From Patescibacteria group bacterium (lineage in GTDB: Bacteria; Patescibacteriota; Dojkabacteria; JAKAPS01), in NCBI GenBank assembly GCA_025450075.1, contig JANWIC010000003.1, positions 1 through 32,799 on the forward strand: a stretch of DNA of 32,799 nt. The letters are read 5' to 3'. Positions 1 through 32,799 of this stretch are shown in pieces (position 1 is the first letter of the stretch; every line of letters starts with the position of its first letter). The position numbers and the translations under genes were made by a program. A model generated the notes under the pieces. The model was not told the origin of the DNA. It did not search any database and was given only the letters and a program-made list of their open reading frames with translations.

Positions 1-210
1 ATAGCGGGGGTGATAGCCCTTATCATGATGTTTATTGGTGGATATGAAATTATGACAAATCCCGCAGGGCCTGATGAAATAAAGGAGGGACAGCAATATA
101 TTGTCAATGCTATTCTGGGACTCTTGCTTATTATTTTTTGTGTTATAATTCTCAGAATCATTGGAGTAGATATCTTGGGTATTCAAGAGATCGGTAAATT
201 ACTTGGATAA
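1..210 (+). CDS. TrbC/VirB2-like pilin family protein, 5' partial
   Basis: The reading frame is open from the first base of the window, so the gene probably begins upstream; an internal GTG at 10 is a possible but unproven start. What is visible is a hydrophobic helix, a short polar loop (NPAGPDEIKEGQQ) and a second long hydrophobic helix ending in IIGVDILGI. This is the C-terminal two-helix layout of TrbC/VirB2-type pilins and of the five genes that follow. The shared pattern is an aromatic residue, a small loop containing Gly, a charged amphipathic stretch, then an Ile-Gly or Leu-Gly at the start of the second helix. It is the first visible member of a tandem six-gene cluster and ends 1 nt before the ATG of the next. 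A role as a pilus or secretion-channel subunit in the cytoplasmic membrane is inferred from the family. Confidence 0.6.
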   Translation: MAGVIALIMMFIGGYEIMTNPAGPDEIKEGQQYIVNAILGLLLIIFCVIILRIIGVDILGIQEIGKLLG

Positions 211-211
211 T

Positions 212-631
212 ATGCTAAAAAAAATCAAAAGCTTTTTATTGCTGCTCGTTGTAAATGTTTCAATGTTGGGAATAGGGAATATGGCGTATGCGGCAACTCC
301 AACTGCAACTGCATCAACAACTGCTTCTCCGACATATCAAGTTCCAACGGGAGTTACTATTACAAGTCCGTTTCAACAATCGTTTGATGTAGAAATAAAA
401 AATATATTGAACAAAGTGACCTTTTTATTTTTCTTTGTAGTCGGTGTTGTCCTTATTGGATTAATCGTGTATGCAGGAATTTTATATATTACTGATGCTG
501 GAAACGAAGAAAGTGCAAAGAAAGCGAAAAAAATTATGACATCAGCCATTATCGGATTATTTATTATTGGATTTACTGGTATGATTCTTCGATTTATAGA
601 AGCTATTTTAGGGATAAATTTAGGGATATGA
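212..631 (+). CDS. TrbC/VirB2-like pilin with signal peptide
   Basis: 139 residues from the ATG at 212; a TTG at 203 in frame would add three residues but overlaps the previous stop. A signal peptide is clear (MLKK start, hydrophobic core, AYA cleavage site near residue 27). It is followed by a Thr/Ala/Pro-rich extracellular stretch (residues 28-60) and two membrane helices at about 70-92 and 110-132. The inter-helix loop (ITDAGNEESAKKAKK) carries the Gly plus Lys/Ala-rich signature shared by all six cluster members. The stop TGA overlaps the ATG of the next gene (ATGA at 628-631), so translation is probably coupled. No Shine-Dalgarno is seen. Likely a pilin or pilin-like channel subunit of a type IV secretion-like or uptake apparatus; the exact role is not known. 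Confidence 0.65.
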   Translation: MLKKIKSFLLLLVVNVSMLGIGNMAYAATPTATASTTASPTYQVPTGVTITSPFQQSFDVEIKNILNKVTFLFFFVVGVVLIGLIVYAGILYITDAGNEESAKKAKKIMTSAIIGLFIIGFTGMILRFIEAILGINLGI

Positions 632-1272
632 AAAAGATTTTATTCCTGACTCTTGGATTATTTAGTATTTTGCTAATTGCATCTACACCACAACAGGCAT
701 TTGCAAAGCAATGTGGTGTCTGTCCATCGGGTTATTCATGTGATACCGGACAAGGGGCATGCGTCCCAATTAATATCGCAGCCTGTACCTATACCGGAAC
801 AGGTGGTCCTGCACAGGGTAGTATTGAAAATGGAGAGTGTTGTGCGACTATAAATGGAACGGTCCAATGTCAAACACTTAGGAACTGCACATTATCAACA
901 GGAAAGACCGGAGTGTTAACAGATGGAGAATGTTGTTCAATGGATGGCGGATATTGTGAATCTGAATTTGGTAATGTTTCAAACCCTGCACCAAATATCC
1001 CTGATCAAAATGGGCAAGGATTTCCAGCAATTTTAAACTTGGTAAAACAGCTATTATTTAATGTTATTGTTATTTCTCTTGGAGCAGTTATATTATATGG
1101 GGGATTTTTGTATATGACTGCACAAGGTGAACCAGAACAAATTAAAAAGGCACAATCAATCCTTATGTATAGTTTTATTGGTATGGCGGTTATTGCCCTT
1201 GCAATAGTGATAATTCGAGTGGTTGGTGCTATTATTGGTGTGGATGTGTTGAATGGAATAGTTAATATTTAA
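628..1272 (+). CDS. Cysteine-rich pilin-like membrane protein
   Basis: 214 residues. There is a signal peptide (residues 1-26, cleavage after AFA), then an exported domain of about 110 residues holding 12 cysteines, two of them as CC pairs in repeated GECC contexts. Two membrane helices follow at about 140-165 and 180-205. The C-terminal half matches the other pilin-like genes: YGGFLYMT, a loop GEPEQIKKAQ, then FIG opening the second helix. The start overlaps the upstream stop (ATGA), indicating translational coupling. The cysteine-rich ectodomain is unique within the cluster and should be disulfide-stabilised outside the membrane. It may be an adhesive or tip subunit, but that is inference; no named domain is recognised in the ectodomain. 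Confidence 0.65.
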   Translation: MKKILFLTLGLFSILLIASTPQQAFAKQCGVCPSGYSCDTGQGACVPINIAACTYTGTGGPAQGSIENGECCATINGTVQCQTLRNCTLSTGKTGVLTDGECCSMDGGYCESEFGNVSNPAPNIPDQNGQGFPAILNLVKQLLFNVIVISLGAVILYGGFLYMTAQGEPEQIKKAQSILMYSFIGMAVIALAIVIIRVVGAIIGVDVLNGIVNI

Positions 1273-1275
1273 AAT

Positions 1276-1608
1276 ATGCTTGGAATTAGCGGATTTTTCA
1301 ACAATCCGGGATCATATGTAAACAAGAACCCAAATGCACTTGGAGTAGTAATCGGTAATCTTTTGACAATTGCCTTGTCTATAACTGGACTTATCACTCT
1401 AGTTTTTATTATAATTGCAGGATTTGGGTATATGTCGAGTAGTGGTGACCAGGGACAAATGGAAAAATCGAAGAAGACTCTTACAAGTGCTATAATCGGA
1501 CTGGTAGTTGTCCTTTTCGCATTTTTCATTACCCAGGTACTTATGAGTTTGTTTAATGTACCATCATTCTTTGACTTTACAAACTTTTTTAATACATATT
1601 TGAAATAA
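1276..1608 (+). CDS. Small two-helix pilin-like protein without signal peptide
   Basis: 110 residues, starting at the ATG 3 nt after the previous stop. Unlike its neighbours it has no cleavable signal peptide: about 22 polar N-terminal residues lead straight into membrane helix 1 (about 24-53), the loop SSSGDQGQMEKSKK, and helix 2 (about 70-95), with an aromatic-rich tail. The loop and the AIIG at the start of helix 2 match the cluster signature. No Shine-Dalgarno is visible, so expression probably depends on read-through and coupling from the genes before it. Most likely a minor subunit of the same pilus or secretion assembly. Confidence 0.6.
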   Translation: MLGISGFFNNPGSYVNKNPNALGVVIGNLLTIALSITGLITLVFIIIAGFGYMSSSGDQGQMEKSKKTLTSAIIGLVVVLFAFFITQVLMSLFNVPSFFDFTNFFNTYLK

Positions 1609-1615
1609 ATCGCAC

Positions 1616-1626
1616 GAGGAGGTGAG
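1616..1626 (+). promoter_or_regulatory. Strong Shine-Dalgarno for the fifth pilin gene
   Basis: GAGGAGGTGAG is nearly a full complement of the 16S rRNA 3' end, with the AGGAGG core 9 nt from the ATG at 1632. It is the only strong ribosome binding site in the pilin cluster, which suggests this subunit is made in larger amounts than its neighbours. It also favours ATG 1632 as the start. Confidence 0.85.
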
Positions 1627-1631
1627 TTTAT

Positions 1632-2123
1632 ATGTCTACAATGAAAAAACTAGTATTAAGTTTAGCAATTTTTGTCGCTTTACTAGGGACGTCGTTATTG
1701 GTAGGACATGCCGTGCACGCCCAGGGTTTTGTTCCAACAGAGCTAAGCAAACAATATGCTTTAGGTTCTAGCGGTATTAACAACTTGATTAGAAATATTA
1801 TTACATTTGTCTTTGCTATTGCAGGGCTTGTTGTTCTTATTTTTATCATTATTGCCGGTTTTCAATTTATTACTAGCGGGGGAGATGCAGGTAAAAAAGA
1901 AGAAGCTCAGAAACGAATCGTTGCTGCAGTTATCGGTCTACTTATCATCGTATTTTCATTCTTTATAGTGCAATTAATTTTTGCTTTACTAGGATTGAAT
2001 GCACCAACAACACTTCCTCTACCATGTAATAACCAGAATCAATCTATTGATCCAAATGCCCCAGCAGGAACTACTCCATGTTCATCTGGAAGTTCATCAA
2101 CAACTGGCGGAGCAGGAGGTTGA
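1632..2123 (+). CDS. Probable major TrbC/VirB2-like pilin
   Basis: 163 residues. Signal peptide of about 30 residues (MSTMKK start, cleavage after VHA), two membrane helices at about 55-78 and 95-120, and the cluster loop TSGGDAGKKEEAQKR followed by VIG. The C-terminus is a low-complexity Asn/Pro/Ser/Thr/Gly tail with two Cys, ending SSSTTGGAGG, which would be exposed. An in-frame ATG at 1641 (MKKLV) is an alternative start, but the Shine-Dalgarno fits 1632. It has the best ribosome binding site of the cluster and a long stable hairpin just after its stop, features often seen for the main subunit of an assembly. That makes it the best candidate for the major pilin; this is inference. Confidence 0.68.
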   Translation: MSTMKKLVLSLAIFVALLGTSLLVGHAVHAQGFVPTELSKQYALGSSGINNLIRNIITFVFAIAGLVVLIFIIIAGFQFITSGGDAGKKEEAQKRIVAAVIGLLIIVFSFFIVQLIFALLGLNAPTTLPLPCNNQNQSIDPNAPAGTTPCSSGSSSTTGGAGG

Positions 2124-2138
2124 TCTCATTACTTCATG

Positions 2139-2169
2139 TCATTAATGAGGCTTAATGCCTCATTAATGA
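2139..2169 (+). repeat. Perfect 13-bp intra-operon stem-loop
   Basis: TCATTAATGAGGC (2139-2151) and GCCTCATTAATGA (2157-2169) are perfect inverted copies around a 5-nt loop (TTAAT). No U-tract follows, so it is not a standard intrinsic terminator. It sits 15 nt after the stop of the putative major pilin gene and 19 nt before the next start. A role in partial termination, RNA processing or 3'-end protection is inferred. Confidence 0.75.
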
Positions 2170-2188
2170 TAAGAATATACTAAATACT

Positions 2189-2644
2189 GTGAAAAAAATT
2201 ATTTTTACTGCAATTTGTAGCTTTATTTTGTGCATAAGTATGGTTTTCCATTCGCAGGTATATGCAGATTGCGGAAATGATTCTAACGGGAATGGAAATA
2301 ACTATGATGTCCGTAGTGCTGCACAAAACTGTCCTCCTACCGTAAATAATTTGGAGGGAATTACAGTTGCTGTAATTGAGGCAATGGTTGGAATCGCAGC
2401 AATTGTATTTTTTTTCATGATCCTTATTAATGGCTTTAATTTTATAACAGCGATGGGTAACCCTGATAAGTTAGAGGGAGCTCGAAAAGGACTTTTATAT
2501 ACTGTAATAGGATTCGCATTAATTTTTACAGCTTTTATTATTATGAATATTATCTCTAATGTAACGGGATTGAAAAGCGGATTTAGTGTTGATTCGCATG
2601 GAAATATTCAATTTAATATTATTAGTCAATACAATCCAAACTAA
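2189..2644 (+). CDS. TrbC/VirB2-like pilin, last of the cluster
   Basis: 151 residues from a GTG at 2189, chosen because it puts MKKIIF at the head of a clear signal peptide (cleavage after VYA at about residue 26). The mature part begins with a short Asn/Gly/Cys-containing segment. Two membrane helices follow at about 58-80 and 100-125, with the loop TAMGNPDKLEGARK and VIG at the start of helix 2, as in the other members. There is no Shine-Dalgarno; a strong hairpin separates it from the gene before, so it may be expressed at a lower level. A bidirectional terminator overlaps and follows its stop codon. Confidence 0.62.
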   Translation: MKKIIFTAICSFILCISMVFHSQVYADCGNDSNGNGNNYDVRSAAQNCPPTVNNLEGITVAVIEAMVGIAAIVFFFMILINGFNFITAMGNPDKLEGARKGLLYTVIGFALIFTAFIIMNIISNVTGLKSGFSVDSHGNIQFNIISQYNPN

Positions 2645-2670
2645 AAAGGATAGGTATCCCTATCCTTTTT
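2643..2670. terminator. Bidirectional intrinsic terminator
   Basis: AAAAAGGATAGG (2643-2654) and CCTATCCTTTTT (2659-2670) form a perfect 12-bp stem with a 4-nt loop. It has a T-run on the plus strand and, because of the leading A-run, one on the minus strand as well. It lies between the convergent pilin cluster (+) and hsp20 (-) and can end both. Confidence 0.85.
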
Positions 2671-2690
2671 ATATATACGCCCTGAATTTT

Positions 2691-3113
2691 TTATTTTCCT
2701 TTCCCAAGTTTTTTAATAGTAATCTCTTTTGGTTTTGCTTCTTCAGCTTTAGGAAGTGTAAGTTCCAGCATTCCATTTTTGTATTCAGCTTCCGCTTTGC
2801 TTGCTGAAACTGCCGTTGGTAAAGAAATCGATCGAACGAGTGATTGAGTTCGAATTTCCCGTCGGTAATATTTCTTTGCCTTATTTTCTTCTTCTTGTTG
2901 TGCTTCTGCACGTATTGTAAGGTTAGAGCCTTCAATCGTTACTTTAATTTGGTCTTCACTAAATCCAGGAAGTTGTACCTTTACAAGTACGTTATTATTA
3001 TCTTCTGATACATCAACAGCGGCATGTTCTTCCCATCCCATATCAAGAAAATTTTCATCAAATACTTGGGATAGGTTTGGAACATTCCAAGGATTCCATC
3101 GTACAATTGCCAT
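2691..3113 (-). CDS. hsp20: Small heat shock protein, Hsp20/alpha-crystallin family
   Basis: 140 residues starting MAIVRW. The frame extends further upstream to an ATG at 3149, but a near-perfect Shine-Dalgarno (AAAGGAGGTGAT) lies 4 nt before the ATG at 3113 and fixes the start. The N-terminal part (VRWNPWNVPNLSQVFDENF) is typical of bacterial class A Hsp20. The alpha-crystallin domain runs from about residue 38 to 130, with VKVQLPGFSEDQIKVTIEG, the YYRREIRTQSLVRSISLP block and NGMLELTLPK. The I-x-I-type tail is present as ITIKKLGKGK. It is a cytoplasmic ATP-independent holdase chaperone. It stands alone on the minus strand, with its own promoter and an HrcA/CIRCE-like operator. Confidence 0.93.
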   Translation of the reverse strand: MAIVRWNPWNVPNLSQVFDENFLDMGWEEHAAVDVSEDNNNVLVKVQLPGFSEDQIKVTIEGSNLTIRAEAQQEEENKAKKYYRREIRTQSLVRSISLPTAVSASKAEAEYKNGMLELTLPKAEEAKPKEITIKKLGKGK

Positions 3114-3142
3114 TTGTATCACCTCCTTTTGTTTTATAAATA

Positions 3143-3169
3143 TTGGCACTCCTAATCTTCGAATGCCAA
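3143..3169 (-). promoter_or_regulatory. CIRCE-like HrcA operator of hsp20
   Basis: Read on the minus strand: TTGGCATTC, nine bases, GAGTGCCAA. This follows the CIRCE layout (TTAGCACTC-N9-GAGTGCTAA) with the exact 9-nt spacer; the right half matches 8 of 9 bases and the left 7 of 9. The changes preserve most of the inverted symmetry, and flanking bases extend it to AATATTGGCA / TGCCAATATT. It overlaps the predicted transcription start of hsp20 (about 3167), the usual position for repression by HrcA. HrcA itself is not in the window. Confidence 0.8.
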
Positions 3170-3173
3170 TATT

Positions 3174-3203
3174 ATTTTAGCAATTCTGTTGAGCCTTTGT
3201 CAA
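3174..3203 (-). promoter_or_regulatory. Sigma-70 type promoter of hsp20
   Basis: On the minus strand: -35 TTGACA (3198-3203, perfect), an 18-nt spacer, -10 TAAAAT (3174-3179). The predicted start at about 3167 falls inside the CIRCE-like operator, and the leader of about 53 nt carries the strong Shine-Dalgarno at 3118-3129. Confidence 0.75.
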
Positions 3204-3245
3204 GAACTGCCTTGACTCATTTTATAGTACAAGATCAATTGTGTA

Positions 3246-3254
3246 TGTTATAAT
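3246..3254 (+). promoter_or_regulatory. Extended -10 promoter of the sbcD/yhaN-like pair
   Basis: TGTTATAAT is a TGn-extended consensus -10 (TATAAT at 3249-3254). The predicted transcription start is about 3261, giving a 17-nt leader with no Shine-Dalgarno before the ATG at 3278. No good -35 is seen, as is usual for extended -10 promoters. Confidence 0.6.
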
Positions 3255-3277
3255 AATCGCGTAATGAAACCTGCCAT

Positions 3278-4381
3278 ATGATACGAATTCTTCATACAGC
3301 TGACATCCATTTAGGTGCACGACTTGCGAAACTGGGTGATAAAACTGAAGAACAACGAGTCCAGATTCAAAAAACATTTGAAAACATTGTTGATCTTGCA
3401 ATAGAGAAAAAAGTAGATATTTTCCTAATTGCCGGTGATCTCTTTGATACAAATGATCCCGATCAAAACTTAATAGATTTTGCACTATCCTGTTTTGCAA
3501 GATTGAACGACAGGCATATCCATACCTTTGTTGCTTTAGGTACTCATGATTTTCTGTCGCAGTCTTCAATTTTAAAAACGATTGATCTAACTGGATTAAC
3601 ATATATCCATATATTTAATGATCCTTCTATTGCTAAAATCGGAATAGATGATTTATCAACAGTTGTATTATGTAACCCTCTTGTATCAAATAAATCAGGA
3701 GAGAGTCCGTTTCAGGGGATTGTGCGGGATGAACTATATTCATATAACATTGCAATGGGGCATGGGTCAGTTCAAATTCCCGGCAAATCATCATCAAATG
3801 ACAGCCCAATTACTATCGATGATATTAACGCTACTCGAGTTGATTATATCGCACTTGGCCATTGGCATAACCAACAGCAAATTCCCGGAACCAATGTTGT
3901 TACTTGGTACTCTGGAGCTCCTGAAATGATTGATTTAGACCAGTCCAATTCAGGGAAGATACTTCTAGTTACAATTGATGACAATCATGTCGTTAGCGTT
4001 GAGAGTATCCAAGTAGGAAGAAGGTTTTTTTCGACTATTGAGATTTCTTCTGCCATGGCAAAAAATGCTGAAGATATTATTACGCAAATCCGTACTCATG
4101 CAGACTCCAATTGTATATGTAATGTTCGTATTGAAGGTGTTTATGAAGGAATCATTGACGGGGATGAAATAAAAAGAAGGGTTGGAGACCAGTTCTTCTT
4201 TTTGCAAATATTAAATAATGCACAAATGGCACAAATTCATGTGGAATCTGATATGGAAGACAATGTGTTAAAAATGAAATTTGTGGAAAATATAAAAATG
4301 ATGGGAAAAGATGAGGCTTTAACTCAAGAGGCACTCCAGCTTGGCCTGATGCTAATTGACGGTAAGACGAAGGTATATTAA
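3278..4381 (+). CDS. SbcD/Mre11/YhaO-like metallophosphoesterase nuclease
   Basis: 367 residues. Calcineurin-like phosphoesterase motifs appear in order: D9-x-H11 (HTADIHLG), G53-D54-L-F-D (motif II), G88-T89-H90-D91 (motif III), M-G-H162-G and G194-H-W-H197. This is the Mre11/SbcD layout, a Mn-dependent DNA exo/endonuclease that works with an SMC-like ATPase. The usual Asn of motif III (GNHD) is Thr here, an unusual change in a metal-binding position. The C-terminal 120 residues form the cap/ATPase-binding part. The partner ATPase begins 9 nt downstream and is YhaN-like, so the closest functional model may be the YhaO-YhaN pair rather than SbcD-SbcC. A role in DNA repair or end processing is inferred. 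Confidence 0.85.
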   Translation: MIRILHTADIHLGARLAKLGDKTEEQRVQIQKTFENIVDLAIEKKVDIFLIAGDLFDTNDPDQNLIDFALSCFARLNDRHIHTFVALGTHDFLSQSSILKTIDLTGLTYIHIFNDPSIAKIGIDDLSTVVLCNPLVSNKSGESPFQGIVRDELYSYNIAMGHGSVQIPGKSSSNDSPITIDDINATRVDYIALGHWHNQQQIPGTNVVTWYSGAPEMIDLDQSNSGKILLVTIDDNHVVSVESIQVGRRFFSTIEISSAMAKNAEDIITQIRTHADSNCICNVRIEGVYEGIIDGDEIKRRVGDQFFFLQILNNAQMAQIHVESDMEDNVLKMKFVENIKMMGKDEALTQEALQLGLMLIDGKTKVY

Positions 4382-4390
4382 CTATTTGCC

Positions 4391-6475
4391 ATGTATATTT
4401 CAGAAATACGACTCAAGAATTTCAAAAAATTTGGGAATGCAAGATTTAATTTTGATCACGGAATAAATGTGATTAAAGGTGCGAATGAGCAGGGTAAATC
4501 GACCCTTCTTAAAGCAATTATTTCTGCGCTATATATTGACCCTTCTTCAAACAAATATCGCGAATTATATAAATCATGGAATGAAAGCTCTTATCCATTT
4601 ATTGAATTAGATTTTTTCATAGACCAAAATTTATATGTAATTGCAAAAGATTTTAACTCAAGAGAGGCAACTCTTAGAGATGTATTAAACCAAACGGAAG
4701 AGAAAAATTATGTAGTTATAGCAAATAGGATAAAGGAATATACTGGGATTGGAAATGAATCTTTATTAAAAACAACTGCATGTATTCATCACGATGAGTT
4801 GGCAATGCTTGAAAGCGGTAAGAAAAGTATAGATGAAGCATTGCAAGAATTAGCGCTAAATGAGGGAAGTGTAAATATCCTTTCGTTGCTTCGTGAACTT
4901 GAAACTACCATTGAAACTATGCAGGTTGGATTATATCATCCAGCAAAAAATAACGGGATAATTAAAAGGTTACAAAATGATATTCAGGAAAGAGAGACGG
5001 ATTTGGTGAAATTGAAGACAAAAGAAGATAACTTAGGGAATTCAACAGATAAATTACAAAGTTTAACTGAAGAATTAAAACAAGTTGATGAGCAAATTCA
5101 AAAATATGCTAAAACCGTAGCGAATTTTGAAGAAAGAGAAGTTTTTCAAAAAGAATTTGATTCAATAAATGAACGAATTAAAACAATTTCGGTTGATAAG
5201 AATAAGATTGAAGAATTATCAGCAAAGATAAAGGATCAGGAAGCAAAATTTAACCAAATGGGGGGGGAAAGTATGCTGACTCTTTTTGATTCACATTTCC
5301 AGGAACTTCTGGAAGTGAATAAGCAGATTCAGGAAAAACAAGATGAACTATTACATGCGCCACAACAAATTGAAGAAGTAGAAATTGAAGAGAAGAACAG
5401 CCTTGGTGCAGTTTATACTTCAGTCGGCATTATCGCTTTCGGACTTGTCTTGTTCGGTATAGTGTTTAACAAACTATTCATCATCCTTGGACTTGTTCTT
5501 GTGGTGATCAACTTAGGTATTATGCTATTATCTCATGATAAGTCGCAAAAAGAATTTGATACTCTTCCACCGCTTCCTAATGTGAAACAAGCAGAGTTAG
5601 ACGTTTTGAAAAACCGCCAGCGTGAAATACTACAATTATGCGGGATAGCTTCTACAGACGATTTTTTCTCCAAGCGAACTGTATTAATCGCTTTAAATTC
5701 TGACTGTACGCAAATGAGGGAGACCATATCAGCTCTTCTACGCGGAAGGGAACAGGAACATTTTGAAGAAACTCTCCAGCAGGATATACAAAGAAAAACT
5801 GAACTGGAAAGTAAATTGGGGATTCTTCAAGCGGTCACAAAAGATGAATATACCCGTGATAAAAGAGAACTTGAATTATTAAATCTTGATAAAAAAGATA
5901 TAGTAAATGAACTAGCTGAAGAGAGAGGAAAAGTAAAAGTTGCAGATGTTACTCCCGAAGAAGTAAAAGAGAAGGAAGAGAAGTTACTTTCATTAAAAAA
6001 ACAATTGCAAGATTTAACCCATCATCTTGAAGTCCTTCAGATGATTTACGAATCATTAAAGAAAGCTAAAGATGAAATTTCGACAGATATTTCGAAAGAA
6101 ATGGAAGTGTATGTACAGAAGAGTCTGCCGGAACTAACAAATGGAAAATATGACGCCCTTAGGATGGATGCTAATTTTAATATTGAAGTATTTTCTAAAG
6201 AGAAACAAGATTGGATCAAACCACATGGAAATCTTTCCAAAGGAACAATTGACCAAATATTCCTCAGTGCCCGTCTTGCACTTGTCGATATTATAACAAA
6301 AGGTAAGAGCATTCCGTTATTTTTTGATGATCCCTTTGTTACTTTTGACGAAAAAAGAAGAAGTGGCCTTATGGAAGAACTGGGAAAGATTGCAGAAAAA
6401 CAACAGCTCTTTATTTTCACCTGCCATGATTTCTTTGACAGTTTTGGAAAAGTAGTCACAATTCAGGAAGATTAG
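4391..6475 (+). CDS. YhaN/SbcC-like SMC-type ATPase with central membrane hairpin
   Basis: 694 residues. The N-terminal ABC ATPase half carries Walker A GANEQGKST (residues 30-38). The C-terminal half carries the signature LSKGTIDQIFLSARLAL (about 613-630) and Walker B LFFDDPFVTFDE (about 642-653) followed by the His-containing FTCHD. Between them are two charged coiled-coil arms (about 180-330 and 400-570), interrupted by two hydrophobic helices at about 337-380. A zinc-hook CxxC, normal in Rad50/SbcC, is absent. A membrane hairpin in place of the hook and an LS-x-GT-x-DQ signature are features of the YhaN family. It is probably a membrane-attached partner of the nuclease encoded just upstream (9-nt gap, no Shine-Dalgarno, same operon). 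Confidence 0.82.
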   Translation: MYISEIRLKNFKKFGNARFNFDHGINVIKGANEQGKSTLLKAIISALYIDPSSNKYRELYKSWNESSYPFIELDFFIDQNLYVIAKDFNSREATLRDVLNQTEEKNYVVIANRIKEYTGIGNESLLKTTACIHHDELAMLESGKKSIDEALQELALNEGSVNILSLLRELETTIETMQVGLYHPAKNNGIIKRLQNDIQERETDLVKLKTKEDNLGNSTDKLQSLTEELKQVDEQIQKYAKTVANFEEREVFQKEFDSINERIKTISVDKNKIEELSAKIKDQEAKFNQMGGESMLTLFDSHFQELLEVNKQIQEKQDELLHAPQQIEEVEIEEKNSLGAVYTSVGIIAFGLVLFGIVFNKLFIILGLVLVVINLGIMLLSHDKSQKEFDTLPPLPNVKQAELDVLKNRQREILQLCGIASTDDFFSKRTVLIALNSDCTQMRETISALLRGREQEHFEETLQQDIQRKTELESKLGILQAVTKDEYTRDKRELELLNLDKKDIVNELAEERGKVKVADVTPEEVKEKEEKLLSLKKQLQDLTHHLEVLQMIYESLKKAKDEISTDISKEMEVYVQKSLPELTNGKYDALRMDANFNIEVFSKEKQDWIKPHGNLSKGTIDQIFLSARLALVDIITKGKSIPLFFDDPFVTFDEKRRSGLMEELGKIAEKQQLFIFTCHDFFDSFGKVVTIQED

Positions 6476-6481
6476 GATCTT

Positions 6482-6490
6482 TGGTACAAT
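6482..6490 (+). promoter_or_regulatory. Extended -10 placing the start codon at +1
   Basis: TGGTACAAT is a TGn-extended -10 (TACAAT 6485-6490). Six bases separate it from the ATG at 6497, so the predicted first transcribed base is the A of the start codon, giving a leaderless mRNA. It lies within the 21-nt gap after the YhaN-like gene. Confidence 0.55.
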
Positions 6491-6496
6491 AGATAT

Positions 6497-8773
6497 ATGA
6501 AAAATCCTAGATGGAAATTAGAAACAAGAAAAAAAGGAATAATTTGTATCCTTTTTCTTGCCATATTTGCAACATCATCAAAATATCTTCCATTAAATGG
6601 ACAGGATCTTGGCAGTATTCAATCCCAATTAAATCAGATTACTGGTCAAATATCTTCTCTGCAAAATGATATTTCAACACAACAAAGTGAGGTAGGTAGT
6701 TTGCTTTCGCAAAAGAGTTCATTGCAGGAAAATCTTTCGCATATTCAATCATTGTTATCACAGGCAACTGACAAAGAAAACCAAATAAATATCCTTATTA
6801 ATTCCTTAGAAAGTTTAAAAACGGCCGCACAACAAGATCTTGCTCAAAAAGTACAATTAAAAGATCTGAGTTTGCAGTCTTTGTATGAATCAACTCAAGA
6901 AAATCCATTCTTTTTGTTTATGTCTTCAACAGATGCTAAAACTTTTCTCTATCGTCTTGCTTTAAATGAAGCAAATGTTGGAAATGAAAAAGATAATATT
7001 ATTGTTTTAAACAATCAAATAGCTAGTCTCCAGCAAAGCCTTGATAAAGAATCTCAAGAAAAATCAATTCAGGATCAGCAGGTTCAACAGCTAAAATCTC
7101 AGCAATCTCAGTTGCAATATGAACTGAGTCAGGTACAAAAGAATTATACAAACGCAAATAACAAAGTTGCTCAAGATCAAGGACAGATAAACTTCTTGCA
7201 GCAGCAATATGGACAACTTTCTGCCCAAGAAAATGCAATTCTTGCCGCAAAATATAATTCATCCGGTGGAAGTATCCAATATACTAATACAACGCCTCCA
7301 AATTGTGACAGTTCTGCAAGACCTTCAGGAAATCTTCCAACTGGTCAACGTAATACTTTTTCAATTGCGGTAAATGGCAACTCAATAACTACAAACGGTT
7401 CTGGACCGGTTGTGATAATGCCAAACTCAATAAATGATGACAATACAGTAAATGGAAGCGTAAGGCAAGGATGCTATACTGGGAATGTTGAGTTTAGAAC
7501 AGATACCAATGCAAACTTTATCAATCAAACATCAACAGAAAATTATATTCAAGGGATTGGAGAAATGCCCCAAGATTGGGATATTAAGGCATTGGATGCC
7601 CAGGCTGTGGCAGCACGTACCTATGCAATGTATCAGAAATCAACAGGACGAGCTGCTAGTAACGAACAATCAAATCATTATGACCTCAATGATACGACAC
7701 AATATCAATCATATGACGGAGTACAGGGGGGAAGTAAAGTGCAGGCAGAGTTAGATACTTTTGCTAAAACCATCCAGTATAATAATAACCCGATTGATGC
7801 AGAATATTCAGCAAATAACGGAGGGTGGGAAAGAAGCAACCAGGAGATGTGGGGATCGGGAGCAGGATATTATCCTTACCTTCCTTCACAATCGGATAGC
7901 TATGGAGGAGTGCAGTATGATAACTTCTCTGATCCTGATGGTGCATGCGCAGCATATGCAAAAGGAGTTGCAGCTGGAGAGTTCTACCGTCCTGCAAACC
8001 CTGCAACCTGGTCAGGTTCGAATGGAATTGGAACTGATGGAGTTGTAAGCATTTTGGGAAATAATGGTTTTGAAGAAATGGCAGGAATTGCAAATGAGCT
8101 AATGTCAGGTGTGCAGGCAGGATCAATACAATTAAGTAATCCTAATAAATATATCTCTGAATTTCAACAAGCTGTGGGAAATTACAACTATGCAAATTTC
8201 TCATTCAGCCAGAATAGAAGTGCAAATTCTACAATGTCACCATCTCAGGTATTCAATACTCTTATTACTTCTAATGGAAATACTGATTCTTTAAACTCGA
8301 TAGATGTCTATGGGACGAGCGGCCATATGAGTTTAAGTGAAAGCAGCCTTTATCTAGCATATAACTTGGCTTCACCAGGAAGTGATTATCTTACAAGCCC
8401 GTTATGGTATTTTGTTAACTCAGGATCAAATGTAACATTTTATGCATTCGGATTTGGACATTCGATAGGAATGAGCCAATGTGGCGCAGAAGGAAGGGCA
8501 GCAGCAGGACAGGATTATAATCAAATCCTTAGTTTCTATTACCCATCAACACAAATTGCTATGGATAATGCTATAACAGCAACTAACCCATCGATTTGCT
8601 CACATATTGATTCTACATTTTCTACGGGGGATGGTTGTATCAGGGTCGGTATTGACGGATATAGCTCAAATGATAATATAGTAACTGAACATGACTCATA
8701 TTCAATATGGGTTAATGGTTCTCATGTCTATTCTGGAAATAGTGGTGATACAATAGAGGTAATGCAAAATTAA
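6497..8773 (+). CDS. Secreted coiled-coil + SpoIID/LytB domain peptidoglycan enzyme
   Basis: 758 residues. An N-terminal membrane anchor or signal (about 13-31) is followed by a long Gln/Ser-rich coiled coil (about 38-250). The coiled coil is interrupted by a block around FLFMSSTDAKTFLYRLA, the pattern of the regulatory region of PcsB/EnvC-type hydrolase activators. A SpoIID/LytB domain follows: YIQGIGEMPQDW with the likely catalytic Glu at 356, then LDAQAVAARTYA, and the C-terminal signature FGFGHSIGMSQCGAEGRAAAG and ILSFYYPSTQI (about 650-690). The last 70 residues form a small extra domain. SpoIID proteins cleave peptidoglycan glycan strands as lytic transglycosylases, so this is most likely an extracytoplasmic cell-wall remodelling enzyme whose activity may be gated by the coiled coil. 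The next gene starts 2 nt after its stop. Confidence 0.85.
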   Translation: MKNPRWKLETRKKGIICILFLAIFATSSKYLPLNGQDLGSIQSQLNQITGQISSLQNDISTQQSEVGSLLSQKSSLQENLSHIQSLLSQATDKENQINILINSLESLKTAAQQDLAQKVQLKDLSLQSLYESTQENPFFLFMSSTDAKTFLYRLALNEANVGNEKDNIIVLNNQIASLQQSLDKESQEKSIQDQQVQQLKSQQSQLQYELSQVQKNYTNANNKVAQDQGQINFLQQQYGQLSAQENAILAAKYNSSGGSIQYTNTTPPNCDSSARPSGNLPTGQRNTFSIAVNGNSITTNGSGPVVIMPNSINDDNTVNGSVRQGCYTGNVEFRTDTNANFINQTSTENYIQGIGEMPQDWDIKALDAQAVAARTYAMYQKSTGRAASNEQSNHYDLNDTTQYQSYDGVQGGSKVQAELDTFAKTIQYNNNPIDAEYSANNGGWERSNQEMWGSGAGYYPYLPSQSDSYGGVQYDNFSDPDGACAAYAKGVAAGEFYRPANPATWSGSNGIGTDGVVSILGNNGFEEMAGIANELMSGVQAGSIQLSNPNKYISEFQQAVGNYNYANFSFSQNRSANSTMSPSQVFNTLITSNGNTDSLNSIDVYGTSGHMSLSESSLYLAYNLASPGSDYLTSPLWYFVNSGSNVTFYAFGFGHSIGMSQCGAEGRAAAGQDYNQILSFYYPSTQIAMDNAITATNPSICSHIDSTFSTGDGCIRVGIDGYSSNDNIVTEHDSYSIWVNGSHVYSGNSGDTIEVMQN

Positions 8774-8775
8774 TT

Positions 8776-10986
8776 ATGGCTATTAAGATAACTACAAAAA
8801 AATATATCGAACAGAGTAATGAGATAAACCATTTTACTTGTGTATATACCCATATCCCTCAAAGCGAAGAAGTGCATGAAGTTCGGGGACAAATGTATTC
8901 TGTAATTAATATATCTGGGCCACAGGGATTAAATGCAATTGATGCGGTCAATCTCTTTCTGGATAAGCTTGAAAACGTATACTTTTCTGAAGAACCGGCT
9001 CCAGTACCGACAATACTCGAAAGAGCAATTCGTTCTGCACTATTTGAAGTAAATGCATATTTTGAATCTGTGAATATAGTTGATGATATCATCTTTGATT
9101 TCGGAGCGGTTGTTGTAAAAGATGACATTGTATATATCGCAAAAGTTGAACAAGCATCAATTTATCTTATCAGAGATAATAAAGTATTAAATTTAGGGAC
9201 TAGCCTTCATGATGTAAGCAATCTTAAACTTATTGAACAAGGGTCAGGTATTCTAGAAATTGGAGACAGGATAATTTTAGCAAATGCTTCATCAGAGGAG
9301 TTAATTGCTGACTGGTCATTGTTATCCAGGTATTCGGAAAGTGAAATTAACCGTCTTATCACGAATGCGCAATATGATACACAAACTATGGCGTTTCTTA
9401 TTATCGAAATTGAACGAGGCGAGGAGTTTATTCCTCAAGAAAAAACAATGATTGAAGAACCGGTTAACTTAGTTGAAGAAGCAGAAAAGATACAAGTTCC
9501 AATTGAAGAAGAATCTATGACTATTGAAGAAGATATTCCATCTATTCATGAAACTTCTCCGGCCAATTCCGGACAATCTTTTTTGGGCAACTTAATGGAT
9601 AAAGCAGATATTGCCGGAGAAAATCTTGTCCATTTTGCGCTAGTAATTTTGAAAAAGATAAAAGGGTATGGAGTATATGTTTATCAAAATAGGGAAAAGA
9701 TTGCTGCAGCAATAATTGCTTGGTTGCAATGGGGAATAGGGAAGATCCAAACTCTTTTAGGGAAAGTTCGCGGAAAAGATGTAAGTATGGATAAAGAAGA
9801 AATAAGGACAAGGCTTTCAAGAGCAAAGAGTGCAGGATTTTCGTCAAACAAAAAGGCTATAGAAAGAATTAGAAAAAACAAAAGAGTAGTATTGCCTCTC
9901 GTTGCCATAGGCTTACTGTTTTTTTTTATACTTTTTTCCCACATTAAATCAGGGGCTGATTATACAAAAAGAGTTAGCCAATATAATCAGATCGTAACAA
10001 ACCTTAAAGCTGATCTTTCACTTGCACATAGTGCTGCAAATGCTACTCAAATAGACAGCATATATAATAAAGATATTGCACTAATAGGACAAGGAGAGAA
10101 TTTACATATTAACACGAATGAGTTAGAGGGATATAAATCACAAATTACTGCAATTGAATATCAAACACATAATATGGTAGCAGTGAATCCTCAAATATTA
10201 TCGGATCTCTCTCTTGCATATTCTGATGTAAAATTGAAAGGGATAGCCGAATACAACGATACTCTCTTAGTTGTTGGAACTAATAATGTCTATTCATTAA
10301 GTACTCACGCCCCCTCAACTGGAACTAAGCTTCCATCTAACCTTATTAGTGACCCGCTTGCAATTACAGAATTAGGAACTGATGGTGCTGTTATCTATGA
10401 CAGGAATAATGGCATACTAAAAATTGATGCTAGTTTAAACATTACCCAGGTTCCTGGATTAAGTGATATAAAAAACGTGGGAGCAATAGCTTCTTTTGAA
10501 GGCAATCTATATTTTTTGGATCCTAGTGACCAGATCATATATAAGTCTGTTTCAGTAGGTGATGGGTACAGCTTGGCCTCCACATATATAAAAGACCAAA
10601 ATCTTTCCGATGCAAATGCAATAGGAGTGGATGGAAATGTATTTGTTTCTACTCCCACTCAAGGAATAATCCGGTATTATGGATCAAACCCAACCCCATT
10701 TAAGATAGGTATGCTAGATACAATCGGAAAGCCGCTTGGTCCAATCACGTATATGTATGATAATAAATATCTCCAGAATATCTACATCATTGATCCACAG
10801 AATAATAGAATCTTAGTTCTTGCCAAACCGACGGGATCAGATACTGTTACCTATAATTTTGTCCGTCAATATATTTATACCGGAAATCAAAACCTGTTTA
10901 ATAGTCTTACAGCCCTTACTATTGACACTGTGGAAAAAAACATGTATGTATTAAATGGCTCGAGAGTTTTGAAAATCAGCCTTTAA
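8776..10986 (+). CDS. Degenerate PP2C-like cytoplasmic domain fused to an extracytoplasmic propeller-like domain
   Basis: 736 residues. Residues 1-225 resemble a PP2C/PPM phosphatase: a VYIAKVEQASIYLIRDNK strand pair where the family has a GDSRxYL block, and ILEIGDRIILANASSEEL where it has GDxxLLxSDGL. The metal-binding Asp residues of both blocks are missing, so it is probably catalytically dead. An acidic linker follows (about 225-260), then amphipathic and basic segments, one membrane helix (about 372-392), and about 340 extracytoplasmic residues with repeated strand-rich units (for example NNVYSLS, NLYFLDP, NNRILVL) that suggest a beta-propeller. It probably links a cytoplasmic signal to the cell surface. 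It is coupled to the SpoIID gene upstream (2-nt gap). Function not recognised. Confidence 0.6.
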   Translation: MAIKITTKKYIEQSNEINHFTCVYTHIPQSEEVHEVRGQMYSVINISGPQGLNAIDAVNLFLDKLENVYFSEEPAPVPTILERAIRSALFEVNAYFESVNIVDDIIFDFGAVVVKDDIVYIAKVEQASIYLIRDNKVLNLGTSLHDVSNLKLIEQGSGILEIGDRIILANASSEELIADWSLLSRYSESEINRLITNAQYDTQTMAFLIIEIERGEEFIPQEKTMIEEPVNLVEEAEKIQVPIEEESMTIEEDIPSIHETSPANSGQSFLGNLMDKADIAGENLVHFALVILKKIKGYGVYVYQNREKIAAAIIAWLQWGIGKIQTLLGKVRGKDVSMDKEEIRTRLSRAKSAGFSSNKKAIERIRKNKRVVLPLVAIGLLFFFILFSHIKSGADYTKRVSQYNQIVTNLKADLSLAHSAANATQIDSIYNKDIALIGQGENLHINTNELEGYKSQITAIEYQTHNMVAVNPQILSDLSLAYSDVKLKGIAEYNDTLLVVGTNNVYSLSTHAPSTGTKLPSNLISDPLAITELGTDGAVIYDRNNGILKIDASLNITQVPGLSDIKNVGAIASFEGNLYFLDPSDQIIYKSVSVGDGYSLASTYIKDQNLSDANAIGVDGNVFVSTPTQGIIRYYGSNPTPFKIGMLDTIGKPLGPITYMYDNKYLQNIYIIDPQNNRILVLAKPTGSDTVTYNFVRQYIYTGNQNLFNSLTALTIDTVEKNMYVLNGSRVLKISL

Positions 10987-10996
10987 TCCCCACAGT

Positions 10997-11434
10997 ATGA
11001 AAATAGTAAAGAAAAACAAACGTGCACAATTTGATTATCTTCTGATTAAGCGATATATCGCTGGAATCGTGCTGCAGGGAGCAGAAGTTAAACAAATCAA
11101 AGCAGGCCATATAGACCTAGCAGAAAGTTATGTCCGATTACAGGAAAAGGGGTTGTATTTATGGAATGCAATTATTCCACAAGTTACGTATGCTGAAATA
11201 ATTCCTGATAGAGAGAAAAAGCTTCTATTGAAAAAGAAAGAAATACAGGAGATTTCCCGTAGTATAGAACAAAAGGGGATTACTATTATCCCTGTTGTTA
11301 TTGGCCTTGAGCATGGTTTGATAAAAGTTGAAATAGCAGTGGCTAGAGGGAAAAAGCGTTTTGATAAGAGGGAAACAATAAAAAAACGAGAGACGGATAG
11401 AATGCTTCGAAGAATGACTATGGCTAAGGGGTAG
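10997..11434 (+). CDS. smpB: SsrA-binding protein SmpB
   Basis: 145 residues, close to the normal family length. Characteristic segments in order: N-terminal KNKRAQFDYLL, YIAGIVLQGAEVKQIKAGHIDL, ESYVRL, KKLLLKKKEI and the C-terminal GLIKVEIAVARGKKRFDKRE with the basic tail that enters the ribosomal A site. SmpB carries tmRNA to stalled ribosomes for trans-translation. The start is 10 nt after the PP2C-like gene and no Shine-Dalgarno is seen, so it is probably the last gene of that operon. Its 3' end overlaps the convergent gene by 11 nt. No tmRNA (ssrA) gene is seen in this window. Confidence 0.95.
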   Translation: MKIVKKNKRAQFDYLLIKRYIAGIVLQGAEVKQIKAGHIDLAESYVRLQEKGLYLWNAIIPQVTYAEIIPDREKKLLLKKKEIQEISRSIEQKGITIIPVVIGLEHGLIKVEIAVARGKKRFDKRETIKKRETDRMLRRMTMAKG

Positions 11435-11897
11435 TAAAATCTTCTTGTAATTTGGCTAGGGAATAAGCTAATTGTTGACGTGCTTTATTACATAAAGCAT
11501 TTCCGGTGAGCTCGACTGTTTGATCTTCAAATAATTCCATTTGTACATAACGGAGCGCCTCAGGTCCATCCTGTTTTAATCCATCAATTAATCCTTGCCA
11601 TCGAAGAAGTGCTTTGTATTTGCTGTTCGGATTTAATACCTGGTCAAGCGCTTCCCAAATATATAAAGGATAAAAGATAGGGATTTCTTCATGTTCATAC
11701 TTGATTAATTCAGAATTTGAAATTTCTAAATATCCAGACATTTTTTGCAAATCCCATTTTAGTACATTTACTCTAATATACCCAATTAGTGAACCAAGGG
11801 AGTTAAAAGCTTCCTGACCTTCATATGAAAAATCTGTTTTGTTAATTTCCCAACCTAAAACGAAAAGTGGTGGGAAACCGAGTTCTCCATTTTCCAT
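11424..11897 (-). CDS. Small HTH-like hypothetical protein
   Basis: 157 residues. Residues about 33-80 (SLIGYIRVNVLKWDLQKMSG, EISNSELIKYEHEEIPI) have the spacing of an XRE/Cro-like helix-turn-helix, although several usual positions are changed. The rest is helical and rich in Leu/Gln with no recognised domain. It is transcribed alone against smpB, with 11 nt of tail-to-tail overlap. Upstream on the minus strand, TATTAT (11917-11922) or TATAAT (11929-11934) could act as the -10 with a 13-24 nt leader. A role as a DNA-binding regulator is a weak inference. Confidence 0.55.
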   Translation of the reverse strand: MENGELGFPPLFVLGWEINKTDFSYEGQEAFNSLGSLIGYIRVNVLKWDLQKMSGYLEISNSELIKYEHEEIPIFYPLYIWEALDQVLNPNSKYKALLRWQGLIDGLKQDGPEALRYVQMELFEDQTVELTGNALCNKARQQLAYSLAKLQEDFTTP

Positions 11898-11964
11898 TGC
11901 TTTTACTGTTGAGCTTATAATATGCCTAATTATAATTTAATGCAATGATGAAATTGATATAAGC

Positions 11965-11993
11965 TTGCGTAAAACTATATAAGCACATATAAT
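11965..11993 (+). promoter_or_regulatory. Sigma-70 type promoter of the DUF4382 gene
   Basis: TTGCGT (11965-11970), a 17-nt spacer, TATAAT (11988-11993). The predicted start is about 12000, leaving a 21-nt leader without a Shine-Dalgarno before the ATG at 12021. Confidence 0.65.
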
Positions 11994-12020
11994 AGAATTA
12001 GTTTATTTTACTGCCTTTTT

Positions 12021-13022
12021 ATGGATTTTAACCCTTCCCAGGAAGTTATGCCTATTTCTCAACCTTCGGCTAACCCCCACCTTCATCTTTCGAGAACATT
12101 TTTTGCAGTCTTATCTTTGGGAATTTTTGCAATGCTTGTGGTGACACTTGCCGGTTTTTATATCTTTGTAAACTATTCATATAACAGTACGAGCATTAAT
12201 CAGCAACCGTTATATAAAACAACAAGCGCAACTGATCTTACTGCACAACCACTCGGTGCTTCGATCTTAAATGAAAGTTCAGCACCAGTTTCATATAAAC
12301 AGGATTTTTCTCAAACTTTATCACAAGGTGAAGTTGGCCAGATTACTTTTAATATAACCGATCCTGATGGCGGAGTAAACGGTAATACTGAAGTAACACA
12401 AACGAATATTGAACCTTCACCGACATCCAAATCAGAGCCTTCTGTTGTGAAAGTATCGGAACCATCAGTTACCCATGCAATTGAACCTACGGTATCAACC
12501 GATGCACATCCTACCTTTTCTGGAACAGAACCTACTACACCTTCTACAGAAGGAACTACGAGTTCTTCTGAAGTTTCACTCTCTTCACTTAAAGTAACAA
12601 TAGCAAAAGTAGAGGTACATCTATCTCAAACAGAAAATAAACCAGGACAGTCTACACCGGCTGACAAATGGGAAACATTAAATACACCTGCAAATACTGT
12701 TGTTGATCTAATTGCCCTTAAAAATGCTGGAGGAAGTTTATCCGATCTTGGAATTACATCTCTAGCAGTTGGCCACTATACCCAAATTCGACTATATATC
12801 ACTAACGCCATGGCCACAGATGCAACTGGAACTACTGAGAGTGTGCTAATTCCTGGAGATTCAGGTGTACTGAAGATTGCCAAACAATTTGATATTTTAC
12901 CTGGAGCTTCTAATTCATTAACCGTAGATATCAGTGCTTCAAAATCAATTATTAAAAAAGACAACATCCTATACATGCTTCCCGTTCTCAATAGGGTAGC
13001 ATTAAACGGTTCGAGTATTTAA
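12021..13022 (+). CDS. Single-pass membrane protein with DUF4382-like domain
   Basis: 333 residues. A cytoplasmic N-terminus of about 25 residues, one membrane helix (about 27-50), then a long Thr/Ser/Pro/Glu-rich linker (about 60-185) with repeated EPS/EPT units. A C-terminal domain (about 187-333) follows: SSLKVTIAKVEVHLSQ, WETLNTP, VDLIALKNAGG, VGHYTQIRLYI, VLIPGDSGVLKI and the closing LYMLPVLNRV. These are the features of DUF4382, a predicted extracytoplasmic beta-sandwich often found in lipoproteins. The Ser/Thr-rich linker would hold the domain away from the membrane and could be glycosylated. It precedes the VirD4-like ATPase but has a separate promoter, so a functional link is only suggested by position. 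Confidence 0.7.
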   Translation: MDFNPSQEVMPISQPSANPHLHLSRTFFAVLSLGIFAMLVVTLAGFYIFVNYSYNSTSINQQPLYKTTSATDLTAQPLGASILNESSAPVSYKQDFSQTLSQGEVGQITFNITDPDGGVNGNTEVTQTNIEPSPTSKSEPSVVKVSEPSVTHAIEPTVSTDAHPTFSGTEPTTPSTEGTTSSSEVSLSSLKVTIAKVEVHLSQTENKPGQSTPADKWETLNTPANTVVDLIALKNAGGSLSDLGITSLAVGHYTQIRLYITNAMATDATGTTESVLIPGDSGVLKIAKQFDILPGASNSLTVDISASKSIIKKDNILYMLPVLNRVALNGSSI

Positions 13023-13071
13023 GGGGAATGAAAATAGCGTTTTCAAATAGCTCAATTTGTCGCGGTATATT

Positions 13072-13099
13072 TTGATATTTTTCCATTATAGAGTATAAT
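13072..13099 (+). promoter_or_regulatory. Sigma-70 type promoter of the VirD4/TraD-like gene
   Basis: TTGATA (13072-13077), a 16-nt spacer, TATAAT (13094-13099). The predicted start is about 13106, leaving a 17-nt leader. A GAAGG at 13103-13107 is 15 nt from the ATG, too far to be a normal Shine-Dalgarno. Confidence 0.7.
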
Positions 13100-13122
13100 T
13101 ACGAAGGTAATATACAGATTAC

Positions 13123-15549
13123 ATGGTCCCAACGCAACAGGTATTAAATAATGGATTAACATTTGATATTGGCTCGATACTTTTTGGCATTTTTGTGCTT
13201 GTAATTTTCCTTGCCATTGTAGGTATTATCTTTCTTATCGGCATTCTTATCCTGCGGAATATAAGGGATTCGACCCGAAAAGAAAAAAGAAACAACTTAA
13301 TTCTTTGTGAAATAACTCTTCCAAAAGAAAATGAGATTGAGATAAATGCTGCCGAACAGATGTTTGCTAACCTATATAGTATAGGAAAAGATTCATTTAA
13401 AGAGAAATTGGTAGGAGATTATGATTGTGTTAGTTTTGAAATTGTCGCACTTCCTGAATCTATAAAGTTCTATGCAGCTATGCATGACGGATTGCGCGAT
13501 TTAGTTGAAACACAAATACATGCTTCGTATCCTGATGCTGAGATAAAAGAAGTAAAACAATACAATCTTTTCCAAGATAACAGCCATGTAGAATATGCTG
13601 AATTGCAACTTGCAAAAGATACATATTTCCCAATTAGAGATTATGAAGACTTAAAAGTTGACACAATATCTGCAATTACAAACTCAATGAGCAAGATAAA
13701 GGAGGGGGAGAGCTTGGCAATGCAGGTAATTATCACACCTTCTGACGGTAAATGGAGAGATAAAGGGAAAAAATATGTCCAAAATCTAGAAAAACCTGGA
13801 AGTGAAGACCATCCAAAACCTCCAGCAGATGGAAAAATAACCGAAGGAATAAACAAAAAAATCGCAAAGTTGGGATATGTTACAGTTATCCGATTAATAT
13901 CTTCCTCTGTTGATGAACACATGGCAAAAACCCATTTAAGTAACATGGTGGGGGGATTTTCTCAATTTTCTGATCCGGCATTGAATAAGTTTAAAAGAAG
14001 GAAACTACGATGGTGGGATGAAAAGGAGTTTATCGTAGCATTCACATACAGACATACTCCAATCCTTAATTTCTGGCCTTTTTATAAAAAGACAATTTTA
14101 AATACAGCTGAACTTGCAAGTATCTTCCATTTTCCAAACAAAAATGTACAAACTCCTCATATCCATTGGCTAAATGCCAAGAGATCTTCAGTAAGTGAAG
14201 AAATACCTACAGAAGGACTTTATCTTGGAGAAGCAGTATTTAGAGGAAAAACAAGAAAAGTCGCAATGCTTGAAGATGATAGAAGAAGGCATATGTATAT
14301 AGTTGGAAGAACCGGAACAGGAAAATCTACATTACTGGAAAAGATGGCGCTTCAAGATATTAAGGCAGGAAAAGGTGTCGCATTTATTGATCCCCACGGA
14401 CAGTCTGCAAGAAACATTCTTTATCGTATACCCCCTGAAAGAGCTGAAGATGTTATATATTTCAATCCTGGTGATACTGAGCGACCAATGGGATTTAATA
14501 TCCTTGAGTGGAATACAGAATATGATAAGCATCTTATCGCAAATGCATTTTATGCTCTTCTCGAGAAGTTATTTGATCCAAACAAAACGGGTATTACCGG
14601 CCCTCGTTTAGAGCGCGCTGTCAGAAGCGCTTTGCTTACCGCTATGGCAAAAAAGGGAAACACACTTATTGAGGCATTACGACTTATTCTTCTTGATAAA
14701 GCATTCATTAACGAAATGCTCAAATACCTGGATGATGATATCGTTCGGAAGTATTGGACAGAAGAAATCGCCCAAACGAGCGATTACCATAAATCAGAAA
14801 CTCTGGGATATTTTGCCTCGAAATTCGATAGGTTTGTAGTAAATAAGCTGATGAGAAATATTCTCGGTCAAAGTGTCTCCTCGTTTAATATGAGGCAAAT
14901 TATGGATGAAGGGAAAATCTTGCTTATCGATCTTGATAAAGGTGCAGTTGGACAAGAAAATTCTCAATTTCTTGGGCTGCTTTTAGTCCCGAAGATTCTG
15001 CAGGCAGCATATAGTAGAACCGATCTTCCTGAAACAGAACGAAAAGATTTCTATCTCTACGTTGATGAATTCCAAAATTTCGCTACAAATGATTTTATGC
15101 ATATTATGTCTGAAGCTCGTAAATATCGTCTTAACCTTATTGTTGCAAACCAGTACATTACACAAATGACCGAAGAAGTAAGAAATGCTGTATTCGGAAA
15201 TGTAGGAACATTAGCATGTTTTAAAGTAGGTGCAGATGATGCTGAGTATCTGGAGAAAGAATTTGCCCCTACTTTTACAAAGCAGGACCTTATTAATCTA
15301 GAGAATAGGAATATGTATATAAAGATGTTGGTTAAAGGTGAACCTATGCCTTCCTTCTCGGTAGATACGACTTGGGATATTGAAAAACCAAATTATGAAA
15401 TAGGGGAGTCAATAAAGCAACTTTCACGTATACGTTATGGAAGAGATAGAGAAGCTGTTGAGGCAGAAATTAAACAACGAAATGAAGTTGCTGCTGTACC
15501 TCCACCACCAAAACCAGGATCCTTATTCCCGCCCATTGCAAATTATTGA
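13123..15549 (+). CDS. VirD4/TraD-like type IV secretion ATPase
   Basis: 808 residues. One N-terminal membrane helix (about 16-46), a domain of about 330 residues typical of CPR homologues with no named fold that I recognise, then a RecA-like motor. The motor has Walker A GRTGTGKST (395-403), followed by GVAFIDPHGQSARNIL, and the Walker B/DEFQ box LYVDEFQNFA (about 644-653) with the downstream LIVANQYITQM. This is the HerA/VirD4/TraD coupling-protein family, hexameric DNA or protein pumps at the inner membrane. The C-terminus is Pro-rich. No relaxase or VirB4/VirB6-type gene is in view, so its partner apparatus is unknown; the pilin-like genes at the start of the window are candidates. The gene ends with TGA, which rules out the TGA-Gly code of some CPR phyla. 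Confidence 0.85.
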   Translation: MVPTQQVLNNGLTFDIGSILFGIFVLVIFLAIVGIIFLIGILILRNIRDSTRKEKRNNLILCEITLPKENEIEINAAEQMFANLYSIGKDSFKEKLVGDYDCVSFEIVALPESIKFYAAMHDGLRDLVETQIHASYPDAEIKEVKQYNLFQDNSHVEYAELQLAKDTYFPIRDYEDLKVDTISAITNSMSKIKEGESLAMQVIITPSDGKWRDKGKKYVQNLEKPGSEDHPKPPADGKITEGINKKIAKLGYVTVIRLISSSVDEHMAKTHLSNMVGGFSQFSDPALNKFKRRKLRWWDEKEFIVAFTYRHTPILNFWPFYKKTILNTAELASIFHFPNKNVQTPHIHWLNAKRSSVSEEIPTEGLYLGEAVFRGKTRKVAMLEDDRRRHMYIVGRTGTGKSTLLEKMALQDIKAGKGVAFIDPHGQSARNILYRIPPERAEDVIYFNPGDTERPMGFNILEWNTEYDKHLIANAFYALLEKLFDPNKTGITGPRLERAVRSALLTAMAKKGNTLIEALRLILLDKAFINEMLKYLDDDIVRKYWTEEIAQTSDYHKSETLGYFASKFDRFVVNKLMRNILGQSVSSFNMRQIMDEGKILLIDLDKGAVGQENSQFLGLLLVPKILQAAYSRTDLPETERKDFYLYVDEFQNFATNDFMHIMSEARKYRLNLIVANQYITQMTEEVRNAVFGNVGTLACFKVGADDAEYLEKEFAPTFTKQDLINLENRNMYIKMLVKGEPMPSFSVDTTWDIEKPNYEIGESIKQLSRIRYGRDREAVEAEIKQRNEVAAVPPPPKPGSLFPPIANY

Positions 15550-15574
15550 TAAAAAAAGGTGGATGATATACAAT
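15546..15574 (+). promoter_or_regulatory. Promoter of tRNA-Ile(UAU)
   Basis: TTGATA (15546-15551), a 17-nt spacer, TACAAT (15569-15574). The -35 overlaps the TGA stop of the VirD4-like gene, and the predicted start lies about 6 nt before the tRNA. Confidence 0.65.
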
Positions 15575-15586
15575 TTATTCCGTTAT

Positions 15587-15660
15587 GGACCAGTAGCTCA
15601 GTCGGTTAGAGCACCGTTCTTATAAAGCGGGGGTCGATGGTTCGATCCCATCCTGGTCCA
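15587..15660 (+). tRNA. tRNA-Ile with UAU anticodon
   Basis: 74 nt with a complete cloverleaf. Acceptor GGACCAG/CTGGTCC; D arm GCTC/GAGC; anticodon stem CCGTT/AGCGG with one G-U pair; T arm GATGG/CCATC with loop TTCGATC; discriminator A; no encoded CCA. The seven-base anticodon loop is CTTATAA, so positions 34-36 read TAT, which pairs with AUA (Ile). Most bacteria read AUA with a CAU tRNA modified to lysidine by TilS; a UAU isoleucine tRNA is uncommon. AUA codons are frequent in the genes of this window. Confidence 0.9.
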
Positions 15661-15689
15661 TGATTAATTCTACTAGGGTTGATATAGAA

Positions 15690-15971
15690 TCATTGTCTAG
15701 AATATAGGTTCGAAATTTTGATAATATGTTCTTCTTTAATCAATCCAATTGTCTCTTATATTTCCATTGATTTCCCATTTCGCATTAATGGACCGTAAAG
15801 GGTTGCTACTTTTGTTTGTTTTGAATCAGGTTTATCTTTAGAAAACATTGTTGAGGCGAGGTTTACAAGATGGCTAGCGTTTGCTATCTGTTCATGAATT
15901 TTATATTGTTGTTGTCTGACATCACCTGAATTGTATTTTATTTTTATGCCGCCATTTTTGGTAGGAGTTGC
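15690..15971 (-). pseudogene. Possible decayed ORF of unknown origin
   Basis: Between the tRNA and the RRM gene, a minus-strand frame runs open for 71 codons from 15971 to a TAA at 15756-15758. It then continues with 21 more sensible codons to a TGA at 15690-15692. The first stretch has no ATG until the Met of STMFSKDKPDS. Composition is protein-like (for example QQQYKIHEQIANASHLVNLA), but no family is recognised. It is best read as the remnant of a gene with an in-frame stop; it could also be chance. Confidence 0.3.
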
Positions 15972-15975
15972 CTAG

Positions 15976-16131
15976 TATAATGGTATTATAATTGATGAAA
16001 CAATAATTCGCGTTTTATATCGTTTGTATACAAGGGTAGAGGAACTATTTGGTAGTATACAGGTTGTCGAATGGACAATAGATAAAGAAGGAAAAACATT
16101 TATCCTCCAATCGCGAGAGTTGAATGTATAA
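15976..16131 (+). pseudogene. Remnant of a PEP synthase/PPDK N-terminal (ATP-grasp) domain
   Basis: A 51-codon open frame with no start codon ends in TAA at 16129-16131. Its translation contains RVEELFGSIQVVEWTIDKEG and KTFILQSREL. It closely follows the end of the pyruvate phosphate dikinase N-terminal domain, where an 'IExxFGxPQDIEWA ... G..YILQSRP' pattern is usual. The upstream part of the domain is missing and a TAG stop lies directly before the fragment (15973-15975), so this is a relic rather than a working gene. Confidence 0.55.
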
Positions 16132-16175
16132 AAGAATTAGTTAGGTCGTAAACTATGGACGTAAATTCTTGGATG

Positions 16176-16343
16176 TGCTACAATTGTACTAGGTGCAGCG
16201 ATCTTTATGGATTATGTGCCTATGTAAATGGTTCTTAATAGTTTCGTTCTATTATTACAGTTTTCTAGGCTAATTTCCCCATAAGGTGTTATTTATTTAT
16301 TCTTTTGTTCCTGCATGAACAAATATATGAAAGGAGCCAAAAA
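16176..16343 (+). promoter_or_regulatory. Extended -10 promoter and long structured leader of the RRM gene
   Basis: TGCTACAAT (16176-16184) is a TGn-extended -10, predicting a start near 16191 and a leader of about 150 nt, much longer than others in the window. Near its end TTTGTTC (16304-16310) and GAACAAA (16317-16323) form a 7-bp hairpin with a 6-nt loop. It ends 7 nt before the Shine-Dalgarno AAGGAG (16331-16336), which is 7 nt from the ATG. Long leaders are common for cold-induced RNA-binding proteins; regulation here is inferred. Confidence 0.5.
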
Positions 16344-16610
16344 ATGGCAAAAAATTTATTTGTTGGGGGAATCCCATATTCTGTAAGAGATGCACAACTA
16401 GAAGATCTCTTCAAACAAGCAGGAACAGTTGTTTCCGCTAAGATCATTACTGATAAAATGACAGGCCAAAGCAAAGGATTTGGTTTTGTTGAAATGGAAT
16501 CAGATGAAGAAGCTCAAAAAGCTATCGACATGTTCAACAATTATGAATTAGACGGAAGAAAGATTGTTGTAAACGAAGCTCGACCAAGAGAAGAAAGACC
16601 TTCAAGATAA
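16344..16610 (+). CDS. RRM-domain RNA-binding protein
   Basis: 88 residues starting MAKNLFVGG. The frame could extend to an ATG at 16305, but the Shine-Dalgarno GAAAGGAG fits the ATG at 16344. It is a single RNA recognition motif: RNP2 NLFVGGIPY (residues 4-12) and RNP1 KGFGFVEM (about 45-52), with the usual beta-alpha-beta-beta-alpha-beta order and a short basic tail ending REERPSR. Such small proteins bind single-stranded RNA and act as RNA chaperones, often cold-induced in bacteria. It is one of only three genes in the window with a strong Shine-Dalgarno, suggesting high expression. It is followed by a terminator. Confidence 0.93.
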   Translation: MAKNLFVGGIPYSVRDAQLEDLFKQAGTVVSAKIITDKMTGQSKGFGFVEMESDEEAQKAIDMFNNYELDGRKIVVNEARPREERPSR

Positions 16611-16628
16611 TTCTTGAAAAGAAACTAT

Positions 16629-16656
16629 AAAAGCACAGGAAATCCTGTGCTTTTTT
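16629..16656 (+). terminator. Intrinsic terminator of the RRM gene
   Basis: AAAAGCACAGG and CCTGTGCTTTT pair around a short loop, followed by a run of T. It starts 19 nt after the stop codon of the RRM gene. Confidence 0.85.
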
Positions 16657-16687
16657 GTTGCCTAATTCCTCTCATCCTTGTTATGAT
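16657..16687 (+). promoter_or_regulatory. Promoter of a leaderless mini-gene
   Basis: TTGCCT (about 16658-16663), then about 18 nt, then TATGAT (16682-16687). The predicted start (16694) is 1 nt from the ATG at 16695. It sits directly after the RRM terminator, so the next gene is a separate leaderless unit. Confidence 0.5.
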
Positions 16688-16694
16688 AGGTAGT

Positions 16695-16868
16695 ATGGAA
16701 AAGCCACCAGAATTACCAATTCATCATCATATACTTGCCTGGGCAATTGTGGTAGCTTTATGCATTATCTTCTTCTTTATCTTTCTAGTTGTTAAAATCA
16801 TATTCTTTGGAGATGGGGGATATATTTCAAATCCCGGAGTAACATATACCACAGTTCCTAAACGTTAA
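16695..16868 (+). CDS. Small single-pass membrane protein
   Basis: 57 residues from the ATG at 16695. The frame opens further upstream (ATG 16614), but that start lies before the RRM terminator and would translate through it. The -10 box fits a leaderless start at 16695. Sequence: a short polar N-terminus with PPELPIHHH, one long hydrophobic helix (about 14-42), and a polar tail. No family recognised. The stop overlaps the stop of the convergent transporter gene by 4 nt. A real small gene is plausible but unproven. Confidence 0.45.
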   Translation: MEKPPELPIHHHILAWAIVVALCIIFFFIFLVVKIIFFGDGGYISNPGVTYTTVPKR

Positions 16869-18178
16869 TGGAATACTAGTGTAACTATTGTCCCGGTTGC
16901 CGCAAGCCCCATGATGATAAAAGTCGTAATACCGATAATATTTGTCCATATATGATTGGTAAAGCCACCCATAATTTTTTTGTTATTCGTAATAAGAAGT
17001 ATCATACCAATGAGTGGTACAGAAATTATCCCATTTATAACCGCAGTATAGACAAGCGCTTTGATCGGGTTTATCCCAATGATATTTATGGAAAGTCCAA
17101 CGATGGTTGCAATCAGAATGACCAGATAGAATGCCTTTGCCTGGCTGAATTTTCTGTCCAATCCCTCCTGAAGGTCGAATACTTCACATATGGCATATGA
17201 TGCCCCTGCTGCAAAAATCGGGACTGCAAGAAGACCCGTACCGATAATTCCAAGAGAGAAAAGCACTTTTGCTATTGTTCCAGCATATGGGAAAGTGTGT
17301 ACTAAAGGTTCAAGCGCTTGTGCTGCTTGAGATGCTGTTTGAATATCAGTTATGCCATGCATGTTTAAAGTTGCGGCAGTGGTAACGATGATAAACCAGG
17401 TTGTGATTTCTGAAAATAGCATCCCTAAAAGTGTATCTAATCGCATTTTCCCGATATATCGAATTCCTACATGAGGAATTCCTCCGGATTTAGGGAGAAT
17501 ATGATGAGTTTTCTCTTCTTCTATTTCTTCGTTTGCTTGCCAGAACATCATATATGGAGAAATAGTTGTTCCTAATACACCGACTATCAAAAACAGAAAG
17601 GAAAAGTTGAATTGGATGTTTGGTACAATTGAAAACTTTAATACTTTCAACCAGTTGTTTTGTATGAATAATCCTGTAAGAATATACGCAAAAAGAGATA
17701 ATGCGAGCCATTTTAATATCTTTGCATATTGTCTATAGGAGGTGAAAATCTCAAGAAATAAGATAATTAGAGTAAATATAATGGTAAGAAATTTAAAGTC
17801 TATTGGAATAAGTAACTGGGTTGCAGCAGCCATAGCACCTAAATCTGTTCCGAGATTTATGATATTTGCTATTAGCAACAAAAGAACAATGGGGTAGAGA
17901 AGAGCTTTGGTATAATGAAGTTTGATATTTTTTGCAATTCCTTTTCCAGTAACAATTCCAATTCGGGCAGCCATTTCCTGAACAACATACATCATAGGAA
18001 GCATAAAAACGGCAGTCCATAAAAGCCCGAATCCATATTGTGCTCCAGTTTGGGAATAGGTAGCTATTCCGGAAGGATCATCGTCGGCAGCTCCTGTAAT
18101 CACTCCTGGTCCAACAACCTTCAATGTATTTTTAAGGCCAAATTTTTTTTGTGGAAAAAATCGTGTAAAAAGAGCCAT
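16865..18178 (-). CDS. NRAMP-family divalent metal transporter, divergent metal site
   Basis: 437 residues with about 11 membrane helices in the LeuT-like NRAMP layout. Helix 1 carries GPGVITGAADDDPSGIATYS (residues 23-42), in the place of the DPGN metal-binding motif; the Asp and Pro are kept but Asn is lost. Helix 6 has LGTTISPYMMFWQ (about 200-215) in the place of the usual MPH, so the metal-coordinating Met and the His are replaced by Ser and Tyr. The family moves Mn2+, Fe2+ or related ions with protons; the altered site makes a different ion preference (for example Mg2+) possible. The gene stands alone on the minus strand. An extended -10 (TGTTATGAT, 18205-18213) predicts a 19-nt leader without a Shine-Dalgarno. 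Confidence 0.85.
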   Translation of the reverse strand: MALFTRFFPQKKFGLKNTLKVVGPGVITGAADDDPSGIATYSQTGAQYGFGLLWTAVFMLPMMYVVQEMAARIGIVTGKGIAKNIKLHYTKALLYPIVLLLLIANIINLGTDLGAMAAATQLLIPIDFKFLTIIFTLIILFLEIFTSYRQYAKILKWLALSLFAYILTGLFIQNNWLKVLKFSIVPNIQFNFSFLFLIVGVLGTTISPYMMFWQANEEIEEEKTHHILPKSGGIPHVGIRYIGKMRLDTLLGMLFSEITTWFIIVTTAATLNMHGITDIQTASQAAQALEPLVHTFPYAGTIAKVLFSLGIIGTGLLAVPIFAAGASYAICEVFDLQEGLDRKFSQAKAFYLVILIATIVGLSINIIGINPIKALVYTAVINGIISVPLIGMILLITNNKKIMGGFTNHIWTNIIGITTFIIMGLAATGTIVTLVFH

Positions 18179-18238
18179 CTATATCATCATTAATAGTTAG
18201 CAATATCATAACAATTTTTATAAAGGAAGAGAAGTATT

Positions 18239-18267
18239 TTGAAAAATCATCACTTGGATGGTATAAT
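18239..18267 (+). promoter_or_regulatory. Promoter of the T-box/thrS unit
   Basis: TTGAAA (18239-18244), a 17-nt spacer, TATAAT (18262-18267), also TGG-extended. The predicted transcription start is about 18274. Confidence 0.75.
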
Positions 18268-18273
18268 GCAAGC

Positions 18274-18489
18274 ACTGGGACGAGAAGGAATACTGATCAT
18301 GAACAAGGGAAGAAGGGAGAGTGAGACCCTTCATGCATGTTAAGTATTCGAAGGACCACCCGGCGCAGATATTCTGCAAAATAGAATATTGAGTGCATAA
18401 GGCCATCCTTATGAATCAAAGTGGAACCACGCAAATGCGTCTTTGAATAAGAACAGATTTTATTCAAGGGCGCATATTTTATTTTATAC
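18274..18489 (+). promoter_or_regulatory. T-box riboswitch leader of thrS
   Basis: The leader has the parts of a T-box. Stem I is closed by CTGGG/CCCGG (18275-18279 with 18359-18363), has an internal loop whose 3' side is GAAGGACCA (18350-18358), a GAATACT/AGTATTC helix, and an apical GAAGGG/CCCTTC hairpin. Two hairpins follow: ATATTCT/AGAATAT (18369-18389) and CATAAGG/CCTTATG (18396-18413). The T-box core is AAAG-TGGAACC-ACGC...GCGT-CTTT (18418-18444), an antiterminator with a 7-nt bulge whose TGGA can pair with an uncharged tRNA ending UCCA. The competing terminator pairs 18435-18450 with 18460-18475 (16 bp with G-U pairs) and is followed by a U-rich tract. The threonine codon ACC at 18355-18357 is the likely specifier. 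Confidence 0.88.
18435..18486 (+). terminator. T-box terminator hairpin (alternative to the antiterminator)
   Basis: ATGCGTCTTTGAATAA (18435-18450) pairs along its length with TTATTCAAGGGCGCAT (18460-18475) using a few G-U pairs, loop of 9 nt, followed by ATTTTATTTTAT. Its 5' arm includes GCGT-CTTT, which is also the 3' arm of the T-box antiterminator, so the two folds exclude each other. Confidence 0.85.
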
Positions 18490-20331
18490 ATGATCTTTAT
18501 GAAAACAGAAGAACAGCTTAAAAACATGCGACATTCGGGAGCACATTTATTGGCAGCCGCTGTAACACATCTTTATCCAGGTGTAAAACTTGCCATTGGA
18601 CCTGCCATCGATTCCGGTTTTTATTATGATTTTGATTTTGGGGAAACAAAAATATCAGAAAAAGATTTCCCGAAGATTGAGAAAGAAATGAATAGATTAA
18701 AAAAACAAGGCTTAAAGTTTGAAAAAGTAGAAATGAGCATTGACGAGGCAAAAAAATTCTTGAAGGAAAACAGCCAGCCTTATTCGCTTAGCTTGCTTGA
18801 AGATATTGAACAATTCGGCAGTACTGTAAAAGGAGAACAGGATACAAAAAAGAAAAAACAAAACAGTGATATCGTTACCTTCTTCAAAAATGGAGATTTT
18901 ATGAACCTTTGTCGTGGTGGCCATGTTGACTCATTTGCTGAAGTTGGCGCTTTTACTTTAACCTCAATTGCAGGTGCATATTTCAGAGGATCGGAAAAGA
19001 ACCCAATGTTAACAAGAATATATGCAGCATGTTTTGAAACACAGGAAGAATTAGAAATGTATCTGCAGATGCAGGAAGAAGCAAAACGTCGAGACCATAG
19101 AATACTTGGTCCTGCATTAGGAATTTTTATGTTTTCAGATGAAGTTGGATCAGGACTTCCATTGCTTCTTCCAAATGGAGAAACCCTAAAGCATATCCTT
19201 ATGGAATATATGCGAAAAGAAGAAGAGAAGCGAGGATATGTCTATGTATCAACTCCGGTTATCGCACATGAAGAATTATATAAACGATCAGGTCATGCCC
19301 AATACTATCATGACGATATGTATAACTTTACGGATAAAGAAGGGACTCGCTTTTATATAAAGCCAATGAACTGCCCTCATCATCATATGATATTTGAAAA
19401 ATTAATCAGAAGTTACCGAGATCTTCCTATACGTCTTGCGGAAGCAGGTGCTGTATACCGTAATGAATTATCTGGTACATTAACCGGTCTTATACGAGTA
19501 AGAGGACCGATTACTCAAAATGATTCTCATATTTATGTCCGTCCTTCCCAGCTTTCAGAAGAATTCTATGCGGTATTGGATTTATTCAGAAGTGTTTATG
19601 AAAAAATGGGGATTAAAGGTTACTGGTTTAGACTTTCTTTACCGGATTTTGATAATGGTAGTGAAAAATATGGTGGAGATAAAAAGAAATGGGAAGTAGC
19701 ATCTGAAGCGATTAGGAATTCATTAAAGAATTTCGAAAAAGACTGGAATGTACATTTTGTTGAAGCAGAAGGAGAGGCAGCATTTTATGGCCCAAAGCTT
19801 GATATCCAGATTAGAAATGTGACAGGTAAAGAAGATACGATTGCAACCAGCCAAGTAGATATCCTTGTTCCTGAAAGGATGGATATTACATATATTAATG
19901 AAAAAGGTGAAAAAGAGTATCCGATCATCATTCACAGGGCTATTCTGGGCTCCTACGAGCGGTTTATAGGCTTCATGATTGAACAGAGTGGTGGAGAGTT
20001 CCCTTTCTGGATGGCGCCTGTACAAATTGGCATAATTCCGGTAAATGATGAATATGTTGCATATGCAATGCAGATTGCAGATGAGCTCAGGAAACATGGG
20101 CTTCGGGTTCATGTCGATAAGAGCGCTGAAAGTGTCAGTAAAAAAATTAGAAATGCTGCTTTACAAAAGATTCCAGCTAAGATAGTGATTGGGGAAAAAG
20201 AATTTGCAAAATCAAAAGAAATGATGATGAGTGTAAATTGGAGAAAGGATTTAGAAGGACAAAGCGGAGAACTATTGGCAATCTCGCAATTAATTGAAAT
20301 CTTTTCCAAGTTATCTGAAGCAGAAAACTAA
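18490..20331 (+). CDS. thrS: Threonyl-tRNA synthetase lacking the N-terminal TGS domain
   Basis: 613 residues from ATG 18490; ATG 18499 is an equally possible start and there is no Shine-Dalgarno. The protein starts directly in the editing domain (RHSGAHLLAAAV with the HxxxH pair, later NLCRGGHVD) and lacks the roughly 60-residue TGS domain seen in most bacterial ThrRS. The class II catalytic core follows. Zinc ligands are the Cys of MNCPHH, the His of TQNDSHIYV and the His of IIHRAILGSYERF. Motif 2 is RVRGPITQNDSH, one residue longer than the usual RVRGFTQDDAH. Motif 3 is ILGSYERFIG. The anticodon-binding domain is at the C-terminus (APVQIGIIPVNDEY onward). It charges tRNA-Thr. It is controlled by the T-box leader and overlaps the convergent recombinase gene by 4 nt. 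Confidence 0.95.
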   Translation: MIFMKTEEQLKNMRHSGAHLLAAAVTHLYPGVKLAIGPAIDSGFYYDFDFGETKISEKDFPKIEKEMNRLKKQGLKFEKVEMSIDEAKKFLKENSQPYSLSLLEDIEQFGSTVKGEQDTKKKKQNSDIVTFFKNGDFMNLCRGGHVDSFAEVGAFTLTSIAGAYFRGSEKNPMLTRIYAACFETQEELEMYLQMQEEAKRRDHRILGPALGIFMFSDEVGSGLPLLLPNGETLKHILMEYMRKEEEKRGYVYVSTPVIAHEELYKRSGHAQYYHDDMYNFTDKEGTRFYIKPMNCPHHHMIFEKLIRSYRDLPIRLAEAGAVYRNELSGTLTGLIRVRGPITQNDSHIYVRPSQLSEEFYAVLDLFRSVYEKMGIKGYWFRLSLPDFDNGSEKYGGDKKKWEVASEAIRNSLKNFEKDWNVHFVEAEGEAAFYGPKLDIQIRNVTGKEDTIATSQVDILVPERMDITYINEKGEKEYPIIIHRAILGSYERFIGFMIEQSGGEFPFWMAPVQIGIIPVNDEYVAYAMQIADELRKHGLRVHVDKSAESVSKKIRNAALQKIPAKIVIGEKEFAKSKEMMMSVNWRKDLEGQSGELLAISQLIEIFSKLSEAEN

Positions 20332-21209
20332 AGTTCAGAAAGAGTAATCTTGTCTTCTTTTTCTGTTGGAATTCTTCCGATGTATTTTTCTGTGGTTGAA
20401 ATTCTTTTATGGCCAACTAATTTAGATAGCACATAAATATTTGTCCCTTTTGATATATGGTGGGCGATAAATGTGTTGCGTAAATCGTTTACTTTTGCAT
20501 TTTGAATTTTCGCCTTTTTGAACATATTATCAATAGATGCTCGAATATTTCGGACTAGTAACGGATGACCATTCTTTGTAATGAAAAGAGTATCTTCCTT
20601 TGAATCCGGTCTAATAGACATATATTTTTTTAACGCTATAATTGCTGATTCATTAAGAGGGATATCCCTATTTGCATTATTTGAGTATCCAGCAATATGA
20701 AGATGAGGTGTTTTTGAATCAATCTTTACATCTTCAAGCTTAATTCTACATAATTCCCCGATACGTATTCCAGTTTGCAAAAGGATTTCAATAATAGAAG
20801 AGATTCTAACATCATTTTTTGCAGCATCACGGAGTGCCATATATTCTGTCTGGGAAAGAACACGAGGTGGTTCAGAGTCATATTTAGGATGAGAAACATT
20901 ATTTGAAGGGTTATCTTTTATGATTCCTTCGTTTTGTAAAAATTTAAAGAATGTTCTTGTACTATTCAGTTTCCTTGAAACTGTTTTTGGTGTATATTCG
21001 CCAGATGAATTTAAGCTTTGAAAATATTCATGGATATCTTCATCTGTCACATCCTCAATATTTAGCTTTCCTGCCTTTGTTTTCGCAAAGTCAATAAGCT
21101 GTTCTACATCCTTTTTATATGCAATAATAGTGTATTCTGATCGGTTATTCTTCTTCAAATGGCCAATGAATTTTTGTAATAGATCGTCTGTTGATTGGCT
21201 TTGCTTCAT
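20328..21209 (-). CDS. Xer-like tyrosine recombinase with altered active site
   Basis: 293 residues, the normal XerC/XerD size. The N-terminal SAM-like core-binding domain spans about 8-98; the catalytic domain spans about 115-290. Active-site positions: Arg149 (TGIRIGEL), Arg244 in NDLRNTF, His267 (LVGHKRISTTEKY) and Tyr276 as nucleophile. Two usual residues differ: the His of HxxR is Asn241, and the beta-hairpin Lys region reads AGYSNNANRDIPL instead of a GKGxKxR type. It could be the chromosome dimer resolvase of this organism or a phase-variation or mobile-element recombinase; no att or inverted repeats are seen near it. A TATTAT at 21220-21225 (minus strand) predicts a start only 3-4 nt before the ATG. 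It is convergent with thrS. Confidence 0.82.
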   Translation of the reverse strand: MKQSQSTDDLLQKFIGHLKKNNRSEYTIIAYKKDVEQLIDFAKTKAGKLNIEDVTDEDIHEYFQSLNSSGEYTPKTVSRKLNSTRTFFKFLQNEGIIKDNPSNNVSHPKYDSEPPRVLSQTEYMALRDAAKNDVRISSIIEILLQTGIRIGELCRIKLEDVKIDSKTPHLHIAGYSNNANRDIPLNESAIIALKKYMSIRPDSKEDTLFITKNGHPLLVRNIRASIDNMFKKAKIQNAKVNDLRNTFIAHHISKGTNIYVLSKLVGHKRISTTEKYIGRIPTEKEDKITLSEL

Positions 21210-21332
21210 GGTATTTTGTATAATAACGATAGATAAATAAGAAATTCGAATACTGTTATCGATTTAATTCTTATAGAAATATTATCACACCGCTATTTAT
21301 TAGTCAATAACTATTAATTATAGGGTTGAACT

Positions 21333-21686
21333 ATGCATAAATTCGTTATTAACATCGTTTTGATACTCATCCTGGGGATTATGTCCCTTAGCTTATATAA
21401 TGTCCTAAACAGTCGTTCACAAGAAGACTCAAGTATCAAGAAATTAGCAAACTTATACAATAGTGAAAAGAGTTTGAACCAAAAACTGAGTTCTGACTAT
21501 ACCTATTATAATAGCTCGGAATATATCGAGAAGGTATCCCGTGATAATCTTAACTTAGCTCCTTCCGGAGAATATATTGTAGTCCTGCCCAGCTCTATCA
21601 TTCAAAGCAGGGGGGGAGAAAAGACAACTAATTCTCAAAGTGGACTTTCAAATATCTCTCAATGGTTTGACTTACTCTTCCATTAG
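21333..21686 (+). CDS. DivIC/FtsB-like septum formation initiator family protein
   Basis: 117 residues: a short cytoplasmic start, one membrane helix (about 5-25), a coiled-coil segment (about 32-58), and the conserved end block YNSSEYIEKVSRDNLNLAPS followed by GEYIVVLP. This layout is that of FtsB/DivIC, which works with FtsL and FtsQ/DivIB at the division site. The Ser/Asn-rich tail is not typical. No Shine-Dalgarno is present; TATAGG (21319-21324) would put transcription about 2 nt before the ATG. The gene is divergent from the recombinase and probably co-transcribed with the membrane protein downstream. Confidence 0.75.
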   Translation: MHKFVINIVLILILGIMSLSLYNVLNSRSQEDSSIKKLANLYNSEKSLNQKLSSDYTYYNSSEYIEKVSRDNLNLAPSGEYIVVLPSSIIQSRGGEKTTNSQSGLSNISQWFDLLFH

Positions 21687-21714
21687 GAATATACTTCTGA
21701 TATAGCCAAACTAT

Positions 21715-22221
21715 ATGCAAATATTTGTTAGGATTATATACAACTTAGTTATTGCTCTCTTAGTCTCCTTTGCTGTAGGATTTGGCATTAGTGTCTTTTA
21801 CCCAGCTCCACCAGAACCTGCTCAAACTTATATTCCACCATGTGCTCCTACTATTCCATTGAATGGTGCTTCAAATAATCAAAGCATTGCACAACCATGT
21901 AGCACAGGAAGTGGATATGTGGATCCATATCTTAAATATCAAAGTGATCTAAAAATATATTATGGATGGGTAGGAGAAATTGGTATGGCTTTTGCAGTCA
22001 TATTTGCTGTTGTTGGTATCCTGTTATACTTCAAATTGCCTTTCTTTTCACCGGGATTTACGTTTGGAGCATTAGGGATTTTCTTCTATTCTCTAAATAG
22101 AGCAGTAAGTAGTGCTAATAGCAGGCTTGAATTTGCTATTGTCATCGTTGCATTAATTATGGTTTTAATTGAAGGCTATATTTTCTTTCTGCGAGGAAAG
22201 GTCAATAATACATCTTCATAA
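21715..22221 (+). CDS. Hypothetical multi-pass membrane protein
   Basis: 168 residues with four predicted membrane helices at about 6-27, 88-106, 110-128 and 138-158. Between helix 1 and 2 is an exposed loop of about 55 residues rich in Pro, Ser and Asn with two Cys (PPCAPTIPL and AQPCSTGSG). No recognised domain. It starts 28 nt after the DivIC-like gene and is followed by two tRNAs. Function not known; position hints at an envelope or division role. Confidence 0.6.
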   Translation: MQIFVRIIYNLVIALLVSFAVGFGISVFYPAPPEPAQTYIPPCAPTIPLNGASNNQSIAQPCSTGSGYVDPYLKYQSDLKIYYGWVGEIGMAFAVIFAVVGILLYFKLPFFSPGFTFGALGIFFYSLNRAVSSANSRLEFAIVIVALIMVLIEGYIFFLRGKVNNTSS

Positions 22222-22235
22222 ATACCTCTTTCTAT

Positions 22236-22264
22236 TTGATTTCAGGGGAAGTTTGTAGTATCAT
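22236..22264 (+). promoter_or_regulatory. Promoter of the tRNA-fMet/tRNA-Met pair
   Basis: TTGATT (22236-22241), a 17-nt spacer, TATCAT (22259-22264). The predicted start is about 22271, 13 nt before the first tRNA. Confidence 0.55.
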
Positions 22265-22283
22265 TACCAAGTCAAATACTCGT

Positions 22284-22358
22284 CGCGGGGTGGAGCAGTG
22301 GCAGCTCGTCAGGCTCATAACCTGAAGGTCGTTAGTTCGAATCTAACCCCCGCAACCA
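22284..22358 (+). tRNA. Initiator tRNA-fMet (CAU)
   Basis: 75 nt including an encoded CCA. Acceptor CGCGGGG/CCCCGCA leaves C1-A72 unpaired, the hallmark of bacterial initiator tRNA. D arm GAGC/GCTC; anticodon loop CTCATAA; T arm GTTAG/CTAAC with loop TTCGAAT. The anticodon stem is TCAGG/CCTGA, so the usual run of three G-C pairs before the loop is A-U, G-C, G-C. It is the only tRNA here with CCA in the DNA. Confidence 0.93.
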
Positions 22359-22375
22359 TTTTAAATCTAGCAGAT

Positions 22376-22448
22376 GACGGCGTAGCTCAGCTGGTAGAGC
22401 GCAGGACTCATAAGCCTAAGGTCACTGGTTCAAATCCAGTCGTCGTCA
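22376..22448 (+). tRNA. Elongator tRNA-Met (CAU)
   Basis: 73 nt. Acceptor GACGGCG/CGTCGTC with one G-U pair; D arm GCTC/GAGC; anticodon loop CTCATAA; T arm ACTGG/CCAGT with loop TTCAAAT; discriminator A; no encoded CCA. The anticodon stem CAGGA/GCCTA has mismatches at both ends (C-A and A-G), leaving three clean pairs. A CAU anticodon could also be tRNA-Ile2, but a UAU isoleucine tRNA in this genome makes elongator Met more likely. Confidence 0.8.
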
Positions 22449-22471
22449 TTTCCTTTTTATCCAATTTTGTA

Positions 22472-22477
22472 TATAAT
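22472..22477 (+). promoter_or_regulatory. -10 box of the ftsH unit, start codon of a mini-ORF at +1
   Basis: TATAAT, with six bases before the ATG at 22484, so the first transcribed base should be the A of that ATG. No convincing -35 is seen. Confidence 0.5.
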
Positions 22478-22483
22478 TCTTAT

Positions 22484-22528
22484 ATGCCCCAAAGAATGTT
22501 TTTCGACTATTTTATATTTTTATCTTGA
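22484..22528 (+). CDS. Possible leaderless 14-residue leader peptide before ftsH
   Basis: ATG at 22484 followed by 13 more sense codons (MPQRMFFDYFIFLS) and TGA at 22526-22528. The stop is separated by one base from the ATG of ftsH (22530). The peptide is rich in Phe and hydrophobic. The start lies exactly where transcription is predicted to begin, and ftsH has no Shine-Dalgarno, so ribosomes might reach ftsH by terminating here and restarting. It could be chance; no homologue is known to me. Confidence 0.35.
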   Translation: MPQRMFFDYFIFLS

Positions 22529-22529
22529 C

Positions 22530-24398
22530 ATGGCTGAAACACAAAAAAGAAACACAAATATGATACCTGGTAAGTTACCTCCAGTTGGAAAATCAAATAA
22601 TATTGTACGGAATTCTGTTGTAGCAATTATTGCAATTGTCTTATTATCATTTTTTTTCTTTAAGTATTCTTTACCGATCCAAAATGGCAATTCTGTTTCA
22701 ATTTCAACTCTTATCCATGATGCGAAAGCAGGAAATATCACTTCTATCGTAAGAAATGGTGATACGGTAACAGCTACATTAAAAGAGAATAAAGGATATG
22801 AATATGCATCTGTAAATGCGGCAACAAACTTCCCGCAGCTCTTAATGGATAATGGTATTAAACTTGATGGTTCGAAGCTTACTTATACAGAGCAGGATAA
22901 TAATGCTCCAGATTTTACTTCGATTGCTTCAATCGTTTTAACTTTAATCATCCTGGTTGGAACAATTATGTTTATAAAACAAATGAGACAAGCAGGAGGA
23001 GGTATGTTTTCAATGGGTGAAACTCGGGCAAAATTATTCATTGGTAAAAGACAAAATATTACTTTTGATAGTGTTGCTGGAGCTGATGAAGCAAAACAAG
23101 AACTGCAAGAAGTCGTACAATTTTTGAAAAATCCAAAGAAATTTACTTCATTAGGTGCAAGAATTCCAAAAGGTGTCCTTTTAGTAGGTGCACCAGGAAC
23201 TGGAAAAACGCTTCTTGCTAAAGCAATTGCTGGGGAAGCCGGAGTACCGTTCTTTTCAACATCAGGTTCTGAGTTTGAAGAAATGTTGGTAGGAGCAGGA
23301 GCATCACGTGTCAGAGATTTATTCGGAAAAGCCCGAAAAGCAGCTCCTTGTATTGTCTTTATAGATGAAATCGATGCCATTGGACGAAGAAGAGGGACTG
23401 TTCTTGGATCTAACCACACAGAACAGACATTAAACCAAATCCTGGTAGAAATGGATGGTTTCGATACTTCTACGAATGTTATCATAATTGCAGCAACAAA
23501 TAGGCCAGACGTACTTGATCCAGCATTGCTTCGACCTGGAAGGTTTGACCGAACAGTTACTCTGGATATTCCAGATTTGGAAGGTAGGAAGTCAATTCTT
23601 GCAATCCATTCAAAAAACAAACCATTGGAACCGCATCTTTCATTGGAAAAGATTGCAAAAAGAACTGTTGGTTTTTCAGGAGCAGATCTTGAAAATATGT
23701 TAAATGAAGCAGCTATTTTAACTGCTAAAGAGAACAAGACACAAATAGGGGAAGTTGAACTTGAAGAAGCAGCAACCAAAGTAGTTATGGGACCAGCAAA
23801 ACATAGAATCATTTCTGAAGAAGAAAGAAAAACAGTTGCCTATCATGAGGCAGGACATGCCTTAGTATCAAAGTTCTTACCAAATTCAAATCCGGTGCAT
23901 AGAATCTCCATAATTCCTCGTGGAATGTCTGGAGGTGTTACTATGTACCTTCCAGAGAAAGAAAGTGGTCTTGAAACAAAAGGCAAAATGCTTTCATCTA
24001 TTACTGGTATGATGGGAGGATATGCAGCTGAGAAACTTGTTTTTGGAGATGTAACAAATGGTGCAAGTAATGATATTAAAAAAGCGACTCAACTAGCAAA
24101 GAAGATGATCATGGAATATGGAATGAGTGATGATTTAGGACCTGTACTTTATGGAGATGTAACTGATTTTGACTACAACGTGGGAGGATATGCTGAACCT
24201 GAAAAAGCATATTCTGAGTCAACTTTGTACAAAATTGATCAAGAAGTACAAAACCTACTAACTTCTGCATATAGCAATGCAAGTGATATTCTCACTCGAT
24301 TTAGAGAAAAGCTTGATCTAATTGTCGATGTATTACTCAAGCAGGAAGTGATAGAAGGAGCTGAATTTGATCGCATGATGAGTGATGTCGTAAAATAA
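22530..24398 (+). CDS. ftsH: ATP-dependent zinc metalloprotease FtsH
   Basis: 622 residues from ATG 22530 (MAETQKR). The frame is open to 22467, but that start would lie upstream of the -10 box. Two membrane helices (about 27-46 and 130-150) flank an extracytoplasmic domain of about 85 residues. The AAA+ module has Walker A GAPGTGKT (about 221-228), Walker B CIVFIDEIDAIG, and the second region of homology NRPDVLDPALLRPGRFD. The peptidase has the zinc site HEAGH (about 440-444) and the third-ligand region in the C-terminal helical part. FtsH is a membrane-bound hexamer that degrades misfolded or short-lived membrane and cytoplasmic proteins. It has no Shine-Dalgarno and is preceded by the 14-codon ORF. 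polA follows 18 nt downstream. Confidence 0.95.
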   Translation: MAETQKRNTNMIPGKLPPVGKSNNIVRNSVVAIIAIVLLSFFFFKYSLPIQNGNSVSISTLIHDAKAGNITSIVRNGDTVTATLKENKGYEYASVNAATNFPQLLMDNGIKLDGSKLTYTEQDNNAPDFTSIASIVLTLIILVGTIMFIKQMRQAGGGMFSMGETRAKLFIGKRQNITFDSVAGADEAKQELQEVVQFLKNPKKFTSLGARIPKGVLLVGAPGTGKTLLAKAIAGEAGVPFFSTSGSEFEEMLVGAGASRVRDLFGKARKAAPCIVFIDEIDAIGRRRGTVLGSNHTEQTLNQILVEMDGFDTSTNVIIIAATNRPDVLDPALLRPGRFDRTVTLDIPDLEGRKSILAIHSKNKPLEPHLSLEKIAKRTVGFSGADLENMLNEAAILTAKENKTQIGEVELEEAATKVVMGPAKHRIISEEERKTVAYHEAGHALVSKFLPNSNPVHRISIIPRGMSGGVTMYLPEKESGLETKGKMLSSITGMMGGYAAEKLVFGDVTNGASNDIKKATQLAKKMIMEYGMSDDLGPVLYGDVTDFDYNVGGYAEPEKAYSESTLYKIDQEVQNLLTSAYSNASDILTRFREKLDLIVDVLLKQEVIEGAEFDRMMSDVVK

Positions 24399-24416
24399 AG
24401 AAAAGATTGAGCGTAC

Positions 24417-27269
24417 ATGGCAGGGAAAAAACAAAAGAAAACCAATTTCCTCATTATTGATAGCAACGCGATTATTCATCGTGCCTACCATGCTATACCT
24501 GCTACTCTCTATACAAAAAACAATGAACTTGTAAATGCTGTATTTGGTTTTACATCCATGCTTTTAAATGCAATGGCAAAGATTGACTTTGAATATATTG
24601 CATGTGCATTTGATATGTCTGGCCCTGTATTTAGAAGTGAAGTTTATGCTGATTACAAGAAGACCAGAAAAAGAATGGATGATGATCTTGCAAGTCAGTT
24701 TGAAAAAATTCGAGAGGTTGTAAGGGCATTTAACATCCCTATTTTTGAAAAGAAGGGGTATGAGGCGGATGACATAATCGGAACCCTTGTAAAGAAGGTT
24801 CAGGCTCTTTCCAATGAAAAAGGTCTTGATTTAAATATAATAATAATTTCAGGTGACAGAGATATTCTGCAATTAGTGGATAAAAATGTGCAGGTTGTCC
24901 TTCCAGGTAAAAGTTTTGCAGATATGGTTTTCTATGATGAAGAAGCTGTGTTTAAAAGATTCCAGTTTTCCCCCAAGCAATTGATCGAATATAAGGCACT
25001 TGCAGGAGATACATCAGATAATATTCCAGGTGTAAGTAAAATTGGAGATAAGACCGCAACAGATCTTGTTGTACAATTTGGTAATATACAATCGATGTAT
25101 GAACGTATTGATGAAATGAAACCTGCAATTGCAGCAAAGCTTTTAGCAGATAAGGACAAAGCTTTTATGTCTAAAAGTCTTGCAACGATTCATTGTGATG
25201 TTCCCCTAGAATTTGATTTAGCAAAAACGATCTTTAGAGATTTTGATAGAAATGAAGTTCAAAGAAAATTTCTAGAATTTGAATTCAAGAGTTTAGTTAC
25301 ACGAATACCTGAGGGAAGAAAAAATGATGTTTCAGACTTAAAGCAGGCTATTAATGTTGAGACGGGGTTAAATGAGACGCAAGAGGATACGCATTATGTT
25401 GTAGTGAGAACCTTTGAGCAATTTAAAAAATTTCTAGCTGTCCTCAAAGGGCAAAATGTATTCAGCTTTGACTGCGAAACAACTTCCTTGGACTGGGTCG
25501 GGGGGAAAACGGTTGGTGTATCAATTGGGTTTTCAGGTAAACGAGCATATTATATACCCTTAAAAAATGGCCTTTTTACTGACATGGAAAACTTGGATAT
25601 CTTGCATAATAAGGACGGACGGGGACTATGGGTAGATTTTATAACCATTCTTGCCTCAAATAAGTATACAAAAGTTGGACACCATGCAAAATTCGATATT
25701 CACGCACTAGATGGGTGTGGAATAAAGTTGATCGGTTTGGGGTTTGATACTATGTTGGCATCCTACGTTCTTGGACTTCCAGAAAGCGATTTAAAAAGTC
25801 TTGGTTTACTTTATGAAGGAGTCGAAATGACTACTTATGCAGATCTCTCTGGTAAAGGAAAGATTCCTATTGAAGAATTAGATATTGAAAATGTTGGCAT
25901 TTATTCTTGTGCTGATGCAGATATAACTTTTAGGCTTTATGAAAGGTTTTCCAAGGAATTTGAAAAAAATGAGAACTCTTCCGTAAAAAGAATCTTTTAT
26001 GATATAGAGATGCCGTTAATAGAAGTATTGTTTAAGATGGAGAAAATGGGGATTTTGCTTGATGTTGGATATTTAGAAAATCTAGGAGAAGAGCTTGCAA
26101 AAGAGATAAAGACAGTGCGTGTAAAGATTTATGACATAGTTGGACATGAATTTAATATAGCATCTCCGAAGCAGTTATCAGCAGTAATATTTGACGAATT
26201 AGGTTTGCCTAAGGGGAGAAAAACTAAAACAGGCTATTCTACAGATGAAAGATATTTTACCAGTATTGGAGATGTGCATCCCATCATTAAACCATTAAGG
26301 CTCTTTAAAGAGTACACAAAGTTAAAATCTACCTATATAGATACTTTGCCTAAACTTGTTGATGATAAATCTCGAATCCATACTTCATATAATCAAACTG
26401 TTGCTGCAACTGGAAGGCTTTCCTCTACTAATCCAAACCTTCAGAATATCCCTGTTCGGACAGAGATAGGTAATAGTATTCGAAAAGCATTTGTAGTTGA
26501 TCCGGAAAGTATCTTTATGTCCTTTGATTATTCTCAGTTTGAACTAAGAATTCTCGCACATTTATCAAAAGACCCGGCTTTAATGGAATCTTTCCAAAAA
26601 GGTTTTGATGTCCATGCCCAAACTGCAAGATTAATTTTTGGTAAAAATGACATTACTGCTAAAGAACGAAGTTTTGCAAAAACAATAAATTTTGGTATCA
26701 TTTATGGCATGTCTTCCTTCGGTCTTGCGGGGCAGCTAGGAATTCCACGTGCAGATGCACAAAAGTTGATAAATCGATACTTTGAGACATATAAAGGAGT
26801 ACATGGGTATCTTGAAAACCAGAAGAAGGTTATTGAAGAGAAAGGAGAAGTAGAATCGGTGCTTGGAAGAAGGCGCATATTTGGCGATATTAATAGGGCT
26901 GGAAGCATAGCCAGGGATGCCATGCTAAGAGAGGCAATTAACTCCCCTTTACAGGCCACTAACGCAGATGTGATAAAAATTGCAATGAAAAAGGTGCAAG
27001 ATTTAATCTTAAAAGAAGGCTATCCTGCTGATCTTTTGCTTCAAGTTCATGATGAATTAATATTTGAATATCATTGTAATTGTAAAGAATCTGGTCGAGT
27101 TGATCCAAAACTCCTCTTTGAGGATGATATACGTGCATGCGCTTTTGCAAAAGAGGTAAAAAATCTCATGGAGCACTCTTGGGAATTCGATGTCCCAATT
27201 AGAGTAGACTTTGCAGTCGGAAAAAATTGGGGAGATCTGAAAGACATTGATTTAGAAGAGCGGGCTTAG
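24417..27269 (+). CDS. polA: DNA polymerase I
   Basis: 950 residues with all three domains. The 5'-3' exonuclease (1-300) has LIIDSNAIIHRAYHA, YEADDIIGTLV and the ISGDRDILQLVD block. The 3'-5' proofreading domain (about 340-520) keeps its acidic residues in FDCETTSLD, FDTMLASY and YSCADADITF, so it is probably active, unlike that of many bacterial Pol I enzymes. The polymerase domain has motif A DYSQFELRILAHLS (about 703), with Phe for the usual Ile, motif B KTINFGIIYGMS (about 755) and motif C QVHDELIFE (about 877). It fills gaps and removes RNA primers. It lies 18 nt after ftsH in the same direction, with no Shine-Dalgarno. Confidence 0.96.
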   Translation: MAGKKQKKTNFLIIDSNAIIHRAYHAIPATLYTKNNELVNAVFGFTSMLLNAMAKIDFEYIACAFDMSGPVFRSEVYADYKKTRKRMDDDLASQFEKIREVVRAFNIPIFEKKGYEADDIIGTLVKKVQALSNEKGLDLNIIIISGDRDILQLVDKNVQVVLPGKSFADMVFYDEEAVFKRFQFSPKQLIEYKALAGDTSDNIPGVSKIGDKTATDLVVQFGNIQSMYERIDEMKPAIAAKLLADKDKAFMSKSLATIHCDVPLEFDLAKTIFRDFDRNEVQRKFLEFEFKSLVTRIPEGRKNDVSDLKQAINVETGLNETQEDTHYVVVRTFEQFKKFLAVLKGQNVFSFDCETTSLDWVGGKTVGVSIGFSGKRAYYIPLKNGLFTDMENLDILHNKDGRGLWVDFITILASNKYTKVGHHAKFDIHALDGCGIKLIGLGFDTMLASYVLGLPESDLKSLGLLYEGVEMTTYADLSGKGKIPIEELDIENVGIYSCADADITFRLYERFSKEFEKNENSSVKRIFYDIEMPLIEVLFKMEKMGILLDVGYLENLGEELAKEIKTVRVKIYDIVGHEFNIASPKQLSAVIFDELGLPKGRKTKTGYSTDERYFTSIGDVHPIIKPLRLFKEYTKLKSTYIDTLPKLVDDKSRIHTSYNQTVAATGRLSSTNPNLQNIPVRTEIGNSIRKAFVVDPESIFMSFDYSQFELRILAHLSKDPALMESFQKGFDVHAQTARLIFGKNDITAKERSFAKTINFGIIYGMSSFGLAGQLGIPRADAQKLINRYFETYKGVHGYLENQKKVIEEKGEVESVLGRRRIFGDINRAGSIARDAMLREAINSPLQATNADVIKIAMKKVQDLILKEGYPADLLLQVHDELIFEYHCNCKESGRVDPKLLFEDDIRACAFAKEVKNLMEHSWEFDVPIRVDFAVGKNWGDLKDIDLEERA

Positions 27270-27290
27270 TAGGTCAAGGCAATTGAACAT

Positions 27291-27341
27291 ATGGGAGGCA
27301 AGGCTGAAGGTAAGGGTAAAAGTACCGAATACAAAATATAA
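27291..27341 (+). CDS. Possible 16-residue Lys/Gly-rich ORF
   Basis: Between polA and the next gene an ATG opens 16 codons (MGGKAEGKGKSTEYKI) before TAA. There is no Shine-Dalgarno or clear promoter. The composition is highly charged, but it may be chance. The rest of this 155-nt gap shows only a possible -10 (TATGAT at 27394 or 27399) for the next gene. Confidence 0.15.
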   Translation: MGGKAEGKGKSTEYKI

Positions 27342-27424
27342 TCATAATCTCTATTTTTCTATTAAATATATCCTATTTATTTCGGTTCATAAATATGATA
27401 TGATTCAAGAAATTAAACTATTCT

Positions 27425-27766
27425 ATGGATCTTAAAAGTATTGCATTAGGTATAAATTCATTTCTACTCGGCATGCAAAGTTTCTTTGATTCATTTTTTC
27501 ACTATTTAGGTATTGATACGAAGGTTGTTGGGGGAGTTGTAAACCTTATGGGACTTCTTTTCGCTGGTCTCATAACTGTATTTATCGTTACTGTTGGAAT
27601 CATTAGCTATATCAAAGGAACACAGCTTGAACCATTTACCTCTTCATATGAAGATGATGCCTTTGTAAAAGGTCGTGCTGGAACGATTATGGGTGTTTTA
27701 ACTATCGTATGTGCGGTCTGGTTTCTTTTTGCACTTGTATATATCTCACTAAATAATGGTTTTTAA
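27425..27766 (+). CDS. Small hypothetical membrane protein
   Basis: 113 residues. An amphipathic N-terminal segment with many Phe (about 9-30), then two membrane helices (about 38-63 and 86-109) joined by a polar loop with acidic patch SSYEDDAFVKG. The layout of two helices with a charged connecting loop recalls the pilin-like genes at the start of the window, but the signature residues differ. A likely -10 TATGAT lies 20-25 nt before the ATG, and there is no Shine-Dalgarno. The ligase gene starts inside its last codons (11-nt overlap), so the two are co-expressed. Function not known. Confidence 0.6.
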   Translation: MDLKSIALGINSFLLGMQSFFDSFFHYLGIDTKVVGGVVNLMGLLFAGLITVFIVTVGIISYIKGTQLEPFTSSYEDDAFVKGRAGTIMGVLTIVCAVWFLFALVYISLNNGF

Positions 27767-29489
27767 ACAGCTAGCTGGTGTTTTTTCTGAACTGGAAAGA
27801 ACTTCCTCGCGTCTTGCAAAAATCTCTCTCTTGTCACAACTTTTTGAAGAAGGTAAAGCAGATATTTCTGAAATTATCTATCTTTCCGAAGGGAGAGTTG
27901 CTCCATTTTTCGTCAATTTTGAATTTAACATTGGTAATGCTCTTATTGAAAAGGCAATTGCCCGTTCTTCAAATATTTCCCTTGATGAAGTAAAAAAGGA
28001 ATATGATGAAATCGGGGATCTTGGAGATGTTGTCTTCAACCATGCCGTATCGTTAGATGAAGACCTCACTATTAGAGATGTATTTGCAACACTTGAAACT
28101 CTTGTCCATACAAATGGAAAGGATTCAACAGAAAAGAAAACAGCTATACTGGCTGATCTTTTAATAAAACTTGATAAACAATCAGCACGATACGTTATCC
28201 GAATTATTCTCGGAAAGCTCAGGTTAGGGTTTAGTGATAAGACGGTATTAGATGCTTTGTCGGTTAGTATTCATAAAGATAAGACAAAGCGCGCAGTTAT
28301 TGAACGGGCTTTTTATCGCTGTTCTGATCTTGGATATATTGCAAAGTTGCTTTATGAAAAGGGAATTGAGGGATTAGAGCATATTTCTTTAATTCCGTCT
28401 GTTCCCGTATTTGCGAAACTGGTTGAGAGATCCTCTTCTGTTGAAGAGATAATGAAGAGAATTACGGATCCTGTATTCCAGCCAAAATATGATGGTATGA
28501 GAGCACAAATTCATTTGTTTATGGATGAAGCAGGACAAAAGCATGTCAAAATATTTTCACGTGGATTAGAAGATTTAACAGATATGTTTCCAGATTTAGT
28601 AAGAGAAGTAGTCATGATGAAGGCAGACAGCCTTATCCTAGATAGCGAGGTAATAGGCTTTAATTCCGTAACAGAAGAATTCTTTCCATTTCAAGAAACA
28701 ATGCATCGAAAAAGAAAATATAATGTAACAGAGACTTCCGACAAGATACCAATACGGTCATTTGTTTTCGATCTTTTGTATATTAATGGAATGGATATAA
28801 CGGATGAATATCTAGATATTCGCTTAGCTAAGCTTGAGAAATTATTAAAGGAAAATAATACAAAGATATTATGTATGTCTGATAGTCCTATCATGCATTC
28901 TTTAGAAGAAGGTGAAAAATACTTTATGAAATGTATTGAAGAGGGATTAGAGGGTATTATTGCTAAAGATAGAATAAAAGCATATCTACCAGGTACTAGA
29001 AATTACGATTGGATTAAATTAAAACGTGCATCGGTTAGCGAACTAAACGATACCATTGATACGGTAATCCTTGGCTATTATTTCGGGTATGGCCAAAGGT
29101 CAAAATTTGGTATTGGTGCATTGCTTGTTGGCATATATAATCCGCAGGAAGACAGGTATGAGACTATTGCAAAAATCGGCACCGGCCTGAGTGATGAAAT
29201 GCTTCAAAGACTGAAAAAAGAATTGGATGAAATAAAAGTCGGGCAAATGGAAAGCAACGTAATTGTTGATAAAAAACTTATCCCTGATGTTATAGTCGAT
29301 CCATCTATCGTAATAGAAGTCCGTGCAGATGAAATAACTAAAAGTCTTAACCATACAGCTGGAAGAAACGGCGGATTAACAGGATATGCGCTGCGTTTTC
29401 CCAGGCTTGTCAGGATTCGTGATGATAAACGTGCAGATGAAATTACCACCGTAGAAGAGATAGGTAAGATTGCAAAACCACACGCGTAA
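27756..29489 (+). CDS. ATP-dependent DNA ligase, archaeal/eukaryal type
   Basis: 577 residues, the usual size of archaeal LigB-type enzymes. The N-terminal DNA-binding domain covers about 1-215. The nucleotidyltransferase has motif I K244-Y-D-G-M-R (Lys244 takes AMP), motif III LILDSEVIGFN, motif IV EGLEGIIAKD and motif V YDWIKLKR. The OB-fold domain follows. It seals nicks in replication and repair using ATP rather than NAD+. Its start lies within the end of the upstream small membrane protein gene, an unusual pairing. Bacterial main ligases are normally NAD-dependent LigA; whether LigA also exists in this genome cannot be seen here. Ligases of this type are known from some CPR bacteria and suggest ancient transfer from archaea. 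Confidence 0.93.
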   Translation: MVFKQLAGVFSELERTSSRLAKISLLSQLFEEGKADISEIIYLSEGRVAPFFVNFEFNIGNALIEKAIARSSNISLDEVKKEYDEIGDLGDVVFNHAVSLDEDLTIRDVFATLETLVHTNGKDSTEKKTAILADLLIKLDKQSARYVIRIILGKLRLGFSDKTVLDALSVSIHKDKTKRAVIERAFYRCSDLGYIAKLLYEKGIEGLEHISLIPSVPVFAKLVERSSSVEEIMKRITDPVFQPKYDGMRAQIHLFMDEAGQKHVKIFSRGLEDLTDMFPDLVREVVMMKADSLILDSEVIGFNSVTEEFFPFQETMHRKRKYNVTETSDKIPIRSFVFDLLYINGMDITDEYLDIRLAKLEKLLKENNTKILCMSDSPIMHSLEEGEKYFMKCIEEGLEGIIAKDRIKAYLPGTRNYDWIKLKRASVSELNDTIDTVILGYYFGYGQRSKFGIGALLVGIYNPQEDRYETIAKIGTGLSDEMLQRLKKELDEIKVGQMESNVIVDKKLIPDVIVDPSIVIEVRADEITKSLNHTAGRNGGLTGYALRFPRLVRIRDDKRADEITTVEEIGKIAKPHA

Positions 29490-29512
29490 ATTACTGATTA
29501 TTATCACTTTTA

Positions 29513-29540
29513 TGCTATAATACACTGTCGTATTAGTGTA
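29513..29540 (+). promoter_or_regulatory. Promoter of mnmA with overlapping inverted repeat
   Basis: TGCTATAAT (29513-29521) is a TGn-extended consensus -10 with a predicted start at about 29528 and an 18-nt leader without Shine-Dalgarno. TACACT (29521-29526) and AGTGTA (29535-29540) form an inverted repeat around the start, a possible operator. Confidence 0.5.
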
Positions 29541-29545
29541 TATAT

Positions 29546-30652
29546 ATGTCAAAGAAAAAAAGATGTCTTGTTGCTATGTCTGGAGGAGTGGATAGTTCAG
29601 TTGCAGCATATCTGATGAAACAGCAAGGATATGATGTAATTGCCGTACATTTAAAATTCTGGATTGATGAAACTGCAACAGATGAAGATAAATATCGATA
29701 TATGCAAGGTGCAGAAAATAAGTGCTGCTCAATAGAAGGAGCTAGTGATATTCGATCGGTTGCAAGACAATTAGATATCCCATTTTATGTTCTTGATTGC
29801 CGGGATTATTTCAAATCTACAATAGTTGATTATTTCTTAAATGGATTTGTAGGTGGAGAAACCCCAAACCCATGTATCATGTGTAACAAAATGGTAAAGT
29901 TTGGATATATGTACCAGAAGATGAAAGAATTTGATGCCGATTTTGTTGCTACCGGTCATTATGCACGAGTTGTACAATCTCCTGAGGGGTATAAGATGCT
30001 GAGAGGGAAAGACGGATTTAAAGATCAATCATATTTTTTGTATAACGTGAATCAGGATATCCTATCTCACACTTTTTTCCCAATTGGAGAATATGAAAAA
30101 GGTGAAGTCAGGGAGATAGCTCAATCATTTGGGCTTCGGATTGCAAACAAGCATGATAGTCAGGAAATATGTTTTGTAAATGGCCAAAATTATAGGGATT
30201 TTTTGAAAAAATATATATCGCAATCTTTTATTCCTGGAGAAATTGTTACCACAAGCGGTGAGGTAATAGGGGAACATAGCGGGCTTCCGGCATATACCAT
30301 GGGGCAGCGAAAAGGAATTCAGACAAGATCAATCGTGCCTTTGTATGTTTTAAAAAAAGATGTAGAAAAGAACAGATTGGTAGTTGGAACAATTGATGAA
30401 TGTGCCACAAAACAATTCAGAATTGTTGATCCTTCATTTGTATCCGGATCATTTCCTAATAATACTGAGGGTATAACAGTACAAATTCGTTACCAGGGCA
30501 AAGATCTTCAGGTAGAGTTGATCAAACAAGAAGCTGATTCTATAATTGTTTCATTAGTAAATCCCGAGATGGGAGTAACGCCTGGACAATCTGCCGTATT
30601 CTACAGGCAAGATGAAATTATAGGCGGAGGAATTATTAAAAATTATGAATAA
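29546..30652 (+). CDS. mnmA: tRNA-specific 2-thiouridylase MnmA
   Basis: 368 residues. PP-loop ATP pyrophosphatase motif SGGVDSS (12-18); catalytic Cys110 in the NPCIMCNK motif; second catalytic Cys209 in SQEICFVNG; tRNA-binding and C-terminal beta-barrel domains (PAYTMGQRKGI, then RYQGKDLQV and GVTPGQSAVFY). The enzyme adds sulfur at position 2 of U34 in tRNAs for Lys, Glu and Gln, using a persulfide donor. All key residues are present. It has its own promoter and no Shine-Dalgarno. The next gene begins 8 nt before its stop. Confidence 0.96.
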   Translation: MSKKKRCLVAMSGGVDSSVAAYLMKQQGYDVIAVHLKFWIDETATDEDKYRYMQGAENKCCSIEGASDIRSVARQLDIPFYVLDCRDYFKSTIVDYFLNGFVGGETPNPCIMCNKMVKFGYMYQKMKEFDADFVATGHYARVVQSPEGYKMLRGKDGFKDQSYFLYNVNQDILSHTFFPIGEYEKGEVREIAQSFGLRIANKHDSQEICFVNGQNYRDFLKKYISQSFIPGEIVTTSGEVIGEHSGLPAYTMGQRKGIQTRSIVPLYVLKKDVEKNRLVVGTIDECATKQFRIVDPSFVSGSFPNNTEGITVQIRYQGKDLQVELIKQEADSIIVSLVNPEMGVTPGQSAVFYRQDEIIGGGIIKNYE

Positions 30653-31067
30653 TCTAATTGATTTACATAAAGTTTTTGACTGGAATTACCTGACGGTTGA
30701 TACAACTTCACAGTTTAAATATGATAAAGTCATTCTTTTTATCATCATTGCCTGCGCGCTTTCTCTCATCCCATTGTTTTTCCTTTCACGAAAAAAGATT
30801 ACAAAAGTGCGGCCTACTCGAATGGTTTTCCGATATCTTTTGACTACAATTTTTTTAATTGATTTATATGGCTTTCTTGTCTATTTTTCACGTATCCAGC
30901 TCCTTCCTTTATTCTCATTAAGGATAATGCTGCTTATCTGGGTAATTCTGAACCTTCTGGCAATCCTTTTCTTTACTTATTACCTCATTTTCCGCTATAG
31001 AAATAATGTAAAGAAATACTTCAAACTTCAGGAAAAACAAAAGTATTTTCCTAAAAGAAACGGTTGA
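30645..31067 (+). CDS. Hypothetical multi-pass membrane protein
   Basis: 140 residues, starting within the end of mnmA (8-nt overlap), so translation is probably coupled. About 25 polar residues are followed by helices at about 28-48, 62-81 and 88-118 (probably two in the last stretch), then a strongly basic tail ending KQKYFPKRNG. No recognised domain. No promoter of its own is seen. Confidence 0.6.
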   Translation: MNNLIDLHKVFDWNYLTVDTTSQFKYDKVILFIIIACALSLIPLFFLSRKKITKVRPTRMVFRYLLTTIFLIDLYGFLVYFSRIQLLPLFSLRIMLLIWVILNLLAILFFTYYLIFRYRNNVKKYFKLQEKQKYFPKRNG

Positions 31068-31090
31068 GGTTGTATCTAAATTTTCCTCTA

Positions 31091-31121
31091 TTGACAATAT
31101 ATAATAGAGATGATAGTATCC
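31091..31121 (+). promoter_or_regulatory. Promoter of the last gene in the window
   Basis: TTGACA (31091-31096, perfect), a 19-nt spacer, TATAAT (31116-31121, perfect). The predicted start is about 31128, giving an 18-nt leader with no Shine-Dalgarno. The spacer is longer than the ideal 17 nt. Confidence 0.6.
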
Positions 31122-31145
31122 CTTCTATAATTACTATATACGTAT

Positions 31146-32799
31146 ATGAATAACGCCATCGCTTCAGAAAATCCAGCTACGATAAATAGAGGAGAACTTA
31201 CTGATGAGGAATTTATTGCTCTTCTCGAGGAAACAGGACTAGCTTCTGGAAATGTATGGACTTATTATAATAGCAATTCCTTGACGTTGATAAGCGGTGG
31301 TAGGACTGAGACCTCTATGCCATATAATCCTTATGCCCTACCATCTTCTATTGATGCAAGTGAAAGTGGATTTTTTCGGGCTCAATTAAGTTCTATTGCA
31401 AATATAGAAGGACTTGCTAAAGAAGTTGGAATTGTAGGAATGAGGTCAGTTGTCTCAACATTTTTAACCGAGATTGCACGTGGATTTCCTGGAGGTGTAA
31501 ATAGGGTTAATAATCAAATCCTTCGTGAATATTTTGAAGCAGAAATATTTGCTGGTAGCATATTTCCTCTTAAAGACGAAAGATTTACTTCAAGGATTGA
31601 ATCATTGGTCAGCGAGTCTTTTACAAGAGGAGGGTTTGATGTCAGGAGTAATTCAGAAAAAATAAAAAAATTAACAGCAATTTTTCTTAAATTTTTAGAA
31701 ATGGGATCAGAATATCCGTATGTTAATGTTCCGTATTCACTTGAGGTGAAGTGTAGGAAATTACATGATTTACAAGATTATATTAACGGTGTAGCCAATA
31801 TTGGTGGGGAATTAAACGTAATAGCCAAACCCGTTTTAGAAGATAATAATGAAGCTCCGGCTGAAAGAAGAGTGAATCCTCATGTTGTAGAAGGTAAACT
31901 TGGACATGGATTGCCATTTGGAAGAATTTATTTGAAAAAATTAGTTGGTGGCGAAGAAATGCGGTTAATTATTGGTCAGCTTGCAGAAGGTGTTCCTTCA
32001 TTTTCAATGATAGCATTAATAGAATTCTTAGGGTATGAGGGTACTTTGGAATTTGTGGCAGAAATGATTGAATCGACAATGCGAGAATGGGAAGGCCAAT
32101 ATCATGGGGGAGTTAATTCAGAAACTTCTATTTACTATATCATAGAGAGATTGCATCTTATGCTGGAGGCGGATAATGCTACCAGGAATATGTATAATGC
32201 TACAAGAAAAGACGATAGAAAATTAAAGTTATTAGTGGATAAGGATGGAAATGAAATAACGGAAACTACTGAAGACATTTTGGATTGGGATATATGGCAC
32301 TTGTTAATAAAAACAGCAGAGATTCATGGTTTGTTAGATGAAGTTGAAGCTAGAAATCACCTAGATTTTTTGGGAGTAAGTCGAATTCCAGTGGTTAATC
32401 GAATTTCAGCTATAACTAATTTGATTGCAACACTTCTAATGGCTGCGAAGAATAAAGCTGATCAAAGTGAATCCTTCAGAGGAGATATGGCTGAAGGTTT
32501 ACAAGTCCTGTTTTTAACAACAAGAGATACTTTGGTAAACCATAAAGGTCAGCATCCTGATGCTTCAATAAAATATAATGAAAGTATGGAAATAGTTGGA
32601 GATGAAAATGACGCCACTTCTCCAGAAAGTCCAGCTCCCCTAGAACAAACTGTAATGGCGGGAGCTGATGAAACATTACCTCCTGAAGCTCCATTGACTA
32701 ATCTTCAATGGATTCGGGAAGGAGATTCGAAAGATAACGAAGAATTGCCTTCTGAAAATGCCGAAGCGGCAAGATTAGCTGCAGCTATTGCTGCTTTAG
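31146..32799 (+). CDS. Large protein of unknown function, 3' partial
   Basis: The frame is open from ATG 31146 to the window end (551 codons visible). There is no signal peptide or membrane helix. The first 70 residues are polar; about 75-230 and 255-480 look helical and globular. The visible C-terminal part (about 485-551) is acidic and rich in Pro, Glu and Ala (PESPAPLEQ, LPPEAPL), probably a disordered linker. No family is recognised. It has its own consensus promoter and no Shine-Dalgarno, and follows the mnmA unit after 78 nt. A cytoplasmic location is inferred from the lack of export signals. Confidence 0.7.
   Translation, partial: MNNAIASENPATINRGELTDEEFIALLEETGLASGNVWTYYNSNSLTLISGGRTETSMPYNPYALPSSIDASESGFFRAQLSSIANIEGLAKEVGIVGMRSVVSTFLTEIARGFPGGVNRVNNQILREYFEAEIFAGSIFPLKDERFTSRIESLVSESFTRGGFDVRSNSEKIKKLTAIFLKFLEMGSEYPYVNVPYSLEVKCRKLHDLQDYINGVANIGGELNVIAKPVLEDNNEAPAERRVNPHVVEGKLGHGLPFGRIYLKKLVGGEEMRLIIGQLAEGVPSFSMIALIEFLGYEGTLEFVAEMIESTMREWEGQYHGGVNSETSIYYIIERLHLMLEADNATRNMYNATRKDDRKLKLLVDKDGNEITETTEDILDWDIWHLLIKTAEIHGLLDEVEARNHLDFLGVSRIPVVNRISAITNLIATLLMAAKNKADQSESFRGDMAEGLQVLFLTTRDTLVNHKGQHPDASIKYNESMEIVGDENDATSPESPAPLEQTVMAGADETLPPEAPLTNLQWIREGDSKDNEELPSENAEAARLAAAIAAL

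Follow-up and report, generated by a model that had tools for sequence, protein, structure and literature searches.

T-box riboswitches are known mainly from Firmicutes, with few examples in Actinobacteria, Chloroflexi, Deinococcus-Thermus and Proteobacteria, the last with two, and they are generally gained and lost independently of the gene that they precede (PMC2494555). Four classes have been described, among which class II is glycine-specific and carries a single-stranded linker, and class III is short and mostly translational (PMC10482949). No report of a T-box in the candidate phyla radiation (CPR, Patescibacteria) was found in the searchable literature, a scope that leaves out most subscription journals and all bioRxiv preprints; a few CPR sequences that score above the family cut-off may already be in Rfam. 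The leader of thrS described here, which lies in a contig of a Patescibacteria genome, seems to represent a mechanism known from elsewhere, for which the sequence features give firm support, in a lineage where it is apparently undescribed and with several departures in architecture. The original prediction, made from the letters of this DNA, had called T-boxes chiefly a feature of Firmicutes and Actinobacteria; Firmicutes are indeed the main source, but the list was too short, since Chloroflexi, Deinococcus-Thermus and two Proteobacteria were already on record (PMC2494555).

A covariance search with the Rfam T-box model RF00230 matched positions 18262-18447 of the window (the whole stretch of DNA analyzed, 32,799 nucleotides) with 50.8 bits and a genome-wide E-value of 1.5e-10, or 7.2e-9 when the same match was assessed against all Rfam families. 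A significant score with this model had been named beforehand as a check, and it was obtained, though under the Rfam gathering score for the family, which is 93 bits. Because the match falls below that score, the element goes unlisted when the window is scanned with Rfam at default settings and stays out of routine annotation. Among the control genomes, the search found matches in Bacillus subtilis, Lactococcus lactis, Corynebacterium glutamicum, T. composti and D. chartae and none in E. coli, Bacteroides, Thermotoga or the archaea. All of the parts of a T-box leader that had been predicted upstream of thrS are present in the predicted order (Table 1), including a promoter, two hairpins between Stem I and the antiterminator, and a TGGAACC bulge inside the antiterminator. 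The sequence that holds Stem III fits the RRRNG-StemIII-AA motif (described in PMC7778990).

Table 1. Features of the thrS leader and gene, in window coordinates.
Feature	Position	Strand	Basis
Sigma-70-like promoter, TTGAAA-17-TATAAT, TG preceding the -10	18239..18267	+	Consensus scan, 11/12 matches
Stem I, long form	18272..18366	+	RF00230 alignment, fold, checked coordinates
Stem I lower helix	18275-18279/18359-18363	+	RF00230 alignment, fold
Stem I middle helix	18288-18293/18344-18349	+	RF00230 alignment, fold
Stem I distal hairpin	18312-18332	+	RF00230 alignment, fold
Specifier codon ACC (Thr), then A18358	18355..18357	+	Aligned to RF00230 specifier region
Reduced Stem II, plain 9-bp hairpin without S-turn	18368..18390	+	Fold; RF00230 deletions and mismatches here
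GAGUG, Stem III (18396-18413), AA	18391..18415	+	Sequence; fits RRRNG-StemIII-AA
Antiterminator helix enclosing the T-box bulge	18416..18446	+	RF00230 alignment; -6.7 kcal/mol alone
T-box bulge UGGAACC (TGGAACC in DNA)	18422..18428	+	Sequence
Intrinsic terminator, 18 pairs and AUUUUAUUUU	18435..18485	+	Terminator scan; -21.3 kcal/mol
thrS, threonine--tRNA ligase	18490..20331 (start may be 18499)	+	TIGR00418, 585 bits, cut-off 383.65

The promoter would place the transcription start at about 18274, so that Stem I should lie at or near the 5' end of the RNA, and the RNA element ends at about 18485, immediately ahead of the ThrS start. The leader folds more stably than expected (z = -4.85, with none of 200 shuffled sequences equally stable), and it holds one terminator where 0.2 would be expected by chance. 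The terminator hairpin spans 18435-18475 and is followed by the tail ATTTTATTTT, in which the U tract is interrupted. Its first 12 nucleotides (18435-18446) are also part of the antiterminator, making the two helices mutually exclusive; the competing terminator of the original prediction was thus found, with 18 pairs in place of the 16 proposed. Forcing the antiterminator costs 15.5 kcal/mol over the whole leader, as judged from folding energies. Long as it is, Stem I does not follow the family model throughout. The 5' side of its specifier loop reads AGAA, as against the AGUA expected, a canonical K-turn at its base is unrecognizable, and its distal part, where class I has a double T-loop motif, is only partly aligned to RF00230, is two positions shorter and gives a partial match to the tRNA-elbow motif.

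The features that would contact tRNA agree with the tRNA genes of the same genome. Those for tRNA-Thr, located with ARAGORN, have the anticodons GGU, UGU and CGU, the first of which complements the ACC specifier that had been proposed for Stem I. The first A of the UGGAACC bulge predicts a tRNA with discriminator U, as the original prediction had stated, and in all three tRNA-Thr genes the acceptor stem is followed by a U, which pairs with the UGGA bulge. The same correspondence holds at the other T-boxes of this genome, where a UGGA bulge at glyS accompanies a tRNA-Gly with discriminator U and UGGC bulges at aspS and trpS accompany tRNA-Asp, tRNA-Asn and tRNA-Trp with discriminator G. Elsewhere in the window (15586-15661) lies a gene for a tRNA-Ile whose anticodon is UAU. 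Both CAU tRNAs of the window are called Met, and a search of the genome found no further CAU tRNA; because of this combination, AUA codons may be read without lysidine in this organism.

Taken with the match to RF00230, these features make it very probable that the leader works as a T-box riboswitch and controls thrS by transcription attenuation through uncharged tRNA-Thr. RNA initiated at the promoter would fold Stem I, where the ACC specifier would pair with tRNA-Thr at its GGU anticodon. An uncharged tRNA-Thr, with its 3' UCCA free, could pair with the UGGA bulge and stabilize the otherwise weak antiterminator, so that RNA polymerase would read through into thrS; with a tRNA-Thr that carried threonine, the 18-bp terminator would form and transcription would stop. 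Production of ThrRS would in this way be tied to a low level of charged tRNA-Thr. The binding of tRNA, the effect of its charging and the regulation of thrS by the leader in the cell are what we infer from the arrangement of the sequence.

The departures from the family model are what an alternative of low probability would build on, namely that the T-box has decayed, remaining recognizable in sequence after its response to tRNA was lost, and that the leader now does no more than terminate constitutively or attenuate weakly. Stem II is reduced, the K-turn is missing, the score is low and the element is absent at thrS of close relatives. The specifier, bulge, Stem III motif, antiterminator and terminator are nevertheless intact and match the genome's own tRNA-Thr, and one would not expect permanent termination ahead of an essential gene to be maintained. 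Ribosome-mediated attenuation, in which translation of a short leader peptide and not the binding of tRNA would choose between terminator and antiterminator, can draw on a 14-codon reading frame at 18299 (MNKGRRESETLHAC) and is highly improbable: this frame has a single Thr codon and sits within Stem I, grounds on which it was rejected, and a leader peptide would leave the UGGA bulge and the specifier unexplained. In E. coli, autoregulation of thrS acts at translation. Control of that kind, by ThrRS itself at a tRNA-like operator, shares with the present case the gene and a structured leader and has next to no likelihood here, where the covariance match is to a T-box and an intrinsic terminator, in competition with an antiterminator, closes the leader.

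Read as a T-box, the thrS element can be compared with three of the described classes. Compared with class I, the B. subtilis tyrS type that RF00230 represents, its Stem II is plain and lacks the S-turn, Stem IIA/B is missing according to both the fold and the RF00230 alignment, the K-turn cannot be recognized and the score is far below the cut-off. The absence of an S-turn and of Stem IIA/B is unusual in a T-box that is not glycine-specific, and because of the former the element is filed as a T-box and not as a typical member of class I. It resembles class II, the glyQS type, in having a long Stem I and no Stem II with an S-turn, but it is threonine-specific and retains a hairpin where class II has a linker. 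Its long Stem I also sets it apart from class III, the Nocardia farcinica ileS type, to which the elements at aspS, trpS, glyS and ileS in this genome, like many in the phylum, bear more likeness, sharing with it a short Stem I and a specifier in the hairpin loop.

The assignment of the contig bears on whether T-boxes belong to this lineage at all. The genome, 93.5% complete, has 25 contigs that add up to 1.11 Mb. Its 16S rRNA gene lies on the window's own contig and, in a tree of only ten sequences, groups with Ca. Peribacteria and Ca. Moranbacteria at a 98/99 split, on the other side of which are E. coli, Victivallis, an actinomycete and a Thermoanaerobacterales MAG. Loss of ribosomal protein uL30 is a CPR trait. 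The protein is missing in this genome, 92 of 96 genomes in the phylum lack it too, and it is present in 13 of 14 control genomes. The grouping of the contig's own 16S gene and the missing uL30 mark it as a genuine Patescibacteria contig, in agreement with the CPR-like origin first suggested. A binning error was rejected as an explanation, as the 16S gene shares its contig with the thrS T-box. The same contig carries a predicted TraD/VirD4-like coupling ATPase (window 13123-15549).

The T-box had been proposed either to extend the range of tRNA-sensing regulation or to indicate transfer. Matches to RF00230 (E <= 1e-3) in 128 of 380 genomes of the phylum bear out the first of these and exclude an isolated transfer; only 13 lie above the cut-off. 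Downstream genes, named by NCBIfam and Pfam scans of representatives and by BLAST to them, include the synthetase genes ileS, valS, thrS, proS, glyS, aspS, trpS, hisS, alaS, lysS and argS, as well as argG, argH, trpE, trpB and proB. An element with an AUC specifier in Ca. Moranbacteria CG_4_8_14_3_um_filter_41_13, for example, lies ahead of a gene whose reading frame marks it as ileS-like. Hairpins with a U tract occur in 87 of 134 hits overall, compared to 14 in shuffled sequence. The variable base of the bulge follows the downstream gene, with a mutual information of 1.21 bits over the 106 hits that have an assigned gene, against a mean of 0.36 and at most 0.56 bits in 2000 shuffles, the hits not being independent because related genomes share elements. 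This base is A in all seven thrS-assigned T-boxes (UGGA, the window's included), A in 6/6 at glyS, G in 2/2 at hisS and U in 30/30 at ileS. Some elements stand apart: two from separate genomes of one genus (L222 and L260) have an apparent CGC (Arg) specifier and sit ahead of a small ORF and a gene for a Y-family DNA polymerase, those of two related genomes (L053 and L055) precede aspartoacylase-like genes, and an ileS T-box with an AUC specifier at L325:1862-2010 (minus strand), unlisted by RF00230, has the bulge CGGUAC instead of UGGUAC.

Among the six thrS T-boxes outside this genome, ACC followed by A was seen by eye near the expected place in five; the exception, L220, stands >1.2 kb upstream of thrS, a gene that it perhaps does not control. 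No T-box is visible by eye in the 420 bases upstream of thrS in six genes from the same order and one from the same family, whose ThrS proteins are 48-64% identical to that of the window. Because these relatives keep a similar ThrS without the element, the thrS T-box is apparently not conserved in close kin and would have been gained or lost independently of its gene.

Five T-boxes were found in this genome with RF00230 (thrS, trpS, aspS and a tandem pair before glyS), and a sixth, at C11:18561-18709 before an ileS-like gene named from its reading frame, was found with a lineage model, R1, giving six elements on five genes. The glyS pair (L049:7376-7662; G000 C21:27376-27662, minus strand) consists of two elements that lack Stem II; each carries GGC in the loop of a short Stem I and has a terminator-like sequence of its own. 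At aspS (L048:7672-7826) the specifier is AAC (Asn); since, in addition, no AsnRS reaches its cut-off in this genome, tRNA-Asn may be a further substrate of AspRS. At aspS, glyS and ileS in this genome, and not at thrS, the specifier lies in the loop of a short Stem I.

Twenty such short elements, chosen by hand from the phylum, were aligned with a de novo consensus structure, in which 24 of 26 pairs show changes on both sides and 92.4% of cells pair, compared to 65.8% in shuffles; the covariation score was 0.769 vs. 0.26. The codon expected from the downstream gene often occupies the hairpin loop (AUC at ileS, GUC at valS, GAC or AAC at aspS, UGG at trpS and GGC at glyS). A simple hairpin finder, which misplaced many elements, placed it in 20 of 41 candidate hairpins, compared to a mean of 5 and at most 13 with shuffled labels. 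Of 37 hand-picked short elements, 23 have a hairpin with a U tract by a script that missed some evident terminators, and several others do by eye. The short-form model, R1, matches 166 of the 380 genomes, with any long T-boxes among its matches counted in. It also matches Bacillota, where the 12 best loci, when read, proved to be parts of T-boxes with a long Stem I. Seven actinobacterial matches have, by eye, a short Stem I and no U-tract terminator. The short CPR elements are like the actinobacterial translational T-boxes in Stem I and specifier, but they mostly end in intrinsic terminators, in contrast to class III, which is mostly translational (PMC10482949). On balance, it seems reasonable to propose that CPR bacteria use T-boxes widely and that their common form lies outside the four-class scheme, joining a class III-like short Stem I to a transcription terminator, serving many amino acids (Ile, Val, Asp, Asn, Trp, Gly, Thr and probably Arg) and reduced, at the extreme, to glycine elements of ~125-145 nt without Stem II.

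According to this survey, most T-boxes of the phylum are hidden by the Rfam score cut-off. The short transcriptional forms are possible minimal models for T-box action. Gene regulation in CPR bacteria is hardly known, and these organisms often obtain amino acids from others. If the present reading is true, amino acids would be sensed by the direct binding of tRNA in a phylum whose tiny members probably depend on hosts.
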